A stretch of 64,000 bases of DNA from Curtobacterium citreum (GTDB lineage Bacteria; Actinomycetota; Actinomycetes; Actinomycetales; Microbacteriaceae): NCBI RefSeq assembly GCF_006715175.1, contig NZ_VFMQ01000001.1:620001-684000 (forward strand), written 5' to 3'. Position 1 is the first letter of the stretch. Each line of letters begins with the position of its first letter. This document shows, one piece after another, positions 1-64,000 of this stretch. The translations under genes were made by a program, and so were the position numbers. Below the pieces are notes generated by a model. That model was not told the DNA's origin and did not search any database. It was given only the letters and a program-made list of their open reading frames with translations.

Positions 1-3
1 GGG

Positions 4-546
4 TCAGCGCGTGACGCGCAGCCCCTGTCGCTCGAGCTCCGTCAACTGCCAGCCGAGCCACGGGCTCCACGCGAAGGGTGCTCCGGCGACGGACTCCCGG
101 AGCGCGTCCTCGGAGACCCATGCCCACTCGGCGACCTCGTCGTCCGCGGGCGCCGGGACGTCGTCGGTCACGGCGCGGAACACCGGGCAGACCTCGTTCT
201 CGACGATGCCCGAGGCGTCCACCGCGCGGTACCGGAAGTCGGGCAGCACGAGCTCGACGTCGCGGACGGTGATGCCCAGCTCGCGCGACGCTCGACGGGC
301 GACGGCGTCCTCGAACGCCTCGTCCGGGCCGGGGTGGCCGCAGAACGTGTTGGTCCACACCCCGGGCCAGGTCTTCTTCGAGAGCGCACGACGGGTGACG
401 AGGACGTCGCCGTCGGTGTTCCGCACGTGGCACGAGAACGCCAGGTGGAGGGGAGTGTCGGTCGTGTGCACCGCGAACTTGTCCGCCGTGCCGACCGGGG
501 TACGGTCCTCGGCCAGCAGGACGACGGTTTCCGGGAAAGTGTTCAT
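4..546 (-). CDS. idi: Isopentenyl-diphosphate delta-isomerase, type I (NUDIX)
   Basis: Interconverts IPP and DMAPP in the cytosol and so balances the two substrates used by the prenyl synthase opposite. The 180-residue protein shows the type I signatures: the catalytic-Cys motif TNTFCGHPG (about residues 65-73), the NUDIX-like run EAFEDAVARRASRELGI, and ENEVCPVF carrying the second catalytic Glu. The length fits bacterial Idi. The ATG at 546 was chosen because the protein begins MNTFPETVVLL at the expected position; the frame stays open far upstream only as antisense of crtE. It is divergent from crtE with 21 bp between start codons, so the two are probably controlled together to feed carotenoid synthesis. 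Confidence 0.96.
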   Translation of the reverse strand: MNTFPETVVLLAEDRTPVGTADKFAVHTTDTPLHLAFSCHVRNTDGDVLVTRRALSKKTWPGVWTNTFCGHPGPDEAFEDAVARRASRELGITVRDVELVLPDFRYRAVDASGIVENEVCPVFRAVTDDVPAPADDEVAEWAWVSEDALRESVAGAPFAWSPWLGWQLTELERQGLRVTR

Positions 547-567
547 CTGCCCCGATAGGTTAGGCCA
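547..567. promoter_or_regulatory. Divergent idi/crtE promoter with overlapping -10 boxes
   Basis: Only 21 bp separate the two ATGs. On the plus strand TAGGTT (556-561) lies exactly six bases before the crtE ATG. On the minus strand TAACCT (557-562 complement) lies ten bases before the idi ATG. Both genes would therefore have no leader or a very short one, the two -10 boxes overlap, and any -35 or operator must sit inside the opposing coding sequence. No Shine-Dalgarno is visible for either gene. The -10 assignment is inference from position and sequence. Confidence 0.55.
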
Positions 568-1626
568 ATGAGCGAGGAAGCGGCCACCGTGGCGCAGATC
601 GACCTGGGGTTGGTCGACGACTGCATCGAACGCTTCTTCACCGTGTCCTCGGCCCGGGCCCGTCGCTTCGGCCGCCCGTCGGAGGAACTCTGGCGCGTGC
701 TCCGCAAGGCGAGCATGGGCGGCAAGCGCTTCCGTCCCCGCATGGTCCTCACCGCCTACGGCTTCCTCGGCGGCACCGACCACCACGCGGCCGCGAACGT
801 CGCCGCCGCCTACGAGCTCCTGCACACCGCCCTGGTCGTGCACGACGACGTCATCGATCGCGACTGGTCCCGCCGCGGTGAGCCGAACGTCGCCGGGTCG
901 TTCCGCGACACCGGCACGACGGGCGGCCTCGCACTGCCGACCGCCGAGCACCGTGGCGTGAGCGCGGCCGTCATCGCCGGTGACCTGGCGCTGGTCGCCG
1001 CGGCCCGGTTCATCGAGGCCTCGGGCGTCACCGGCGAGCGACGCTCCCGGCTGCTCGAGATCCTCGACGACGCGGTCTTCGCGAGCGCGGCCGGCGAGAT
1101 GACCGACGTCGACCTGGCGCACGGCGTGATGCCCTCGGTGGACGAGGTCCTCGCGATGGAACGGGCGAAGACGAGCGTCTACTCGTTCGAGGCGCCGCTG
1201 CAGTCCGGCGCGGTCCTGGCCGGCGCTCCGGAGTTCGTGGTCGAGGCGCTCGGGGCCTTCGGCCGCGAGATCGGGATCGCCTACCAGATCGTGGACGACC
1301 TGCTCGGGGTGTACGGCGACGAGGCCGCGACCGGCAAGTCCGTCCTCGGCGACCTCCGCGAGGGCAAGCGCACCATGCTCGTCGCCTACGCGGCCACCAC
1401 GGACTGCTGGGACGACATCGCGCCGTACCTCGGCGACCCCGACCTGACCGAGGAGCGTGCCGCCGAACTCCGTGCGACCCTGGAGACCTGCGGCGCCCGC
1501 TCGGCTGCCGAGTCCCGGATCGCCGAGCACGCCGCACTCGCCCGGGCCGAGCTCGCGGCGCTGCCGTACGACCTCGCCGACCGACTGGAGGGCCTCGTGA
1601 CCGAACTGCTGGAGCGCGTGCGGTGA
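568..1626 (+). CDS. crtE: Geranylgeranyl diphosphate synthase (CrtE)
   Basis: Trans-polyprenyl diphosphate synthase that condenses IPP with allylic diphosphates to give GGPP, the entry point to carotenoids. The 352-residue protein has the GGKRFRP substrate-binding motif near residue 50, a first Asp-rich motif in VVHDDVIDRD (about 90-99) and a second in YQIVDDLLGVYGD (about 238-250). First gene of the crt operon: its TGA overlaps the crtB GTG. The ATG at 568 sits six bases after a TAGGTT -10 box with no ribosome-binding site, which suggests a leaderless mRNA. GGPP rather than FPP as product is inferred from the operon. Confidence 0.95.
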   Translation: MSEEAATVAQIDLGLVDDCIERFFTVSSARARRFGRPSEELWRVLRKASMGGKRFRPRMVLTAYGFLGGTDHHAAANVAAAYELLHTALVVHDDVIDRDWSRRGEPNVAGSFRDTGTTGGLALPTAEHRGVSAAVIAGDLALVAAARFIEASGVTGERRSRLLEILDDAVFASAAGEMTDVDLAHGVMPSVDEVLAMERAKTSVYSFEAPLQSGAVLAGAPEFVVEALGAFGREIGIAYQIVDDLLGVYGDEAATGKSVLGDLREGKRTMLVAYAATTDCWDDIAPYLGDPDLTEERAAELRATLETCGARSAAESRIAEHAALARAELAALPYDLADRLEGLVTELLERVR

Positions 1627-2540
1627 CCCAGACCGCACCCCCGCGTCTGCCCCTGTACGACGCGACGGCCGAGGCTGCGTCCGGGGTGGTCATCGAGCGC
1701 TACTCGACGTCCTTCGGACTCGCCAGCCGGCTGCTCACGAAGGACACCCGCGAGCACATCCGGAACGTCTACGCCCTGGTCCGCGTCGCCGACGAGGTCG
1801 TCGACGGTCCCGCGACCGAGGCCGGGCTCGACCACGACCTCGCCCGCACGGTCCTCGACGAGCTCGAGGCGGACACCGAGCGGGCGATGGCGCTCGGCTT
1901 CTCGGTGAACCCCGTCGTGCACGCCTTCGCCCGCACCGCCCGCGTCACCGGGTTCGGCCCGGAGCTCACGAAGCCGTTCTTCGCGTCGATGCGCATGGAC
2001 CTCGAGCGGACCGAGCACGACCAGGAGTCCTTCGACCGCTACGTGTACGGCTCCGCCGAGGTCGTCGGGCTCATGTGCCTGCGTGCCTTCGTGCACCGCG
2101 CGGGCCGGCCGACGTTCGACGACACCGTGCTCGTGGACGGCGCGCGGGCCCTGGGCGCCGCGTTCCAGAAGGTCAACTTCCTCCGCGACCTGCACGCCGA
2201 CTTCGAGGTCCTCGGCCGCTCGTACTTCCCGGGCGTCGACATCCGCTCGTTCGACGAGACGACGAAACGCCGCCTGGTCGCCGACGTGCAGGCCGACCTC
2301 GACCGTGCCGCGCTGACGGTGCCGCTGCTCCCCGCCGACGCGCGCAAGGCCGTCGGACTCGCGCACGCGCTGTTCCAGGAGCTCAACGACCGCATCGCGG
2401 CGACCCCGGCGGACCGGCTGGTCACCAGCCGGGTGCGCGTCCCGAACCCGGTCAAGGCCCGGCTCGCCGCGCAGGTGCTCGCCGGTCGCGCGCCGCTCGC
2501 GTCCCGGGCCGCGCACCACCGGACGGGAGGCTCGCGGTGA
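1623..2540 (+). CDS. crtB: Phytoene synthase (CrtB)
   Basis: Joins two GGPP to 15-cis-phytoene, the first committed carotenoid step. The 305-residue protein carries the squalene/phytoene synthase motifs: YALVRVADEVVD (first Asp-rich region), YVYGSAEVVGLMC and the second region KVNFLRDLHADFEVLGRSYFP. The GTG start at 1623 overlaps the crtE stop (GTGA) and the crtB stop overlaps the crtI GTG in the same way, so translation is probably coupled along the operon. Length and motif order are normal for the family. Confidence 0.96.
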   Translation: MTQTAPPRLPLYDATAEAASGVVIERYSTSFGLASRLLTKDTREHIRNVYALVRVADEVVDGPATEAGLDHDLARTVLDELEADTERAMALGFSVNPVVHAFARTARVTGFGPELTKPFFASMRMDLERTEHDQESFDRYVYGSAEVVGLMCLRAFVHRAGRPTFDDTVLVDGARALGAAFQKVNFLRDLHADFEVLGRSYFPGVDIRSFDETTKRRLVADVQADLDRAALTVPLLPADARKAVGLAHALFQELNDRIAATPADRLVTSRVRVPNPVKARLAAQVLAGRAPLASRAAHHRTGGSR

Positions 2541-4180
2541 CCCCGCCACGCGCCTCCGGTCAGAAGGCGGTCCCGACCACCCCGGGACGCACGGTGCCCG
2601 CCCGTCGTGTCGTCGTCGTCGGTGGTGGCATCAGCGGACTCGCGTCCGCCGCACTGCTCGCGCGGGAGGGCTACGCCGTCACGGTGCTCGAGCAGCGCGA
2701 CCAGCTCGGTGGCCGCGCCGGTTCGTGGGAGCGCGACGGCTTCCGGTTCGACACCGGGCCGTCGTGGTACCTCATGCCCGAGGTGTTCGACCACTTCTTC
2801 CAGCTGCTCGGTACCTCCGCGGACGCCGAGATGGAGCTGATCAAGCTCGACCCGGGCTACCGCGTGTACTCCGAGGGGCACGACGAACCGATCGACCTGC
2901 TCGCCGACAGAGAGGCCAACATCGCGCTCTTCGAGTCGATCGAGCCCGGTGCCGGCGACCGCATGCGGAAGTACCTCGACTCGGCGGCCGACACGTACGC
3001 GATGGCCGTCCGCCGGTTCCTGTACACGACCTTCGAGGACCTCACGAAGCTCGCGGCGCCCGACGTGCTCCGTCGTCTGCCGAAGCTCGCGCGCCTGCTG
3101 CTCCAGCCGCTGTCGACCTTCGCGTCGAAGGCCGTCCGGGACCGCCGGCTGTGGCAGGTCCTCGGCTACCCGGCGGTGTTCCTCGGCACGAGCCCGTACG
3201 CGGCGCCGAGCATGTACCACCTGATGAGCCACCTCGACCTGGCCGACGGAGTGCTCTACCCGAAGGGCGGGATCACCGAGGTCATCGCCGCCGTCGAGCG
3301 CGTGGCCCGGCGCGAGGGCGTCACCATCGCCACCGAGTCGCCGGTCGAGCAGATCCTCGTCGAGGACGGCCATGTCACGGGTGTCGTCCACCGCGACGCG
3401 ACCGGTGCCCGGCACACCCTGCCGGCCGACCTCGTCGTGAGCGCGTCGGACCTGCACCACACCGAGCTGCACCTGCTGGGCCCCGAGCACCGCACCTACC
3501 CCGAGGCGCACTGGCGGAAGCGCGATCCGGGTCCGAGCGCCGTGCTCGCGTACCTCGGCGTCGACGGCCCCGTCCCCGGGCTGCTGCACCACACCCTCGT
3601 GTTCACCGAGGACTGGCAGGCGAACTTCGGCGCGATCTTCGGCAAGGACCGGCACGTGCCGGACCCCGCGTCGATCTACGTGTGCGCGCCCTCGCTCACC
3701 GACGACTCCGTCGCGCCCGAGGGCACGAGCAACCTGTTCGTCCTCGTACCGCTGCCGGCCGACCTGTCCATCGGCAAGGGCGGCATCGACGGTGCCGGCG
3801 ACGCCGAGGTCGAGCGGATCGCCGACCGGGCGATCGACGTCATCGCCGAGCGCGCCGGTGTCCCCGACCTGCGGGACCGGATCCGGGTGCGCCGGACGAT
3901 CGGCCCGCAGGACTTCGCCGACGACTACAACGCCTGGAGCGGCTCGATGCTCGGGCCGGCGCACACGCTGGCGCAGAGCGCGTTCTTCCGCGAGAAGAAC
4001 GTCTCGGGCAGGGTCCAGGGGCTCTACTACGCGGGCGCCTCGACGACCCCGGGCATCGGGTTGCCGATGTGCCTGATCAGCGCCGAGGTCCTGCTCAAGC
4101 GCATCCACGGCGACACGAGCACCGAACCGCTGCCGACCCCGCTGCCCTCGCCCGTGGGTTCGTCGCGGACCGCTGGCTGA
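2537..4180 (+). CDS. crtI: Phytoene desaturase (CrtI)
   Basis: FAD-dependent desaturase converting phytoene stepwise to lycopene. The N terminus has the Rossmann FAD motif VVVVGGGISGLASAALLAREG followed by LGGRAGSW, and the C terminus has the CrtI signature GLYYAGASTTPGIGLPMCLISAE. The start is the GTG at 2537, which overlaps the crtB stop and precedes the FAD motif by about 25 residues (547 aa in all); the frame runs further upstream only as a shadow of crtB. Downstream it overlaps crtYe by one base. Lycopene as product is inferred from the lycopene-elongase and cyclase genes that follow. Confidence 0.95.
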   Translation: MTPPRASGQKAVPTTPGRTVPARRVVVVGGGISGLASAALLAREGYAVTVLEQRDQLGGRAGSWERDGFRFDTGPSWYLMPEVFDHFFQLLGTSADAEMELIKLDPGYRVYSEGHDEPIDLLADREANIALFESIEPGAGDRMRKYLDSAADTYAMAVRRFLYTTFEDLTKLAAPDVLRRLPKLARLLLQPLSTFASKAVRDRRLWQVLGYPAVFLGTSPYAAPSMYHLMSHLDLADGVLYPKGGITEVIAAVERVARREGVTIATESPVEQILVEDGHVTGVVHRDATGARHTLPADLVVSASDLHHTELHLLGPEHRTYPEAHWRKRDPGPSAVLAYLGVDGPVPGLLHHTLVFTEDWQANFGAIFGKDRHVPDPASIYVCAPSLTDDSVAPEGTSNLFVLVPLPADLSIGKGGIDGAGDAEVERIADRAIDVIAERAGVPDLRDRIRVRRTIGPQDFADDYNAWSGSMLGPAHTLAQSAFFREKNVSGRVQGLYYAGASTTPGIGLPMCLISAEVLLKRIHGDTSTEPLPTPLPSPVGSSRTAG

Positions 4181-4521
4181 TGCCGGGGCTGTACCTCGCC
4201 GGACTGCTCGTGTCGATCACCGGCGTCGCGGTGCTCGACGCCCGCTACCGCCTGTTCTTCTGGCGGGCACCGTGGCGGGCGGCGACCGTGATGGCCGTCG
4301 GCCTCGTGTTCTTCATGGTGTGGGACGTCGCCGGGGTCGCCCTCGGCATCTTCTTCATCGGTCCGCAGGACCTGCTGACGGGCATCCTGCTCGCACCGGA
4401 CGTCCCGCTCGAGGAGCTCTTCTTCCTGGTGCTGCTCTGCTGGACGACGATGGACCTGGTCGGGTTCGTCCGACCCGTGCTCGAACGCCGGGCATCGGCC
4501 GCGGGACGGTCACGGTCGTGA
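4180..4521 (+). CDS. crtYe: C50 carotenoid cyclase subunit (CrtYe)
   Basis: Small membrane protein of 113 residues of the heterodimeric lycopene-cyclase-domain family. In corynebacteria CrtYe and CrtYf together cyclise the C50 intermediate flavuxanthin. Three hydrophobic segments are visible (about residues 3-20, 32-58 and 72-92), with the family-type acidic run PDVPLEELFFL between the second and third. The start ATG at 4180 shares a base with the crtI stop; the stop overlaps the crtYf GTG. Whether the rings are epsilon (decaprenoxanthin) or gamma (sarcinaxanthin) cannot be read from the sequence; gene order matches the corynebacterial epsilon-type cluster. Confidence 0.87.
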   Translation: MPGLYLAGLLVSITGVAVLDARYRLFFWRAPWRAATVMAVGLVFFMVWDVAGVALGIFFIGPQDLLTGILLAPDVPLEELFFLVLLCWTTMDLVGFVRPVLERRASAAGRSRS

Positions 4522-4880
4522 ACGCCACCTACGCGCTCCTCGCGCTGCCGTTCTTCGCCGTGGTCGCCGTCGTCGCGGTCGTGGCGGGGGTCGTCGCGCG
4601 GCGTCGGGGACGCGGCGGTGCCGCCGCTCGGGGTTCCCGCCGGGTCGCTGTCGCCACCTCGGTCGTCGCGGGCATCGCCCTGCTCGTCATGACGATCGTG
4701 TTCGACAACGTGATCGTCGGCACGGGCGTCGTCGCGTACGACGCATCGCTGATCAGCGGGCTGAAGATCGGTGTGATCCCGGTCGAGGACCTGGCGTACT
4801 CGATCGCGGCCGTCGTGCTGCTGCCCAGCCTGTGGGTCCTGTTCGACCGCTCCACCCCCGTACCGGAGGAGACCCCGTGA
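4518..4880 (+). CDS. crtYf: C50 carotenoid cyclase subunit (CrtYf)
   Basis: Second half of the two-subunit cyclase, 120 residues and mostly hydrophobic, with membrane segments near residues 5-25, 45-65 and 93-110. It contains FDNVIVGTGVVAYD and the conserved-looking IPVEDLAYSI motif of the lycopene cyclase domain. The GTG start at 4518 overlaps the crtYe stop; translation is likely coupled. It should act in the membrane with CrtYe on the product of CrtEb, encoded next. The assignment to Yf rather than the Micrococcus Yh subunit rests on gene order only. Confidence 0.86.
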   Translation: MNATYALLALPFFAVVAVVAVVAGVVARRRGRGGAAARGSRRVAVATSVVAGIALLVMTIVFDNVIVGTGVVAYDASLISGLKIGVIPVEDLAYSIAAVVLLPSLWVLFDRSTPVPEETP

Positions 4881-5803
4881 ACGCCACCACTGCCTCCAGG
4901 CCGTCGACCCTGCGCGCGCTGTTCGTGTCGTCGCGGCCGATCAGCTGGGTGAACACCGCCTACCCGTTCGGGGCGGCCTACCTGCTCGGCAGCGGGGTCG
5001 GCGTCGAGGGCGGCGGCGGGTTCTCGCTCGTCGCGTTCCTCGTCGGCGTCGTGTACTTCCTCGTGCCCTACAACCTGGCGATGTACGGGATCAACGACGT
5101 CTTCGACTACGAGTCCGACCTGCGGAACCCGCGGAAGGGCGGCGTCGAGGGCGCCCTGCTCGACAAGAGCGTGCACCGCACGACGCTCTGGGCCGTGGTC
5201 GTGACGAACGTCCCGTTCCTCGTGGCGCTCGTCGTGCTCGGGGCGCTGTCCGGCAACGGCCCGTGGTCGTGGCTGGTGCTCGCCATCAGCGTGTTCGCGG
5301 TGATCGCGTACTCGGCGCCGGGACTGCGCTTCAAGGAGAAGCCGTTCCTCGACTCGCTCACGTCGTCGACGCACTTCGTGTCGCCGGCGGTCTACGGCCT
5401 GGCGCTCGCGGGGCCCGTGTGGACCGGGCAGCTCGTCGCGGTGTGCGTGGCGTTCTTCCTGTGGGGCGTGGCCTCGCACGCGTTCGGAGCGGTGCAGGAC
5501 GTGCTCGCGGACCGGGCGGGCGGGATCGGCTCCGTGGCGACGGTGATCGGCGCGCGGGCGACTGTGCGCCTGGCGTTCGTGGCGTACCTCGTCGCGGGCG
5601 TCGCGCTGCTGTTCTCGGACTTCCCGGGGCCGATCGCGGCGATCGTCGTCGTGCCGTACGCGCTCAACGTCCTGCCGTGGTGGAACGTCACGGACGCCGG
5701 GGCCGAGTCGGCGAACGCGGGGTGGAAGCGGTTCCTCTGGATCAACTACCTCGCCGGTTTCATCGTCACGATGGCGCTCATCGCCTACGCGTTCACGCAC
5801 TGA
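4877..5803 (+). CDS. crtEb: Lycopene elongase, UbiA-family prenyltransferase (CrtEb)
   Basis: Adds two C5 units (DMAPP) to lycopene, giving C45 and then C50 carotenoid before cyclisation. The 308-residue polytopic protein has both UbiA Asp-rich motifs, NDVFDYESD near residue 77 and QDVLADRAGG near residue 207, among about eight membrane segments. The GTG start at 4877 overlaps the crtYf stop. Last gene of the operon; a long inverted repeat follows. The order crtE-B-I-Ye-Yf-Eb matches Corynebacterium glutamicum except that no transporter gene lies between crtE and crtB. Confidence 0.92.
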   Translation: MNATTASRPSTLRALFVSSRPISWVNTAYPFGAAYLLGSGVGVEGGGGFSLVAFLVGVVYFLVPYNLAMYGINDVFDYESDLRNPRKGGVEGALLDKSVHRTTLWAVVVTNVPFLVALVVLGALSGNGPWSWLVLAISVFAVIAYSAPGLRFKEKPFLDSLTSSTHFVSPAVYGLALAGPVWTGQLVAVCVAFFLWGVASHAFGAVQDVLADRAGGIGSVATVIGARATVRLAFVAYLVAGVALLFSDFPGPIAAIVVVPYALNVLPWWNVTDAGAESANAGWKRFLWINYLAGFIVTMALIAYAFTH

Positions 5804-5859
5804 CCGGACCGGCCCGCCCGCCGTTCCGCCGCCGGGCGGTCCGTCGTTCCGACCGTCGA

Positions 5860-5911
5860 TGGAGCAGCAGACGTCGAGTCGGCCCGCGGACACCCGACGT
5901 CTTCTGCTCCA
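5860..5911. terminator. Long inverted repeat downstream of crtEb
   Basis: Two 17-base arms (5860-5876 and 5895-5911) pair with one mismatch around an 18-base loop, in the 220-bp gap between crtEb and the next gene. There is no U tract. It would end or protect the crt transcript; a protein-binding role is also possible because the arms contain GACGTC-type sequence. Confidence 0.55.
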
Positions 5912-6023
5912 CCGACGAGACGCAGACGATCCCGCCCGCCTGCGCGCCCCCGCCGCAGCCCCTGACAGACTGGACGCACGCGCCGCGGGAGTCGTGGGGC
6001 GCCGGTCACGAAGGAGTGCACGC

Positions 6024-7067
6024 ATGACGGTCCGAATCATCCACGTCGGTCTCGGAGGGTGGGGCGGCAACTGGGCCCGCACCGCCATCCCGCAGGTCAC
6101 CGAAGTGGAGGTGGTCGGGCTCGTCGACCCGAGTGCGGCCACGCTCGAGGCCGTCCGCACCGACCTCGGCATGCCGGAGAGCAGCGCGTTCGCGTCCCTC
6201 ACCGAGGCCCTCGCCGCGGTCGAGGCCGACGCCGTCGTCATCACCGCCCCGGCCGTCACCCACGTGCCGCTCGCGCTCGAGGCGCTCGAGGCCGGTAAGC
6301 ACGTGCTCGTCGAGAAGCCGTTCGCGAACTCCACGGACGAGGCGCTGCAGGCCGTCCGCCGGGCCGAGGAGCTCGGCCTCGTGCTGCAGGTCAGCCAGAA
6401 CTACCGCTGGTACCCGGCGCCCCGCGTCGTGCAGGAGCTGCTCGAGGCGGACGCCGTCGGGGAGCTCTCGGCGATCGACATCGACTTCCGGCAGTGGGAC
6501 AACGACGAGCCCGTCGAGACCTACCCGCACTACCGGTTCCCGCACCCGATGATCAACGACATGGCGATCCACCACTTCGACCTGCTCCGGATGGTCACCG
6601 GTCGCGAGGCCGTCCGGGTGTACGCCCGCGCCTCGTACCCGTCGTACAGCAAGTACCAGGACGAGGCGATCACCTCGATGGTCATCGAGCTCGAGGGCGG
6701 CCTCGTCGTGAGCTACCGCGGCAGCTGGCTGAGCCGGGCGCCGCGCACCGCCTGGGCCGGCGAGTGGAGCATCCAGGGCGAGGACGGCGAGCTCTGGTTC
6801 ACGAGCCGCGACGGCTCGCCGAGCGAGGTCGCCGGTGACCGCGTCACGCTCCGGAAGGACCAGGACGCGGCGGCAGAACCCGTCGAGCTGCCCTCGATGC
6901 AGCACGCCGACCGGCAGGGCGGGCTGCAGGCCTTCGCCCGGTCGGTCGAGGGCGGTCCGGCTCCCGAGACGAGCGGCCGCGACAACCTACGGAGCCTCGC
7001 GGTCATGGAGGCGGCGGGGCGCTCGGCGGTCTCCGGCGTCCCCGAGGACGTCGTCCTCCCGGACTGA
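6024..7067 (+). CDS. Gfo/Idh/MocA family NAD(P)-dependent oxidoreductase
   Basis: Soluble dehydrogenase of 347 residues, probably acting on a sugar or inositol derivative. The N terminus is a Rossmann fold (HVGLGGWGGNWA, residues 7-18), the family EKP motif is at VLVEKPFANS near residue 95, and the C-terminal half has the family beta-sheet domain with NDMAIHHFDLLRMV (catalytic-type His pair). The start ATG at 6024 has AAGGAG at 6011-6016. It stands alone between the crt terminator and a perfect hairpin, so it is probably monocistronic. The substrate cannot be told from sequence. Confidence 0.85.
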   Translation: MTVRIIHVGLGGWGGNWARTAIPQVTEVEVVGLVDPSAATLEAVRTDLGMPESSAFASLTEALAAVEADAVVITAPAVTHVPLALEALEAGKHVLVEKPFANSTDEALQAVRRAEELGLVLQVSQNYRWYPAPRVVQELLEADAVGELSAIDIDFRQWDNDEPVETYPHYRFPHPMINDMAIHHFDLLRMVTGREAVRVYARASYPSYSKYQDEAITSMVIELEGGLVVSYRGSWLSRAPRTAWAGEWSIQGEDGELWFTSRDGSPSEVAGDRVTLRKDQDAAAEPVELPSMQHADRQGGLQAFARSVEGGPAPETSGRDNLRSLAVMEAAGRSAVSGVPEDVVLPD

Positions 7068-7101
7068 CCCGCGCCGCTCGGCGCAGCAGCGCGCGCCGCA
7101 C

Positions 7102-7145
7102 CGGACGGGAGGCACGTGGCGGGCCCGCCACGTGCCTCCCGTCCG
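7102..7145. terminator. Perfect 44-bp palindrome (GGAGGC family)
   Basis: A perfect palindrome centred on GGGCCC (7121-7126), whose arms contain GGAGGCACGTGGC and its complement. It lies 35 bp after the oxidoreductase stop and should form a very strong RNA hairpin. It belongs to a dispersed family seen elsewhere in this window (8811, 31632, 35493, 50772, 53567, 63950). Confidence 0.8.
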
Positions 7146-7209
7146 CTGTCCGGCTGCGCCGGGCGGCTCCGCTGAGACCACGCCGGTCCCGCACTGGTAG
7201 GCACGATGC

Positions 7210-7731
7210 ATGGCCAAGGACAGTCTCCCCGAGCTGGAGCTCGCGAACGTACGCACGCGTGAGCGGCTCACCGACAGCGTCGCCGAGATCCGGCGGCGCT
7301 CGGACGTGCCTGCGCGCACCCGGCTCGCCGTCGCGAAGGCGCGCCAGCGCTGGCACCGCGACCCCACCCCGCTCGTGGCGATGGGCATCACGGCCGTCAC
7401 CGGCATCGCGGCGATCGTCCTCGGGGCGCGCATCGGCCGGACCGACGCCGGGCACCTCGACCGACCGCCGGCGTCGACGGCGTTCACCGCCCTGCTGCCG
7501 TTCGGCGCCCGCGGCGAGCCGGACCCGGACCAGGCGAAGGGCGGACGCAAGGGGCGGAAGGCCCGTCGGAAGGCGGCCGAGGATTCGCTCGAACGCGACC
7601 CGGTGCACCGGAACCGCGTGAAGCAGCGGGCCGGCATCTCGGCCGTGCAGCGTCGGGCGACGGCGAACCGGAAGCAGGCCGCGAAGCGGTCGAAGGCGGC
7701 GGCGAAGGCCCTCGCGAAGACGAAGGGCTGA
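7210..7731 (+). CDS. DUF3618 domain membrane protein
   Basis: 173 residues. The N-terminal 45 residues (LANVRTRERLTDSVAEIRRR) match the DUF3618 pattern found in actinobacterial envelope proteins. One membrane segment lies at about residues 58-78 (VAMGITAVTGIAAIVLGA), and the C-terminal half is a highly basic Lys/Arg/Ala tail likely to be cytoplasmic. The function is not known. The ATG at 7210 follows TAGGCA by six bases and has no ribosome-binding site, so it could be leaderless. It ends four bases before the YihY gene starts, so the two form an operon. Confidence 0.72.
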   Translation: MAKDSLPELELANVRTRERLTDSVAEIRRRSDVPARTRLAVAKARQRWHRDPTPLVAMGITAVTGIAAIVLGARIGRTDAGHLDRPPASTAFTALLPFGARGEPDPDQAKGGRKGRKARRKAAEDSLERDPVHRNRVKQRAGISAVQRRATANRKQAAKRSKAAAKALAKTKG

Positions 7732-7735
7732 GCCG

Positions 7736-8794
7736 ATGGCGCGCAAGCAGCACGACCTGGACGACCTGCAGCACAAGCCCGCGCCGGACGACCCCCGGAA
7801 GCCGGACAGCCCGGCGGACCTCACGAAGCCGTCCTTCACCTACACGCTCAAGAAGACCCTCCGGGAGTTCTCGAGCGACCAGTGCACGGACCTCGCCGCG
7901 AGCCTGACCTACTACACGGTGCTCGCGCTCTTCCCGGGCCTGCTGGCCATCGTGTCGATCCTCGGCCTGGTGTCGAACCCGAAGGACACGATCGAGACCC
8001 TGCTCGACGTCGTGCGGAACGTCGGCGGCGGACAGGTCGCCGACCTGCTGCAGAGCCCGATCGAGGGGCTCGTCCGTTCGCCCGCGGCCCCGATCACGTT
8101 CATCGTCGGTGTGCTCGGCGCGCTCTGGTCGGCGTCCGGGTTCGTCGGGGCGTTCGGCCGCGCGATGAACCGGATCTACAACGTCCGCGAGGGCCGCCCG
8201 ATCTGGAAGCTCCGCCCGACCATGCTCGGCGTCACGGTCTTCACCGTCGTGCTGCTCGTCGTCGGCCTGCTCGTGCTCGTCTCCGGGCCGATCGCGCGCA
8301 CGTTCGGAGACGTCGTCGGCCTCGGTGACGCGGCCGCGCTCGTCGTCTCCATCGTGCAGTGGCCGATCCTGCTCGCGATCATGATCGTGATCGTCGCGGT
8401 CCTGTACTACTGGGCGCCGAACATCCGGCAGTCGAAGTTCAAGTGGGTCAGCGGCGGAGCCTTGCTCGCGATCACGATCTGGATCGTGGCGAGCGTCGGG
8501 TTCGGCTTCTACGTCGGCAACTTCTCGAACTACAACGCCACGTACGGATCCCTCGGAGGCGTGATCGTCTTCCTGCTGTGGATCTGGATCACGAACAACG
8601 CGCTGCTGTTCGGTGCGGAGTTCGACGCCGAGCTCGAGCGCGGCCGGCAGCTGCAGGCGGGCATCCGGGCGGAGGAGGACATCCAGCTCCCGGAGCGGGA
8701 CACCCGGCAGATCGAGAAGCAGGACGAGCAGCACGCGAAGGACGTGCTCGAGGGCATCCGGATCCGGGAGAGCGCGGGACGCACCAAGGACTGA
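7736..8794 (+). CDS. YihY/virulence factor BrkB family membrane protein
   Basis: 352-residue integral membrane protein of the UPF0761/BrkB family. The typical start of the domain is visible (DLAASLTYYTVLALFPGLLAIVS), followed by five or six membrane segments and the family-type end YNATYGSLGGVIVFLLWIWITNNALLFGAEFDAELER. The charged C-terminal tail (about 50 residues) should be cytoplasmic. The family was once called ribonuclease BN in error; its actual role is unsettled. It is co-transcribed with the DUF3618 gene, four bases upstream. Confidence 0.88.
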   Translation: MARKQHDLDDLQHKPAPDDPRKPDSPADLTKPSFTYTLKKTLREFSSDQCTDLAASLTYYTVLALFPGLLAIVSILGLVSNPKDTIETLLDVVRNVGGGQVADLLQSPIEGLVRSPAAPITFIVGVLGALWSASGFVGAFGRAMNRIYNVREGRPIWKLRPTMLGVTVFTVVLLVVGLLVLVSGPIARTFGDVVGLGDAAALVVSIVQWPILLAIMIVIVAVLYYWAPNIRQSKFKWVSGGALLAITIWIVASVGFGFYVGNFSNYNATYGSLGGVIVFLLWIWITNNALLFGAEFDAELERGRQLQAGIRAEEDIQLPERDTRQIEKQDEQHAKDVLEGIRIRESAGRTKD

Positions 8795-8810
8795 CCGCGT
8801 CCGGTCCACG

Positions 8811-8845
8811 GCCTGGAGGCACGGTGCGGGTCCGCCGCGCACCGT
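8811..8845. terminator. Degenerate GGAGGC-family hairpin
   Basis: Begins CTGGAGGCACGGTGCG and pairs ACGGTGCG (8821-8828) with CGCACCGT (8838-8845). It lies directly after the YihY gene and immediately upstream of the SDR promoter. Nearly the same degenerate sequence recurs at 26154-26190 around the LacI-gene start. Confidence 0.5.
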
Positions 8846-8848
8846 CCG

Positions 8849-8861
8849 TAGGGTGGTGGGC
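8849..8861 (+). promoter_or_regulatory. -10 box of a probably leaderless SDR gene
   Basis: TAGGGT (8849-8854) ends seven bases before the SDR ATG. No Shine-Dalgarno is present. This fits the leaderless arrangement seen at other genes in this window. Confidence 0.4.
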
Positions 8862-9560
8862 ATGACCGACACCGCACCTGCCGCCACCCGTCCCGTCGCC
8901 CTCGTCACGGGCGCGACCCGGGGGATCGGCCGCGCGATCGCGCTCGACCTCGGGCGGACGCACCGCGTCCTCGTCGGTGGACGCACGGCCGCCGCGGTCG
9001 ACGCCCTGGTCGCGGAGCTGCCGAGCGCGGCGCCGTTCGTCGGGGACCTCGGCGCCGGTGACCTACCCCCGCTGCCCGACCGGCTCGACGTGCTCGTGCA
9101 CTCCGCCGGGGTCGAGCAGGGCACCCGGATCGCGGACACCCCGCGCGACGTGTGGGAGTCCGTGTTCGCCACGAACGTCTTCGCGGTCGCCGAGCTGACG
9201 CGGGCGGCGCTCCCGGCACTCCGGGCGGCGCGGGGCATCGTCGTGCCGGTGAACAGCGGCTCCGGGTTCGTCGCCGGACCGGGCGGGGGCGTGTACGCGG
9301 CGTCGAAGTTCGCCCTGCGTGCGTTCGCCGACGCCCTGCGTGAAGAGGAACGGGCGAACGGCGTCCGGGTGTCGAGCGTGCACCCCGGTCGCACGGACTC
9401 CGACATGCAGCGGGCGCTGACCGAGAAGCTCGGCGAGGACTACGACACCGCGTACTACCTCGCCCCGGAGGACGTCGCCGCCGCGGTCCGCACCGTGGTC
9501 GACCTGCCGGAGCGCGGGACGATCGAGTCGCTCGCGATCCGGCCGACCCGGCGGCGCTGA
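8862..9560 (+). CDS. Short-chain dehydrogenase/reductase (SDR)
   Basis: Classical SDR of 232 residues: cofactor motif TGATRGIG (residues 17-24), structural HSAG (about 83), catalytic Ser in NSGSG and the YAASK active-site pair near residues 145-149. VGGRT after beta-2 suggests NADP(H), which is inference. The start is the ATG at 8862; the frame runs further upstream without coding character. It stands alone between two structured spacers, with the ABC-F gene converging on it. The substrate is unknown. Confidence 0.87.
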   Translation: MTDTAPAATRPVALVTGATRGIGRAIALDLGRTHRVLVGGRTAAAVDALVAELPSAAPFVGDLGAGDLPPLPDRLDVLVHSAGVEQGTRIADTPRDVWESVFATNVFAVAELTRAALPALRAARGIVVPVNSGSGFVAGPGGGVYAASKFALRAFADALREEERANGVRVSSVHPGRTDSDMQRALTEKLGEDYDTAYYLAPEDVAAAVRTVVDLPERGTIESLAIRPTRRR

Positions 9561-9621
9561 CCAGCCCGGGCAGGCCGCACCGGCCGCGGCCCCGGGGCGG
9601 TCGTCCCGCGCTCGCCGCGGC

Positions 9622-11223
9622 CTACCGCAGCTCGATCCTCGTCGTCAGGTCGAGCCGCTCCAGGAACGTCTCGTCGTGGCTCACCACCACGAGGGCGCCT
9701 CGGTAGGCCCGCAGGGCGTCCACGAGCTGGTCGACGCTCGTCAGGTCGAGGTCGTTCGTCGGCTCGTCGAGCACGAGCACCTGCGGTGGCGGGTCCGCCA
9801 GCACGAGGGCGGCGAGGGCCACCCGGAAGCGCTCCCCGCCGGACAGGGCCCCCGCCGGGCGGTCGACGGTGTCGCCGCGGACCAGGAACCGAGCCAGGCG
9901 GTTCCGGACCTCGGCGACCGGGACGTGCGGGGCGTCCCGCCGGACGTTGTCGAGCACCGACGCGGTGTCGTCGAGCGTGTCCTTCCGCTGCGGCAGGTAC
10001 GCCACCCGGTCGACGTGCGGGACGGCCGAGGTCTCCGGCAGCGGGTGCTCCCGCGCGTCCGGCACCCCGACGAGCTGGTCGAGGAGCGTGCTCTTGCCGA
10101 CCCCGTTGTCCCCGACCACGGCGACCCGCTCGGGCCCCTGCACGATCGTCTGCCGGCCCCGCACCGTCACGGTCGCGATGCGCCGCGACGCCGGGACGTC
10201 CGGGACGGGCAGGGTGACGTGCAGGGACTCGTCGTCGCGCAGGCGGGACTCGGCCTCGTGCTTCGCCGACAGGGCCGCGGCCTCGTCCTCGGCGTACCCG
10301 GTGCGGAGCTTCCCCGCGGTCTGCTCGCCGCGCTTCCGCATCTCGTTCGCGAAGATCTTCGGCATGCCCTCGGCGGCCTTCCGGCCCGAACGGGCGCGGC
10401 GGGCGATCTTCGTCTCGGCCTCGATGCGCTGTCGCTGTTCGGCGCGGTGCCGCTGCTCGGCGACCCGGACCTCGCGCTCGACCGCCGCCTGCTGCACGGC
10501 GACGTGCGCCTCGTACTGCGCGTACGTCCCGCCGTACACGGTCGCCGAGCCCTGCCGCAGCTCGACGGTCTCGTCGACGTGCTCCAGGAGCTCGCGGTCG
10601 TGGCTGACGACCACGAGGGTCCCGCGCCAGTCGTCGACCAGGTCGAGCAGCAGGCCGCGGGCACGGCGGTCGAGGTTGTTCGTCGGCTCGTCGAGGAACG
10701 CCACCGGCCGGCCGCGCAGTCGGATGCCGGCGACCGCGGCCAGCACGGCCTGCCCGCCGGACAGCGTCGCGACCGGCCGGTCCAGGACGGCGGCACCCGT
10801 CCGGATCCCGGCCAGACCGATCGCGCCCAGCCCGATCCCGTCGAGGGCGGCGGCGGCCCGCTCCTCGAGGTCCCAGTCGTCCCCGACGGCGTCGAAGTGC
10901 TCCGGGGCCGCGTCCCCGTCGAGGATCGCGCGGAGTGCCGCCAGCGCCGGGCGGATGCCGAGCAGGTCCGCGACCGTGTCCTCGGGGCGCGTGGCGAGCC
11001 GCTGCGGCAGCAGGTCCACGGGACCCGACGTGCGGACGGTGCCCGACGTGGGGTGGAGCTGCCCCGTGACGAGCCGGACCAGCGTGGACTTGCCGGCCCC
11101 GTTCCTCCCGACCAGGCTGGTGCGGCCGGACCCGAAGGCGGTGGACAGGTGGTCGAGCGCGACGGTGCCGTCGGGCCAGGTGAAGGTGACGTCGTGCAGG
11201 ACGACGGAGGGTGTTGCGGGCAT
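9622..11223 (-). CDS. ABC-F family ATPase (duplicated ATP-binding cassette)
   Basis: Soluble ATPase of 533 residues with two ABC domains and no membrane segments. First domain: Walker A GRNGAGKS, signature LSGGQAV, Walker B VAFLDEPTNNLD. Second domain: Walker A GDNGVGKS, signature LSGGERF, Walker B LVLDEPTNDLD. A basic linker rich in Arg/Glu lies between them. ABC-F proteins act on ribosomes, some giving antibiotic protection and others serving as translation factors; which applies here cannot be read. The start ATG at 11223 has GGGAGG eight bases upstream; the open frame beyond it lacks family homology. Confidence 0.88.
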   Translation of the reverse strand: MPATPSVVLHDVTFTWPDGTVALDHLSTAFGSGRTSLVGRNGAGKSTLVRLVTGQLHPTSGTVRTSGPVDLLPQRLATRPEDTVADLLGIRPALAALRAILDGDAAPEHFDAVGDDWDLEERAAAALDGIGLGAIGLAGIRTGAAVLDRPVATLSGGQAVLAAVAGIRLRGRPVAFLDEPTNNLDRRARGLLLDLVDDWRGTLVVVSHDRELLEHVDETVELRQGSATVYGGTYAQYEAHVAVQQAAVEREVRVAEQRHRAEQRQRIEAETKIARRARSGRKAAEGMPKIFANEMRKRGEQTAGKLRTGYAEDEAAALSAKHEAESRLRDDESLHVTLPVPDVPASRRIATVTVRGRQTIVQGPERVAVVGDNGVGKSTLLDQLVGVPDAREHPLPETSAVPHVDRVAYLPQRKDTLDDTASVLDNVRRDAPHVPVAEVRNRLARFLVRGDTVDRPAGALSGGERFRVALAALVLADPPPQVLVLDEPTNDLDLTSVDQLVDALRAYRGALVVVSHDETFLERLDLTTRIELR

Positions 11224-11524
11224 GGGGGTGCCTCCCGGATCGTGAGCTGGGCGCACGACACCGGACCCGCGGCGACCCGGAGGGGCCGACGGCGCGGACA
11301 CGCCCGACGGGGCGCGACGATCACGGTGTCAGCGCGAGGACTGCGCGGTACCGGTGATCGACTGCAAGGCGGCTCTTCCGTCGGGGACCCCCGTGTCCGC
11401 CACCCGTGCCGCCGGTCGGTCTCCCGCCCCGGCAGCCCCGCGGTGACGACGAGGTGTCACCCACCGTACGGCTGGACCCGGCCCCAGGCAAGAGATGACA
11501 GGCAAGAGGTGACAGGCTGGACGC
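11224..11524. other. Divergent spacer between ABC-F and DUF3151 genes
   Basis: About 300 bp without a convincing gene. It holds the GGGAGG ribosome-binding site of the ABC-F gene and, just before the DUF3151 start, a 14-base tandem imperfect repeat (GGCAAGAGATGACA then GGCAAGAGGTGACA, within 11486-11515). I see no clear leader peptide or attenuator for the ABC-F gene. Confidence 0.4.
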
Positions 11525-11950
11525 ATGCCGGAGAACCTGCTGCCGAACCCGACCGCGAACCCCGCGACCCTGCTGCCCGAGGAGCCGGAGGTGACCGCCG
11601 CGCTCGCCGCCGACGCTCCCGTGTCGAGCGTCGTCGTGTCGCACCCGTCCTCGAGCCTGGCGTGGGCGCTCCTCGCCGACGAGGCCTGGGAGCGCGGCGC
11701 GACCCTGGAGTCCTACGCCTACGCCCGCGTCGGGTACCACCGCGGCCTCGACGCCCTGCGGAAGGCGGGCTGGCGTGGCGCCGGACCCGTGCCGTGGTCG
11801 CACGAGCCGAACCGCGGGGTGCTCCGGGCGCTGTTCGCCCTGCGGCGCGCGGCCGAGGCGATCGAGGAGCCCGGCGAGCCCGAGCGGCTGACGGACTTCC
11901 TCGACCAGAGCGACCCGGAGGCGCTCCGCGCGCTCACCGCGGGCCAGTAG
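11525..11950 (+). CDS. DUF3151 family protein
   Basis: 141-residue soluble protein of the actinobacterial DUF3151 family, recognised from LLPEEPEVTAAL near the N terminus, HPSSSLAWALLADEAWERGATLESYAYARVGYHRGLDALRKAGWRG and PVPWSHEPNRGVLRALFAL. The function is not established. It is transcribed alone; a very long hairpin follows and the lac operon converges on it. ATG at 11525. Confidence 0.82.
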   Translation: MPENLLPNPTANPATLLPEEPEVTAALAADAPVSSVVVSHPSSSLAWALLADEAWERGATLESYAYARVGYHRGLDALRKAGWRGAGPVPWSHEPNRGVLRALFALRRAAEAIEEPGEPERLTDFLDQSDPEALRALTAGQ

Positions 11951-12003
11951 CGCCGGGCTTCGCGCCGGGACGCTGCGCGCCGCTGGAGGCCCGCGTCGCG
12001 TCC

Positions 12004-12065
12004 CGCACAACGGAAAGCACTCCGCACCACGCAATCGCGTGGCACGGAGTGCTTTCCCTTGTGCG
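12004..12065. terminator. Very long bidirectional terminator hairpin
   Basis: Two roughly 30-base arms with a few mismatches (starting CGCACAACGGAAAGCACTCC) meet around an AAT-type loop at about 12033-12035. It lies between two convergent units, DUF3151 (+) and lacZ (-), and can serve both. Confidence 0.75.
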
Positions 12066-12068
12066 CAG

Positions 12069-12104
12069 GTGCACCGCACCACGCAGGTGCACCGCACCAC
12101 GCAG
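12069..12104. repeat. 18-bp tandem duplication
   Basis: Two exact 18-base copies of GTGCACCGCACCACGCAG (12069-12086 and 12087-12104) stand right after the long hairpin and 25 bp before the lacZ stop. The copy sequence resembles the loop-proximal part of the hairpin arm, so it may have arisen by slippage. Confidence 0.8.
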
Positions 12105-12129
12105 GTGCCGCCATCGGCGGCCCGGCGCC

Positions 12130-15100
12130 CTACCCGAGCACCACGCTCCACGAGAACGCCTGCGGCCACAGCTGGTGCTCCGGCAGCACGTCGAGCCCGC
12201 ACGCCCGCGACCCCAGCCCGTGCTGCGCCGCGTCGAGGTACAGGTACGTGTGGTCCGGCGTCGGCAGCTCGTACGGGTGCATCGCCTTCCCGATCTGCTG
12301 CGCGGTCCACGGCGACAGCGTGAAGCCCGCCCGGTGCGCCCCCACCGTCGTCACCGTGAACGGACCCACCGACAGTGCACGCAGCTCCGGCCGGTGCCCC
12401 GTCTCCTGCGGCATCGAGTACTCGACACCGAGCGAGCGCACCGGAGCGCTGAACCGTCCGACGCGTGCTGCGTGCGACGAGTCCGCGTAGGACTCCAGCG
12501 GCCCCGTCCCGAACCAGTCGGCGGACCCGTCGAGCAGTCCGGCGGGCAGGTCGAACCGGACGCCGATCCGGGGCCACGTGACGTCCCAGGCGCCGAAGGG
12601 CACCGCGTCCGTCTGCAGCAGCAGTCCCGCGTCGGTCAGGGTCCAGCGGTGTGTCACGTCGACGCCCCATCCGCTGTTCGCCGCCGCCACGCGCACGCGC
12701 TGCTCCAGCCCGCGGTCGGTCCGGGTCACCGCGACGAGCCGGTGCGTCAGCCGGTCGAGCCCGCGGTCCCGCCAGCGCTCTGCCGAAGCCGGGGCGTCCG
12801 GGTCACCGACGCCCGCGGTGAGCACCGGGTCGGCCGTCTCGTACCCGCCCTGCGACGACAGGCTGTCGTTGTCGGTCGGTGCGCGCCACAGCTCCAGGCG
12901 CGGCCCCGCCACCTCGTGCCCCTTCCAGGACACCAGGTCGCCTCGGGCGCTGAACGTCCCCTCGCCGAGACGGTCGCCCTCCCACCCCGTCCTGGAGGCC
13001 CGTGGCACGTCCGCCGGTCGGCTCGCGACGAGCCGCTGGGCGCGTGCCACGACGTGGCCGGTGTCCGCCCACGCGGTCGGGCCCGCCAGCTCTGCGGTGA
13101 CGTCGAACCACAGCTCCTCGCCCGCGGCCGGTGCGGCCGTCGCGGCGGCGAGCACCTCGTCCGGCACCGGCACCGTGGCGGACTCCCGCGCGGCGACGAC
13201 GCCGGGGGCGAAGCGTCCGGAGGCCTCGACGACACCGTTCCGGCTCAGCGTCCAGCAGAACCGCAGTCCCGCGGTCGAGGCCGAGTGGTACCGGTTCTCG
13301 ACCAGCACGGTCCGCTCGCCGAGCGAGAACCGGATCGGGGCGACCACGGCGGCGAACTCCGCCAGTCCCGGGGTGGGGCTGTCGTCGGGCAGCACGAGAC
13401 CGTCCATCACGAAGTTGCCGTCGTGCACGACCTCGCCGAAGTCGCCGCCGTACGCGTAGTAGTCCGTGCCGTCGGCGGTCCGGGCGAGCAGCCCGTGGTC
13501 CCGCCACTCCCACACGAAGCCGCCGTGCAGCCGGGGGAAGCGGTCGACCAGGGCCTCGTACTCGGCGATCTGCCCGGGGCCGTTCCCCATCGCGTGTACG
13601 TACTCGCAGTGCAGGAACGGCTTCGAGCGCTGCCGTGCCGCCTCGGCCGGACCGCACTCCATGAGCGGCGTCGGGGTCCCTCCGCCGATCGACTCGGTCT
13701 CCTGCAGCGTCGGGTACATCCGCGAGTAGACGTCGGTGTACTCACCCGTGTAGTCGCCCTCGTAGTGCACGGGCCGCTCGTCGTCGCGGTCGTGCACCCA
13801 CTGCGACATCGCGGCGAGGTTCCGTCCGGTGCCGGACTCGTTGCCGAGGGACCACATCACGATCGACGCGTGGTTCTTGTCGCGTTCGACCGTGCGGGCG
13901 ATGCGGTCCAGGAACGCGTCGCGCCAGGCCGGGTCGTCCGAGGGGTTCCCGACCCAGTCGGTGAACAGGAAGCCGTGCGTCTCGAGGTCGCACTCCAACA
14001 CGACCCAGAACCCGAGCTCGTCGGCCAGGTCGAGCACGCGGGGGTGCGGCGGGTAGTGCGAGGTGCGGATCGCGTTGACGTTGTTCCGCTTCATCAGCGC
14101 CATGTCGGCGCGGGCGTGCTCCTCGTCGAAGACCCGCCCGTGCACCGGGTGGGTCTCGTGCCGGTTCACACCGTGGAAGACCACGCGCTCGCCGTTCACC
14201 AGGAACCGGTCGCCGACGATCTGCACGGTGCGGAAGCCCAGCCGGAGCGCGACCGTCTCACCGCCCGCACGTTCGCCGGCGGCCGTCCCGGTGGACACCG
14301 TCGCGTCGTACAGCCGGGGGAGCTCGGCGCTCCACGGCTCGACGCCCTCGACCGTGATCGGTGCGACGTCCTCCGGGGTGTCCCAGGTGACGTCCACGTC
14401 GAGCGACGGCACCGTGAACCGGACGGGGAACGCGGCGTCGAGCGTCGGGAACGTGATGGTCCCCGTCCCGGTCGACGGGCGTCCCGAGGCGGCGGTGCCC
14501 GCGGTCGCGGCGTCGCCGAGCGTGGCGGTCCAGCCGGCTCGGACGAACACGTCGTCGACGGGCGCGGTCGGGCGGGCGAGCAGCGTGACGGAACGGAAGA
14601 TCCCGGGCAGCCACCACTGGTCCTGGTCCTCGAGGTACGAGCCGGCGCTCCACTGGTGCACGCGGACGAGCAGCTCGTTGTCACCCGCGCGGAGCAGCGG
14701 GGTCACGTCGAACTCGGTCGCCAGCCGCGACCCGGTCGACCATCCGACGAGTTCGCCGTTCAGCCACACCCGGAAGTGCGACTCGACGCCGTCGAACCGG
14801 AGCAGCACGCGGGCCGCCGCGTCGAACGACGACGGCAGCGAGAACGTGCGTCGGTGGTCGCCGGTGGGGTTCTCCTCCGGCGGGTGCGGCGGGTCGATCG
14901 GGAACGGGTACTGCAGGTTCGTGTAGCTCGGCGCACCGTGCCCGTGCAGGACCCAGTGCGACGGGACGGGCAGGCTGCCCCACCCGTCCTCCACCCCCGG
15001 GAGCGGGACGTCCGCGACCGGCGACCACCGGAAGTCCCAGTCCCCGTCGAGCGACAGGGAGGGGGCGTCGGTGTGCAACCAGGCCCGCGGCGCGAGCCGG

Positions 15101-15201
15101 GTGTCCGAGCCCGGTGCCGTCGAGGCGAGCGCGTCGAGTGCGTCGAGCGCATCGGGCGTGGTGCTGGTGGTGATGGAGGACGAGTGAACAGCGTTGGTCA
15201 A
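12130..15201 (-). CDS. lacZ: Beta-galactosidase, GH2 (LacZ type)
   Basis: Cytosolic hydrolase of lactose and other beta-galactosides, 1023 residues, the same length as E. coli LacZ. GH2 order is visible: sugar-binding jelly roll (WLNGELVGWSTGSR, EDQDQWWLPGIFRSV), Ig-like domain, TIM barrel with acid/base Glu455 in LGNESGTG and nucleophile Glu533 in FLHCEYVHAMGNGPG, and the C-terminal beta-galactosidase small-chain domain. The start is taken as TTG at 15201, which overlaps the permease stop (TTGA); no ATG or GTG lies in frame between there and the first conserved residues. Last gene of the lac-type operon. Confidence 0.94.
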   Translation of the reverse strand: MTNAVHSSSITTSTTPDALDALDALASTAPGSDTRLAPRAWLHTDAPSLSLDGDWDFRWSPVADVPLPGVEDGWGSLPVPSHWVLHGHGAPSYTNLQYPFPIDPPHPPEENPTGDHRRTFSLPSSFDAAARVLLRFDGVESHFRVWLNGELVGWSTGSRLATEFDVTPLLRAGDNELLVRVHQWSAGSYLEDQDQWWLPGIFRSVTLLARPTAPVDDVFVRAGWTATLGDAATAGTAASGRPSTGTGTITFPTLDAAFPVRFTVPSLDVDVTWDTPEDVAPITVEGVEPWSAELPRLYDATVSTGTAAGERAGGETVALRLGFRTVQIVGDRFLVNGERVVFHGVNRHETHPVHGRVFDEEHARADMALMKRNNVNAIRTSHYPPHPRVLDLADELGFWVVLECDLETHGFLFTDWVGNPSDDPAWRDAFLDRIARTVERDKNHASIVMWSLGNESGTGRNLAAMSQWVHDRDDERPVHYEGDYTGEYTDVYSRMYPTLQETESIGGGTPTPLMECGPAEAARQRSKPFLHCEYVHAMGNGPGQIAEYEALVDRFPRLHGGFVWEWRDHGLLARTADGTDYYAYGGDFGEVVHDGNFVMDGLVLPDDSPTPGLAEFAAVVAPIRFSLGERTVLVENRYHSASTAGLRFCWTLSRNGVVEASGRFAPGVVAARESATVPVPDEVLAAATAAPAAGEELWFDVTAELAGPTAWADTGHVVARAQRLVASRPADVPRASRTGWEGDRLGEGTFSARGDLVSWKGHEVAGPRLELWRAPTDNDSLSSQGGYETADPVLTAGVGDPDAPASAERWRDRGLDRLTHRLVAVTRTDRGLEQRVRVAAANSGWGVDVTHRWTLTDAGLLLQTDAVPFGAWDVTWPRIGVRFDLPAGLLDGSADWFGTGPLESYADSSHAARVGRFSAPVRSLGVEYSMPQETGHRPELRALSVGPFTVTTVGAHRAGFTLSPWTAQQIGKAMHPYELPTPDHTYLYLDAAQHGLGSRACGLDVLPEHQLWPQAFSWSVVLG

Positions 15202-16202
15202 CCCTTGACCGATCCTTCCGTGAGGCCCCCGCGCCAGAAGCGCTGCAGGACGATGATCGCGATCACGAGCGGGATGACCGAGACGAGCACCCCGCCGGTG
15301 GTGAGCTGGTAGAACTCTGGCAGACGATCGACCTGCGCACGCCAGTTGTTGAGCCCGAGCGTGATCGGGTACAGCTTCTGGTCCGCCAGCATGATGAGCG
15401 GCAGGAAGAAGTTGTTCCAGATGCCGACGACCTGGAACAGGAACACCGTCACGAGCGCCGGCGTCATCTGGCGCAGCACGATCGTGTGGAAGATCCGCAG
15501 CTCCCCGGCCCCGTCGATGCGCGCCTGCTCGAGGAGCGCCGTGTCCACCGACGCCGCCGCGTACACCCGGCACAGGAACAGGCCGAACGGCGAGACGAGG
15601 CTCGGGATGAGCACGCTCCAGTACGTGTCGGTCAGGCCCATCGTCGAGAACAGCAGGAACAGCGGCAGCGCGGTCGCGGTGCCCGGGACGAGCACGCCGC
15701 CGAGGATCGTGCCGAACACGAGCTGTCGGCCGCGGAACTCGTACTTCGCGAGCGCGTACCCACCCGCGGCCGCGAAGTACGTCGCGAGGACCGCACCCAC
15801 GCCCGAGTACAGGACGCTGTTCGCGATCCAGCGGACGAAGATCCCGCCGTCGTACGAGAACACCTGCTGGATGTTGCTGAACAGGGCGAACTCGCCGCCG
15901 AACCAGAACCCGTTCGTCGCGAACAGCGCGCCCGTCGTCTTGGTCGCCGCGATGACGACCCAGTACAGCGGCACCAGGAAGTAGACCGCGACGACGACGA
16001 GGATCCCCGTCACGACGATCTGCGACTTCCCGGTCCGGTCCAGCTTGCGACGCTGGTGCGCCGTGATCGACGTGGTGTCGACCGGCTCGGCGGCTCGGTC
16101 GGTCACGGGCGCGCTGGAGCTCAGGGCGACGCGCCAGCGGCGCCGCGACGCCAGCGCCGCAGGAGCCTGCGACTGCGGTCCGTCAATGCGTTCACTGGTC
16201 AT
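15198..16202 (-). CDS. Carbohydrate ABC transporter permease (MalG type)
   Basis: Inner-membrane permease of 334 residues with about six membrane segments after a long, polar N terminus (about 70 residues). The MalG-type EAA loop is present (LLEQARIDGAGELRIFHTIVLRQMTPAL). The ATG at 16202 overlaps the partner permease stop (ATGA), and the stop overlaps the lacZ TTG. Together with the two upstream genes it forms a CUT1-type importer; lactose or galactosides as substrate is inferred from lacZ in the same operon. The ATPase is not in the operon; actinobacteria often share one MsiK-type ATPase. Confidence 0.92.
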   Translation of the reverse strand: MTSERIDGPQSQAPAALASRRRWRVALSSSAPVTDRAAEPVDTTSITAHQRRKLDRTGKSQIVVTGILVVVAVYFLVPLYWVVIAATKTTGALFATNGFWFGGEFALFSNIQQVFSYDGGIFVRWIANSVLYSGVGAVLATYFAAAGGYALAKYEFRGRQLVFGTILGGVLVPGTATALPLFLLFSTMGLTDTYWSVLIPSLVSPFGLFLCRVYAAASVDTALLEQARIDGAGELRIFHTIVLRQMTPALVTVFLFQVVGIWNNFFLPLIMLADQKLYPITLGLNNWRAQVDRLPEFYQLTTGGVLVSVIPLVIAIIVLQRFWRGGLTEGSVKG

Positions 16203-17302
16203 GCTTCCGCCCCCTTGCGGTCAGCCGGGAGGCCCGTGGCGGCTCCGGTGGTCGTGCTGCGGTTCGCGACGCCGGTCGCGGTGCGCGACCCGTCGCCGGT
16301 GGTGACACGCGTCTGGAGCGCACGCCGTGCCTCCAGGCCGTCCCGCTTCGCCCGCTTCCGCTGGTCGCGCTCGTGCTTCGGCGGACGGTTCGTCAGCGCC
16401 AGGAACGCGAACGACAGGACGAACGCGGCCAACGCGATGATCACGGCCTGCGCGCTCGCGACGCCGTACTCGTTGAACGCGAACGCGTTCGTGTAGGCGG
16501 CGTAGTTCGGCGTGTACTCCGTGTCGATCGCCGGGGCGACCGTGGACAGGATCTGCGGCTCCGCGAAGAGCTGCAGCGTGCCGATGATCGAGAAGACCGT
16601 CGTCAGGACGAGCGCCGGGGCGATCAGCGGGACCTGGATCCGCCAGGCGACCTGGAAGGGTCCCGCGCCGTCCATCTTCGCGGCCTCGTAGACCTCGCCG
16701 GGGATCGACTTCAGCTGCGCCACGATGATGAGCATGTTGTAGCCGGTGTACGTCCACGTGACGATGTTCGCGATCGACCACAGCACGCTGTTCGCACCGA
16801 GGAAGTCCGGCTGCAGCCCGACGGACTGCAGCAGGTCGACGATCGGCGACAGGCCCGGGACGTACAGGAACGACCACAGGATCGTCGCGATGACGCCGGG
16901 GACGCCGTACGGCATGAAGTAGACCGCGCGGAAGAACGCGGGCCAGCGGGCGCTCGCCGACTCCAGGAGCAGCGCGAGGATCGTGCACGCGATGATCATG
17001 ATCGGCACCTGCACGATGCCGAACAGGAGCATGCGGCCGATCGACGCGACGAACCCGGAGTCCTGCAGTGCGATCGCGTAGTTGTCGAAGCCGGCGAAGC
17101 GGCCGGTGACGCCGTCCTCGCCGAACAGGCCCTCGCGGTCGACGGTCGTGAAGCTCTGGAACAGCGCGCTGATGATCGGGATGATGAACGTCAGCAGGAA
17201 CAGGGCGAGGAACGGGGCGAGCAGGATCCACGGGGCACGCTTCTGCGCGCTCGTGGCCTTCGTGCTCGTGCGGTAGCCGGTTCCCGGCTGGGTGGCGGTC
17301 AT
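16199..17302 (-). CDS. Carbohydrate ABC transporter permease (MalF type)
   Basis: Membrane permease of 367 residues, six membrane segments starting at WILLAPFLALFLLTFIIPII, and the EAA loop in EVYEAAKMDGAGPFQVAWRIQVPLIAP. The ATG at 17302 overlaps the binding-protein stop. The C-terminal tail after the last membrane segment is unusually long (about 60 residues, Arg/Thr/Gly rich) and its DNA contains half-copies of the GGAGGC palindrome family at 16226 and 16329. It pairs with the MalG-type subunit encoded next. Confidence 0.92.
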   Translation of the reverse strand: MTATQPGTGYRTSTKATSAQKRAPWILLAPFLALFLLTFIIPIISALFQSFTTVDREGLFGEDGVTGRFAGFDNYAIALQDSGFVASIGRMLLFGIVQVPIMIIACTILALLLESASARWPAFFRAVYFMPYGVPGVIATILWSFLYVPGLSPIVDLLQSVGLQPDFLGANSVLWSIANIVTWTYTGYNMLIIVAQLKSIPGEVYEAAKMDGAGPFQVAWRIQVPLIAPALVLTTVFSIIGTLQLFAEPQILSTVAPAIDTEYTPNYAAYTNAFAFNEYGVASAQAVIIALAAFVLSFAFLALTNRPPKHERDQRKRAKRDGLEARRALQTRVTTGDGSRTATGVANRSTTTGAATGLPADRKGAEA

Positions 17303-18660
17303 CGGGCGGTCCTCACGCTCAGGCCCTTGTCCTTGAAGGACTGGACGATCTCCCGCTGGGCGAGCTCGACGGCGTCGGTCAGCTTGAGGCCGCCGGTGAG
17401 CTTGCGACGGAACTGGTTCTGCAGGCTGGTGAACGCCGACTGGGTCACGGGCGACCACGACCACTCGATGTTCTGCTCCTTCGCCGCGGGGACGAAGACC
17501 TCCTCGTTGTAGTTCTGCCCGGAGAACCACTCGCTCGGCTGCTCACGCTGCGCCCCGATGTAGTCGCGGGCGGGCGACCACCCGATGCCGCAGTACTTGA
17601 TCATCGCGTCGATGCCCTCCTTCGAGGTGGTCATCCACGTGATGAACTCGAGCGCCTCGGCCGGGTGCTTCGCGTTGGCGAGGACCGCGGCGCTCGAGCC
17701 GCCGATCGCGCTCGAGCCGAAGCCGGACGCGTCCCACTTCTGCATCGGCGCGACCTTCCACTTGCCCTCGCCGCCCTGGATGGACTCGATGAGGGCGTCG
17801 CCCCAGCTCGCACTCGTCACGGCGGCGATCCGGCCGTTCGCGCACGCCGCGTACCAGCCGGGGGAGTACGCGCCCGCGGACGTGTCGACGAGCCCGTCGT
17901 CGATGCAGCCGTCGAAGAACTCCGCGACCCGCAGCGTGGCGTCGTCGGTCATGTCGACCACCCACTCGTCGCCGTCGGTCGTGAACCAGCGGGCGCCGGC
18001 CTGCTGCGCGTACGCCGCGAACGGCGAGGCGTCGGCGACCGGGAAGACCTCGAGGTAGTTCTGCTTGCCGGTCTTCCGGACCTTGTCGGCGAGCACCTTC
18101 CACTCGTCCCACGTCGCCGGGGGTTCGCCGCCGGCCTGCTCCAGGATCGCGGTCTGGTAGTAGAAGCCCATCGGGCCGGTGTCCTGCGGGATGCCGTAGA
18201 CGCCGTCGACGAACTCGACCTGGGCCCATGCGGCCTCGTCGTACTTCGACTGGTACTGCTTGGCGCCGTAGCGTGCGAGGTCGACCAGGCCGTTCGCGAG
18301 CATGAACTCGGGGATCTGCCGGAGCTCGACCTGCCCGATGTCCGGACCGCCGCCGGCCGCGAGCGCGGAGTACATCTTCTGGTACCCGCCGCTGTTGCCG
18401 CCCGGGATCCAGTTCGCGGTGACCTGGATGCGGGGGTTCTTCGCGTTCCAGACGTCGCAGACCTTCTGCAGGTCCTTCAACCACGCCCAGTACGTGATCT
18501 GCACGGTGTCACCGCCGGCCGCGGGGATCACCGCCGCCTTGTTCACGTTCGTCGAGCCCGGGACCGCGCAGCCGGCGAGCAGGCCCGCCGCGGCTGTCCC
18601 GAGCCCGAGGCTCAGCAGGTTTCGTCTCGACAGCTGTCGTCCAGATGGTGATGGCGTCAT
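17299..18660 (-). CDS. Sugar ABC transporter substrate-binding lipoprotein (Tat signal)
   Basis: Extracytoplasmic solute-binding protein of 453 residues, family 1. The N terminus has a twin-arginine motif (LSRRNLLSLG) followed by a hydrophobic stretch and lipobox LLAGC, so it is probably exported folded by Tat and then lipidated. The mature part shows family features such as ITYWAWLKDLQKVCDVWNAKNP and GGGPDIGQVELRQIPEFM. First gene of the galactoside operon; ATG at 18660 with GGAG upstream. The sugar is inferred from lacZ in the operon. Confidence 0.92.
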   Translation of the reverse strand: MTPSPSGRQLSRRNLLSLGLGTAAAGLLAGCAVPGSTNVNKAAVIPAAGGDTVQITYWAWLKDLQKVCDVWNAKNPRIQVTANWIPGGNSGGYQKMYSALAAGGGPDIGQVELRQIPEFMLANGLVDLARYGAKQYQSKYDEAAWAQVEFVDGVYGIPQDTGPMGFYYQTAILEQAGGEPPATWDEWKVLADKVRKTGKQNYLEVFPVADASPFAAYAQQAGARWFTTDGDEWVVDMTDDATLRVAEFFDGCIDDGLVDTSAGAYSPGWYAACANGRIAAVTSASWGDALIESIQGGEGKWKVAPMQKWDASGFGSSAIGGSSAAVLANAKHPAEALEFITWMTTSKEGIDAMIKYCGIGWSPARDYIGAQREQPSEWFSGQNYNEEVFVPAAKEQNIEWSWSPVTQSAFTSLQNQFRRKLTGGLKLTDAVELAQREIVQSFKDKGLSVRTAR

Positions 18661-18738
18661 TGCCTGGTCTCCGGTTCGTCGGCGGATCGGGTCCGCTGCA
18701 AGTAGAGCACGAAACTGAGCGCTGCTGTGTTTCCACGA

Positions 18739-18762
18739 AGCCGTTCACGGTTCTTCACGGCT
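18739..18762. promoter_or_regulatory. Candidate operator upstream of the galactoside operon
   Basis: Perfect six-base arms AGCCGT (18739-18744) and ACGGCT (18757-18762) flank 12 bases holding the repeated CACGG. They lie in the 253-bp divergent spacer, about 80 bp before the binding-protein start, with a possible second element around AGCGCT at about 18717-18722. No regulator gene is adjacent. Weak evidence. Confidence 0.3.
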
Positions 18763-18913
18763 GCTCGTCACCTGACCCGATGGTGCACCGCGGCCGGGGC
18801 GGCTGGGTGTCGGCTCCGAGCCGTGGACGCGTCCGGGCCACCGGGGGGATCGTGGGGCGCACACGACACGTCGGGGTTCGTGACGCCCCGGCGCACCGCC
18901 GAGAGGAGCTGTC

Positions 18914-20062
18914 ATGACGACGACGAACGCGACGAGTGAGCTGCGCAGGGTCCTGGGGGAGCGGCTCGAGGGCGGGGGCACGTGGGCGTGGGCCTACGCC
19001 GACGTGTCCGGCAACGTCGAGGACCCGCGACGGCAGGCCGCGCTGAAGCTCCGCGCCGTCGAGGAGTCCCTCCGCGCCCAGGGCGCGAGCGCCGAGGTCG
19101 TCGACACGATCGCCGGCGAGTTCGAGCAGGAGCCGGGGATGCCGTCCCCGGTCGCCCGGTACGTGCTCGTCCACGACGGCGAGCTCGTGCTCAGCGAGGT
19201 GCTCCCCGGCCACCTGCACGGTGCCGAGGCGATCGGCGTCGGGGCCGTGCCCGACCTCGTGCCCCTCGTCGCCCACCGTCCGATCGACCTGCCGTTCCTG
19301 GTCGTGCAGGTCGGCAAGGACGGCGGCGGCTACCGCGCGTTCCGGCTCGGCCACCCCGCCACGGCCGACGACGAGGAGCGCATCAGCGGCGAGACCTTCG
19401 ACCAGCACAAGGTCAAGGGCGGGTTCGGTGACTGGAAGCAGCCGCGCTGGCAGCGTCGCACGGAAGAGGTCTGGCGGCAGAACACGGCCGAGGTCGCTGC
19501 GGCCGTCGACAGGGCCGTCACCCGACTCGACCCGGCGCTCGTCGTCGTGGCCGGCGACTCGCAGACCCGGCCGATGCTCCTGGAGAAGCTGTCCTCGAAG
19601 GCCCGGGGGCTCGTCAGCGAGGTGCCCGGGGGCGGCTTCGACGAGACCGTCCTGGGTGACCACACCCGCGTCGCCCTGGCCCGGGTGCTCGCCACGCACC
19701 GGCACGACCTGGAGGACCTGGTCCGGACCCACGTCGGGCGCGGGGACGACCAGGCCGTCACCGGACTCGGGCCCGTCGTCGAGGCCCTGCAGCAGGCACA
19801 GGGTGCGACCGTCGCCCTCGACGCCGTGGCGATCGGTGACGAGACGCTGCTCGCACTCGGGGCGGCACCCTGGATCGCGACCACGCCGGATCGGGCGGCC
19901 GGGGCGCCCGTGATCGGTCCCGTGCCGGCGGTGTGTGCGCTCGTCCGGGCCGCCGTGCTCACCGAAGCCGAGCTCGTGCTGGTGAACGCGGCTTCCCTGC
20001 CGAGTGGGGCACCGGCGGCGGCGCTGCTCCGCTGGCCGGTCGGGCCGTCCGTGCCGGCCTGA
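18914..20062 (+). CDS. baeRF2-domain protein (eRF1/Vms1-like)
   Basis: 382-residue soluble protein that I place in the bacterial archaeo-eukaryotic release-factor family 2, related to mycobacterial Rv2629. Seen: an N-terminal domain WAWAYADVSGNVEDPRRQAALKLRAVEESL, a central VKGGFGDWKQPRWQRRTEEVWRQN, and an alternating hydrophobic core DPALVVVAGDSQTRPMLLEKLSSKARG followed by a RNase-E-like C-terminal domain. Related eukaryotic proteins release peptides from stalled ribosomes; a role in stalled-ribosome or stress handling here is only inference. ATG at 18914 with GAGAGGAG upstream. It is monocistronic, ending at a perfect hairpin. Confidence 0.72.
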   Translation: MTTTNATSELRRVLGERLEGGGTWAWAYADVSGNVEDPRRQAALKLRAVEESLRAQGASAEVVDTIAGEFEQEPGMPSPVARYVLVHDGELVLSEVLPGHLHGAEAIGVGAVPDLVPLVAHRPIDLPFLVVQVGKDGGGYRAFRLGHPATADDEERISGETFDQHKVKGGFGDWKQPRWQRRTEEVWRQNTAEVAAAVDRAVTRLDPALVVVAGDSQTRPMLLEKLSSKARGLVSEVPGGGFDETVLGDHTRVALARVLATHRHDLEDLVRTHVGRGDDQAVTGLGPVVEALQQAQGATVALDAVAIGDETLLALGAAPWIATTPDRAAGAPVIGPVPAVCALVRAAVLTEAELVLVNAASLPSGAPAAALLRWPVGPSVPA

Positions 20063-20108
20063 GCCGCGCCGGTACGCCGCCACCGCACGGTGGTCGGTCC
20101 ACCGACGA

Positions 20109-20153
20109 ACGGGTTCCGTCCGGGCAGCTGGTGCCTGCCCGGACGGAACCCGT
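20109..20153. terminator. Perfect 19-bp stem terminator
   Basis: Arms 20109-20127 and 20135-20153 pair perfectly (ACGGGTTCCGTCCGGGCAG) around a seven-base loop. It lies between the convergent baeRF gene and the small secreted-protein gene and may serve both. Confidence 0.82.
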
Positions 20154-20190
20154 CGCGTGTCCGGGGCTGGAAGCCCTCAGGGCGTGGTCG

Positions 20191-20943
20191 TCACCGGTGC
20201 TGGGTGACCGGGACGGTCTGCCAGGCGCCACCGAACGGCGCCCTGACGCTGATCGTGGTGAACTTCCCCTTGCGGCTGTCCGAGAACGTCCCGTCCTGAG
20301 CGGTCCGGACGATGCTGCCGATCCACCCCGGCCAGCGGATCGACGCCGACGAGTCGGCCACGGTCGTCCCGGTCACGGTGGTGGTGTCGGTCCGGGCGTC
20401 GTAGACCGCTCGAGCGTCGCGCACGGTCGGAGCCTGCGGTGCGCCCGGTGCGGTGAAGCCCGGGTCCACCGCGCCCTGACCCGGCTGCGCGACCACGGGT
20501 GCGGTGAAACCGGGATCGGTCTGGCCGGGGTTCGGCTCGGCGACCACCGGCGACGTCGGTTCGCCCTCGACGATGGCGACCGGCTGCCACGCCTCCGAGA
20601 CCGTCGACCGAACGGAGACCGTGGCGTCGATGGGCAGCCCGGCCTTGCGGGTGTCGGAGAACGACCCGTCAGAGCCGGTCATCGCGATGAAGTTGGCGCC
20701 ACTCGCCCACCGGATCAGGACGGCCGAGTCAGCGCGACCGATGCCGGTCACCGTCGTGTCGCCCGTGCTGGCGTCGCGGACGGCGACCAGGTCCTTGACC
20801 GTGGGCGCCGGCGACTGCGCGCTCGCCGCGTACGGACCGTCCAGGGTGAGCGCCGACGCGGGGCCGGCTCCGGTGAGCAGGCAACCGGCTGCGACCGCTG
20901 CGGTCAGGAGCGTCGCGCCGGTGGTCTTGATGTGCTTTCGCAT
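20191..20943 (-). CDS. Small secreted protein with two Ig-like repeats
   Basis: 250 residues, not recognised as a named family. A signal peptide ends at about residue 31 (GAGPASA). Two homologous modules of about 78 residues follow, at 46-124 and 171-247, each reading APTV(K/R)D..AVxDA, then TTVTG..xADS, IRW and DG(S/T)FSDxRK, which has the look of a bacterial Ig-like fold. Between them is a Pro/Gly/Ala linker in which DPGFTAP occurs twice. No LPXTG anchor or membrane end is present, so it is probably released or held non-covalently. The ATG at 20943 is followed by MRKHIK. It is divergent from a WsaF-like transferase; the same kind of module occurs in the large secreted protein at 43.9-46.8 kb. 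Confidence 0.75.
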   Translation of the reverse strand: MRKHIKTTGATLLTAAVAAGCLLTGAGPASALTLDGPYAASAQSPAPTVKDLVAVRDASTGDTTVTGIGRADSAVLIRWASGANFIAMTGSDGSFSDTRKAGLPIDATVSVRSTVSEAWQPVAIVEGEPTSPVVAEPNPGQTDPGFTAPVVAQPGQGAVDPGFTAPGAPQAPTVRDARAVYDARTDTTTVTGTTVADSSASIRWPGWIGSIVRTAQDGTFSDSRKGKFTTISVRAPFGGAWQTVPVTQHR

Positions 20944-21150
20944 GGAACCTCTTTCGTCTGGGGCTCTGGTCGGAGCCGGACGAATCCTGACGTGATCGGT
21001 CGAAGACATCCTGTATGCAATATGTAAAGCTGGTTCATCGCTTGAGGGTGACGCGGCACGGCCCGCCCTGCGCATCCCGCCCGCCCTGGGCTGCCCCGCC
21101 CGACTCGATCCATCTCGGTCGATTTTCGTCACATGCGATATATTGGTCAG
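20944..21150. promoter_or_regulatory. AT-rich divergent promoter region, secreted protein / glycosyltransferase
   Basis: In an otherwise very GC-rich window, two AT-rich islands stand here. One (21005-21027) contains GACATCCT and ATATGTAA, which recur upstream of the acyltransferase at 23549-23566. The other (21130-21150) contains CACATGC, an extended -10 (TGC then GATATA, with TATATT at 21139-21144) and then six bases to the ATG at 21151. The second is a good leaderless promoter for the transferase. The first probably serves the secreted-protein gene. Confidence 0.5.
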
Positions 21151-22452
21151 ATGCGTCGAACAGTCAGAGGGATCAGCTCGGTCGCAGCGCGAGCCTGTGC
21201 CGCCGGTACGACCGTGCTCCGCCGCGCCGACGACCGCACCAGGACAGGAGCGCTCCGGGCGGGAGAGCGTCGGCGTGCACCGGCGTCGGTGCACGCGTAC
21301 GACGGACTGACCGACCGCAGTCTCGTCCTCGCTGGCATCTCCGCGGACGGCCCCGGGCGGCAGGTCGTCCTCGTGCTCGAGGAGATCGGCCCCGGCGCGG
21401 CGTTCGCGGGTGTGCGGACGGCGCTCGCCGTGGCGGCCGGCCTCGCCGCTCGGACCGGCCGGACGCTCCGGATCGTGACGACGGGCACCTCTCCACGCCG
21501 AGCATCGACCCGGACGACCGAGCGGTTCCTCGCACAGCGCTTCGCGTCGGTCGTCCCGTCCGGGCTTCCGGCGATGCGGGTCGTCCGACGCGAGGACCTG
21601 GGCGGCGCGACGTTCGCCGCCGACACGGTCTGGATCGCGACCTACTGGCGCACGGCGCACGCGCTGGACGTCGCGGCGCGGGCCGGTGTGCTCCACCGCG
21701 ACCGGGTGGTCTACCTGGTGCAGGACCACGAGCCCGGCTTCCTGCCGTGGTCCACCGCGTCCGCGGTGGCCTCGGCGACCTACCGCGCAGGCTTCGTGCA
21801 CTGTGTCAACTCGATCCCGGTCGCCGAGGCGCTCGAGCGCCACGAGAGGATCGAGGTCGATCCCCGGTTCGTGTTCGCACCGGAGCTCGATCGTGCCGGG
21901 ATCGACCGCGCCGAGGCTGTGCGCGGCGCGCGAGACCCCGGAGGCGTCACCCGAGTCCTGTTCTACGGTAGGCCCGGCAAGCCGCGGAACATGTTCCCGC
22001 TCGGGGTGGCCGCGCTCCGGGTCGCGGCGCGCGAACTCGCGGGCGACCGTGTCGACCTCGAGTTCCTCTCGGCGGGTGAGCCGCACGCGGACGTCGACCT
22101 CGGTGACGGGCACCTCCTCCGCTCGGTCGGCACCCTGAGTTGGGACGGGTGGTTCGACCTCCTGGGGACTGCGGACGTGGTGCTCTCCCTGCAGCAGAGC
22201 CCGCACCCGAGCCATCCGCCGCTCGACGCGGCGCGTTCAGGGGCCGCCGTGGTGACGAACGAACTCGGCGGCCTGCGGTCCGGGCTGCACCCGGCGCTCG
22301 CTGCTGTCGACGCGGACCCGGCGGCTCTCGGGGCCGCCGTCGCCGACGCCGTCCGTACTCGGGTGCGGCGCGCTCCGGGGGGAGCGGTCCCGGGCGCATC
22401 CCTCGGCCGGTCGCTCGCGACGGTGCTCGACGAGCTGGCGCGGCGCTGCTGA
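21151..22452 (+). CDS. WsaF-like rhamnosyltransferase, GT4 fold
   Basis: 433-residue cytosolic glycosyltransferase. The run VVYLVQDHEPGFLPWS matches the hallmark of WsaF-type rhamnosyltransferases, and the C-terminal GT-B half has VLFYGRPGKPRNMFPLGVAAL and LSLQQSPHPSHPPLDAARSGAAVVTNELGG. It would transfer a deoxysugar, probably rhamnose, during surface-glycan synthesis; the sugar is inference. The start at 21151 is preferred to the in-frame ATG at 21133 because that codon lies inside the putative -10 element, leaving a leaderless mRNA. The acyltransferase gene converges 60 bp downstream. Confidence 0.78.
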   Translation: MRRTVRGISSVAARACAAGTTVLRRADDRTRTGALRAGERRRAPASVHAYDGLTDRSLVLAGISADGPGRQVVLVLEEIGPGAAFAGVRTALAVAAGLAARTGRTLRIVTTGTSPRRASTRTTERFLAQRFASVVPSGLPAMRVVRREDLGGATFAADTVWIATYWRTAHALDVAARAGVLHRDRVVYLVQDHEPGFLPWSTASAVASATYRAGFVHCVNSIPVAEALERHERIEVDPRFVFAPELDRAGIDRAEAVRGARDPGGVTRVLFYGRPGKPRNMFPLGVAALRVAARELAGDRVDLEFLSAGEPHADVDLGDGHLLRSVGTLSWDGWFDLLGTADVVLSLQQSPHPSHPPLDAARSGAAVVTNELGGLRSGLHPALAAVDADPAALGAAVADAVRTRVRRAPGGAVPGASLGRSLATVLDELARRC

Positions 22453-22512
22453 CCGGTCGCTCCCCGACGGATCGTCCGCGGCCGGTGTGCTGGACCCTGC
22501 CGTCGCCCGCGT

Positions 22513-23538
22513 TCAGGCCTGCACGCGGCGTCTGCTCGGCAGGCGGAAGGCGAACGCGACCGGCGTGTTCCGGAGCGGCACGAACGCGACGAGACCGAAG
22601 GTCGTCCCCAGGATCGTCAGGCCCGCGACAGTGAGGGTCGGGTGTGCGACGAGCAGCGGCATCGCCCCGGACCACAGCGCCGCGGCGAGGGTCACGCCGA
22701 TGATCGCCGTGTGTGTCAGGTAGGGCACCACGGACCAGCGACCGAGTGCGCTGATCGGCGTCGCCCATGCGTACCGTGTCGCGGTCCTGGCGGCGAGCAG
22801 GACGGCGACGGTACCGACCATCGTCTGGACGACCCCCACCGCGGGCTGGGCCACGCCGCCGAGGCGTGCGTGCAGCTCGCCGAGGACGGCCCAGAGGACC
22901 AGCGCGCACACGGATGTGGTCGGCCCGGTGCGTTCGACACGGGCGACGATCGGGGACGCCGCCCGGGCGCCCACGACCGTGAAGAACAGGTAGAGCGGCA
23001 GCCCCTGCAGTCCGGGTCCGAGGACGTGCCACGTGTCGTCACCGAGTGCGGTGCGGCCCCAGCCGATCAGAGCCGCGCACATCACGAAGGTCGGGATGAG
23101 GACCGCGGCGGTCGGGAGGCGTCTGGTGGCCCAGATGACGACGAGGTGCAGCGCGAGTGCCCACAGGTACCAGATCTCTCCGTTCGGACGGATCGGTGAT
23201 GCGGCCACGCGGAGGAGTTCACCGACGAGGTCGACCGACGTCCCCGCCGTCACGTCGCGGAGGACGCGGTACCCGAGGACCACGGGCTGCCACAGCGTGT
23301 AGAGGTAGCAGAGCGGGAGCACTCGGGCCGCCAGTGTCCGGACCGTCGCGGCCGGATCGGTGAGGGAGCGACCGGAAACGATCCCGGAGACGAGGAAGAA
23401 CACGGGGAGGGAAGCGAGGAAGCGCTGCAGGAGCCAGGTCGCCTCGGGCGAGGGCGAGGGGCTCCAGGACGTCGCGTGGATCAGCACGATCCCGGCGATC
23501 GCCAGGCCCTTCGCCGTGTCCAACCATCCAACGCGCAT
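22513..23538 (-). CDS. Acyltransferase family 3 membrane protein
   Basis: 341-residue polytopic protein of the acyltransferase_3 (OatA/ExoZ-like) family. The N terminus reads GWLDTAKGLAIAGIVLIHATSW, with the family's first-helix pattern and active-site-type His; about ten hydrophobic segments follow. Such proteins O-acetylate exported polysaccharides. No extracytoplasmic SGNH domain is present. With the WsaF-like gene next door, decoration of a surface glycan is the likely role (inference). The ATG at 23538 has no ribosome-binding site but an AT-rich -10-like element just upstream. Confidence 0.82.
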   Translation of the reverse strand: MRVGWLDTAKGLAIAGIVLIHATSWSPSPSPEATWLLQRFLASLPVFFLVSGIVSGRSLTDPAATVRTLAARVLPLCYLYTLWQPVVLGYRVLRDVTAGTSVDLVGELLRVAASPIRPNGEIWYLWALALHLVVIWATRRLPTAAVLIPTFVMCAALIGWGRTALGDDTWHVLGPGLQGLPLYLFFTVVGARAASPIVARVERTGPTTSVCALVLWAVLGELHARLGGVAQPAVGVVQTMVGTVAVLLAARTATRYAWATPISALGRWSVVPYLTHTAIIGVTLAAALWSGAMPLLVAHPTLTVAGLTILGTTFGLVAFVPLRNTPVAFAFRLPSRRRVQA

Positions 23539-23548
23539 GCTGCTGATG

Positions 23549-23566
23549 TTACATATGTAGGATGTC
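23549..23566 (-). promoter_or_regulatory. AT-rich promoter of the acyltransferase gene
   Basis: Read on the minus strand: GACATCC, then TACATATGTAA, starting about 28 bp before the ATG. TACATA is a plausible -10 and would leave a leader of under 12 nt. GACATCCT and ATATGTAA are shared with 21005-21027, so a common regulator may bind both. Confidence 0.4.
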
Positions 23567-23595
23567 AGATCGGTGTGAATCTGCTGCAGTCGGCC

Positions 23596-24780
23596 TCAGT
23601 CGTGCGAGCGGTCCGTCCGTGGCACGAGCGGCAGCGCCAGCAGGGGCAGCACCGCCACGAGTCCGAACGACGCCGCGAAGCCGAGCGTCCCGACGAGCGC
23701 CCCGACCCCGGGGCCGACGGCGCTCGCCGCGAGGAACTGCCCGGTGTTCTGCGTGCCGAGTGCCCGGCCGGACCAGGACGGTCCCGCGGCCTCGGCCACC
23801 GACGTGTACGCCAGCCCGTTGTCCGCGACCGTGACGCTCGTCGCGACGAGGAGGAACACCGCTGCTGCCGCCCAGTGCGACACGTCGACGAGCGCCATCA
23901 CGCCCATCACCGCCGCGGCCGACACCGCCACCACGCGCAGCGGCCCCACGCGGGACCGGGCACGGTCGCTCCACGCCCCGACGAGGATCCGTCCGACGGC
24001 GCCGACGAACTGGGACACCCCGACGAGCAGGCCGGCGGCCGGGGTCGACCAGCCGAGCCCCACGAGCCACACCAGTCCGTAGGTCGACAGCGTGAACTGC
24101 GGCACCACGAGCAGCACCGACACCGCGTGCACCCGCCACAGGAAGCCGGACGAGCGGTACGGGTTCGCGGCCGTCGTCGAGGCAGCGCCCGGGGCCGGAG
24201 CCGTCCGGGCCGGTCGCGGCGGATCGACGATGCCGGCGGCGCACAGCACGGTGAGCACGGCGCTCAGGACGAACGGCAGCACCAGGGCGGCGCGGATGCC
24301 GGACCCCTCGGTCAGCTGCGGGACCGTGACCGCCGCGAGCGTCACGCCGAGCGGCTGCGACATCTGCCGGATGCCCATCGCCAGGCCGCGCCGCTCCTTC
24401 GGGAACCACCCGACCACGACCCGCCCGCTCGCGGCGTTGGTCGACGCGCTCGTCATGCCCGCCGCCAGGAACGCCACGCCGAGCAGCACCGGGTTCCCCG
24501 CGGACAGCCACGCCGCGACCACCGTCACCGTGGTGAGCGCCAGCCCGCCCGCGATCACCACGCGCTCGCCGACCCGGTCGGTCACCGCACCCCAGGCGAT
24601 GAGCGTGAGGACGAGACCGATCGTGGGTGCGGCGGCGAACAACCCGGCCGACGCGAGCGGCATGCCCTGCGCGACCAGGTGTGGGATGAGCAGGGCCGGC
24701 GCGGAGACCACCAGGGTGCCGGCGGCCTGGGCGGCGACGCCGAGGGCGAGCATCGTCCACGCGCGGCGGGGTGTGGTCAT
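23596..24780 (-). CDS. Major facilitator superfamily transporter
   Basis: 394-residue transporter with about 12 membrane segments in two halves. MFS signatures are seen in the loop after segment 2 (GAVTDRVGERVVIAGG) and in the second half (GAWSDRARSRVG). GWFPKERRGLAMGIRQMSQPLG is typical of the oxalate/formate or CynX-like organic-anion branch, but the substrate cannot be assigned. The ATG at 24780 was preferred to the upstream TTG-type extension, since it opens directly onto the first membrane segment. It is divergent from a GntR regulator with palindromic operators in the 88-bp gap. Confidence 0.85.
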   Translation of the reverse strand: MTTPRRAWTMLALGVAAQAAGTLVVSAPALLIPHLVAQGMPLASAGLFAAAPTIGLVLTLIAWGAVTDRVGERVVIAGGLALTTVTVVAAWLSAGNPVLLGVAFLAAGMTSASTNAASGRVVVGWFPKERRGLAMGIRQMSQPLGVTLAAVTVPQLTEGSGIRAALVLPFVLSAVLTVLCAAGIVDPPRPARTAPAPGAASTTAANPYRSSGFLWRVHAVSVLLVVPQFTLSTYGLVWLVGLGWSTPAAGLLVGVSQFVGAVGRILVGAWSDRARSRVGPLRVVAVSAAAVMGVMALVDVSHWAAAAVFLLVATSVTVADNGLAYTSVAEAAGPSWSGRALGTQNTGQFLAASAVGPGVGALVGTLGFAASFGLVAVLPLLALPLVPRTDRSHD

Positions 24781-24804
24781 CGGTGCAGCCTGTCGTTCCG
24801 GATC

Positions 24805-24837
24805 GGTACCAATTGGTATACCATCACGGTATACCAA
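24805..24837. promoter_or_regulatory. GntR operator array between MFS and GntR genes
   Basis: Two copies of the self-complementary octamer GGTATACC (24815-24822 and 24828-24835) stand 13 bp centre to centre; with flanks they form 10-base perfect arms TTGGTATACC / GGTATACCAA around ATCAC. A third palindrome, TACCAATTGGTA (24807-24818), abuts them. This architecture fits binding by the divergent FCD-type GntR protein and would cover both promoters. Confidence 0.75.
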
Positions 24838-24868
24838 CCGGGGCCGATCCGCACTAGGCTGGTCCGCC

Positions 24869-25636
24869 GTGACCGGAACGACGACCGACGACGCGACGAC
24901 CGACGCCGCCCCGGTGTCGCAGACGAGCCAGCTCTACGACAACCTGCGCGAGGCGATCCTGACCCTCGACATCGCGCCGGGCGAGCGCATCTCGGAGCGC
25001 GGACTCGAGAGTCGCTTCCACGCCTCGCGGACGCCCGTGCGCGCGGCGCTGTCCCGCCTCGAGCGCGAGGGCCTCATCCTGCACGAGGGGCGCTCGTGGA
25101 CGGTCACGCCCATCGACCTCGACGAGATCGCGTCGCTCGCCGAACTGCGCGGGGTCCTCGAGCCCGCTGCTGCTCGGCTCGCCGTCGGCCGGGCCTCCGT
25201 CGAACAGCTCGACGAGGTCCGGGCGCACCTGGACGACCTCCGGGGCGCTCCCGACCGCGAAGCCGGCATCCGGATGGGATCGACCTTCCACCTCGACCTC
25301 GCCGCGCTCGGCGGCAACCGGTTCATCACCGACACCGTGGCCGACGCCCTCACCCGGCTCGAGCGCACGCGCTGGATCGAGGTGCGCACCGCCGAGGCGC
25401 GCGACGCCGCGTGGGCCGAGCACAGTGCCATCCTCGACGCGGTCCGCGACGGCGACGCCGACCGAGCAGCTGACCTGCTCGCCGCGCACGTCGCGGGGAC
25501 GAACGACCGGCTGCTCAGCTGGATCGCGCAGGAGCGTCGTCGGCTCCGCGGTGCGGGCGTGACGATCGTCGGCTCGGCGGCCGTCCTCGACGAGACCGAG
25601 TACCAGCACGCTGACGTCCAGGCCGACGCGAGCTGA
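24869..25636 (+). CDS. GntR family regulator, FCD subfamily
   Basis: 255-residue DNA-binding protein. The winged HTH is at about residues 18-80 (YDNLREAILTLDIAPGERISERGLESRFHASRTPVRAALSRLEREGLI) and an all-helical FCD effector domain follows (ELRGVLEPAAARLA, then FHLDLAALGGNRF with metal-type His). FCD regulators usually respond to organic acids. The GTG at 24869 lies eight bases after TAGGCT (24855-24860) and has no ribosome-binding site, so it is probably leaderless. It likely represses itself and the divergent MFS gene through the palindromes between them. Confidence 0.88.
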   Translation: MTGTTTDDATTDAAPVSQTSQLYDNLREAILTLDIAPGERISERGLESRFHASRTPVRAALSRLEREGLILHEGRSWTVTPIDLDEIASLAELRGVLEPAAARLAVGRASVEQLDEVRAHLDDLRGAPDREAGIRMGSTFHLDLAALGGNRFITDTVADALTRLERTRWIEVRTAEARDAAWAEHSAILDAVRDGDADRAADLLAAHVAGTNDRLLSWIAQERRRLRGAGVTIVGSAAVLDETEYQHADVQADAS

Positions 25637-25792
25637 CCTCACGCGCCAGCCCGACGTGACCCCACGGCAGACCTGCCCGACGTGTCCACCCGGTGGAGGT
25701 GACGGCCGCGGACGACCCGCATCGTGCCTCCTGTCCGGGCGTCGCCGCGGCGAACGTCTCGAGTCGCTGGCCCGAGCCTGCCGGGCCCCGCG

Positions 25793-25945
25793 TCAGGGAC
25801 GCGCTGCGTCCTCCGACCCCTCGAGCGGATCGGTGACCGATGAGGCGCCGTGCTCGGTGCGGTCGAGCAGCGCGTCGCGCACCTCGGCCTCGTCGGTGGT
25901 GAGTCGGATGGCGTGCTTGCTGCCGGACCGGGTCGACTGTGACAT
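25793..25945 (-). CDS. Small hypothetical protein, 50 residues
   Basis: A short open frame starting at the ATG at 25945 behind a near-perfect Shine-Dalgarno (AGGAGG, six bases upstream) and ending at TGA 25793. The product begins MSQSTRSGSKHAIRLTTDEA and is hydrophilic and acidic in its C-terminal half, with no membrane segment or signal. The unusually good ribosome-binding site and coding-like third positions are the only support. I do not recognise the family. It sits alone between the GntR and LacI genes, on the opposite strand to both. Confidence 0.55.
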   Translation of the reverse strand: MSQSTRSGSKHAIRLTTDEAEVRDALLDRTEHGASSVTDPLEGSEDAARP

Positions 25946-26167
25946 GGCGTTCCTCCTGTGTGCGTGGGCATCGGGTGGTGCAGGCCCCCGGCCTGCGGAT
26001 GCGCTTCCTCACGGGACGTACTGAGGTCGGATCAGTGTGCCGCCGCCTGTCCGCGGAGCGCAAGCGATTCCGGCAACCTGTGGAGAAGTCGCGTCGTGCG
26101 CCGTGCCTAGGATGGTCCGGCCGCGCCGAGCGCGGCACTGACACGGACACCGGACGGGAGGCACGGC

Positions 26168-27271
26168 GTGGGTCCGCAGCGCACCGCACCCCCCACGGTC
26201 TACGACGTCGCGTCCGAGGCCGGCGTCTCCATCGCGACGGTCTCGCGCGTGCTCCGCACGCCCGACGCGGTCCGCGAGGGCACCCGCCACAGGGTGCAGG
26301 CGGCGATCCGGAGCCTCGGCTACGTGCCCTCGGGCACCGCGCGCGCACTGGCCGGACGCCGGACCGGCGTGGTCGGGCTCCTGCTGCCCGGGTTCGACGT
26401 CGTACCGGACGAGCGTCCCGACCTCGTCACCGACGGCGGCGTCCGGGTGGTCGACGACCGACGGCACGTGACACAGCCGTTCTCGTCGAACCTGTACTTC
26501 GACGAGGTCCTGCGCGGCGCCGAGACCGAGGCGTGGCAGCGCGGCCTGGCGCTCATGGTGGCGGCGGGGCGGGGGTCCTCCCGGGACGTGCTCGTCAACG
26601 ACGTCGCCGGCCGGGTCGACGGGCTCGCGGTCCTCGCCCAGACCGTGCCGGACGACCTGCTCGAGCACGTCGCCCGCCGTGTCCCGGTGGTGGTGCTCGC
26701 GGACGACCGGCGGTCGCACGGGTTCGACTCGGTGAGCGTGGACAACGCGGCGGGGATGCGGACCCTCGCGTCGCACGTGATCGGCCGGCTCGGGATCCGG
26801 TCGCTCGTGTACCTGGCCGGGCCGATCGACTCCCCGGACGACATGGAGCGCTCGGCGGGGTTCCGGCAGGCGCTCGACGACCACGACGTGCCGGCCCGGT
26901 CCGTGCGGGTCGTGCACGGTGACTTCGGCCGGGCCCGAGCGCGGGAGCTCGCGGCGGGGCTGCTCGACGGTGCCGAGGTGCCGCGGGCGATCGTCTGCTC
27001 GAACGACCAGTCCGCGCTCGGGGTGCTCGACGCGGCGGGGGCCCGCGGGCTCCGGGTGCCGGACGACCTGGTGGTGACGGGGTTCGACGGCATCGACGCC
27101 GGACGGTTCTCGAGCCCGCGGTTGACGACCGTGCACCAGCCGATGGGGGAGCTCGGGCGTGCCGCGGTCCGGGCGATCGTCGACCGGCTCGAGCGGCGGG
27201 AGGGGCCGCCGCGGGCGTTGCGCCTGCCGGTCGAGGTGCTGCTGCGCGAGAGCTGCCCGCCCGCGCTGTAG
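26168..27271 (+). CDS. LacI family transcriptional regulator
   Basis: 367-residue repressor. The LacI HTH is at residues 10-35 (TVYDVASEAGVSIATVSRVLR), the hinge helix at SGTARALAGRRT, and a periplasmic-binding-type effector domain follows, ending in VVTGFDGIDAGRFSSPRLTTVHQP. An insertion of about 20 residues (DERPDLVTDGGVRVVDDRR) lies early in the effector domain. The start is GTG 26168 and the codons around it overlap a degenerate GGAGGC-family element. The LacI-type operator at 27756, in front of the beta-glucoside transport operon, makes that operon the likely target, with a glucoside as inducer (inference). Confidence 0.9.
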   Translation: MGPQRTAPPTVYDVASEAGVSIATVSRVLRTPDAVREGTRHRVQAAIRSLGYVPSGTARALAGRRTGVVGLLLPGFDVVPDERPDLVTDGGVRVVDDRRHVTQPFSSNLYFDEVLRGAETEAWQRGLALMVAAGRGSSRDVLVNDVAGRVDGLAVLAQTVPDDLLEHVARRVPVVVLADDRRSHGFDSVSVDNAAGMRTLASHVIGRLGIRSLVYLAGPIDSPDDMERSAGFRQALDDHDVPARSVRVVHGDFGRARARELAAGLLDGAEVPRAIVCSNDQSALGVLDAAGARGLRVPDDLVVTGFDGIDAGRFSSPRLTTVHQPMGELGRAAVRAIVDRLERREGPPRALRLPVEVLLRESCPPAL

Positions 27272-27328
27272 CGGCGGAGTGCCCCGGGCACCCGCCCCCT
27301 CCTCTCCGCCGCGACCAGCCCCGGCCCT

Positions 27329-27416
27329 CGAGGTGCCGAGATCCTGGACTCTCGATGCTCCGGGCGGCATCGAGTGGCACCCCGACGAGCAGCACGCGGC
27401 GAGTCGTGGCACCTCG
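27329..27416. terminator. Nested inverted repeats downstream of the LacI gene
   Basis: Outer arms CGAGGTGCC (27329-27337) and GGCACCTCG (27408-27416) enclose a smaller hairpin CTCGATGC (27351-27358) / GCATCGAG (27367-27374). A branched terminator for the LacI transcript is plausible. Confidence 0.45.
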
Positions 27417-27445
27417 GCGGGGTGTTGATGCGCGTGTCGGGAGAT

Positions 27446-27698
27446 GAGCGCGCCACATCCGGCGCGCTCGACCCTCGCCGCCGACGATCTGTACCCGCGC
27501 CGCGAACGCGAGCGGCACGTCGTGCACACTCGGCGGCCGACGATCGATGAGTCGGGTGGTGTGACGAGCGCGCCACATCCGGCGCGCTCGACCCTCTCCG
27601 CCGACGATCTGTGCACCCGCCGCGCACGCGAGCGGCACGTCGTGCACACTCGGCGCCATTCGCCGCGCACGCGAGCGGCACGTCGTGCACGCTCGAGG
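27446..27698. repeat. Direct repeats (120-bp period) upstream of the beta-glucoside operon
   Basis: A roughly 90-base unit at 27446-27535 recurs at 27566-27655, offset exactly 120 bp and with only a few differences. The last part of the second unit recurs once more at 27661-27695 (43-bp offset). Each full unit opens with an inverted repeat (GAGCGCGCC, six-base loop, GGCGCGCTC), and all three copies carry CGAGCGGCACGTCGTGCAC, which contains a short palindrome. No convincing open frame covers the repeats. The function is unknown. Confidence 0.85.
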
Positions 27699-27755
27699 CC
27701 CCGCGTTCGAACGGCGTCCCACCCCGGGAAACAACACGGCCGGTTGCATCCCGTG

Positions 27756-27771
27756 ATGTAAGCGCATACAT
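27756..27771. promoter_or_regulatory. LacI-type operator upstream of the beta-glucoside operon
   Basis: ATGTAAGCGCATACAT is a near-perfect 16-base palindrome with the central GCGC and flanking T/A pattern of LacI-family operators. It lies 39 bp before the binding-protein ATG and so overlaps or follows the promoter. The LacI-family gene at 26168 is the obvious candidate regulator. Confidence 0.75.
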
Positions 27772-27809
27772 TGTCCGGGTACCCACTCGACACGGAGGTC
27801 GACCGAGCA

Positions 27810-29549
27810 ATGACGCTTCCCCCACAGCGCACGCCGGAGCGCGCCGCGCCGCGCACCCGCGCCCCCGAGCGGTCGCGGCGCCGCGGCCGCCTTGCCGCCG
27901 CGCTCGCCGGCATCGCCGTCGTGGCCCTCGCCGCCACCGGCTGCAGCATCCAGGTCCGCTCCCAGCCGGACCCGAGCATCGGCAAGGACACGATGCTCAT
28001 CAACGCGGACCGCGGCAACCCGCTGTTCGACCGCAACTTCAACCCGTACATCTCGAACGCCCGCACCGCGAGCAAGTGGATGTACGAGCCCCTCATCGAG
28101 ATCAACCCCCTCGACGGCAAGGGCACCCCGTGGCTGGCGAGCTCGTGGAGCCAGCCGGACGCGAAGACCATCGACATGACGATCCGGAAGGGCGTCGAGT
28201 GGTCCGACGGCAGGCAGTTCAGTGCGGAGGACGTCGTCTTCACGTTCGACCTGCTCCAGAAGTTCCCCGCGATGGACATCAAGGGTGCCTGGCAGCACAT
28301 CGACCGCATCGAGCGGGACGGTGACCACGTCGTCTTCCACCTGAAGAGCGACGACGTGCCGAGCCTCAACATCATCGGTGCGACGTACATCCTCCCCGAG
28401 CACCACTACGGCAAGATCAAGGACCCCACCACCTGGCGTGACCCGGACCCCGTCGGCACCGGCCCGTTCGTGCTCGGCAACTACTCCGACCAGCAGTACT
28501 CGATGGACAAGAACCCGCGGTACTGGCAGGCGGACAAGATCGCCATCGAGCACCTGATCCTGCCGGCGACGAACACGCAGCTCGACACCGTCACGCGCGG
28601 CTACGACTGGGCGTACTCGTTCATCTCCGACGTCGAGGGCACCTGGGGTGCGGCGTCCCCCGACAACAAGTGGTGGTTCCCGGCCGGCGGTGTGATCGGC
28701 CTCATCCCGAACCTCACGAAGGCGCCGTACAGCGACGTCAACGTCCGCAAGGGCATCTCGTACGCGCTGAACCGCGACGACATCGCCGAGACCGCGTCCG
28801 AGGGCAACCTCAGCGCCGCGGGACAGACCGGCCTGATCCTGCCGAACCAGGAGCAGTACCTCGACCCGTCGATCCCCGACAAGGGCATGATCACGCAGGA
28901 CACCGACCGGGCCCTCGCTGAGTTCGCCAAGTCCGGGTACACCCAGCAGGGCGGCAAGCTCGTCAAGGACGGCAAGCAGCTCGAGATCAGGCTCATGACC
29001 GCGAACGGCTACTCGGACTGGCTCCGCGCCGCGCAGCAGGTCCAGCGCGACCTCGGGAAGATCGGCATCAAGGTCGACATCCAGGCGCCGCAGCCCGCGG
29101 GGTACCAGCAGAACATCAACAACGGCCAGTTCGACATGGCGATGGGCGGCATGGGGAACGGCGACGTCTTCCAGGCCTACAACTCGCTGCTGTCGAGCGA
29201 CTTCTACCAGCCGGTCGGCAAGTCGACCGTGAACAACTTCGAGCGGTACCGGAACGCCGACACGCAGCAGCTCCTCGACGCGTACAAGGCGACGACCGAC
29301 AAGGCCGAGCAGCAGCGGATCCTGAACCAGCTGCAGGGGATCGTGTACGACGACCTGCCCGTGATCGGCATGTACTACGGCGGGCTCTGGGGCCTGTTCA
29401 ACACCGGCAAGTTCGTCGGCTGGCCGAGCGCGGAGGACCCGTACATGGCACCGCAGAACTACGACTCGGCACCGCTGCTCATCTTCACGAAGCTGCGACT
29501 CAGAGACAGTGAAGCGGGCCGGAAGATCATGGAGGAGCAGGCCAAGTGA
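27810..29549 (+). CDS. Family 5 ABC substrate-binding lipoprotein (Dpp/Opp type)
   Basis: 579-residue extracytoplasmic binding protein. A basic N terminus leads into a hydrophobic run and lipobox LAATGCS (Cys at about residue 45). The mature protein has the family 5 pattern: KWMYEPLIEINPLDG, WSQPDAKTIDMTIRKGVEWSDGRQFSAEDVVFTFDLL and, near the end, RILNQLQGIVYDDLPVIGMYY. The ATG at 27810 has GGAGG at 27794-27798. Family 5 proteins bind peptides but also oligosaccharides; the GH1 gene in this operon and the LacI control make beta-glucosides or cello-oligosaccharides likely (inference). Confidence 0.9.
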   Translation: MTLPPQRTPERAAPRTRAPERSRRRGRLAAALAGIAVVALAATGCSIQVRSQPDPSIGKDTMLINADRGNPLFDRNFNPYISNARTASKWMYEPLIEINPLDGKGTPWLASSWSQPDAKTIDMTIRKGVEWSDGRQFSAEDVVFTFDLLQKFPAMDIKGAWQHIDRIERDGDHVVFHLKSDDVPSLNIIGATYILPEHHYGKIKDPTTWRDPDPVGTGPFVLGNYSDQQYSMDKNPRYWQADKIAIEHLILPATNTQLDTVTRGYDWAYSFISDVEGTWGAASPDNKWWFPAGGVIGLIPNLTKAPYSDVNVRKGISYALNRDDIAETASEGNLSAAGQTGLILPNQEQYLDPSIPDKGMITQDTDRALAEFAKSGYTQQGGKLVKDGKQLEIRLMTANGYSDWLRAAQQVQRDLGKIGIKVDIQAPQPAGYQQNINNGQFDMAMGGMGNGDVFQAYNSLLSSDFYQPVGKSTVNNFERYRNADTQQLLDAYKATTDKAEQQRILNQLQGIVYDDLPVIGMYYGGLWGLFNTGKFVGWPSAEDPYMAPQNYDSAPLLIFTKLRLRDSEAGRKIMEEQAK

Positions 29550-30526
29550 AGTACATCCTGCAGAAACTCGTCCTCTTCGTCCTCACCCTCTGGGCCGCGG
29601 TCACGCTGAACTTCGTGCTCCCGCGCCTCATGCCCGGCAGCCCGTCCGACGCGGCGCTGGCGAAGCTCAGCCAGAACGGCCCCGTCACGGACGCGACCAA
29701 GAAGGCCATCGAGGCGCAGCTCGGCGTCCCCTCCGGCAACCTGTGGGACCAGTACGTCAGCTACCTGCACCAGGTCGTCACCCTCGACTTCGGCACGAGC
29801 TACACGTTCTACCCGCAGCCCGTCGGTGACCTGGTCGGCCGGGCCTTGCCCTACACGCTCGTGCTCGTCGGCACGGTCACGGTCCTCGCGTTCGTGATCG
29901 GCACGCTCATCGGCGTCGCGGCGGCGTGGAAGCGCGGCTCCTGGCTCGACTCGCTCCCGACCCTGTCCGGCAGCTTCATGTCGACGTTCCCGTACTTCTG
30001 GACGGCGCTCCTGCTGCTGTTCTTCCTCGGCTACGTCCTGCACTGGTTCCCGACCACCGGGGCGTCCTCGGCGACGAGCGTCCCCGGCTGGAACGGCGAG
30101 TACGTCGGCGACGTGCTCCTGCACGCGATCCTGCCGGCGGTCACGATCCTCGTGACGAGTCTGGGCGGCTGGATCATCGGCATGCGGAACGCCATGATCA
30201 ACACCCTCGGCGACGACTACGTCACCTTCGCCGAGGCGAACGGCCTCCGCGGCCGCACGGTCGCCGTCCGGTACGCCGCACGCAACGCGATCCTGCCGAA
30301 CCTGACCGGCTTCGGCCTGGCCCTCGGCGGTGTCGTCGGCGGCTCGGTCCTGGTCGAGCAGGTGTTCGGCTACCCGGGCATCGGCTACCTGCTGTTCAAC
30401 GCCGTGATCGGGCAGGACTACCCGCTCATGCAGGCCCTCTTCCTGATGATCACCGTGTCGGTGCTCATCGCCAACTTCATCGTGGACGTCCTCTACGGCG
30501 TCCTGGACCCGAGGACGCGCCGATGA
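29546..30526 (+). CDS. ABC permease, DppB type
   Basis: 326-residue inner-membrane permease with six membrane segments, the family-type N terminus (YILQKLVLFVLTLWAAVTLNFVLPRLMPGSP) and an EAA loop in DDYVTFAEANGLRGRTVAVRYAARNAILP. The GTG at 29546 overlaps the binding-protein stop. Its last six codons and stop lie within the first partial unit of a 62-bp tandem duplication, so its C-terminal sequence PRTRR recurs in two following mini-ORFs. Confidence 0.92.
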   Translation: MKYILQKLVLFVLTLWAAVTLNFVLPRLMPGSPSDAALAKLSQNGPVTDATKKAIEAQLGVPSGNLWDQYVSYLHQVVTLDFGTSYTFYPQPVGDLVGRALPYTLVLVGTVTVLAFVIGTLIGVAAAWKRGSWLDSLPTLSGSFMSTFPYFWTALLLLFFLGYVLHWFPTTGASSATSVPGWNGEYVGDVLLHAILPAVTILVTSLGGWIIGMRNAMINTLGDDYVTFAEANGLRGRTVAVRYAARNAILPNLTGFGLALGGVVGGSVLVEQVFGYPGIGYLLFNAVIGQDYPLMQALFLMITVSVLIANFIVDVLYGVLDPRTRR

Positions 30527-30588
30527 CGACCAACTCGCGATGGGCGGCGTGCTCTGCCCACAACCACCACCCGAGGACGCGCCGATGA
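30523..30588 (+). CDS. Mini-ORF, 21 residues, first copy
   Basis: ATG at 30523 overlaps the DppB-type gene stop (ATGA) and has GAGGA ten bases upstream. The product begins MTTNSRW, contains one Cys and three His, and ends HHPRTRR. Its TGA overlaps the ATG of an identical second copy. Whether a stable peptide is made is unknown; the frame may exist only to couple translation from one permease gene to the next. Confidence 0.45.
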   Translation: MTTNSRWAACSAHNHHPRTRR

Positions 30589-30650
30589 CGACCAACTCGC
30601 GATGGGCGGCGTGCTCTGCCCACAACCACCACCCGAGGACGCGCCGATGA
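30585..30650 (+). CDS. Mini-ORF, 21 residues, second identical copy
   Basis: Exact copy of the preceding mini-ORF, created by the 62-bp tandem duplication. It starts at ATG 30585 inside the stop of copy one and ends at TGA 30648-30650, overlapping the ATG of the DppC-type permease. The result is a chain of four reading frames joined by ATGA overlaps. Confidence 0.45.
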   Translation: MTTNSRWAACSAHNHHPRTRR

Positions 30651-31603
30651 CGAACATCAAGGCACCCGACGCAACCGTCGCAGTACGAACGCAAGACACG
30701 CAGCACGACCAGCAGGCCCCCTCCAAGCTCCGGTCAGCAGGACGACAGTTCGGTGTCGTCTGGAGCAACACCAAGGCCCGCGTCGGCATCTGCATCCTCG
30801 CGTTCTTCGTCCTCGTGGCGATCGCCGCCCCGCTCCTCGCCCCGTACGGCGCCAGCCAGAACGGCTTCGCGCGGAACGCCGACGCCACCTGGGCGCACTG
30901 GATGGGCACCACCGCCGCCGGCGAGGACGTCCTCTCCCAACTGATCTACGGCGCCCGGGTCTCCGTGCTCGTCGGCGCGGTCGCGGGCTTCCTGTCCACG
31001 CTCGTCGCCGTCGCGATCGGTCTGAGCTGGGGCTACATCCGCGGCTGGGTCGCCGAGGTCATCGGGTTCATCGTCAACCTGTTCCTCGTCATCCCGGGTC
31101 TGCCGCTCATGATCGTCATCGCGGCCTACCTGCAGAACGGCGGCATCGCGGTCATCATCGCCGTGATCGTCGTGACCGGTTGGGCCTGGGGCGCGCGCGT
31201 GCTCCGCTCCCAGACGCAGTCCCTCCGGAGCCGCGACTTCGTCACGGCGGCGCAGTTCTCCGGTGACGGTGCGACCCGCATCGTGTTCCGCGAGATCCTG
31301 CCGAACATGACGAGCCTCATCGTCGGCAGCTTCTTCGGTGCGGCGACGAGCGCGATCCTCGCCGAGGCGGGCCTGGAGTTCCTGGGGCTCGGCGACTCGT
31401 CGATCGTCAGCTGGGGCACGATCCTCTACTGGGCGCAGAACTCGAACGCGCTGCTCACCGGCCAGTGGATCCTGCTGTTCGCCCCCGGTCTCTGCATCGC
31501 CCTCCTGGCGATGAGCCTCACCCTCATCAACTTCGGCGTCGACGCCGTGTCCAACCCGCGGCTGCGCGAGGGCGCGCGCCGCAAGAAGGAGGCAGCAGCA
31601 TGA
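30647..31603 (+). CDS. ABC permease, DppC type
   Basis: 318-residue partner permease: polar N terminus, then six membrane segments from VGICILAFFVLVAIAAPLLAPY, the DppC-type loop THWMGT-like region AHWMGTTAAGEDVLSQLIYGARVSVLVG and an EAA loop in RDFVTAAQFSGDGATRIVFREILPN. The ATG at 30647, behind the third GAGGA of the tandem duplication, is preferred to the in-frame ATG at 30602 inside a repeat unit. Its stop overlaps the ATPase ATG. Confidence 0.9.
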   Translation: MTNIKAPDATVAVRTQDTQHDQQAPSKLRSAGRQFGVVWSNTKARVGICILAFFVLVAIAAPLLAPYGASQNGFARNADATWAHWMGTTAAGEDVLSQLIYGARVSVLVGAVAGFLSTLVAVAIGLSWGYIRGWVAEVIGFIVNLFLVIPGLPLMIVIAAYLQNGGIAVIIAVIVVTGWAWGARVLRSQTQSLRSRDFVTAAQFSGDGATRIVFREILPNMTSLIVGSFFGAATSAILAEAGLEFLGLGDSSIVSWGTILYWAQNSNALLTGQWILLFAPGLCIALLAMSLTLINFGVDAVSNPRLREGARRKKEAAA

Positions 31604-33390
31604 GCGGCCAGACACCCGACGTGACCAGCGACGGCCTGGAGGCCCGTGGCGGCGCCGCCACGCGCCTCCCGTCCGACGCCACGCACGCGACGCAGGACGT
31701 CCTGCTCGACGTCCGCGACCTGTCGGTCGTCTACGAGTCGGCCGGCCAGACGGCCGTCCAGGCCGTCGACCACGTGTCGTTCAGCCTGCGCAAGGGCGAG
31801 TTCGTCGGCCTGGTCGGCGAGTCCGGCTCGGGCAAGTCGACCCTCGGCTACGCGCTCACCCGGCTGCAGAAGCCGCCGGCGCGGACCAACGGCGGCAGCA
31901 TCGTCTTCGCCGGGAGCGACATCCGCGACCTCGACGACGAGGCGCTGCGCCAGCAGCGGCAGGGCGGATTCGCGATGGTGCTGCAGTCCGGCATGAACGC
32001 GCTCAACCCGGTGCGGACCGTCCGCAACCACTTCGTCGACGTGTTCAAGGCCCACGGCCACGTGCCGCGCGAGCGCTGGGACGCGCGGATGCGGGAGCTC
32101 GTCGGCAAGGTGAAGCTGCCCGAGACGATGCTCGCGCGGTACCCCGGGGAGCTCTCCGGCGGCATGCGCCAGCGCGTCTCGATCGCCCTCGCGCTGTCGC
32201 TCGAGCCGCAGCTCATGGTGTTCGACGAGCCGACGACGGCCCTCGACGTGCTCGTGCAGCACGCCGTGATGGACACGATCATCGAGCTGCAGCGCTCCGA
32301 GGGCTTCACGGCGATCCTGATCAGCCACGACCTCGGCATCGTGCTCGAAGCGACCGAGCGCGTGCTCGTCATGCACGAGGGACGGATCGTCGAGGACGGT
32401 CGCTCGCTCGAGGTCCTCCGCGACCCGCAGGACGACTACACGAAGATGCTGCTGTCGCACTACGCGGACCCGCGCGCCGCGGTGGTCTCGCTGCCCGGCT
32501 TCCCCGACCGGTCGCTCCGTTCGTCCGAGGGGGCGACGCGGCAACAGACGACCTCGTCGTTCAGCACCGTCGGGTCCCGCGAACGCAGCGCCGCCCGCAA
32601 CCCGATCGTCGTCGACCACCTCGTGAAGACGTACCCGGCGCCCCGCCGCGGCGAACAGCCCGTGCAGGCCGTCCGCGACGTGTCGTTCACGCTCGAGCCC
32701 GGGCAGTCGCTCGCCCTCGTCGGCCAGTCCGGCTCGGGCAAGTCGACGATCGCGAAGATGCTCACCGGTGTCGAGCAGCCGACGAGCGGCACGGTGCGCT
32801 TCGGCGACACGGACGTGGCTCGTCTGGGCAGGAGGGGCCTGAAGGACCTGCGCTCCGAGGTGCAGATGGTGTTCCAGGACCCCTACGCGGCGCTCAACCC
32901 GCTGCACACCGTCGAGTACATCCTGTCCCGGCCGATCGCGAACTACACGAGACTCCGCGGCCGCGATGCCCGTCGCCGGATGCTCGAGATCCTCGAGACC
33001 GTGGGCCTGGCGCCCGTCGAGCAGTTCGCGCAGAAGCTCCCGCACCAGCTCTCCGGCGGGCAGCGGCAGCGCGTGGTGATCGCTCGGGCGCTCGCGAGCG
33101 ACCCGCAGGTGATCATCGCCGACGAGCCCGTCTCGATGCTCGACGTGACGCTGCGCGCGGGCGTGCTCGCGCTGCTCGAGGACCTGCGCGAGCAGTGGGG
33201 CGTCTCGCTCCTCTACATCACGCACGACCTGCTCAGCGCGCGGCTCATCACCGACGACATCATGGTGCTGCACGACGGCGCCGTGGTGGAGCGGGGTCGC
33301 ACGGCCGAGGTGCTGCAGCACCCGCAGGACGACTACACGGTCGCGCTGCTGGACGCGGTGCCGAACCCGCGGCGGACACTGCTCGCATGA
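31600..33390 (+). CDS. ABC ATPase, fused DppD-DppF type
   Basis: Cytoplasmic energy subunit of 596 residues with two complete cassettes in one chain. First: Walker A GESGSGKST, signature LSGGMRQR, Walker B LMVFDEPTTALDV. Second: Walker A GQSGSGKST, signature LSGGQRQR, Walker B VIIADEPVSMLDV. The connecting stretch (about residues 290-335) is polar. The ATG at 31600 overlaps the permease stop. The first 35 residues are not conserved domain; part of them (LEARGGAATRLPS) is encoded by an in-frame copy of the GGAGGC palindrome family. Confidence 0.93.
   Translation: MSGQTPDVTSDGLEARGGAATRLPSDATHATQDVLLDVRDLSVVYESAGQTAVQAVDHVSFSLRKGEFVGLVGESGSGKSTLGYALTRLQKPPARTNGGSIVFAGSDIRDLDDEALRQQRQGGFAMVLQSGMNALNPVRTVRNHFVDVFKAHGHVPRERWDARMRELVGKVKLPETMLARYPGELSGGMRQRVSIALALSLEPQLMVFDEPTTALDVLVQHAVMDTIIELQRSEGFTAILISHDLGIVLEATERVLVMHEGRIVEDGRSLEVLRDPQDDYTKMLLSHYADPRAAVVSLPGFPDRSLRSSEGATRQQTTSSFSTVGSRERSAARNPIVVDHLVKTYPAPRRGEQPVQAVRDVSFTLEPGQSLALVGQSGSGKSTIAKMLTGVEQPTSGTVRFGDTDVARLGRRGLKDLRSEVQMVFQDPYAALNPLHTVEYILSRPIANYTRLRGRDARRRMLEILETVGLAPVEQFAQKLPHQLSGGQRQRVVIARALASDPQVIIADEPVSMLDVTLRAGVLALLEDLREQWGVSLLYITHDLLSARLITDDIMVLHDGAVVERGRTAEVLQHPQDDYTVALLDAVPNPRRTLLA
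31632..31675. repeat. GGAGGC-family palindrome inside the ATPase gene
   Basis: A palindrome centred on GGCGCC (31651-31656) has a perfect 18-base core and GGAGGCC / GCGCCTCC outer arms with a few mismatches. It matches the dispersed intergenic palindromes in this window yet lies within codons 11-26 of the ATPase gene and keeps the frame. Confidence 0.75.
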
Positions 33391-34259
33391 GCACCCTCCA
33401 CGCGTTCCCCGTCGTCGCGCCGTTCGGCCACCTGCCCACCCCCGAGGGAGTCGACACCGTCGGCATCGACCTGCCCGTCGGGCGGCTCACCGCCTACCGC
33501 GTGGTCCCGGACGGGCCGTCGAAGGGCGTCGTGCTCGTCGTCCCCGGGTACACCGGCTCGAAGGAGGACTGGCGCACCTTCATGCCGCTCCTGCGCGAGG
33601 CCGGCTGGACCGCGGTCGCGATCAGCCGCCGCGGCCAGGCCGACTCCGCGGCGCCGACGAGCCCGTCGGACTACTCGCTCGAGGAAGAAGCGGCCGACGT
33701 CATCCGGGTCGCCGCCCTGCTCGACGACGGCGCCCCCGTGCACCTGATCGGCCACTCGCTCGGGGGTGTGATCGCACGCGCCGCGGTCATCGCGTCCCCG
33801 CAGTCGTTCCGGAGCGTCGTGCAGTTCTGCTCCGGGCCGTACGGCTGGCCCTACCGCAAGGTCGCCGAGCTGACGATCCTGCACGACACCGGCGGGAACC
33901 TCCGTCAGCTGTTCGACTCGACGAACCCGCTGTGGGCCGGGCGTCCGGACGAGGAGCTCCCCGACGACGCCCGGATGGTCCGCGACCGCTTCGACGCGAC
34001 GAGCCCCCTGAGCGTCGTCGCCGGCGGGCACATCCTCGAGGACCACACCGACTCCTCCGCCGAGCTCCGCGCGACCGGGCTGTCGGTCCTCGTGGCGCAC
34101 GGCGAGTGGGACGGTGCCTGGCCGATCCCGTGGCAGCGGCAGATGGCGGAGGACACCGGCGCCCGGTACGAGGTCGTCCCAACGAGCTACCACGGCCCCC
34201 ACGTCGAGAACCCCGGCGCGACCATCGCGCTGTTCGACGACTTCCTGTCGGCGCACTGA
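33387..34259 (+). CDS. Alpha/beta hydrolase
   Basis: 290-residue hydrolase fold protein. The nucleophile elbow GHSLGG (residues about 124-129), an oxyanion-type VVPGYTGSKEDW, an acid in VLVAHGEWDGAW and a terminal catalytic-type His in SYHGPHVENP are all visible. It has no signal peptide, so it acts in the cytosol. Coupled by ATGA overlap to the ATPase gene and followed by a beta-glucosidase, it may cleave acyl esters from imported glycosides (inference). Its stop region CGGCGCACTGA is duplicated directly downstream. Confidence 0.82.
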   Translation: MSTLHAFPVVAPFGHLPTPEGVDTVGIDLPVGRLTAYRVVPDGPSKGVVLVVPGYTGSKEDWRTFMPLLREAGWTAVAISRRGQADSAAPTSPSDYSLEEEAADVIRVAALLDDGAPVHLIGHSLGGVIARAAVIASPQSFRSVVQFCSGPYGWPYRKVAELTILHDTGGNLRQLFDSTNPLWAGRPDEELPDDARMVRDRFDATSPLSVVAGGHILEDHTDSSAELRATGLSVLVAHGEWDGAWPIPWQRQMAEDTGARYEVVPTSYHGPHVENPGATIALFDDFLSAH

Positions 34260-34284
34260 CGCCGGCGCACTGAAAGGACCCATC

Positions 34285-35475
34285 ATCACCACGCTGCAGT
34301 TCCCCGACGGCTTCCTCTGGGGTGCCGCCACCGCCGCCCACCAGATCGAGGGCAACAACGTGAACTCGAACTGGTGGGTGCACGAGCACGAACCGGACAC
34401 CACCATCGTCGAGCCCTCCGGCGACGCCGCGGACAGCTACCACCGCTACCGCGAGGACATCCGCATCGCCGCCGACCTCGGCCTGAACTCCTACCGGTTC
34501 AGCATCGAGTGGGCGCGCATCGAGCCCGAGCGCGGGTTCGTCTCCCGCGCCGAGGTCGACCACTACCGCCGGATGGTCGAGGCCTGCCACGACGCCGGCA
34601 TCGAACCGATCGTCACCCTCATGCACTTCACCGTGCCGCGCTGGTTCGAGCGCGACGGCTTCTGGCGCGCCGACGACGCCGCGGACCTGTTCGCCCGCTA
34701 CACCGAGGCCGCGCTGCCCGTCGTGCAGGACGGGGTCCGCTTCGTCTGCACGATCAACGAGCCGAACATCGCCGCGATGCTCGCCGGCGGCGAGGACGCC
34801 GCGAACCTCGTCGCGTACGGCCTGCCGAACCCCGACCTGCACGTGGCGGACCAGCTGCTCGCGTCGCACCGGCGCTCCCGCGAGGTCCTGTCGCAGGTCC
34901 CCGGCATCCAGTCCGGCTGGACCATCGCCACGCAGGCGTTCCGCGCGAACGGCGAGCCCGGGTCCGAGGAGATGCTCCGCGAGTACGGGTACCCGCGCGA
35001 CGACTGGTACCTCGAGCAGGCCGCCGGCGACGACTTCCTCGGTGTGCAGGCCTACACCCGCACCTTCATCGGTGCCTCGGGCCCGGTGCCGGTCGCGGAC
35101 GACGTCGAGACGACCCTGACCGGGTGGGAGTTCTACCCCGAGGCCTCGGCCGACGGACTCCGCAGCGCGTGGGAGCTCTCCGGTCACGTCCCGCTGATGA
35201 TCACCGAGAACGGGATCGCCACGGCCGACGACTCCCGCCGGGTCGCCTACACGCAGGGCGCCCTCGAGGGCATCCACCGCTGCATCGAGGACGGCATCCA
35301 GGTGCTCGGCTACCAGCACTGGTCCCTGCTCGACAACTACGAGTGGGCCTCCGGCTACCGGCCGACCTTCGGGCTCGTGGCGTGGGACCGGGAGACGTTC
35401 GCGCGGACGCCGAAGGACTCGGCGCGCTGGTACGGCCGGGTCGCGCAGGCGAACGCGCTCGAGACGCGTCGCTGA
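34285..35475 (+). CDS. GH1 beta-glucosidase (6-phospho or free) with apparent ATC start
   Basis: Retaining glycosidase of about 396 residues, on the short side for GH1. Opens TTLQFPDGFLWGAATAAHQIEG; acid/base Glu159 in CTINEPN and nucleophile Glu308 in MITENG; GYQHWSLLDNYEWASGY near the end. No ATG, GTG or TTG lies in frame near the N terminus: the codon six bases after the AAAGGA ribosome-binding site (34273-34278) is ATC at 34285, where an ATG would give the expected MTTLQFPDGF. It may start at ATC, at CTG 34270, or the base may be a mutation or error. It should hydrolyse the glucosides imported by the preceding ABC system. Confidence 0.85.
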   Translation: MTTLQFPDGFLWGAATAAHQIEGNNVNSNWWVHEHEPDTTIVEPSGDAADSYHRYREDIRIAADLGLNSYRFSIEWARIEPERGFVSRAEVDHYRRMVEACHDAGIEPIVTLMHFTVPRWFERDGFWRADDAADLFARYTEAALPVVQDGVRFVCTINEPNIAAMLAGGEDAANLVAYGLPNPDLHVADQLLASHRRSREVLSQVPGIQSGWTIATQAFRANGEPGSEEMLREYGYPRDDWYLEQAAGDDFLGVQAYTRTFIGASGPVPVADDVETTLTGWEFYPEASADGLRSAWELSGHVPLMITENGIATADDSRRVAYTQGALEGIHRCIEDGIQVLGYQHWSLLDNYEWASGYRPTFGLVAWDRETFARTPKDSARWYGRVAQANALETRR

Positions 35476-35492
35476 CGCGACCCCACGACGGA

Positions 35493-35528
35493 CTGGAGGC
35501 GCGGTGCCAGCTGGCACCGCGCCTCCAG
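35493..35528. terminator. Perfect 36-bp palindrome between convergent operons
   Basis: A loop-less palindrome centred on CCAGCTGG, arms CTGGAGGCGCGGTGCCAG. It sits 17 bp after the GH1 stop and 5 bp from the stop of the opposing ankyrin gene, so it can end both the glucoside and the EPS operons. Member of the GGAGGC family. Confidence 0.85.
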
Positions 35529-35532
35529 CTCA

Positions 35533-36423
35533 TCAGGTGGTCGCGTCCGGAGCGGGCCGGTCGAACCAGGCGAGCAGCGCCTCCTCGGCCTTGCGCGAGC
35601 CGCGCTCGCGCGCGATGTCCAGGGCGGTCCGGCCCGCTGCATCCGGCAGCGTGACGTCCGCACCGCGCTCGAGGAGCGCCTCCGTCGTGCCGCGACGGTC
35701 GAACCAGGCCGCGGCGTGCAGCGGGGCGAAGCCCCATCGGGTGTCGACCTCGTCGATGTCGGCCGGGTCCGCCCCGAAGCCGTCGAGTTCGAGTGACAGC
35801 CCGCCGACGTCTCCGTGGCCCGCAGCCCGCACCGCGGGGGCGGCCCACTCGAGCCAGCCGTCCGGCACCGGGCCGTGCCAGCCGTGGACCGGACGCTCCT
35901 CGAGGGCGGCCCACTCGAACTCCGCGACCGGCCGGACCTCGATCACCACGTCGCGGAAGTGCACCGCGAGCTCGCCGGTGGGGGAGAGCAGCAGCCGGAG
36001 CTCCCACACGTCGGCGTCCACGTGCGCGATCTCGCCTCGGGACACCTGCACGTCCCCCGCGAGGACCGCCAGCGCTGTCGTGTCCGCCGGCTCGAGGACC
36101 GCACGGTGGAACTCGAGCGTCACGCGGGCGTGGTTCCACCGGCGCCACAGGCCGTCCGGGGTGTCGAGGACCTCGTCGGTCCGGACCACGACGGCCGCGC
36201 GCACGGAGCTCGTGGGGGCCTCGTCGATGCCCGCGGTGTCGCCGCCTGGTGTCTCGGTCACCTGCCATTCGGCGATCCTGGACTCGTTCCAGGAGACCGA
36301 GGCGAGTGCGGCGACGGACGGCGGGGCATCGGTGACCAGGCGCGCGAGGTGTTCGGCGTAGCCCTCGACGTCTTCGAGGGACACGTACCCGACCCCGGGC
36401 CAGCCCACTCGACTCCATCGCAC
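35533..36423 (-). CDS. Ankyrin-repeat protein, last gene of the EPS operon
   Basis: 296 residues. The last 90 residues hold two to three ankyrin repeats (GFAPLHAAAWFDRRGTTEALLERGADVTLPDAAGRTALDIARERG). The first 200 residues form an unrecognised domain rich in beta-like alternation. No signal or membrane segment. GTG at 36423 is chosen; it lies 10 bp after the GT2 stop, so the gene is probably the tail of the EPS operon. The function is unknown; ankyrin repeats usually bind another protein. Confidence 0.7.
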   Translation of the reverse strand: MRWSRVGWPGVGYVSLEDVEGYAEHLARLVTDAPPSVAALASVSWNESRIAEWQVTETPGGDTAGIDEAPTSSVRAAVVVRTDEVLDTPDGLWRRWNHARVTLEFHRAVLEPADTTALAVLAGDVQVSRGEIAHVDADVWELRLLLSPTGELAVHFRDVVIEVRPVAEFEWAALEERPVHGWHGPVPDGWLEWAAPAVRAAGHGDVGGLSLELDGFGADPADIDEVDTRWGFAPLHAAAWFDRRGTTEALLERGADVTLPDAAGRTALDIARERGSRKAEEALLAWFDRPAPDATT

Positions 36424-36433
36424 GGTCTCGACG

Positions 36434-37375
36434 TTACCGGTGTTCCTGCGGCACCGGGCGTGCGTACTCGCGGACCGGCCGGCCTGACCACGCTGCCACG
36501 ACCCCGATCCCGCGGAGCAGGGTGCGCAGCGCCGCGGCACCGCGCTGCTGGCGGTTGACCAGCGGCGCAGTGACCAGCCGGCCGGAGCCGACGACGATGC
36601 GCGCGAGACCGCCGAGCAGGACCGCGAAGCGCGCCGGGGCGCTGGTCGCGAGCGCGAGTGCCACGAGGGCTTCGGTGTTGCCGCTGCGGACGGCCCGCCG
36701 GAGGATCCACCTCGGGCGACAGCGCGCCGCCGGGACGGTCTCGTGGACGACGGCACCCTCGCACCAGACGATCCGTCCGCCCCTGCTGGTGAGCTGCCGG
36801 GTCAGCATGATGTCCGACCCGCCGGTCGTCCCCAGGCGGAGGTCGAACCGGAGGTCGCGAGCACGCAACGCGTCGACGGACAGCAGCAGGTTGTTCGTCG
36901 CCGCAGTCGGGCACGGAGCGCCGTCGGCGAAGTCCGGACGGATGAAGAAGTTGCCGAGGAGCGCCCACCGTGGCGGGTCCACCGCGAACGAGAACTCGAC
37001 GGGTCCGGTCACACCGTCGGCGTCGGAGCGCCGCCGCACGTCCGTCAACCGCAGCAACCAGCCCGGATCGACTTCCTCGTCGTCGTCGACGAAGCAGACC
37101 CAGCGGTACGTGTCGGCGGCGCGGAGCGCAGCGTTGCGCGCGGCGGCGATGCCCGGCGCGGGTTCCGCGACGAGCCGCACCGGGAAGCCCAGCTCGCCGC
37201 GGACACCGTCGACCGCAGGTGTGGCACTGTGCCGCGGGTCGTTGTCCACGACGAGCACGTCGAACGGCGGAGCGTCCACCATCCGCTCGAGCGACCGGAG
37301 GAGTGCGACGAGACCGTCCGGCCGCCGGAAGGTCGCGACGGTGACCAGGATCCCGGCGCGCTGCACGGCGGTCAC
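36434..37375 (-). CDS. Glycosyltransferase family 2
   Basis: 313-residue GT-A enzyme. VTVATFRRPDGLVALLRSLE opens the nucleotide-binding domain, DVLVVDNDPR and WVCFVDDDEEVDPGWL supply the DXD-type metal site, and ARNAALRAA is typical of the family. A hydrophobic stretch near residues 255-275 may attach it to the membrane. The GTG at 37375 overlaps the stop of the preceding GT2 gene (GTGA). It probably adds one sugar to the lipid-linked EPS repeat unit; donor and acceptor cannot be assigned. Confidence 0.85.
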   Translation of the reverse strand: MTAVQRAGILVTVATFRRPDGLVALLRSLERMVDAPPFDVLVVDNDPRHSATPAVDGVRGELGFPVRLVAEPAPGIAAARNAALRAADTYRWVCFVDDDEEVDPGWLLRLTDVRRRSDADGVTGPVEFSFAVDPPRWALLGNFFIRPDFADGAPCPTAATNNLLLSVDALRARDLRFDLRLGTTGGSDIMLTRQLTSRGGRIVWCEGAVVHETVPAARCRPRWILRRAVRSGNTEALVALALATSAPARFAVLLGGLARIVVGSGRLVTAPLVNRQQRGAAALRTLLRGIGVVAAWSGRPVREYARPVPQEHR

Positions 37376-38271
37376 CGGGCGCCCCACTTGGCCGGTGCTG
37401 CGACGGCGGCGAACAGCCTCCGGTAGGTCAACGCTCGCGACACGTCGAGTGGGGCGATCGCCCGCAGCCGATGCAGGTCCGCGATGCGACGACCAGCGTT
37501 CCCCGGCGCGCGGAGCCAGGCTGCGAGCCGTCGAGCCGCAGCGCCCCGCCCCGCCCCGGTGGCGCCGACGGCCTGGTCGACGTGCAGCCGGTACTCGATC
37601 ACGGGGCCGTCGTCGAGCACCAGCGCACCCGCCGCCGCGGCACACAGCGAGTACCAGCGGTCGTGCAACCACCCGGTCGGGACGGACGGTGCCGTCCGGA
37701 CCAGCGCTCCGCTGACCGCCATCGCCGCGCCGGTCGCGACCGGTGTCCGGATCACGGCGTGCAGCTGCGCGTCACGGGTGCGGTCCGCGAAGCGGTCCGG
37801 CCGCGGGTAGAGGTCGCTGAGCAATCCGGGCAGCGGGTCGCCGGAACCATCGATGAGTCGCGCGTCCGAGGCCACTGCCAGGGCATCGTTGCGGACGACC
37901 TGCGCAACCTGTCGCTCGATGCGGTCAGGGAGCCACACGTCGTCCTGGTCCGCGAAGAGCACGACGTCGGACGCGCCGATCCGTGCGTGCCGAAGGGCTG
38001 CGGCGAAGTTCTGTCCGATCCGGGCGAGCAGGGCGTCTCCCGGGACGCCGGGGGTGCTCGCGGCGACGACCCGGACGGGGAGACGGTCCGCGGCGGCCGC
38101 GATGACCTGCCGCGTGGCGGCCGAGGAACCGTCGTCGAGGACGACCAGCTCGTCCAGCGACACGGTCTGTTCCGCCATCGACTCGAGCTGACGGCGCAGG
38201 AGATCACCACCGTCGCGGGTCGCGAGGACGCACACCACGCGGCGGGTGTCGTGGGAGAGGTCAGCGTGCAC
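37372..38271 (-). CDS. Glycosyltransferase family 2, rhamnosyltransferase-like
   Basis: 299-residue GT-A enzyme. VCVLATRDGGDLLRRQLESMAEQTVSLDELVVLDDGSS, then ARIGASDVVLFADQDDVWLPDRIE: the ADQDDVW motif is typical of WbbL-like or alpha-1,3-rhamnosyl GT2 enzymes. The GTG at 38271 lies inside the last codons of the polymerase gene (11-base overlap). It acts on the cytoplasmic face in EPS repeat-unit assembly. Rhamnose as the sugar is only suggested. Confidence 0.84.
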   Translation of the reverse strand: MHADLSHDTRRVVCVLATRDGGDLLRRQLESMAEQTVSLDELVVLDDGSSAATRQVIAAAADRLPVRVVAASTPGVPGDALLARIGQNFAAALRHARIGASDVVLFADQDDVWLPDRIERQVAQVVRNDALAVASDARLIDGSGDPLPGLLSDLYPRPDRFADRTRDAQLHAVIRTPVATGAAMAVSGALVRTAPSVPTGWLHDRWYSLCAAAAGALVLDDGPVIEYRLHVDQAVGATGAGRGAAARRLAAWLRAPGNAGRRIADLHRLRAIAPLDVSRALTYRRLFAAVAAPAKWGAR

Positions 38272-39571
38272 GGACGGTCCTCCTGGATCGGTGGCGGACG
38301 GGGCGGTCGTCGGCGAGGGCGGCCGGCGCGGTGGCGTCCGGCGCGGTGGGAGCCGTGGTCGTCGGTGCCCCGGGGGTCAGCAGGGAGAGCATCAGGACGA
38401 GCGGCACCGTGGCGCGGAACGCGTCGAACGAGCAGAAGACGACGACGACGATGACGCTCAGCGCGCGGACGGTCCGGTCGCCGTTCCGGAACCACGTCGC
38501 CAGGAGTGCGACGAGGGCGACGAGCCCGAGCACACCCTGTGTGGCGAGCGTCGTCACGTACTGGTTGTCGACGGTCTCGAAGCCGTTCTGGTTGAGGTGG
38601 CCCAGCTCACGGAGTGCGAGCTCGGAGCCGTACCCCGAACCGAACAGTGACTGGACGACCGGGCGGCCGAGGAGTGCCGGCGCGGAGTCGATCGACTCCG
38701 CGCGGTTCGTGTAGGAACCCGAGTCCAGCAGGACGGCGACGGCCTGGGCGATGTCATCGCTGCCGACCGCGGCCACCACCGCGGCGACCACGGCGAGCAG
38801 GAGCACCCGTTCGGTGCGGCTGCGCTGGGCCGTCATCGTGAGCCACACCACCGCGGCGCTGAGCGCGAGGACCACGCTCCGCGAACCGGTGACGACCAGG
38901 GTGAGGAGCAGGAGCGCCAGGACGAGGGCCTTCGTCCAACCCGAGAGCCGCTCGTCCATCAGCACGAGGACGGCGCCGAACGCGATGAGGAGTCCGAGCA
39001 GGAGCGGGTGCACCACCGAGCCGGCGGCGCGCAGGAACTCGCCCCCGAGCAGGAAGTTCGGGGACGGCGTCTCGGCGCCGTACTCCCAGACGCCAGGTCT
39101 TCCGAGCACGAACACGAAGAAGAGCGCGAGGACCGACTCGATCACCGCGAACCACACCACTGCACGCCGGACGAACCGGACGTCGCGTGGCGTGCAGCGA
39201 GCGGCCGCGAGCACGGTGCTCAGGGCGACGCCGGCGAACTGCGGGATCTCGGCAGCGGCGCTCGGGCGGAGTCCGCCCAGGAAGACGAGCGCCAGGGTGA
39301 TCGTCACGTGGGCGACCCACAGACCGATCGTCAAGCTCGTCGGGACAGAGGCTCGGAACGACCCGGGGACGAGTGCGGCCGCCGTCGAGAGGACGACCGC
39401 AGCTGCGATCACCGGACCGGTGATCTCGACCGGGATGCCGAACCCGCCGGCGGCGAGGACGAGCCCGATCGCAGCACTGATCAGGAACCCGCGCACGACC
39501 TGCGGCGGGCACAACTGCCGGATGAACACGGCGGCGACCGCTGCGGCGAAGGCTGCGAGGGCGATGGTCAT
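38261..39571 (-). CDS. O-antigen ligase/polymerase-like membrane protein (Wzy)
   Basis: 436 residues with 10-12 membrane segments and, between later segments, the large extracytoplasmic loop expected of Wzy/WaaL proteins (about residues 285-345, including NRAESIDSAPALLGRPVVQSLFGSGYGSELALRELG). VVTGSRSVVLAL in the middle is typical of the O-antigen-ligase domain. The ATG at 39571 overlaps the Wzx stop. Position between flippase and transferases supports polymerisation of EPS repeat units outside the membrane. Confidence 0.82.
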   Translation of the reverse strand: MTIALAAFAAAVAAVFIRQLCPPQVVRGFLISAAIGLVLAAGGFGIPVEITGPVIAAAVVLSTAAALVPGSFRASVPTSLTIGLWVAHVTITLALVFLGGLRPSAAAEIPQFAGVALSTVLAAARCTPRDVRFVRRAVVWFAVIESVLALFFVFVLGRPGVWEYGAETPSPNFLLGGEFLRAAGSVVHPLLLGLLIAFGAVLVLMDERLSGWTKALVLALLLLTLVVTGSRSVVLALSAAVVWLTMTAQRSRTERVLLLAVVAAVVAAVGSDDIAQAVAVLLDSGSYTNRAESIDSAPALLGRPVVQSLFGSGYGSELALRELGHLNQNGFETVDNQYVTTLATQGVLGLVALVALLATWFRNGDRTVRALSVIVVVVFCSFDAFRATVPLVLMLSLLTPGAPTTTAPTAPDATAPAALADDRPVRHRSRRTVRAR

Positions 39572-40788
39572 CGGGTTCCTCCACGCGGCCAGCGGCGTGC
39601 GCAGCGGGCGAACTGCACGCCGCCCGCCGCCGCTTCGGCCACCACCAGGGCCGCCATGGTGCCGACGGCCCCGGAGGACGGTGTCAGGAACGCGATGCTC
39701 GGTAGGGCGACCGCGGCCGCGACCACGGCGGCGATCGCGATCCAGCTGGCCTCTCCCAGTGCGACGAGCGTCAGCCCCCCGCCCCGGTTGCAGCAGACGA
39801 GCAGCGCCAGCGCTGCCGCCCACCCGACGACCGCGCTGTCGGCGATGACTTCCCCGCTGAAGAGCACCGGCACCGCCACCGGCATGGCGACGAGCACGGC
39901 GGCGGCACTGGCCACCCCGAGCGTGACGTTGACCAGGAGCGCGGAACGGAGACGAGCAGACCGCTGCGACTCCAGCGCAGCACCCACCCAACTCTGCAGC
40001 CGCGTCGGCACCGCGGTCGCGACCCCCAGCCCCATGCGCAGGGGGCGGTCGACCGCGGCGTAGACCGGGACCGCGCCCGGGGCGACCAGGCCGAGCAGGA
40101 TCGTCGGAACGGTCGTGGTGCACACGGTGACGGCGCGACCGGCCACCAGGACGCGCTGGTCGAGGACGACTCGCAGGGATGCGCGGAAGTCGGCACCGCT
40201 CGGCCAGTGGGGGAGCCCCGGAACGGTGCCGGCGAGGACGACCGTGGTCACCGCCGCGACGAACAGGCCACAGCCGTAGGCCTCGAGCGGTCCACCACCG
40301 GCGACGAGCAGTGCGCCGCCGAGCACGCAGACGGCGCGGGGGAGGCTGTCGACCAACAGGATCAGCTCCGGTCGGTTCACGCCGACGAGGTACCAGCTCG
40401 GCGTGAGGGTCGCGAGCACGAGTGCCACCGCGCACAGTGACGCCGCGACGGGCGCAGTCTGCGCGAGCACCGCGGCCGCGAGGGCCGCGAGCGGGGCGAT
40501 CACGGCCACGGCCACCAGGCGAGACGCCAGCGACCGGCTGTACAGCGTGCGACGACCAGCGGGATCGCCCGCGACGCGTTGCGGACCGATGACGCCCCAG
40601 CCGAGCTCTGCGAAGACGGCACCGGTCCCGCCGGCTGCCAGGCCGATCGCGACGTCACTCCACCCCGCGGCACCGTACTGGTCCGCGATCGCGGGGAGCG
40701 CCACGAGCGGGGAGACCGCGGACACGACCGGCACGAGGACGAAGCTCGCAGAGCGCGAGATCTCACGGAGAGCAGCGTTCGAAGGCAC
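39568..40788 (-). CDS. Polysaccharide flippase (Wzx/MATE-like)
   Basis: 406-residue polytopic protein with about 12 membrane segments, few charges and the general layout of Wzx exporters, flipping lipid-linked repeat units. The start is set at GTG 40788: on the minus strand TGCTAGGTT, an extended -10, ends six bases before it and there is no Shine-Dalgarno, so the gene may have an internal leaderless promoter inside the EPS operon. A TTG in frame at 40794 is possible but lies in that six-base gap. The stop overlaps the polymerase ATG. Confidence 0.78.
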   Translation of the reverse strand: MPSNAALREISRSASFVLVPVVSAVSPLVALPAIADQYGAAGWSDVAIGLAAGGTGAVFAELGWGVIGPQRVAGDPAGRRTLYSRSLASRLVAVAVIAPLAALAAAVLAQTAPVAASLCAVALVLATLTPSWYLVGVNRPELILLVDSLPRAVCVLGGALLVAGGGPLEAYGCGLFVAAVTTVVLAGTVPGLPHWPSGADFRASLRVVLDQRVLVAGRAVTVCTTTVPTILLGLVAPGAVPVYAAVDRPLRMGLGVATAVPTRLQSWVGAALESQRSARLRSALLVNVTLGVASAAAVLVAMPVAVPVLFSGEVIADSAVVGWAAALALLVCCNRGGGLTLVALGEASWIAIAAVVAAAVALPSIAFLTPSSGAVGTMAALVVAEAAAGGVQFARCARRWPRGGTR

Positions 40789-40815
40789 GACCAAAACCTA
40801 GCATGTGAAATACTA
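40789..40815 (-). promoter_or_regulatory. Internal AT-rich promoter of the EPS operon
   Basis: Between the GT4 stop and the flippase start. Minus strand reads TTTCACATGC, TAGGTT, TTGGTC, GTG. CACATGC plus TTGGTC just before the start is shared with the leaderless promoter of the WsaF-like gene at 21130-21150. The plus strand carries TGAAATACT (40806-40814), also seen at 43865 and 58034. Confidence 0.45.
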
Positions 40816-41895
40816 TTAGGTCAATCTAGCCCAGAACTCGTCGAAGCGCCGCTCGACGTACGCCTCGAGGCGGTCGTCCACGGGGACCTCGTCCGGCGTC
40901 GGGTGGACCGTTTCGATGGCCTCGGCCAGTCGCACCGGGTCGCCAGCGGGGACCTCGACGAGGCGGGCACCGACGATGTCGCGGATCTCCGCGAGTGCCG
41001 TCGATCGGCGGGTGATCACGACGCGACCGGATGCGAGACCCTGCCACACCTTGTTCGGGATCACGGAAGCGGCCTTCGACGACGTGCCGAAGACACCGAG
41101 GACGACGTCGTGCCGCGCGATCTCGGTCGCGAGGAGGTCGGTCGACACCGGGTCGACGAAGCGCACGCGGTCCTGCAGACCAGCGTCGACGACCGCCCGC
41201 TCCGTCGCCGGACGGGCGGCACCGGCGCCGACGAAGGTGGCGACGACGTCGCGCCGCGACACGGCCCGCCCCAGGGCGCGGACGATGACCGGGACTCCGT
41301 GCAACGGGATGTAGTTGCCGTAGTACAGGACCCGCAACGGCTCGGCGGCGGTCCGCGGTGGCGTGTGCGCAGCCCAGCGCGGTGCGCCGACCGGCAGGGT
41401 CGCGACGGTCGTCCGGGGTGCTGTGCGGCGGACCGCCGTGGCTCGGACGTCGGTGTCGACGAGGTAGACGTCGGCGACCCGACGGGCGAAGGCGTCCTGC
41501 AGTCGGTACCGCAGCGCGCGCGGCGACCCGGGGGCCGTGACCTGCCAGTCCTCGACGTGGGTCTCGTGCAGACCGATGAAGCCGTCCACCACGAGCCGGG
41601 CCCCGCGGATCCGAGCGACGGCTGCGGTCACCGGCGTGAACTTGAGCTGCATCTCGGCGAGCAGCAGGACGTCCCCACGACGCGTTGCCCGCACGAGGCG
41701 GACGGCGTCGACGAGCGCCTGTCGCAGGACGCCACCAGTCGTCGACGGCGGGACCACCTCGACGTCTGCTCCGCGCCGACGGAGGTCCGCGATGATCCGC
41801 TGCGAACGGGGGTACTGCGGGTCGACCGCTCGGTGCACGACGATGCGCGGCCGGATGCTCCTCGGGCCGTGGGCCGCGTCTCGGCGACGGGTCAT
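40816..41895 (-). CDS. Glycosyltransferase family 4
   Basis: 359-residue GT-B enzyme. IVVHRAVDPQYPRSQRIIADLRRRGADVEVVPP starts the acceptor domain; the donor domain has PLRVLYYGNYIPLHGVPVIVRAL and VIPNKVWQGLASGRVVITRRSTALAEIRD, with the GT4-type nucleotide-sugar site. The ATG at 41895 overlaps the BY-kinase stop (ATGA). It should add a sugar to the EPS lipid intermediate. The TAA stop at 40816 borders the internal promoter. Confidence 0.83.
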   Translation of the reverse strand: MTRRRDAAHGPRSIRPRIVVHRAVDPQYPRSQRIIADLRRRGADVEVVPPSTTGGVLRQALVDAVRLVRATRRGDVLLLAEMQLKFTPVTAAVARIRGARLVVDGFIGLHETHVEDWQVTAPGSPRALRYRLQDAFARRVADVYLVDTDVRATAVRRTAPRTTVATLPVGAPRWAAHTPPRTAAEPLRVLYYGNYIPLHGVPVIVRALGRAVSRRDVVATFVGAGAARPATERAVVDAGLQDRVRFVDPVSTDLLATEIARHDVVLGVFGTSSKAASVIPNKVWQGLASGRVVITRRSTALAEIRDIVGARLVEVPAGDPVRLAEAIETVHPTPDEVPVDDRLEAYVERRFDEFWARLT

Positions 41896-43340
41896 GCGGG
41901 CGACGGTCCCGATGTCTCCGACCGCGACCGGCGAGCGGTCGGGCGGTTCGGGAGCGGCGCGGCGCTCGCGGTGGTCCCGTAGTACGCGGCGTAGGCGCCG
42001 TAGCTGCCGTAGCCCTGCACTTCTTGTGACGGCACGAGGGTCGCCACGAGCCCGAGGACACGGCTCCCGATCGTCTCGAGGAGCTCGATCGCCTCGGCGA
42101 ACTGAGCGCGCGTGGCCCGCTTCGATCCACTGACGACGATGACGCCTCGGGTCGAGCGACTGATCACGGCGGCGTCGGTCACCGGGAGCAGCGGCGGTGC
42201 ATCCACGAGGACGACGTCGAAGCGCCCGGTGAGCTCGGCGAGGAGCGCCTGCATGCCGACGGAGCCGAGGAGCTCGCTCGGGTTGGGCGGGATGGCGCCG
42301 GCGGGCAGCACCTGGAGTCCGTTGTTCCCCCACGGCTGGAGCAGGTCGTCGAGTTCTGCGGCACCGATGAGGACGTCGGTCAGCCCCGCTGCTCCCTCGA
42401 TCCCCATGAGTTCCGCGACCCGCGGTCGCCGCAGATCGCCGTCCACGAGCACGACGGACGCGCCGGTCTCGGCGATCGCCACGGCGAGGTTGGCCGCCGT
42501 CGTGGACTTGCCCTCGCTGGGGACGGCGCTCGTGATGACGAAGCTCCGCTCACTCGCGCCGATGTCGACGAACTGCAGGTTCGTGCGGAGCGTCCGGAAG
42601 GACTCGGCGATCGGGCCCTTCGGCTTGCTGTGCACGACGAGCGGGTGCCGGTCGATGTCCGGTGCGAGGCCGATCGTGCCGATGACCGGCACGTCGGTGA
42701 TCGCCTCGAGGTCGGCCTTCGAGTGGATCCGCGTGTCCAGCGCGCGTCGAGCGAGCAGCAGGCCGAGCCCCGCCGCGAAGCCGAGCACGACCGAGAGCCC
42801 GAGGGTGACCGCGAGCTTCGGGTCCGACGGGGCGGTGGGGACGGTGGCCGGCTCGAGGACGTCGATCGACACGGGGCTCGAGCCCCCCGTGGTCGGGGCC
42901 TCGATGCCGTTCGAGATCACCGAGGCGAAGTTCTTCGAGATGGAGTTCGCGATCTGCGCGGCACGGCTCGGATCGGTGTCGGCGACCACGAGGTCGATCA
43001 GGACGGTGTTCGTCGGTGTGGATGCCTTGACGTGACCTGCCAGGGCCGCGGGCGAGGTCTTCAGGTCGAGGTCGTCGATCACGGGCGTGAGGACACGCGA
43101 ACTCGTGATGACCCCGACGTAGGACTTGACCTTGAGTTGCGCGGCGCTGCTGCCCTGCACGACCTCGACCGCGCTGCCCTCGTCGACGGACTTCACGGCG
43201 ACGAACAACTGCGCCTTCGCCTCGTACACCGGGGTGGTGGTGAGGAAGGCGACTGCCCCGACTGCGACGCCGACGAGGGTCGTCGCGAGGAGCGTGACCC
43301 AACCCCGGCGAACGAGGCGGAGGAGTTCGGGGAACTGCAT
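41892..43340 (-). CDS. Chain-length/tyrosine autokinase (fused Wzz-BY-kinase)
   Basis: 482-residue membrane protein that controls EPS polymer length. Wzz domain with membrane segments at about 14-34 and 178-197; cytoplasmic kinase with Walker A VPSEGKST (273-280), Walker A' VVLVDGDLRRP (296-306), Walker B VVLVDAPPLLPVTD (376-389) and a C-terminal Tyr cluster (YGSYGAYAAYYG, 444-455) for autophosphorylation. The C-terminal 25 residues are Ser/Arg/Pro rich. It lies 53 bp downstream of the DUF3060 gene, and its stop overlaps the GT4 ATG. Kinase and transmembrane activator are one chain, as in proteobacterial Wzc. Confidence 0.93.
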   Translation of the reverse strand: MQFPELLRLVRRGWVTLLATTLVGVAVGAVAFLTTTPVYEAKAQLFVAVKSVDEGSAVEVVQGSSAAQLKVKSYVGVITSSRVLTPVIDDLDLKTSPAALAGHVKASTPTNTVLIDLVVADTDPSRAAQIANSISKNFASVISNGIEAPTTGGSSPVSIDVLEPATVPTAPSDPKLAVTLGLSVVLGFAAGLGLLLARRALDTRIHSKADLEAITDVPVIGTIGLAPDIDRHPLVVHSKPKGPIAESFRTLRTNLQFVDIGASERSFVITSAVPSEGKSTTAANLAVAIAETGASVVLVDGDLRRPRVAELMGIEGAAGLTDVLIGAAELDDLLQPWGNNGLQVLPAGAIPPNPSELLGSVGMQALLAELTGRFDVVLVDAPPLLPVTDAAVISRSTRGVIVVSGSKRATRAQFAEAIELLETIGSRVLGLVATLVPSQEVQGYGSYGAYAAYYGTTASAAPLPNRPTARRSRSETSGPSPA

Positions 43341-43393
43341 GGTGATCGGTCCTGTCGGTCGGTGGAGCGAGCGCGGTCGGGTCGCGGTGCGGG

Positions 43394-43840
43394 TCAGCGC
43401 GCGGTGTACGTGGTCGTGTCGGATCCGTTGACCTTCTCCGGCGCTGAGCCGCGGAACTCGACGGTGTTGCCGCTGTTGGTGGCGAGGCTCTTGCCGACGG
43501 TCTTCGCCCGGATGGTGTTGTCAGCGCCCTCGATGATCAGCATGTCGACGTCGAAGTCGATCGTGACCTGGGCGCCGTTGGTCAGCAGGGCGACGGTGTC
43601 GCACGGATCGTCGAGTGTCAGGGCGTTGTCCGTGAGGTCCTCGGCGATCACGGTCAGCTGCCCGTTGTCGCAGACGCCGGTCTTCGGGGGAGTCGATCCC
43701 TCGGAGAGCGCCGCGGGCGCTTCGGACTTCGTCGGCGTCGGGCTGGAGCCGTCGGTGTGATCGGCGCCGGAACACCCGGTGAGGGTACCGAGCAGGGCGA
43801 TTGCAGCGATGGTGGTGATGATGGAACGAGTACGGATCAT
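43394..43840 (-). CDS. DUF3060 lipoprotein, first gene of the EPS operon
   Basis: 148 residues. Lipoprotein signal with lipobox LTGC (Cys23), then a Ser/Thr/Pro linker and a repeat-like beta domain (LTLDDPCDTVALLTNGAQVTIDFDVDMLIIEGADNTIRA...NSGNTVEFRG), which fits DUF3060. The role is unknown; as leader of the EPS operon it may bind or organise the polymer at the cell surface (inference). The ATG at 43840 has a perfect AGGAGG eight bases upstream. Confidence 0.78.
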   Translation of the reverse strand: MIRTRSIITTIAAIALLGTLTGCSGADHTDGSSPTPTKSEAPAALSEGSTPPKTGVCDNGQLTVIAEDLTDNALTLDDPCDTVALLTNGAQVTIDFDVDMLIIEGADNTIRAKTVGKSLATNSGNTVEFRGSAPEKVNGSDTTTYTAR

Positions 43841-43855
43841 GGTTTCCTCCTGTAC

Positions 43856-43880
43856 ACAGGATATCAGTATTTCATCGCAG
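43856..43880 (-). promoter_or_regulatory. Main EPS operon promoter
   Basis: Minus strand: TGAAATACTG (43865-43874 complement), an extended -10, overlapped by TGATATCCTG. They leave a leader of about 20 nt to the DUF3060 ATG with its AGGAGG. The same two decamers, one base different, lie in front of the initiating transferase gene at 58034 and 58054. Confidence 0.5.
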
Positions 43881-43895
43881 TTGCGAGTCGAAATG

Positions 43896-43930
43896 CCGGA
43901 GGGCCCTCGCTGGGAGCGAGGGCCCTCCGG
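43896..43930. terminator. Perfect 16-bp stem terminator of the large secreted-protein gene
   Basis: Arms CCGGAGGGCCCTCGCT (43896-43911) and complement (43915-43930) with a GGG loop. It lies 18 bp beyond the secreted-protein stop and just upstream of the EPS promoter, separating the two units. Confidence 0.85.
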
Positions 43931-43947
43931 GTGGGGTGGGACGAGCG

Positions 43948-46767
43948 TCAGGCGGGGTCGGTCGTGAAGTTGTAGTCGGTGACCTCTTCCTTGGTGGGGG
44001 TCGTCTGGTAGATCTTGGTCATGTAGGCGTTGCCGGGCGCAAGGTAGGTACCGTCGATCGCGACCTTGCCGAGGTCGTCAGCGGTGCCGGAGCCGATCTT
44101 GCGAGCCCAGGTGGCGGTCTTCGGGCCGGTCCAGATCTCGACGGTCGCGCCGGGGGTCGCACGGAGGGTCCAGTCCGTGACGGAGCCGTTCTGGTCGCGT
44201 TCGATCTGGTCGACGGCGTGGAAGCTCTCGGTCTGCAGGTCGCCGAGTTCGGTGACGGTGGTCTTGCCGTTCAGGGCGATCTGTTCGGCCTTGAGCTTGT
44301 AGGTCGTGTCGGCGGCGAGGGAGCCGGGCTTGGTCTTCCAGTTGCCGAGGCCGTCGGCCTTGGCCGTGGCGACCAGGCGACCTCGGGGGTTGATCCAGGT
44401 CCAGATCTCGACGGTCGCGCCGGGGGTGGCGGTCCCGGCGAAGACCACGCCGGGGTCCGTGCCGCCGAGGATCACGTCCTGGGCGGTGGGGCTGGTGATG
44501 ACGGTGTCCTGGAACGCGACGGTCGAGAAGGCGAACATGCGGATGTCGTCGACGTAGCCGCCGATCGCGGTCTCCTTGCCGGCGAGTTCGTAGTAGCTCG
44601 AGGCGAGCTCGCCGGTGGCGGACCAGTTGCCGTTCTCGTCAGCGTAGGTGGTGAACAGGATGCGGCCGATCTCGGGCCAGGTGCGCAGCTGGACGGTGGA
44701 GAACGGCGTCGCGGTGCCGGTGAAGGTGACCTTTCCTGCGGTGATCCGGTCGGCCTTCGCGTCGTCCTGGGTGGGGCTGGTGATCACGAGGGGCCGGTTG
44801 CTGACATTGATGTCGAGCTCAGCTGCGACGGTGGTCTCCAGGGCACCCTTCGACTGCGCGGTGACCGTGACCCGGTTGGTGTCGGGGCGGAAGTTGCCCT
44901 GGATGCTCCAGTTGCCGTCTGCATCGGTGGTGGTCGTGTGGGTCGTGCCGGTGTCGTCCCGCAGGGTGATCGTCGCGCCGGGCTCGCCGCGGCCGGTGAC
45001 CGTCGCGAGGGTGGAGTCGACGGTGGCGGTGGGGGCGTTGGCGGTGACGGCGGCACCGAAGTCGGCCGTCGCGCTCGTGGTCTGGGTGCCCTCGATGCCG
45101 GTCTGCTCGATCGTCAGCTCGTGGGAGCCAGGTCCGATCGGGTCGATCTGGGTGGACCAGGTGCCGTCATCGCCGACCGTCGCGCTGGCGATGGGGTCGG
45201 TGCCGTTCTTGATCGTGATCACGGCACCCTTCGCCCCGGTGCCCGAGACGGTGGCCTTCTTCGTCACGTCCTGGTCGAACGTCACGGTCGCCGTCGGAGT
45301 CGTGACGGCCGGCGCCTCGATCGTGGTCGCGGTGAACGAGTTCAGCGACACCGGCCCGAGGCTCGTGGAGCCGTTGATGGAGTAGTTCATGGAGCCGTTG
45401 CCTGCAGCCGCATCGCTGTCAGCGATCACCTTCGCGATCCAGCGGAGACCCATGCCGGCGTTCTGACCGAACCCGCTGGAGTTCGCGCTGTCGAAGGTTC
45501 CCGTCAGGCTCTTCCCATCCGATGACACGCTGACATCGGTCAGGTTCAGGCTCGACGCGCCCTGCCAGTCCTCATCGACGTAGTGGAACTGGCCGGCAAC
45601 CGTCTGGTCCGCCGCGAAGGTGCTGTGGCTGGGAGCCGCCAGGGTCACCTCGAACTTGGCTGCGCTGTACTGGTTGGTGGACTTCACTGCGAACGGGACG
45701 TCGGTCGCAGTGCCTCGCTCGAGTCGGACGCCGCTGGACACATCGCTCACGACGCCGCCACCGGCGAGACCGGGAACGGTCGTCGGGCTCGTGCTGTCGA
45801 CCGACACGGTGCCAGCAGCGGTGCTGCCGGTGATCTTGTACCCCATCGAGCCTTCGCCGGCGAGGGTGTCGTTCGATGCGATCACCTTCGGCAGCCATCG
45901 CATCCCGTAGCCGTCGAACTGCGCGAAGTCGGGCACGTTCTTGAACGTGCCCGTCAACGTCTTGCCATCGGTCGACACGGTCACGTCGGACAACGTCAAG
46001 CCGACTGAGTCCAGCCACGTGGTGCTGCCGCTGCGATGGTACTGACCGGGAACCGTCTGATTCGCGTCGAACCTCGTCCCTGCCGGGGCGGTCAGTCGGA
46101 TGTTGAGGTTGGCTGTGTTGTACCAGGCAACGGACCGGACCGCGAACGGCACCGGTGTCGGCTGGTTGCGCACGAGCGACGTCGTGGGGGAGGAATCGGC
46201 TTGGATGCCGCCGTTCGCCGCAGGGGGAACCGGCGACGCCGGATCGATCGGCATGGTGTCGAAGCGGTAGGCGCTCGTGTCCCGGAGCCAGAACTGCGTG
46301 CGATGGCCCTGGTCCTCGCGGTCCCAGGACATGTACTTGTTGAACTTCGGGCTGTAGAAGTTGTTGTCCTTGAAGGTCCAGGCGAAGACGCCTGACGGGG
46401 AATCGAGGCAGCTGTCACCCTGGCTGCTGTAGAGCGACGGGGTCGGGGCGAGGTTGTTGGCCAGCAGGCAGGTGTTCCCGGCACCGCGAATGGCGAACGT
46501 CCCGCTGGCGTACTTGTACGCCGTCCACGTCCCTGCGCCGGACTTGGCGGCCGCTTCGGACGAGAACGACCCGTACTGCCCGTTCTGCTTGACGGCCACC
46601 CACTGGCTCGCGCTCATCTTGTGGATGAGCTGGAACGTGGCTCCCGTCTGGGGGGCCGTGGTGGCCGAAGCGGAAGCGGCCCCGAACGAGAGTCCGGAGG
46701 CGAGCGTCGCGATGGCGAGCGCCGAGGCGCTGACCGCCCGCCCGACCCGTGACTTCTTGCTGGTCAT
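43948..46767 (-). CDS. Large secreted multidomain protein with Ig-like repeats
   Basis: 939 residues, secreted. Signal peptide 1-36 (SASA end). Residues 40-180: a Trp/Gly-rich module with a Cys100-Cys120 pair and PKFNKYMSWDREDQGHRTQFWLRD, possibly beta-trefoil-like. Residues 190-326 and 340-482: two homologous modules (VPFAV(R/K)S, TVxGQ(Y/F)H, SDGK(T/S)LTGTF, MRWLPKVIA / LRWIAKVIA). Residues 490-930: about five Ig-like domains of the TVSGTG.KGAVITI...DGTWS type. No LPXTG or membrane end, so cell attachment is not explained. Not a named family. ATG at 46767 behind AAAGGG. It stands alone beside the EPS operon; a matrix or adhesin role is inference. Third positions look somewhat less GC-rich than in neighbouring genes. 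Confidence 0.75.
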   Translation of the reverse strand: MTSKKSRVGRAVSASALAIATLASGLSFGAASASATTAPQTGATFQLIHKMSASQWVAVKQNGQYGSFSSEAAAKSGAGTWTAYKYASGTFAIRGAGNTCLLANNLAPTPSLYSSQGDSCLDSPSGVFAWTFKDNNFYSPKFNKYMSWDREDQGHRTQFWLRDTSAYRFDTMPIDPASPVPPAANGGIQADSSPTTSLVRNQPTPVPFAVRSVAWYNTANLNIRLTAPAGTRFDANQTVPGQYHRSGSTTWLDSVGLTLSDVTVSTDGKTLTGTFKNVPDFAQFDGYGMRWLPKVIASNDTLAGEGSMGYKITGSTAAGTVSVDSTSPTTVPGLAGGGVVSDVSSGVRLERGTATDVPFAVKSTNQYSAAKFEVTLAAPSHSTFAADQTVAGQFHYVDEDWQGASSLNLTDVSVSSDGKSLTGTFDSANSSGFGQNAGMGLRWIAKVIADSDAAAGNGSMNYSINGSTSLGPVSLNSFTATTIEAPAVTTPTATVTFDQDVTKKATVSGTGAKGAVITIKNGTDPIASATVGDDGTWSTQIDPIGPGSHELTIEQTGIEGTQTTSATADFGAAVTANAPTATVDSTLATVTGRGEPGATITLRDDTGTTHTTTTDADGNWSIQGNFRPDTNRVTVTAQSKGALETTVAAELDINVSNRPLVITSPTQDDAKADRITAGKVTFTGTATPFSTVQLRTWPEIGRILFTTYADENGNWSATGELASSYYELAGKETAIGGYVDDIRMFAFSTVAFQDTVITSPTAQDVILGGTDPGVVFAGTATPGATVEIWTWINPRGRLVATAKADGLGNWKTKPGSLAADTTYKLKAEQIALNGKTTVTELGDLQTESFHAVDQIERDQNGSVTDWTLRATPGATVEIWTGPKTATWARKIGSGTADDLGKVAIDGTYLAPGNAYMTKIYQTTPTKEEVTDYNFTTDPA

Positions 46768-47118
46768 GCGTCATGCCCTTTCGGTAGTGGTCCCGTGCAT
46801 GGCACCAGCACGGGACGGAGAGATATAAACATATCAAATGTACAGTGATGGTGGCGAAGTCGGCGGCGCTCGCGTGCCCCGTCGCCCTCGTCGAGCGTCC
46901 GGGGTTGCCCTGCTCGCGGTCCCGTCGCGGCCTTCGTGATGTGCGTCCCCGGTGCTCCCTCCTGCTCGGGACATCGCCATGACTGCGAGGGGGACGGGCT
47001 CGACGGAAGTGTCGCTGCTCGGCCTTGCGTCCACAGGACTCAGGTGTAGAGTTGAGTCCATCGGACGCAAGTCCGCAGACTTCCGCAACCACGCACCCGA
47101 CAGAAGGAGCACCACAAC
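46768..47118. other. Divergent spacer, secreted protein / dnaK
   Basis: About 350 bp with no convincing gene. The left end has the AT-rich promoter of the secreted-protein gene (minus strand GTACATTTGATATG then TTTATATC, 46822-46845). The middle (46850-47020) shows only GC-rich sequence without clear structure. The right end holds the dnaK promoter, HAIR box and ribosome-binding site. Confidence 0.55.
47025..47071 (+). promoter_or_regulatory. dnaK promoter with HAIR (HspR) operator
   Basis: TTGCGT (47025-47030), 16-base spacer, TAGAGT (47047-47052). Overlapping the -10 end, GTTGAGT, seven bases, ACGCAAG (47051-47071) matches the HAIR consensus CTTGAGT-N7-ACTCAAG with a few differences. HspR from the same operon should bind here. 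A second inverted pair, GGACTCA / TGAGTCC with ten bases between, overlaps it. Confidence 0.8.
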
Positions 47119-48987
47119 ATGGGACGTGCAGTAGGCATCGACCTCGGAACCACCAACTCGGTCGTCAGCGTGCTCGAGGGCGGTGAGCCCACGGTCATCG
47201 CGAACGCCGAGGGGCTCCGCACCACGCCGTCGATCGTCGCCTTCACCAAGGACGGCGAGGTGCTGGTCGGCGAGACCGCCAAGCGTCAGGCCGTCACGAA
47301 CGTCGACCGCACCATCGCGAGCGTCAAGCGCCACATCGGTACCGACTGGAAGGTCGACATCGACGGCAAGAGCTACACGCCGCAGGAGATCTCGGCCCGC
47401 ACGCTCGGCAAGCTCAAGCGCGACGCCGAGCAGTACCTCGGTGAAGACGTCACGGACGCGGTGATCACCGTCCCGGCGTACTTCAACGACGCCGAGCGTC
47501 AGGCCACGAAGGACGCCGGTGAGATCGCCGGGCTCAACGTCCTGCGCATCATCAACGAGCCGACCGCGGCCGCGCTGGCCTACGGCCTCGACAAGGGCAA
47601 GGAAGACGAGCTCATCCTGGTCTTCGACCTCGGTGGCGGCACGTTCGACGTCTCCCTGCTCGAGGTGGGCAAGGACGACGACTTCTCCACGATCCAGGTC
47701 CGCGCGACCTCGGGCGACAACCGCCTGGGCGGTGACGACTGGGACCAGCGCATCGTCGACCACCTGGTCAAGAAGTTCAAGGACGAGCACGGCGTCGACC
47801 TGTCCACGGACAAGATCGCCAAGCAGCGTCTGAAGGAAGCCGCCGAGCAGGCGAAGAAGGAACTGTCGTCGCAGATGTCGGCGAACATCCAGCTCCCGTA
47901 CCTGACGCTGACGGCCGACGGCCCGCTCAACCTCGACGAGACCATCTCGCGCGCCCAGTTCGAGCAGATGACCTCCGACCTGCTCGACCGCACGAAGAAG
48001 CCCTTCAACGACGTCATCAAGGAAGCGGGCGTGTCGGTCAACGACATCGCGCACGTGGTGCTGGTCGGCGGCTCGACCCGCATGCCCGCCGTGGCCGAGG
48101 TCGTCAAGTCGCTGACCGGTGGCAAGCAGCCGAACCAGGGCGTCAACCCGGACGAGGTGGTCGCCGTCGGCGCCGCACTGCAGGCCGGTGTGCTGAAGGG
48201 TGAGCGCAAGGACGTCCTGCTCATCGACGTCACGCCGCTGTCGCTCGGCATCGAGACCAAGGGCGGCCTGATGACGAAGCTCATCGACCGCAACACCGCG
48301 ATCCCGACCAAGCGCAGCGAGACCTTCACGACCGCTGACGACAACCAGCCCTCCGTCGCGATCCAGGTCTTCCAGGGCGAGCGCGAGTTCACCCGGGACA
48401 ACAAGCCGCTCGGCACGTTCGAACTGACCGGCATCGCGCCGGCTCCCCGTGGCGTCCCGCAGGTCGAGGTCACGTTCGACATCGACGCCAACGGCATCGT
48501 GCACGTGTCCGCGAAGGACAAGGGCACCGGCAAGGAGCAGTCGATGGTCATCTCCGGCGGCTCGTCGCTGCCGAAGGAGGACATCGAGCGCATGGTCCGC
48601 GAGGCCGAGGAGCACGCGGCCGAGGACAAGGCCCGCCGCGAGGCCAACGAGCGTCGCAACCAGGCGGAGCAGCTCGTCTACTCGATCGAGAAGCTCATCA
48701 AGGAGAACGACGAGAAGCTCCCCGCGGACGTCAAGTCCGAGGTGCAGGCCGACGTCGACGCGCTGAAGTCCGCCCTCGCGGGTGAGGACGACGACGCGGT
48801 CAAGACCGCCTACGACAAGCTCAACGAGTCGCAGGGCAAGCTCGGCCAGGCCATCTACAGCCAGCAGGACGCGGGTGCCGCGGCCGGTGGCGAGCAGCCG
48901 ACCGCCGACGGCCAGGCGCAGCAGGACGACGAGGACATCGTCGACGCCGAGGTCGTGGACGACGAGGACGACAAGGACAAGAAGTAA
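47119..48987 (+). CDS. dnaK: Molecular chaperone DnaK (Hsp70)
   Basis: 622-residue ATP-dependent chaperone, first gene of the heat-shock operon. N-terminal nucleotide-binding domain with [33 protein letters not shown] and [13 protein letters not shown]; beta-sandwich peptide-binding domain ([30 protein letters not shown]); helical lid; acidic C-terminal tail rich in Asp/Glu. ATG at 47119 with AGAAGGAG upstream. It works with GrpE and DnaJ encoded next and also as co-repressor partner of HspR in actinobacteria (known for Streptomyces). Confidence 0.98.
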
Positions 48988-48989
48988 CG

Positions 48990-49637
48990 ATGACGGATCC
49001 CAAGGACAACGTGCCCGAGGACGCCGAGCCCCAGGTCGAGGGCGACGCCACCAACGCGCAGGAGCCCGAGGACCTCATCGAGGCGGAGGGGCCGGACGTG
49101 GAAGTGCCCACCGACGGCCCCGCCGCCGGCGGCCCCCAGTCGGACCTCTCCCCGGAGGACCAGGCGCTCCTGGACGACGCCGCGCGCGGCATCGAAGAGG
49201 ACAAGCTCTCCCAGGCGGACCGCGACCTCGTCGCCGACATGCGTGCCGACATGCTCCGCGCACAGGCCGAGCTGGTGAACTTCCGGAAGCGCGTCGAGCG
49301 CGACCGCGAGGCGAACCGCGACGCCGTCATCGCCGAGGTCGTCCGCGCCCTGCTCCCGGCCCTGGACGACCTGACCCGTGCCGAGGCGCACGGGGACCTC
49401 GCGGACGGTCCGATGCAGGTCATCGGGCAGAAGATCCGCGGCGGTTTCGACAAGTTCGGGCTCGTGCAGATCGGCGAGAAGGGCGAGACCTTCGACCCGA
49501 AGGTGCACGAGGCGATCGTGCAGCTGCCCACGCCGGGTGCGACCGACCAGACCGTCGCGGACGTCGTGGAGCCGGGCTACAAGCTCGGCGACCGCGTCCT
49601 GCGTGCGGCCAAGGTCGCCGTCGCGGTCCCGGCCTGA
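48990..49637 (+). CDS. grpE: Nucleotide exchange factor GrpE
   Basis: 215 residues. A long acidic N-terminal region (about 75 residues) precedes the coiled-coil dimer helix (RADMLRAQAELVNFRKRVERDREANRDAV) and the beta-wing domain with the family signature FDPKVHEAIVQLPTPGATDQTVADVVEPGYKLGDRVLRAAKVAV. It releases ADP from DnaK. The start lies two bases after the dnaK stop, so translation is almost certainly coupled. Confidence 0.97.
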   Translation: MTDPKDNVPEDAEPQVEGDATNAQEPEDLIEAEGPDVEVPTDGPAAGGPQSDLSPEDQALLDDAARGIEEDKLSQADRDLVADMRADMLRAQAELVNFRKRVERDREANRDAVIAEVVRALLPALDDLTRAEAHGDLADGPMQVIGQKIRGGFDKFGLVQIGEKGETFDPKVHEAIVQLPTPGATDQTVADVVEPGYKLGDRVLRAAKVAVAVPA

Positions 49638-49675
49638 GCAGGCTCGTCACGACCAGGAACGGAAGGTAGGGCTCG

Positions 49676-50680
49676 ATGGCCAGTCAGGACTGGTTCGACA
49701 AGGACTTCTACAAGGTCCTCGGCGTCGACAAGACGGCGAGCGACGCTGAGCTGAAGAAGACCTACCGCAAGCTCGCCCGGCAGTACCACCCGGACTCCAA
49801 CCCGGGGGACGCCGCGGCCGAGTCCCGCTTCAAGGAGATCAGCGAGGCGTACTCGGTGCTCTCCGACAAGGAACAGCGCGCCGAGTACGACCAGGTCCGC
49901 GCCATGGGCTCGGGCGCCCGCTTCACGGCGGGTGGCCCGGGCGCCCAGGGCGGGTTCGAGGACGTCTTCGGCGGCATGTTCGGCCAACAGGGCGGGCAGC
50001 GCGTGCGCTTCGGTCAGGGCGGAGGTCGCGGTGGTGCCGGTGGCTTCGAGGACATCCTCGGTGGGATGTTCGGCGGCGGCGGGGGCTTCGGGCAGTCGTC
50101 CGGCGGCTTCCGCGGCTTCGGCGGTCCGACCAAGGGCCGGGACGTCACCGCGTCGACGACGCTCGACTTCACCACTGCGATCGCCGGTGACACCGTCAAG
50201 CTCTCGCAGGGCAACGGCAAGCCGGTGAACGTCCGGATCCCCGCCGGCGTCGCCGACGGACAGAAGATCCGCCTGCGCGGCCGCGGCGAGCCGAGTCCGG
50301 ACGGGGGTGACGACGGCGACCTGGTCGTCAGCGTCTCCGTCCGGAAGCACCCGGTCTTCGAGCGCGACGGGCTCAACCTGCGGGTCGACGTGCCGGTGAC
50401 GTTCGCCGAGGCGGCGCTCGGCGCGACGATCCAGGTCCCGACGCTCGGCGGCGAGCCCGTCAAGCTCCGCGTCGCGCCCGGCACGCCCTCTGGTCGTGTC
50501 CTGCGCGTCAAGGGACGCGGGGTCGCGACGAAGAGCGGGACCGGTGACCTGCTCGCGACCGTGCAGGTCGCGGTGCCGTCGCACCTGTCGGACAAGCAGC
50601 GCGAGGCCGTCGAGGCCCTCCGCGCGGCACTACCCGACGAGGACCCTCGCGAGGACCTCCTCGCCAAGGCGCGCAGCTGA
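49676..50680 (+). CDS. dnaJ: Co-chaperone DnaJ without zinc finger (type II)
   Basis: 334 residues. J domain at 10-75 with HPD at 38-40, a Gly/Phe-rich region of about 75 residues (EDVFGGMFGQQGG and a similar second copy), then the C-terminal substrate-binding beta-domains (RIRGRGEP-like KIRLRGRGEP). No CXXCXGXG zinc-finger motif and no Cys at all, so this is a CbpA/type II architecture although it sits in the dnaK operon. A second, zinc-finger DnaJ elsewhere in the genome is likely. It stimulates DnaK ATPase and delivers substrates. ATG at 49676 behind GGAAGG. Confidence 0.94.
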   Translation: MASQDWFDKDFYKVLGVDKTASDAELKKTYRKLARQYHPDSNPGDAAAESRFKEISEAYSVLSDKEQRAEYDQVRAMGSGARFTAGGPGAQGGFEDVFGGMFGQQGGQRVRFGQGGGRGGAGGFEDILGGMFGGGGGFGQSSGGFRGFGGPTKGRDVTASTTLDFTTAIAGDTVKLSQGNGKPVNVRIPAGVADGQKIRLRGRGEPSPDGGDDGDLVVSVSVRKHPVFERDGLNLRVDVPVTFAEAALGATIQVPTLGGEPVKLRVAPGTPSGRVLRVKGRGVATKSGTGDLLATVQVAVPSHLSDKQREAVEALRAALPDEDPREDLLAKARS

Positions 50681-50771
50681 CGCTGCGCGACCACAGCAAC
50701 GAACCGGCCGGGGCCCACGCTGCCGGTGCCGGCCCGTCGCGAAGCGGCGGGTCGGCCGTGCCGGTGGGGAG

Positions 50772-50810
50772 AGGCCCGGTGCGGCTCCGTCAGGAAGCCG
50801 CACCGGGCCT
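50772..50810. terminator. Hairpin between dnaJ and hspR (GGAGGC-type family)
   Basis: Arms AGGCCCGGTGCGGCT (50772-50786) and complement (50796-50810), 15 bp perfect with a nine-base loop, in the 174-bp gap. It may attenuate or process the operon mRNA so that less HspR than chaperone is made. CCAGGCT follows, typical of the dispersed palindrome family. Confidence 0.65.
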
Positions 50811-50854
50811 CCAGGCTGGTCCTGCACCACGCGGACGACGAAAAGGAAGAGGCC

Positions 50855-51274
50855 GTGACCGACATGGACGAGAACTCGCCCGTCTTCGCGATCGCGACGG
50901 CGGCGGAACTCGCCGAGATGCACCCGCAGACGCTGCGGCAGTACGACCGGCTCGGCCTGGTCGTGCCCGGCCGGACCCGCGGCGGATCGCGCCGCTACTC
51001 GATGCGGGACGTCGTGCAGCTGCGGGAGATCGCACGCCTGGGGTCCGAGGGCGTCTCGCTCGAGGGCATCCGCCGCGTGCTCGAGTTGGAGAACGAGAAC
51101 AAGGCGCTGCGGGAGCGCGTCCGTGAGCTCGAGACGGCCCTCGCGGATCAGCTCATCAACCGCCCGGGCGCGCGCGTGTTCGCCGCGACGACCACGGGGG
51201 CCGCGGTGTCACTCCGCGCCGGGGCGCGACCGCAGCGGAACACGCAGATCGTGCTCTGGCGCCCGATGTCGTGA
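50855..51274 (+). CDS. hspR: Heat-shock repressor HspR (MerR family)
   Basis: 139-residue MerR-type regulator. HTH and wing at FAIATAAELAEMHPQTLRQYDRLGLVVPGRTRGGSRRYSMRDVVQLREIARL, then SEGVSLEGIRRVLELENENKALRERVRELE, a coiled coil. Position after dnaJ is the classical actinobacterial arrangement. It represses dnaK and clpB through HAIR boxes, both of which are present in this window (47051, 61707). The start is taken as GTG 50855, with AAGGAAGA upstream; ATG 50864 is an alternative. Confidence 0.95.
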   Translation: MTDMDENSPVFAIATAAELAEMHPQTLRQYDRLGLVVPGRTRGGSRRYSMRDVVQLREIARLGSEGVSLEGIRRVLELENENKALRERVRELETALADQLINRPGARVFAATTTGAAVSLRAGARPQRNTQIVLWRPMS

Positions 51275-51339
51275 TCTTCCGTACGGAGAGTATCAGTGTG
51301 AGCGATCTGTTCACGCTGATCGGAACGGAGGCCATCCGC

Positions 51340-51900
51340 TTGCACGGACGTGGTTCGGTGGTTCGGGAAGGGATCGCGCTCGTCGCGGCATCGATGGTCG
51401 TCCTCGGGGTGGGCGGCTGCGCGGTGTCGACTGCTCGGACCGGACCGGTCCTCACGGCACTGGTCGGGACGTGGTCCTACGACGTGAGTGGGACGGGTGG
51501 GAAGCGCGTCGGCTCGGTCGACGACGGCGTGGACCCCGCACTGTCCTACTACGGCGGTGACCGGTACCGCATCGAGATCGAACGCGGCGCCTGGAGGCTG
51601 AGCGGTGAGCGTCAGGGGACGGCTGTGTCGGCATCTGGACGATGGGGGAAGGAGCCGCTCCTGTGGGCTCCAGCCGGGCAGTCGATCGAGTACCAGTTCA
51701 CTGCGGACAGCGGCCCGGCGGTGTCCTTCTCGCCCGGCACGCGCCTGGCGCAGCGACCCGAGCGCATCGAGGCGGATGCCTACGGGGACGAGCCGGAGTT
51801 CCTGAACCACAGCGCTGACGTGAGGGTGAGCTCGACGACCATCACCGCGACGATCGAGGACGCGGACTTCCCGACGCACACGGCCACCAGCACGCGATGA
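51340..51900 (+). CDS. Putative lipoprotein, unknown function
   Basis: 186 residues from a TTG start at 51340 that has GGAGG at 51327-51331. The N terminus is a lipoprotein signal (GIALVAASMVVLGVGGC, Cys about residue 26). The rest looks like a single beta-rich domain (LVGTWSYDVSG, YYGGDRYRIEIERGAWRLSGERQG, SIEYQFTADSG). A longer frame from GTG 51271 would overlap hspR but bury the signal peptide 40 residues in, so the TTG is preferred. I do not recognise the family. An AT-rich -10-like GAGTATCAG lies upstream at about 51287-51295. Confidence 0.6.
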   Translation: MHGRGSVVREGIALVAASMVVLGVGGCAVSTARTGPVLTALVGTWSYDVSGTGGKRVGSVDDGVDPALSYYGGDRYRIEIERGAWRLSGERQGTAVSASGRWGKEPLLWAPAGQSIEYQFTADSGPAVSFSPGTRLAQRPERIEADAYGDEPEFLNHSADVRVSSTTITATIEDADFPTHTATSTR

Positions 51901-51970
51901 CCCTGGTGCCCATGTCGGTGTAGGCGCTGAGTGCGTGGACATGGCGGTGACGTCCGGCGCGAGCGCGTCC

Positions 51971-52291
51971 TCACCCAGGCGCGTGGTCGAGATCGGGGCG
52001 CAGGGGCATCGACCGGAGCGCTCGCTCCGCAAGTCGACCGTCGCCGCCCTCGACCGCGAGCTGCAGTGCGACGATCCGTTCCCACGGCAGTGCGATCGGC
52101 AAGTCCTCGTGGCGGAGTCGGAAGGTCAGGGCGTCGACGGACCCTCGGAGCCGTGAGCAGAGCACGGGGTTCGTGCACGACGCGATGGAACTGCGGTGGA
52201 CCGGGGCAGCCGCATCGGTCACGGCATCCCACTCCCCGAGCCGGACGGTGTCGAGCAGTGCTCCGACGCGACTCCCGAGCGCGGACCGCAC
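51971..52291 (-). CDS. Hypothetical protein, possibly a remnant
   Basis: 106 residues from GTG 52291. Third codon positions are mostly G/C in this frame and the composition is protein-like (RLGEWDAVTDAAAP, RLRHEDLPIALPWERIVALQLAVEGGDGRLAERAL), but there is no good ribosome-binding site and the frame stays open upstream as HGWPSPPARAIAPGTPLDD without a start codon. It may be a small gene or the 3' part of a decayed one. The rest of the 51901-52412 spacer holds only the promoter of the next gene. Confidence 0.4.
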   Translation of the reverse strand: MRSALGSRVGALLDTVRLGEWDAVTDAAAPVHRSSIASCTNPVLCSRLRGSVDALTFRLRHEDLPIALPWERIVALQLAVEGGDGRLAERALRSMPLRPDLDHAPG

Positions 52292-52400
52292 GGTGTCGTC
52301 GAGCGGGGTGCCGGGCGCGATCGCGCGGGCGGGGGGCGAGGGCCAGCCGTGGACATCTCAGGTACGAAAGCGTCGGCGTGCCGGTCGCAGGCGTGCTCAG

Positions 52401-52412
52401 TACGCTGACCGG
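52401..52412 (+). promoter_or_regulatory. -10 box of a leaderless methyltransferase gene
   Basis: TACGCT (52401-52406) followed by exactly six bases to the ATG at 52413. No Shine-Dalgarno. Confidence 0.45.
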
Positions 52413-53561
52413 ATGCGCGTGTCTGACTTCGCCGACCAGTTCCGGCGAGACCCCGACGACGGGGCTCCGGACCTGGTGACGATCGACGGCACCGACCGGT
52501 TCCTGCTCGACGAGGCGCCGCACGTGCACGGCGACGCGGTCCGGCAGCCCGGCGAGGTCGCCGTCGTGGACGACCGGGCCGGGGTGCTCACCCTCGGGCT
52601 GATCACACTGCACGGCGCCTCGGACGTCCGGGTCGTGCAGGACTCCCTCGTCGGGGTCCGGGCGCTCCAGGCCGCCGCCGGCACGTTCGGGCTGCGCGGC
52701 TTCCGGCACGCCGAGACCGCCGAGCAGGCCTTCCGTGACGTCCGGCTCGTGCTGCTCCGGCTCTCGAAGTCGAACGACCGACTGGACGAGCTCGCCCGTG
52801 CCGTCGCACGCTGGGCCGCCCCGGACGTGGTGCTGCTGTGCGGCGGGGTCACGAAGCACATGACGCTGTCCCAGAACGACGTCCTCCGCCGGTACTTCGG
52901 CGAGGTCACCCCGTCACGTGGGCGGGGGAAGTCCCGGCTCCTCGTCGCACAGGATCCCCTGCGCGCCGCCGCCGTGCGGGCGGACACGACGAACCCGTGG
53001 CCGCGCGCGGTGCACGTGGACGAGCTCGGCATGACGCTCGTCGCACACGGCGGGGTCTTCGCGGGCACGTCGCTCGACCAGGGCACCCGGGTGCTGCTCG
53101 ACGTCGCCGACCAGGCGGTCCCGACGGCGCGGACGGTGGTCGACCTGGGCTGCGGCAACGGCGTCATCGCGACCGCGATCGCGCGGCGCCGGCCGCGGGT
53201 CCGCGTGGTCGCGACGGACGTCTCGTCGATCGCGGTCGCGTCGACGCGGGCGACGGCGGCGGCGAACGGCGTGGCCGACCGGGTCGCGGTCGTGCGGTCG
53301 GATGCGGGCGACGAGCTCGACGAGGGCGCGGCGCAGCTCGTGCTCTGCAACCCGCCCTTCCACGAGGGCACGACGGTGAGCACCGACGCGGCCGAGGCGA
53401 TGTTCCGGAACGCGGCCACGATCCTCCAGTCCGGCGGTGAACTGTGGTGCGTCTGGAACTCGCACCTGCGGTACCGGCCGCTCCTGGAGCGGTCGGTCGG
53501 GCCGACGCGGCAGGTCGTGCGGACCGCCAAGTTCACGGTCACCGCCTCACGGCGGTCCTGA
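52413..53561 (+). CDS. RlmG/RsmC-like rRNA guanine methyltransferase
   Basis: 382-residue class I SAM methyltransferase with the two-part layout of RsmC/RlmG: an N-terminal half that resembles a degenerate methyltransferase fold and a C-terminal catalytic half with SAM motif VVDLGCGNGVIATAIARR (about residue 240) and the N2-guanine motif LCNPPFHEG (about 310). The length fits RlmG. It would modify a guanine in 23S or 16S rRNA; which one cannot be decided here. ATG at 52413, probably leaderless; the upstream open frame lacks coding character. Confidence 0.85.
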   Translation: MRVSDFADQFRRDPDDGAPDLVTIDGTDRFLLDEAPHVHGDAVRQPGEVAVVDDRAGVLTLGLITLHGASDVRVVQDSLVGVRALQAAAGTFGLRGFRHAETAEQAFRDVRLVLLRLSKSNDRLDELARAVARWAAPDVVLLCGGVTKHMTLSQNDVLRRYFGEVTPSRGRGKSRLLVAQDPLRAAAVRADTTNPWPRAVHVDELGMTLVAHGGVFAGTSLDQGTRVLLDVADQAVPTARTVVDLGCGNGVIATAIARRRPRVRVVATDVSSIAVASTRATAAANGVADRVAVVRSDAGDELDEGAAQLVLCNPPFHEGTTVSTDAAEAMFRNAATILQSGGELWCVWNSHLRYRPLLERSVGPTRQVVRTAKFTVTASRRS

Positions 53562-53566
53562 CGCGC

Positions 53567-53607
53567 GACGGGAGGCCCGTGGCTGCGTGCGCCACGGGCC
53601 TCCCGTC
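53567..53607. terminator. Bidirectional GGAGGC-family hairpin
   Basis: Sixteen-base perfect arms GACGGGAGGCCCGTGG (53567-53582) and complement (53592-53607), nine-base loop, between the convergent methyltransferase and aldo/keto reductase genes. Confidence 0.85.
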
Positions 53608-53640
53608 GTCGTGTGGGTCGCCCTGGGCGACCGGCGGCCG

Positions 53641-54471
53641 TCAGGCCGGGACGTAGTCGAACGTGTCCGGGTCCGGCCCGGTGCGGTGTCCCTTGTCGAG
53701 CGAGGTGATCGCCGTCATGTCGTCGTCGGAGAGCTCGAAGTCGAAGATCGCGAAGTTCTCCTCGACGCGCGAGCGGGTGACCGACTTCGGGAAGACGATG
53801 TCACCGCGCTGGATGTGCCAGCGGAGGACGACCTGCGCCGGGGTCTTGCCGGTGTTGCCGGCGATCCGGGTGATGGTCTCGTCGTCGAGCACGAGGCCCT
53901 GCGCGATCGGGGACCAGGCCTCGGTCGCGATGCCGTGCTCGCGGCCGTACGCGCGGAGCTCGTCTTGGACGAGGTACGGGTGCACCTCGATCTGGTTCAC
54001 GGCCGGGGTGATCGTGGTCTCGGAGGCGAGACGGTTGAGGTGGTGGGTCTGGAAGTTCGAGACACCGATCGAGCGGGCGGTGCCGCCGCGGTAGAGCTCC
54101 TCCATCGCCTGCCAGGTCGGCACGAAGTCCGACACCGTGGGCAGCGGCCAGTGGATGAGGAACAGGTCGGTGTAGCCGCCGAGCAGGTCGGCCGACTTCT
54201 TGCCGTTCTCGAGCGCCGCATCCGGGTCGTGGAACCCGTTGTTGAGCTTCGAGGTGACGAAGATCTCCGAGCGGTCGATGCCGGATTCGGCGATCGCCTC
54301 GCCGACCTCCTTCTCGTTGCCGTACATCTCGGCGGTGTCGATGTGGCGGTAGCCGACCTCGAGGGCGGTGAGGGTGGCTTCCTTGGTGTTCTCCGGCTCG
54401 ATCTGGAACACCCCGAAGCCGAGCTGGGGGATGGTCTTGCCGTCGTTGAGCGTGATGTTCGGAACGGTCAT
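53641..54471 (-). CDS. Aldo/keto reductase
   Basis: 276-residue (alpha/beta)8 NADPH-dependent reductase of the 2,5-diketogluconate reductase type. Catalytic tetrad visible: Asp and Tyr in GYRHIDTAEMYGNE, Lys in VTSKLNN, His in LIHWPLP. NADPH-binding C terminus with PKSVTRSRVEENFAIFDFEL. ATG at 54471 is preferred to the TTG 12 bases upstream because MTVPNITLNDGKTIPQLGFG is the usual beginning. Monocistronic. Confidence 0.93.
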   Translation of the reverse strand: MTVPNITLNDGKTIPQLGFGVFQIEPENTKEATLTALEVGYRHIDTAEMYGNEKEVGEAIAESGIDRSEIFVTSKLNNGFHDPDAALENGKKSADLLGGYTDLFLIHWPLPTVSDFVPTWQAMEELYRGGTARSIGVSNFQTHHLNRLASETTITPAVNQIEVHPYLVQDELRAYGREHGIATEAWSPIAQGLVLDDETITRIAGNTGKTPAQVVLRWHIQRGDIVFPKSVTRSRVEENFAIFDFELSDDDMTAITSLDKGHRTGPDPDTFDYVPA

Positions 54472-54579
54472 GACGACATGCAACCAAACGGCCCCCAGCG
54501 CGCTTCCCGGGAACGTCCAGACGGGCGCGTCCCCCGACCGGGGGCGCCCCGCCAGCGAGGCCGCGACGGGGCGACCCGG

Positions 54580-54978
54580 CTAGGCGAGCGACGCGGTGAT
54601 GTAGGCGAGCAGCGCCTCCGCGTAGGCCCGTGCCGCGTCCGGAGCGGGGAACTCCCGGTCGGCGCCGTCGATCGTCGCCGTCACCGCGAAGCCCGCGCTG
54701 AGCGAGACGAAGGCCGGGCCGAGGAGCTCGCGGAGCTGGTCCTCGCGCGGCAGCCAGAGCGACTCGGACGCCTCGACCGAGTCGAGCGCCCACTCGGTCG
54801 TGCCGTTGAAGCCGAGCACGGTGCCGCTCGGGTAGTCGTGCCGCTCGACGGTCATCTCGGACACCGTGTAGACGTCGTCGTCGACGCCCGGCTTGTCGAT
54901 GACGAAGCGGTCTCCGGTGGTCGGGTGCCAGCGGAGTCCGGCGTCGCGGAGGGACCGGGCGAGCTCGACGGTGATCAC
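54580..54978 (-). CDS. Conserved hypothetical protein, about 130 residues
   Basis: 132 residues from GTG 54978, with AGGGTGG upstream. Begins ITVELARSLRDAGLRWHPTTGDRFVID and contains VLGFNGTTEWALDSV and SLWLPREDQLRELLG. The pattern looks like a small soluble domain common in Microbacteriaceae, sometimes labelled as pilus assembly CpaE-like, for which I see no support (no ATPase motifs). No signal or membrane segment. The function is unknown. Confidence 0.7.
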   Translation of the reverse strand: MITVELARSLRDAGLRWHPTTGDRFVIDKPGVDDDVYTVSEMTVERHDYPSGTVLGFNGTTEWALDSVEASESLWLPREDQLRELLGPAFVSLSAGFAVTATIDGADREFPAPDAARAYAEALLAYITASLA

Positions 54979-55270
54979 CGGTCCACCCTGCCACGGAGCC
55001 GGTGTCACGCGCCCGGCGACGCGGAATCCGTCCCCACCCCTGGGGCGCACCGAGTCGGGCGTACTAGCATCGCGGAGCACCCCTGCGCACGCGGTCGTCA
55101 CGACGCCCGCGTGCGCAGATGCGACGACGCCTGGGCGACCGGTGTCGTGCCTCCCGTCCGGTCCCACCGGCCACGGGCACGACCGCCGGCCGGTGTCAGG
55201 ACCACCGTGGCGGCACGAGCCGCGCCCGGTCCCGTCAGCCCCGACCCAGTCCGCCCAGAGAAGGACCCGC
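54979..55270. other. Divergent spacer upstream of the beta-mannosidase gene
   Basis: About 290 bp. It holds a perfect 12-base inverted repeat CTGCGCACGCGG (55083-55094) / complement (55107-55118), a degenerate GGAGGC-family half-site (GTGCCTCCCGTCC near 55147) and, near its end, AGAAGGA as the mannosidase ribosome-binding site. TAGCAT at 55066-55071 could be a -10. No operator can be named. Confidence 0.45.
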
Positions 55271-58036
55271 ATGACCCTCGAGCGCGAGGAACTCCGTGAC
55301 GACTGGACCGTGGCGATCGCGGGGGACCAGGTGCCGAGCGGGGCACCCGCCGACCTCGTCGGTCGCACGCTCCCGGCGACCGTCCCCGGGCAGGTGCACA
55401 CCGACCTCGAGCGCGAGGGCGTGATCGCCGACCCGACGTTCGACCGCAACGAGGACGCCTCCGCCTGGGTCGGCCGCGCCGACTGGGCCTACCGGCGGCA
55501 CGTCGACGTCGACCCGCGTGGGTTCGAGCGCGTCGACCTGGTGTGCGACGGCCTGGACACCGTCGCCGAGCTGAGCCTGGACGGTGTCGTCCTCGGCACC
55601 ACGCGGAACATGCACCGGCGCTACCGCTTCGACCTCAAGGACGTCCCCGGTCCGACGGGGCGGCGCGAGCTCGAGCTGCTGTTCGAGTCGGCCTACCGCG
55701 AGGCCGGCCGCGTCGCCGCGCGCGCCGGTGCGATGCCCGGCCCGTACGACGAGCCGTTCCCGTACGTCCGCAAGCAGGCGTCGAACTTCGGCTGGGACTG
55801 GGGGCTCACCGCCGTCACGAGCGGGCCGTGGCGCCCGGTCGCGATCGAGCGGTGGTCGACGGCCCGACTGGCCGAGGTCCAGCCCCTCGTCGACGTCGAG
55901 GCGGGGGAGGGGGTCCTCGACGCGCACGTCCGGGTCGAGCGCTCGGGGATGAACGACCTCGACCAGGACGGCGAGGACGACGACCTGGTGCTCGTGGTCA
56001 CGGTCGCCGGCCCCACGGTCGACGGCGGGACGACCCGACAGCGGTCCCGGGCGCAGCTGACCCCGAAGGACGACGAGACCGTGGTGACCGTGCGGGTGCC
56101 GGACGCGCTCCGCTGGTGGCCGAGGGGGTACGGCGCGCAACCGCGGTACGACGTCACCGTCGAGCTGCAGACGGTCGACGGCGAGGTCCTGGACCGGCAC
56201 ACGGCGAAGACCGGCTTCCGTTCGGCGCGCATCGACACCACCGACGACGCCGTGGGCAAGCCGTTCGACGTGGTCGTGAACGGCGCCGTGGTCGACGTCC
56301 GCGGCGTGAACTGGATCCCCGACGACGTGATCGTGTCGCGGGTCGACCGTGTCCGGGTGTCCGAGCGGCTGCGCGTCGCGGCGGACCTCGGCGTGAACCT
56401 CGTCCGCGTCTGGGGCGGCGGGGTCTACGAGTCCGACGAGTTCTACGACGTGTGCGACGAACTCGGGCTGCTCGTGTGGCAGGACTTCGCGTTCGCCTGC
56501 GCGGCGTACCCGGAGATCGAGCCGATCCGCAGCGAGGTCGTCGCCGAGGCACGGGACAACGTCGCGCGGCTCTCCGGTCACCCGTCGCTCGTGCTCTGGA
56601 ACGGCAACAACGAGAACATCTGGCTGCACGACGTCGACGGCTGGGCCGACGTACTCGGCGACCGCGGCTGGGGGCTCGACTACTACCTCGACCTGCTGCC
56701 GACGATCGTCGACGCGGTCGACCCGTCGCGCTTCTACACGGTCGCGTCGCCGTGGTCCGGGTCCGAGAGCCTGTTCGCGAACGACGTCGACCACGAGACC
56801 CACCACTCGTGGGACGTCTGGAACCGGCTGTCCGACGAGCACTACCGCGACTCGGTGCCGCGCTTCGTGTCGGAGTTCGGCTGGCAGGCGCCGCCCGCGT
56901 GGCGCACCCTGCGGGACGCCGTCACCGACGAGCCGCTCCGCGTCGACGCGCCGGGCGTCGTGCACCACCAGAAGGCCGACGACGGGATGGCGAAGCTCGC
57001 CCGCGGGATCGCGCCGCGGTTCGGCTCGGTGGACCCGTCGGAGTTCGACCGCTGGCACTACCTGACGCAGCTGCAACAGGCGCGGGCGGTCGCGACGGGC
57101 GTCGAGCACTGGCGCACGCACTGGCCGCGCAACACAGGTGTCGTGCTGTGGCAGCTCAACGACCTGTGGCCGGTGTCGTCGTGGTCGGCGGTCGACTCGG
57201 CGGGGCGGCTGAAGCCGCTCGCGCACGAGCTGCGTCGCCTGTACGACGACGTCCTTCTGACGATCCGGCCGGTGACCCGCGGGTCCGCGGCGGCTGGTGC
57301 CGCTGCGCCCGGCGACGTCGGGGTCGTCGGCGGGTCCGATCAGGCCGACGGGTCTGATCAGGCCGACGCGTCGGGTCCGACCGACGGGTCACGTCCGGCT
57401 CCTGACGACCAGCCTGGAGGCGCGGAACACGACGTCCCGTCGGCTGCCGCCGGTGGGACGGCCGAGTTGGTCACCCTGTCCGACACGCTGTCACTCGGGG
57501 TGTCACCAGGCGCCTTCGGGCAGTCGCCCGTCGAGGTCGCCGTGCGGTCGGCACGCGCCGGCCGGGACAGCGTCGTGCGCGTCCGCCGGGTGACGGTCGC
57601 GGGCACGATCCTCGCCGAGGTGACGCTCCCCGTCCGCCTGTCCGAGGCCGGGGTCGCGGTCGTCGCCCTGCCCGAGTCGGTCGGTGTCCTCGACGACCCG
57701 ACGCGCGAGCTCGTCGTGGCGGACATGGACTGGCGGCGCGCGGTGTGGACGGCCACCCCGGACAAGGACGTGCGCTGGGAGCCGGCGCGGTACCGGACCA
57801 CGGTGACGCCGGCGGCGGACGGGGACGGCCACGACCTGGTCGTCGAGGCGGACTCCCTCGTGCGGGACCTGCTCGTCCAGCCCGACCGGCTCGCCCCGAC
57901 CGGCACCGTCGACCGCGGGTTCATGACGCTGCTGCCGGGGGAGCGGGTCGACTTCCGGCTCCGCGGGCTGACCGACGCCGACGTCCGGCGGCTCGGCGAG
58001 CCCTTCGTGCTGAGCTCACCCGACGAACACCTCTGA
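55271..58036 (+). CDS. Beta-mannosidase, GH2
   Basis: 921-residue cytosolic glycosidase removing beta-mannose from mannan- or N-glycan-derived oligosaccharides. N-terminal jelly roll, Ig-like domain, TIM barrel with the GH2 mannosidase signatures: RVWGGGVYESDEFYDVCDELGLLVWQDF, acid/base Glu448 in WNGNNE and nucleophile Glu535 in FVSEFGWQ. Between the barrel and the C-terminal beta domain there is an acidic, low-complexity insert of about 55 residues (GGSDQADGSDQADASGP...), part of whose DNA is a half-copy of the GGAGGC family. ATG at 55271; no transporter is adjacent. Confidence 0.92.
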   Translation: MTLEREELRDDWTVAIAGDQVPSGAPADLVGRTLPATVPGQVHTDLEREGVIADPTFDRNEDASAWVGRADWAYRRHVDVDPRGFERVDLVCDGLDTVAELSLDGVVLGTTRNMHRRYRFDLKDVPGPTGRRELELLFESAYREAGRVAARAGAMPGPYDEPFPYVRKQASNFGWDWGLTAVTSGPWRPVAIERWSTARLAEVQPLVDVEAGEGVLDAHVRVERSGMNDLDQDGEDDDLVLVVTVAGPTVDGGTTRQRSRAQLTPKDDETVVTVRVPDALRWWPRGYGAQPRYDVTVELQTVDGEVLDRHTAKTGFRSARIDTTDDAVGKPFDVVVNGAVVDVRGVNWIPDDVIVSRVDRVRVSERLRVAADLGVNLVRVWGGGVYESDEFYDVCDELGLLVWQDFAFACAAYPEIEPIRSEVVAEARDNVARLSGHPSLVLWNGNNENIWLHDVDGWADVLGDRGWGLDYYLDLLPTIVDAVDPSRFYTVASPWSGSESLFANDVDHETHHSWDVWNRLSDEHYRDSVPRFVSEFGWQAPPAWRTLRDAVTDEPLRVDAPGVVHHQKADDGMAKLARGIAPRFGSVDPSEFDRWHYLTQLQQARAVATGVEHWRTHWPRNTGVVLWQLNDLWPVSSWSAVDSAGRLKPLAHELRRLYDDVLLTIRPVTRGSAAAGAAAPGDVGVVGGSDQADGSDQADASGPTDGSRPAPDDQPGGAEHDVPSAAAGGTAELVTLSDTLSLGVSPGAFGQSPVEVAVRSARAGRDSVVRVRRVTVAGTILAEVTLPVRLSEAGVAVVALPESVGVLDDPTRELVVADMDWRRAVWTATPDKDVRWEPARYRTTVTPAADGDGHDLVVEADSLVRDLLVQPDRLAPTGTVDRGFMTLLPGERVDFRLRGLTDADVRRLGEPFVLSSPDEHL

Positions 58037-58097
58037 AATACTGCACACTGCTCTGATATACTGATCCCGCGTTCCGTCGGCCGACGGGCGCGGGATC
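58031..58097 (+). promoter_or_regulatory. Promoter with 20-bp-spaced direct repeats and a 5' hairpin
   Basis: CTCTGAAATACTG (58031-58043) and CTCTGATATACTG (58051-58063) are 13-mers with one mismatch, 20 bp apart; each contains an extended -10 (TGnNATACT). Directly after, GATCCCGCG (58063-58071) pairs with CGCGGGATC (58089-58097) around the palindrome CCGTCGG/CCGACGG. The repeat spacing of two helical turns would suit a regulator; tandem promoters are the simpler reading. Confidence 0.55.
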
Positions 58098-58137
58098 GGC
58101 TCCCGACCGGTCCCTCCCCGAAACCGGAAGGCCGTCG

Positions 58138-59613
58138 ATGTCGCTCGCAGTGCGCCAGATCCACTCGACGGAGGCCGCGTCTCCCGCGTCTCCCGCGCCT
58201 CGACGCCCTGCGGCCGGCCTCTCGGTCGTGCTCGCGACACTCGACCTCGTCCTGCTCACCGTCGCCTTCACGACGGCGCACCTGCTCCGCTTCCCCTGGG
58301 AGGTGCCACCGGTGCACACCGCGCCGGGGTGGACCGAGTTCCTCGTCGCGCCCTGCATCGTCGTGCTCTGGATGACGATGCTGTCGGTCTTCCGCACGCG
58401 GCACCCGCGGATCGTCGGGGTCGGCGGTGACGAGTACCGCCGGCTCCTCACGGCGAGCCTGCTCACCGGCGCCGCGGTCGCGATCGTCGCGTACGCCGTC
58501 CGACTCGACCTCGCCCGCGGCTACGTCGCGATCGCGTTCCCCCTCGGTCTCGTGCTGCTCGCACTCGGACGGAAGGCCGTCCGCACCGTGCTCGCGGGGC
58601 AGCGTGCCCGGGGTCGGCGGCTGCAGGACGTCCTGCTCGTCGGCGACCTGGACGACGTCCGCTACGTCGGGCGACGGATCGTCGTGACGCCGGCAGCCGG
58701 GTACCGCGTCGGTGGGGTCGTCACGGACTGCCCGGCCCCGGACGGCCTCGTCGACCTCGACGGGGTCCGGCTGCCCGTGCTCGGCGGGCTCGACCGGGTG
58801 CTCGACCTCGCGGCGTCGACCGGCGTCGCGGCCGTGGTCGTCGCGGGTGCCGTGCGGGGTGGTCACGAGCGGCTCCGGCGGCTCGGGTGGGAGCTCGAGG
58901 AGCGCGGGGTCGAGCTCGTGGTGTCGTCGCCGCTCGCGGACATCGCCGCCGGCCGGGTGCACGAGCGCCCCGTGGACGGTCTGCCGCTCATGCACGTCGA
59001 ACTCCCGGACTACCGGCGCCGCGCGGGCAAGCGGGTCCTCGACGTCGTCGCGGCGACGCTCGGACTCGTGCTCCTCGCGCCGGTGTTCGCCGTCGTCGCG
59101 GCGGCGATCCGGCTCGACGACGGCGGGCCGGTGCTGTTCCGGCAGGCGCGCGTGGGCCGCGGCGGGCAGGAGTTCCCGATCCTGAAGTTCCGGACGATGT
59201 GCGTCGACGCCGAATCGCGCGTCGCCGACCTCGCGCAGTACAACCAGGGCGCAGGTCCCCTGTTCAAGATGCAGGCCGACCCGCGGGTGACCCGCGTCGG
59301 CGCGTTCCTCCGCCGGACGTCGCTCGACGAGCTCCCGCAGCTCTGGAACGTCCTGACCGGCACGATGAGCCTGGTGGGGCCACGTCCGGCGCTCCCGCGC
59401 GAGGTCGCCGTCTACCGGGACTTCGCGGATCGCCGCCTGCTCGTGACCCCGGGCATCACCGGGCTCTGGCAGGTCAGCGGTCGCTCCGACCTGGACTGGG
59501 CCGAGGGCGTCCGGCTCGACCTGCACTACGTCGAGAACTGGTCGTTCCTGCACGACGTCGTCATCCTGGCGCGGACGATCCCGTCCGTGCTGCGTTCCCG
59601 CGGCGCCTACTAG
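58138..59613 (+). CDS. Polyprenyl sugar-phosphate transferase initiating EPS (WbaP/CpsE type)
   Basis: 491 residues. Four N-terminal membrane segments (25-135), a CoA-binding-like Rossmann region (about 155-270), then the bacterial sugar-transferase domain (about 295-491): membrane helix VLDVVAATLGLVLLAPVFAVVAAAIR, FRQARVGRGGQEFPILKFRTM, DELPQLWNVLTGTMSLVGPRPALPREV and TPGITGLWQVSGRSDLDW. It transfers hexose-1-phosphate to undecaprenyl phosphate, the first EPS step. The Wzx/Wzy operon at 36-44 kb lacks such an enzyme, so this is its likely partner. ATG at 58138 with GGAAGG upstream; monocistronic. Confidence 0.92.
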   Translation: MSLAVRQIHSTEAASPASPAPRRPAAGLSVVLATLDLVLLTVAFTTAHLLRFPWEVPPVHTAPGWTEFLVAPCIVVLWMTMLSVFRTRHPRIVGVGGDEYRRLLTASLLTGAAVAIVAYAVRLDLARGYVAIAFPLGLVLLALGRKAVRTVLAGQRARGRRLQDVLLVGDLDDVRYVGRRIVVTPAAGYRVGGVVTDCPAPDGLVDLDGVRLPVLGGLDRVLDLAASTGVAAVVVAGAVRGGHERLRRLGWELEERGVELVVSSPLADIAAGRVHERPVDGLPLMHVELPDYRRRAGKRVLDVVAATLGLVLLAPVFAVVAAAIRLDDGGPVLFRQARVGRGGQEFPILKFRTMCVDAESRVADLAQYNQGAGPLFKMQADPRVTRVGAFLRRTSLDELPQLWNVLTGTMSLVGPRPALPREVAVYRDFADRRLLVTPGITGLWQVSGRSDLDWAEGVRLDLHYVENWSFLHDVVILARTIPSVLRSRGAY

Positions 59614-59658
59614 CCGCCCACCGACCCCGGCCGTGCCTTGACCCGCGACCGGAACGGC

Positions 59659-59691
59659 GCACCCCCGGAGAGCAACGGCCTCCGGGGGTGC
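59659..59691 (+). terminator. Terminator after the EPS initiating transferase
   Basis: Twelve-base perfect arms GCACCCCCGGAG and complement around a nine-base loop, 45 bp after the stop. Confidence 0.8.
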
Positions 59692-59850
59692 TGCCGTGCG
59701 GCGTCTGCCTGTGCGAACGGTGACGGTTCCGGCGCTCGCCTGTGCTTCCGGGAGCGTGCGGGTTAGCATGGACGCACCACGGACTTCCGCCCGACGTGTC
59801 GACGGCGACTCGGAACCAGCGGCGACCAGAACTCGATCCAAGGAGTCACC

Positions 59851-60129
59851 ATGTTGCAAGGCCTCGGCGGGGTGCACCTGCTGATCATCCTCGGCATCAT
59901 CATCCTGCTGTTCGGTGCGACCAAGCTCCCGGCACTCGCCAAGGGCCTCGGTCAGTCGATCAACATCTTCAAGAAGGAGATGGGTGACGACAAGAAGGGC
60001 AAGGACGACACGACGGTCACCACCGTCGCGCCGGACACCACCACGGGCACGGCGCAGTCGGCCGCTCCCGCACAGCCAGTGGTCAACCCCGGCCCCTCGG
60101 TGCAGCCGAACTCGGACAGCCGGCAGTAA
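59851..60129 (+). CDS. tatA: Sec-independent translocase subunit TatA
   Basis: 92 residues. N-terminal membrane helix (HLLIILGIIILLFGATKLP), then the amphipathic helix LAKGLGQSINIFKKEM, the classical TatA layout with FG and LP hinge, and a disordered Thr/Ala/Pro tail. It forms the pore-like element for folded, twin-arginine proteins such as the sugar-binding lipoprotein at 17.3 kb. It stands alone, not with tatC. ATG at 59851 with AAGGAG upstream; TAGCAT at 59764-59769 is a likely -10. Confidence 0.93.
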   Translation: MLQGLGGVHLLIILGIIILLFGATKLPALAKGLGQSINIFKKEMGDDKKGKDDTTVTTVAPDTTTGTAQSAAPAQPVVNPGPSVQPNSDSRQ

Positions 60130-60179
60130 CGCACCGCCGGTTCCCCCACGGATCCAGGACCCAGCCCCGTCCTGTCGGC

Positions 60180-60208
60180 AGCCCCCGCGACCACCGGTCG
60201 CGGGGGCT
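60180..60208 (+). terminator. Terminator after tatA
   Basis: Arms AGCCCCCGCGACC (60180-60192) and complement (60196-60208) with a three-base loop. Classical strong hairpin. Confidence 0.85.
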
Positions 60209-60311
60209 TCGGCGTTGCCGGGGTCCGTCCGGCTGCGGCGCGGGACAGCTCGCGTCGCGCGCCTTGGAGCCGGTCGGAGCGCCTGCATCGCCGGCGGAGG
60301 ATGATGGGCCG

Positions 60312-61706
60312 ATGAGCGCCCCGGCCGCCACGGCACCCCTGCGGGACGACCGGCGCACCGTGCTCGTCGTCGCGATCCTCGCCTCGTTCGTGGTGGGTCT
60401 CGACACGAGCGTCGTGAACGTGGCGCTCCCCGTGATCCGCCAGGACCTCGGCGGCGGGCTCGTCGTGCAGCAGTGGGTCGTCGACGCCTACCTGGTGACG
60501 CTCGGGTCGTTGATCCTCGTCGCGGGGTCGCTCTCCGACGCGTTCGGACGGGTCCGCATCGTCAGGTGGGGACTCGTCGTCTTCGGGGTCGCATCGGTGG
60601 TGTGCGCCGTCGCCCCCACCGGGGCGGTGCTCATCGTCGCCCGCGCGCTGCAGGGCGTCGGCGGCGCCCTCGTCACCCCGAGCTCGCTCGCGCTCATCGT
60701 CGCGGCGTTCCGGGGGTCGGCGCAGACGAAGGCGATCGGGACGTGGACCGGCTGGTCGAGCGCGGCGATGATCCTCGGTCCGCTGGTCGGCGGGCTCATC
60801 GTCGACGGGATCGGCTGGCGGTGGATCTTCGTGCTCACAACGGTGCCGATCGTCGTCACGATCGTGCTCGTGACCCGGATCACCGGCGACGTGCACCCGG
60901 CACACCGGCCGCGGATCGACGTCACGGGTGCGGTGCTCGCGGTGCTCGGCGTCGGCGGGGCGGTGCTCGGGCTGATCGAGCAGGAGCGCCTCGGCTGGAC
61001 CGCCCCCGTGGTCGTCGTGGCCCTGGTGGTCGGTGCCGCGTCCCTGCTGGCGTTCGTCCCGTGGGAGCGACACGTCACCCGGGCCGGTCGGGTGCCGCTC
61101 GTGCCGCTCGAACTCTTCCGGGCGCGGAACTTCTCGGTCGGCAACGCGGCGACGCTGTCCGTCTACGGCGCGCTCGGCATGGTCGGCTTCGTCGTGACGC
61201 TCTTCGTCCAGGAGGTCTGGGGCTTCCCGGCCTGGCTCGCCGGCCTCGCGACGCTGCCCCCGACCCTGCTGCTCCTGCTGCTGTCCTCCACCGTCGGAGT
61301 CCTGGCTGGACGCTACGGCCCGCGGTGGTTCATGGCGGCCGGCCCCGCGGTCGCCGCCGTCGGTGCGCTCCTCATGCTCGCCGCCGGTCAGGACCCGCGG
61401 GCGTACTGGTGGTCGGTGCTCCCGGGCCTGGTGCTCGTGGGGGTCGGGATCGCCACGATGGTGACGCCCCTGACCAGTGCGGTGCTCGGGTCGGTCCCGG
61501 AGTCCGAGGCCGGCGTCGGGTCGGCCGTGAACAACGCCCTCGCGCGGATCGCCAGCCTGGTGACGGTGGCGCTCGCCGGGGTCGTCCTCGGTGGTGGGAT
61601 GAACACCGCCGGGTTCCACCGCGCCGCGGTCGTGATGGCGTGCCTGCTCGCCGCCGGCGCCGTCGTCAGCGCGGTCGGGATCCGGAATGATCCCGCGCGC
61701 ACATGA
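60312..61706 (+). CDS. MFS drug exporter, DHA2 family (14 TM)
   Basis: 464 residues with about 14 membrane segments. DHA2 signatures: DTSVVNVALPVIRQDL in segment 1, QQWVVDAYLVTLGSLILVAGSLSDAFGRVRI (motif A region) and RALQGVGGALVTPSSLALI (motif C-like). It probably exports toxic compounds by proton antiport; substrates unknown. The ATG at 60312 is preferred to the in-frame ATG at 60264. Its stop is immediately followed by the clpB HAIR box. Confidence 0.9.
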   Translation: MSAPAATAPLRDDRRTVLVVAILASFVVGLDTSVVNVALPVIRQDLGGGLVVQQWVVDAYLVTLGSLILVAGSLSDAFGRVRIVRWGLVVFGVASVVCAVAPTGAVLIVARALQGVGGALVTPSSLALIVAAFRGSAQTKAIGTWTGWSSAAMILGPLVGGLIVDGIGWRWIFVLTTVPIVVTIVLVTRITGDVHPAHRPRIDVTGAVLAVLGVGGAVLGLIEQERLGWTAPVVVVALVVGAASLLAFVPWERHVTRAGRVPLVPLELFRARNFSVGNAATLSVYGALGMVGFVVTLFVQEVWGFPAWLAGLATLPPTLLLLLLSSTVGVLAGRYGPRWFMAAGPAVAAVGALLMLAAGQDPRAYWWSVLPGLVLVGVGIATMVTPLTSAVLGSVPESEAGVGSAVNNALARIASLVTVALAGVVLGGGMNTAGFHRAAVVMACLLAAGAVVSAVGIRNDPART

Positions 61707-61727
61707 GTTGAGTCGAGTAGGCTCAAG
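61707..61727 (+). promoter_or_regulatory. HAIR (HspR) operator and promoter of clpB
   Basis: GTTGAGT, seven bases, GCTCAAG: a close match to the HAIR consensus CTTGAGT-N7-ACTCAAG. TAGGCT (61718-61723) within it is a plausible -10. It starts one base after the MFS stop codon and lies about 33 bp before the clpB ATG. Confidence 0.85.
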
Positions 61728-61759
61728 TACAACTCCACGGCACGGAAAGGACGGACCGC

Positions 61760-63928
61760 ATGGCGAACCTCCAGGGCGCTCCCGACTCGCAGGAACGGCA
61801 GAAGACCGCCCTCGAGCAGTACGGCGTCGACCTCACCGCGATCGCCCGGAGCGGCAAGCTCGACCCGGTCGTCGGCCGGGACGCCGAGATCCGCCGGGTG
61901 TCGCAGGTGCTCACCCGCCGCACGAAGAACAACCCGGTGCTCATCGGTGAGCCCGGTGTCGGCAAGACCGCCGTCGTCGAGGGGCTCGCACAGCGCATCG
62001 TCGCCGGGGACGTCGCCGACTCGCTCAAGGACAAGCGCCTCGTCTCGCTCGACATGTCCGCGCTCATCGCCGGTGCCAAGTACCGGGGTGAGTTCGAGGA
62101 GCGGCTCAAGGCCGTCCTCAAGGAGATCGACGAGTCGGACGGGCAGGTCATCACCTTCATCGACGAGCTGCACACCCTGATGGGCGCCGGCGGCGGTGAG
62201 GGATCGGTCGCGGCGTCGAACATGCTCAAGCCGATGCTCGCGCGCGGTGAGCTCCGGCTCATCGGCGCGACGACGCTCGACGAGTACCGCGAGTACATCG
62301 AGAAGGACGCCGCGCTCGAGCGCCGCTTCCAGCAGGTCTTCGTGGGGGAGCCCACGGTCGAGGACACCGTTGCGATCCTGCGCGGACTCAAGGAGCGGTA
62401 CGAGGCGCACCACAAGGTGACGATCAACGACTCCGCGCTGGTGGCCGCGGCGAGCTTGTCGAACCGGTACATCTCCGGCCGTCAGCTGCCCGACAAGGCC
62501 ATCGACCTGATCGACGAGGCCGCGAGCCGACTCCGCATGGAGATCGACTCCAGCCCGGTCGAGATCGACGAGCTCAAGCGCACCGTCGACCGGCTGCGCG
62601 TCGAGGAGTTCGCGCTGAAGCAGGAGAAGGACGACGCCTCGAAGGCGCGCCTCGAGACGCTGCGCGCCGAGCTCGCCGGACGGCAGACGCTGCTCGACGA
62701 GCTCGAGCAGCGCTGGCAGGCCGAGCGGGCCAGCCTGAACCGGATCGGTGAGCTGAAGCAGCAGCTCGACGAGCTGAACATGCGCAGCCAGCGGGCGCAG
62801 CGCGAGGCCGACTACGAGACGGTGTCCCGGCTCGAGTACGGCGAGAAGCCGCGCATCGAGGCCGAGCTCGCCGCCGCCGAGCAGGCCGAGAGTGCCGAGC
62901 GCATGGTCAACGACAGCGTCACCGACGAGGACATCGCCTCCGTGATCGCGCAGTGGACGGGCATCCCGATGGGGCGTCTGCTGCAGGGCGAGACCGAGAA
63001 GCTGCTGCACCTGGAGACCGAGCTCGGCCGCCGGATCATCGGGCAGCGGAGCGCGGTCGGCACCGTGTCCGAGGCCGTCCGGCGGACCCGCGCAGGCATC
63101 TCCGACCCGGACCGTCCGACGGGCTCGTTCCTGTTCCTCGGTCCCACCGGTGTCGGCAAGACCGAGCTCGCGAAGGCGCTCGCCGAGTTCCTGTTCGACG
63201 ACGAGAAGGCCCTCGTCCGGATCGACATGAGCGAGTACGGCGAGAAGCACTCGGTCGCGCGGCTCATCGGCGCCCCGCCCGGGTACGTCGGCTACGAGGC
63301 CGGCGGGCAGCTCACCGAGACCGTCCGGCGTCGGCCCTACTCCGTCGTGCTGCTCGACGAGGTCGAGAAGGCGCACCCGGAGGTCTTCGACGTCCTGCTC
63401 CAGGTGCTCGACGACGGACGACTGACCGACGGGCAAGGTCGGACGGTCGACTTCCGGAACACGATCCTCATCCTGACGTCGAACCTCGGCTCGCAGTTCA
63501 TGACGGATCTGTCCCTGTCGGACGCGCAGCGCGAGGAGGCGGTCCGCGAGCTCGTGCAGCAGGCGTTCCGTCCCGAGTTCGTGAACCGGCTCGACGACAT
63601 CGTCGTGTTCCAGGCGCTCACGAGCGACGACCTCGGTCAGATCGTCTCGCTGTACGTCGACCGGCTCGCCCGCCGCCTGTCCGACCGGCGGCTCGAGCTC
63701 GCGGTCACGCCGCAGGCACGTGGCTGGCTCGCCGAGCGCGGGTACGACCCGGTGTACGGGGCGCGCCCGCTCCGCCGGTTGATGCAGCGGCAGATCGACG
63801 ACCAGCTCGCGCGCGGCATCCTGTCGGGGGCCGTGCGCGACGGCGACACGGTGCGGGTCGACGTCGCCGACGGCGGCGACGCGCTCGTCGTCGAACCGTT
63901 CGAACTGGCGGAGATCGTCGAGGAGTGA
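61760..63928 (+). CDS. clpB: ClpB-type AAA+ disaggregase lacking the N domain
   Basis: 722 residues against about 860 for usual ClpB. The sequence starts almost directly in the first AAA+ module ([11 protein letters not shown]; Walker A GEPGVGKT 63-70; Walker [11 protein letters not shown]), has the ClpB middle coiled-coil domain (about 300-410, [14 protein letters not shown]), and the second module (Walker A GPTGVGKT 461-468; [14 protein letters not shown]). No ClpP-binding IGF/L loop is evident. The double Clp_N repeat is absent, and the HAIR box just upstream leaves no room for it. It should rescue aggregated proteins with DnaK. ATG at 61760 behind GAAAGGA. Confidence 0.92.
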
Positions 63929-63949
63929 TGCGGCGGGTGCACGGCATCC

Positions 63950-64000
63950 GGCCTGGAGGCGCGGTGCCGGTCCCTGGGACCGGCACCGCGCCTCCAGGCC
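63950..64000. terminator. Perfect 51-bp palindrome at the window end
   Basis: 25-base arms starting GGCCTGGAGGCGCGGTGCCG around a single central T (63975), 22 bp after the clpB stop. Longest member of the GGAGGC family here and possibly continuing past the window edge. Confidence 0.85.

Follow-up and report, generated by a model that had tools for sequence, protein, structure and literature searches.

A tandemly repeated 62-bp unit with ATGA-coupled mini-ORFs at the dppB-dppC joint of Curtobacterium

Organisation of the operon and of the dppB-dppC joint

The window is the whole stretch of DNA that was analysed, 64,000 nucleotides of Curtobacterium citreum, from a source genome that consists of one contig of 3,612,036 bases. 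It contains an operon region (26168-35475) encoding, in this order, a LacI-type regulator, an SBP_bac_5 solute-binding protein, two permeases, a fused double ATPase, an alpha/beta hydrolase and a GH1 glycosidase (Pfam, NCBIfam). The first permease gene, of the dppB/oppB type (29546-30526), matches Pfam BPD_transp_1 (E 1e-40) and has Opp2B as its best NCBIfam match, below the cut-off; the second, of the dppC/oppC type (30647-31603), matches BPD_transp_1 and OppC_N. No match reaching an NCBIfam cut-off was obtained for the binding protein and the two permeases, and "dipeptide" is therefore only a family label. Judging from the neighbouring LacI regulator and GH1 enzyme, the substrate is more likely a beta-glucoside or an oligosaccharide than a dipeptide.

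The joint between the two permease genes is occupied by an exact tandem repeat (30507-30653; period 62, 2.4 copies, 100% matches, Tandem Repeats Finder score 294), the runner-up among the 40 rows returned for the window scoring only 90. Copy 1 (30507-30568) begins within the dppB tail and is followed by copy 2 (30569-30630) and by a partial third copy of 23 bp (30631-30653), which comprises the tail with its GAGGA and the dppC start. The copies hold mini-ORF 1 (30523-30588), whose ATGA overlaps the dppB stop, and mini-ORF 2 (30585-30650), which has an ATGA overlap on both sides; all these features, like both permease genes, lie on the forward strand. The two mini-ORFs have 21 codons each and encode the same peptide, MTTNSRWAACSAHNHHPRTRR. 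Gene callers usually set their minimum length above 21 codons. At the tail of each unit, the sequence of the last dppB codons and stop is repeated.

Every joint in this chain is an ATGA (30523, 30585 and 30647), and a GAGGA lies 7 nt 5' of each ATG: within dppB (30511-30515), within mini-ORF 1 (30573-30577) and within mini-ORF 2 (30635-30639). These are possible ribosome-binding sites of mini-ORF 1, mini-ORF 2 and the dppC-type gene, respectively. A preliminary description of this DNA had reported a 62-bp tandem duplication and, between the DppB-type stop and the DppC-type start, a pair of identical 21-codon frames linked throughout by ATGA, and both points agree with the repeat search and with the sequence. 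Its remark that 62 is not a multiple of three also holds, in the more precise form that 62 is 2 mod 3, as required for a -4 nt overlap at both ends.

The start of the dppC-type gene was placed at the ATGA at 30647, because in relatives lacking the unit the gene opens at an ATGA. A longest-ORF call puts the start at 30602, inside unit 2, so that the start of this gene as the longest ORF falls within a repeat, and automatic annotation may pick this position; annotators should be warned accordingly. The in-frame ATG in unit 2 lengthens the dppC frame by 15 codons (30602-30646), encoding MGGVLCPQPPPEDAP.

Other repeats were observed in the window. Two direct repeats of 103 nt, 90% alike, 120 bp apart and with palindromic parts, lie 5' of the solute-binding-protein gene (27433-27710); four further places in the source genome resemble them at 71-76%, and they may form a dispersed repeat family. 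At 12064-12108, Tandem Repeats Finder shows 2.5 perfect copies of an 18-bp tandem unit.

Copy number of the unit across Curtobacterium

The junction was compared in 61 Curtobacterium genomes, namely the source genome (G000) and 60 further genomes, of 66 available for the genus. All genome sets contained one genome per species. Four genomes (G002, G023, G042 and G043) were left out, being without a full junction match, and G048 was represented as locus L039 (0 units). The unit is absent from 51 genomes, where dppB overlaps dppC directly by ATGA; it is present once in seven and twice in three (the source genome, G026 and G027). All units in the 10 carriers have 21 codons and an ATGA at every joint. 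Named loci, which are the best 80 of 436 relatives, gave a similar picture for L001-L040: 32 of the 40 have 0 units, seven have one (L004, L007, L013, L017, L025, L030 and L036) and one has two (L011), most of these loci coinciding with genomes of the 61-genome set.

An assembly artefact, considered in the preliminary description as a possible source of the duplication, is ruled out by the finding of two units in three genomes and one unit in seven. Across the assemblies read, units are found at the junction in 10 of the 61 Curtobacterium genomes; the two-unit state lies within one contig each in G000 and G027, the G026 assembly comprising about 160 contigs. The coupled-frame anatomy also recurs in every unit found in relatives. 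The statement that each unit has its own GAGGA is correct for the window but does not extend to two of the 10 carriers (L030 and L036), in which GGGGG replaces GAGGA at the unit end.

Two sequence types of the unit were distinguished, SRW (for example MTTNSRWAACSAHNHHPRTRR) and LTK (MTNNLTKAACCADDNHPRTRR and MTNNITKAACCAHIEHPGARR). The two-copy state is found in both, as SRW in the source genome and as LTK in G026 and G027, so that, most simply, doubling happened more than once. The motif AAC(S/C)A and the R-R end recur throughout the Curtobacterium types, with the exception of one that reads AAFSA, phenylalanine replacing the cysteine; HPRTRR is changed to HPGARR in two carriers. A leader peptide that senses cysteine was considered on account of the Cys codons and was rejected, as one carrier has none (MTTTSRWAAFSAHNHHPRTRR).

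Gain and loss of the unit on the phylogenetic tree

The tree was inferred with FastTree from 62 dpp loci and four outgroups, using flanks only, with the units removed. It includes L005 (Microbacteriaceae bacterium, 0 units), and L053 was dropped, its anchor having failed. Presence of the unit changes 9 times on this tree for 10 carriers. Shuffled labels gave a mean of 9.49 changes, with 9 or fewer in 813 of 2000 shuffles; presence is therefore about as scattered as expected by chance. Gain or loss of the unit is frequent, and loss across direct repeats would give the same scatter as mobility.

The repeat had been suggested to be either a translational spacer that tunes the ratio of the two permeases or a phase-variable repeat whose copy number changes expression. 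In a dosage device of this kind, extra joints would lower or raise DppC relative to DppB, and copy number would be selected or would switch. This agrees with the presence of 0, 1 or 2 units in different genomes, with the frequent changes on the tree and with the exactness of the 62-bp tandem repeat, exact tandem repeats being a form prone to slippage. However, G026 and G027 (L011 and L219) are 99.7% identical in the upstream flank and 99.6% in the downstream flank, and both have the same two units, which speaks against fast switching. DppB and DppC partners normally make up one transporter, and a strong imbalance between them is expected to be costly. Variation of copy number stands as a difference between genomes but is not seen within this near-identical pair, and we consider a dosage device unlikely.

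SRW units from the distant clades of L007 and L017 differ at only 2 of 66 bases. The last 150 nt of dppB are 98.0% alike in these two loci, the longer flanks reaching 87.5% and 87.2%, whereas the stretch of dppC directly downstream is only 81.6% alike. The units are thus as similar as the adjoining dppB end and more similar than the downstream dppC stretch, and their likeness may, but need not, reflect transfer.

Search for the unit at other sites

When a core pattern of 29 bases was searched in the 66 genus genomes, allowing 3 mismatches at most, 13 sites were found in 10 genomes, all at the dppB-dppC junction. Both full copies of the source genome are at the junction, and elsewhere in that genome there are just partial matches of at most 29 bases. 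Given a single junction in the genus and partial matches elsewhere, the unit is not an interspersed repeat. When the same pattern was applied to 398 family genomes, 10 were matched, including two Curtobacterium at the junction. The other eight belong to other genera, with one site each at 3 mismatches; since the control (the pattern reversed) likewise gave isolated matches in these 398 genomes, the eight sites look like chance. A strict doubled-tail pattern was found in at least 2 of the 398 family genomes, a lower bound because altered tails such as those of L030 and L036 are missed.

These results bear on the possibility that the unit is a mobile short element, similar to the MIRUs described in PMC12548453, which inserts at ATGA joints. 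The coupling logic, as far as that account describes it, is the same; the distribution on the tree is scattered; and the L007 and L017 units are nearly identical beside a divergent dppC stretch. Mobility is nevertheless weakened by the restriction to one site in 66 genomes and by the merely partial matches elsewhere in the source genome, and the equal similarity of the dppB end in L007 and L017 makes transfer unnecessary. We regard a mobile element as very improbable.

A scan for chained mini-ORFs in 102 sequences returned 71 rows (overlapping rows included), many of which begin with GTG inside dppB (for example near position 3298 of L001). A chain by itself is weak evidence, and recurrence at one joint is what counts. 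In Curtobacterium, neither the dppB 3' end nor the dppC start was significantly similar to the core (five local-alignment tests, p 0.08 to 0.77), so a plain tandem duplication of the joint fails to explain the core.

A second version of the unit in the Microbacterium sufflavum genus

At the same junction, the Microbacterium sufflavum locus (L064) has a 59-bp unit with a mini-ORF of 20 codons (3927-3989, MMIPPFPVRLHCVLDPRTRR). The last 11 codons of this unit, LHCVLDPRTRR, resemble the DppB tail LYGVLDPRTRR and look like a copy of it. With the strict doubled-tail pattern, which overlooks units with altered tails and thus gives a lower bound, the unit was found in at least 3 of 366 genomes of this genus, two with MMIPPFPVRLHCVLDPRTRR and one with MMILPLPIRLHCVLDPRTRR. 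Besides L064, locus L217 also has a 20-codon coupled mini-ORF at the dppB-dppC joint in this genus. The lengths 62 and 59 are both 2 mod 3, the single length class that preserves the ATGA chain. As the core of the M. sufflavum-type unit is unlike that of Curtobacterium, a separate origin was assumed.

Among the outgroup loci (L041-L080), those of Frigoribacterium, Labedella and Microbacterium have an ATGA at the dppB stop, and in the two Schumannella loci, L046 and L049, a short gap comes after a TGA at the dppB end. The chain scan of these outgroup loci detected a mini-ORF at the dppB-dppC joint in L064 only.

Evidence on translation and RNA structure

For a random G+C-rich 66-mer ending in ATGA on both sides, the probability of an open frame is 0.65, and an open frame alone is consequently weak evidence for translation. 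Substitutions were counted in the four nearest unit pairs, which showed 10 synonymous differences on 60.7 sites versus 6 non-synonymous ones on 176.3 sites. The resulting pN/pS of 0.21 (Fisher p 0.0014) is based on 16 differences, which are few, and transition bias could mimic part of the signal. When the DppB-like tail was removed, 7 synonymous versus 5 non-synonymous differences remained (p 0.0067, 12 differences). The contrast is weaker for pairs between the SRW and LTK types (pS 0.31 and 0.40 versus pN 0.23 and 0.29). The synonymous excess in the nearest pairs suggests that the mini-ORFs are translated.

There is no RNA structure signal in the units, whose folding is no better than that of shuffled sequences (z 0.15 to 0.46, five sequences), and no Rfam match at gathering scores was found in the 64-kb window. 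An RNA element as the main reading was rejected on these two results.

The preliminary description had also suggested that the unit might be a source of a His/Arg-rich peptide. A working micropeptide, for example a transporter partner or a regulator, would account for the few non-synonymous changes within the nearest unit pairs and for the conservation of AAC(S/C)A and of the R-R end. As a fixed trait, however, such a peptide does not hold up: the unit is lacking in the 51 genomes mentioned above, the tail is altered to HPGARR in two carriers and phenylalanine takes the place of cysteine in one. The M. sufflavum-genus version has another core, and part of the tail may be fixed only as a copy of dppB that holds the ribosome-binding site. 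A functional micropeptide is accordingly rated as quite improbable.

At the opposite extreme, the unit could be a neutral by-product with no translational role, DppC starting de novo and the open frame reflecting chance and recent origin. Open frames of this length are indeed common at this G+C content, and the lack of an RNA structure signal fits such a view. The conservation of ATGA at every joint in all carriers, the occurrence of two differently cored unit classes that both fall in the one of three length classes keeping the chain, and the pN/pS ratio all argue against it, and we give it hardly any credence.

The 3' end of dppB itself varies unusually little at synonymous sites. In Curtobacterium (62 loci), synonymous diversity is lower in the last 57 codons (30356-30526 in the window) than in every other dppB stretch of that length (0.106 versus 0.280 for the rest), and the same holds for Frigoribacterium (0.056 versus 0.265; 10 loci). 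The drop is weaker in Microbacterium (0.270 versus 0.367; rank 19 of 271, 26 sequences). No such drop was seen at the ends of dppA, dppC and the fused ATPase gene, and eight folded sequences gave no consistent folding signal at the dppB 3' end. The start of the fused ATPase gene also has a low window (0.130), so strong protein conservation may be a partial cause of the low diversity at the dppB end.

Proposed origin and effect of the unit

In six gene pairs of E. coli and Haloferax, coupling and reinitiation are reported to have been almost lost once the genes were about 20 nt apart, and genes for subunits of heteromeric complexes to be enriched in short overlaps (PMC10666635). A 62-bp spacer between two permease subunits should therefore do harm, except where it forms a coupled frame of its own. 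Given the coupled-frame anatomy observed here, the unit is read as a tolerated insertion that carries its own coupling, that is, as a natural bicistronic coupler. Based on sequence comparison, we estimate a probability of about 0.6 that the unit, which varies between lineages, is an insertion or duplication surviving since its length keeps termination-reinitiation from DppB to DppC.

Each copy consists of a short core followed by a copied dppB end, which supplies the ribosome-binding site and the ATGA and makes the copy a self-contained coupled mini-ORF. In this model, a ribosome ending DppB would restart at mini-ORF 1, next at mini-ORF 2 and last at DppC, so the inserted DNA would leave unbroken a termination-reinitiation coupling that runs directly where no unit is present. 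Tolerance of the insertion would be the chief consequence, DppC output being changed, upwards or downwards, mildly at most. Copies would be easily gained or lost, presumably by slippage or recombination, as a unit has a direct repeat of about 20 bp on either side and two units together make up a 62-bp tandem repeat; loss between the shorter repeats should be easy.

A more far-reaching reading is that of a natural translational coupler of variable copy number, in which translated mini-ORFs of set length arise repeatedly at this joint, in two genera, and are selected to tune or insulate DppC synthesis; we consider this doubtful.

Among operons that otherwise resemble each other, the genomes compared offer a natural series with 0, 1 and 2 coupled mini-ORFs at a single joint, alongside a second version in another genus. 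This series makes the cost per termination-reinitiation step directly testable, and likewise the length of insert that is tolerated by the operon of a multi-subunit complex.

Comparison with known systems

No paper on this junction was among the matches listed for the open-licence literature, which was mostly searched without the genus name. Several described systems share features with the unit. Short ORFs can deliver ribosomes to a coupled gene (review, PMC12548453). The same review describes the mycobacterial interspersed repetitive units, or MIRUs (Supply et al. 1997, cited therein), as apparently mobile repeats, the ORF of which couples at -4 nt and the insertion of which likely has little effect. 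The unit resembles them in that a short repeat brings its own ORF at -4 nt spacing to its neighbour (here by ATGA in 10 of 10 carriers). It differs in that MIRUs, according to the review, are repetitive and seemingly mobile, whereas the core pattern occurs here at one junction only in 66 genus genomes, and in that the tail of the Curtobacterium unit copies the dppB end. The unit is not classed as a MIRU, as it is not interspersed.

The mgtQ frame of Salmonella, located between mgtC and mgtB, is likewise a small ORF that lies ahead of a transporter gene and enhances translation of that gene, but it is reported to work with alternative stem-loops and acidic codons (PMC8092293), whereas the Curtobacterium unit shows no structure signal and the window's unit encodes no acidic residue. 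The minigene of axe-txe (PMC8708949) is another mini-ORF in an operon that affects downstream translation, its frame and distance being important; it has two codons instead of 21, and no ATGA chain is mentioned in its abstract.

Bicistronic couplers (BCD) of synthetic biology and the short "nonsense peptide" nfORF (PMC13255528) are similar in that ribosomes reach the next gene through a short leader frame, within which a ribosome-binding site lies beside the stop. This layout is found in the window as a GAGGA inside each short frame and a stop/start overlap with the next gene; the Curtobacterium unit differs in that it occurs naturally and mid-operon, follows an upstream gene and is repeated. 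By analogy, the unit would work like a MIRU or a BCD leader, yet as a single-locus element with a tail copied from dppB.
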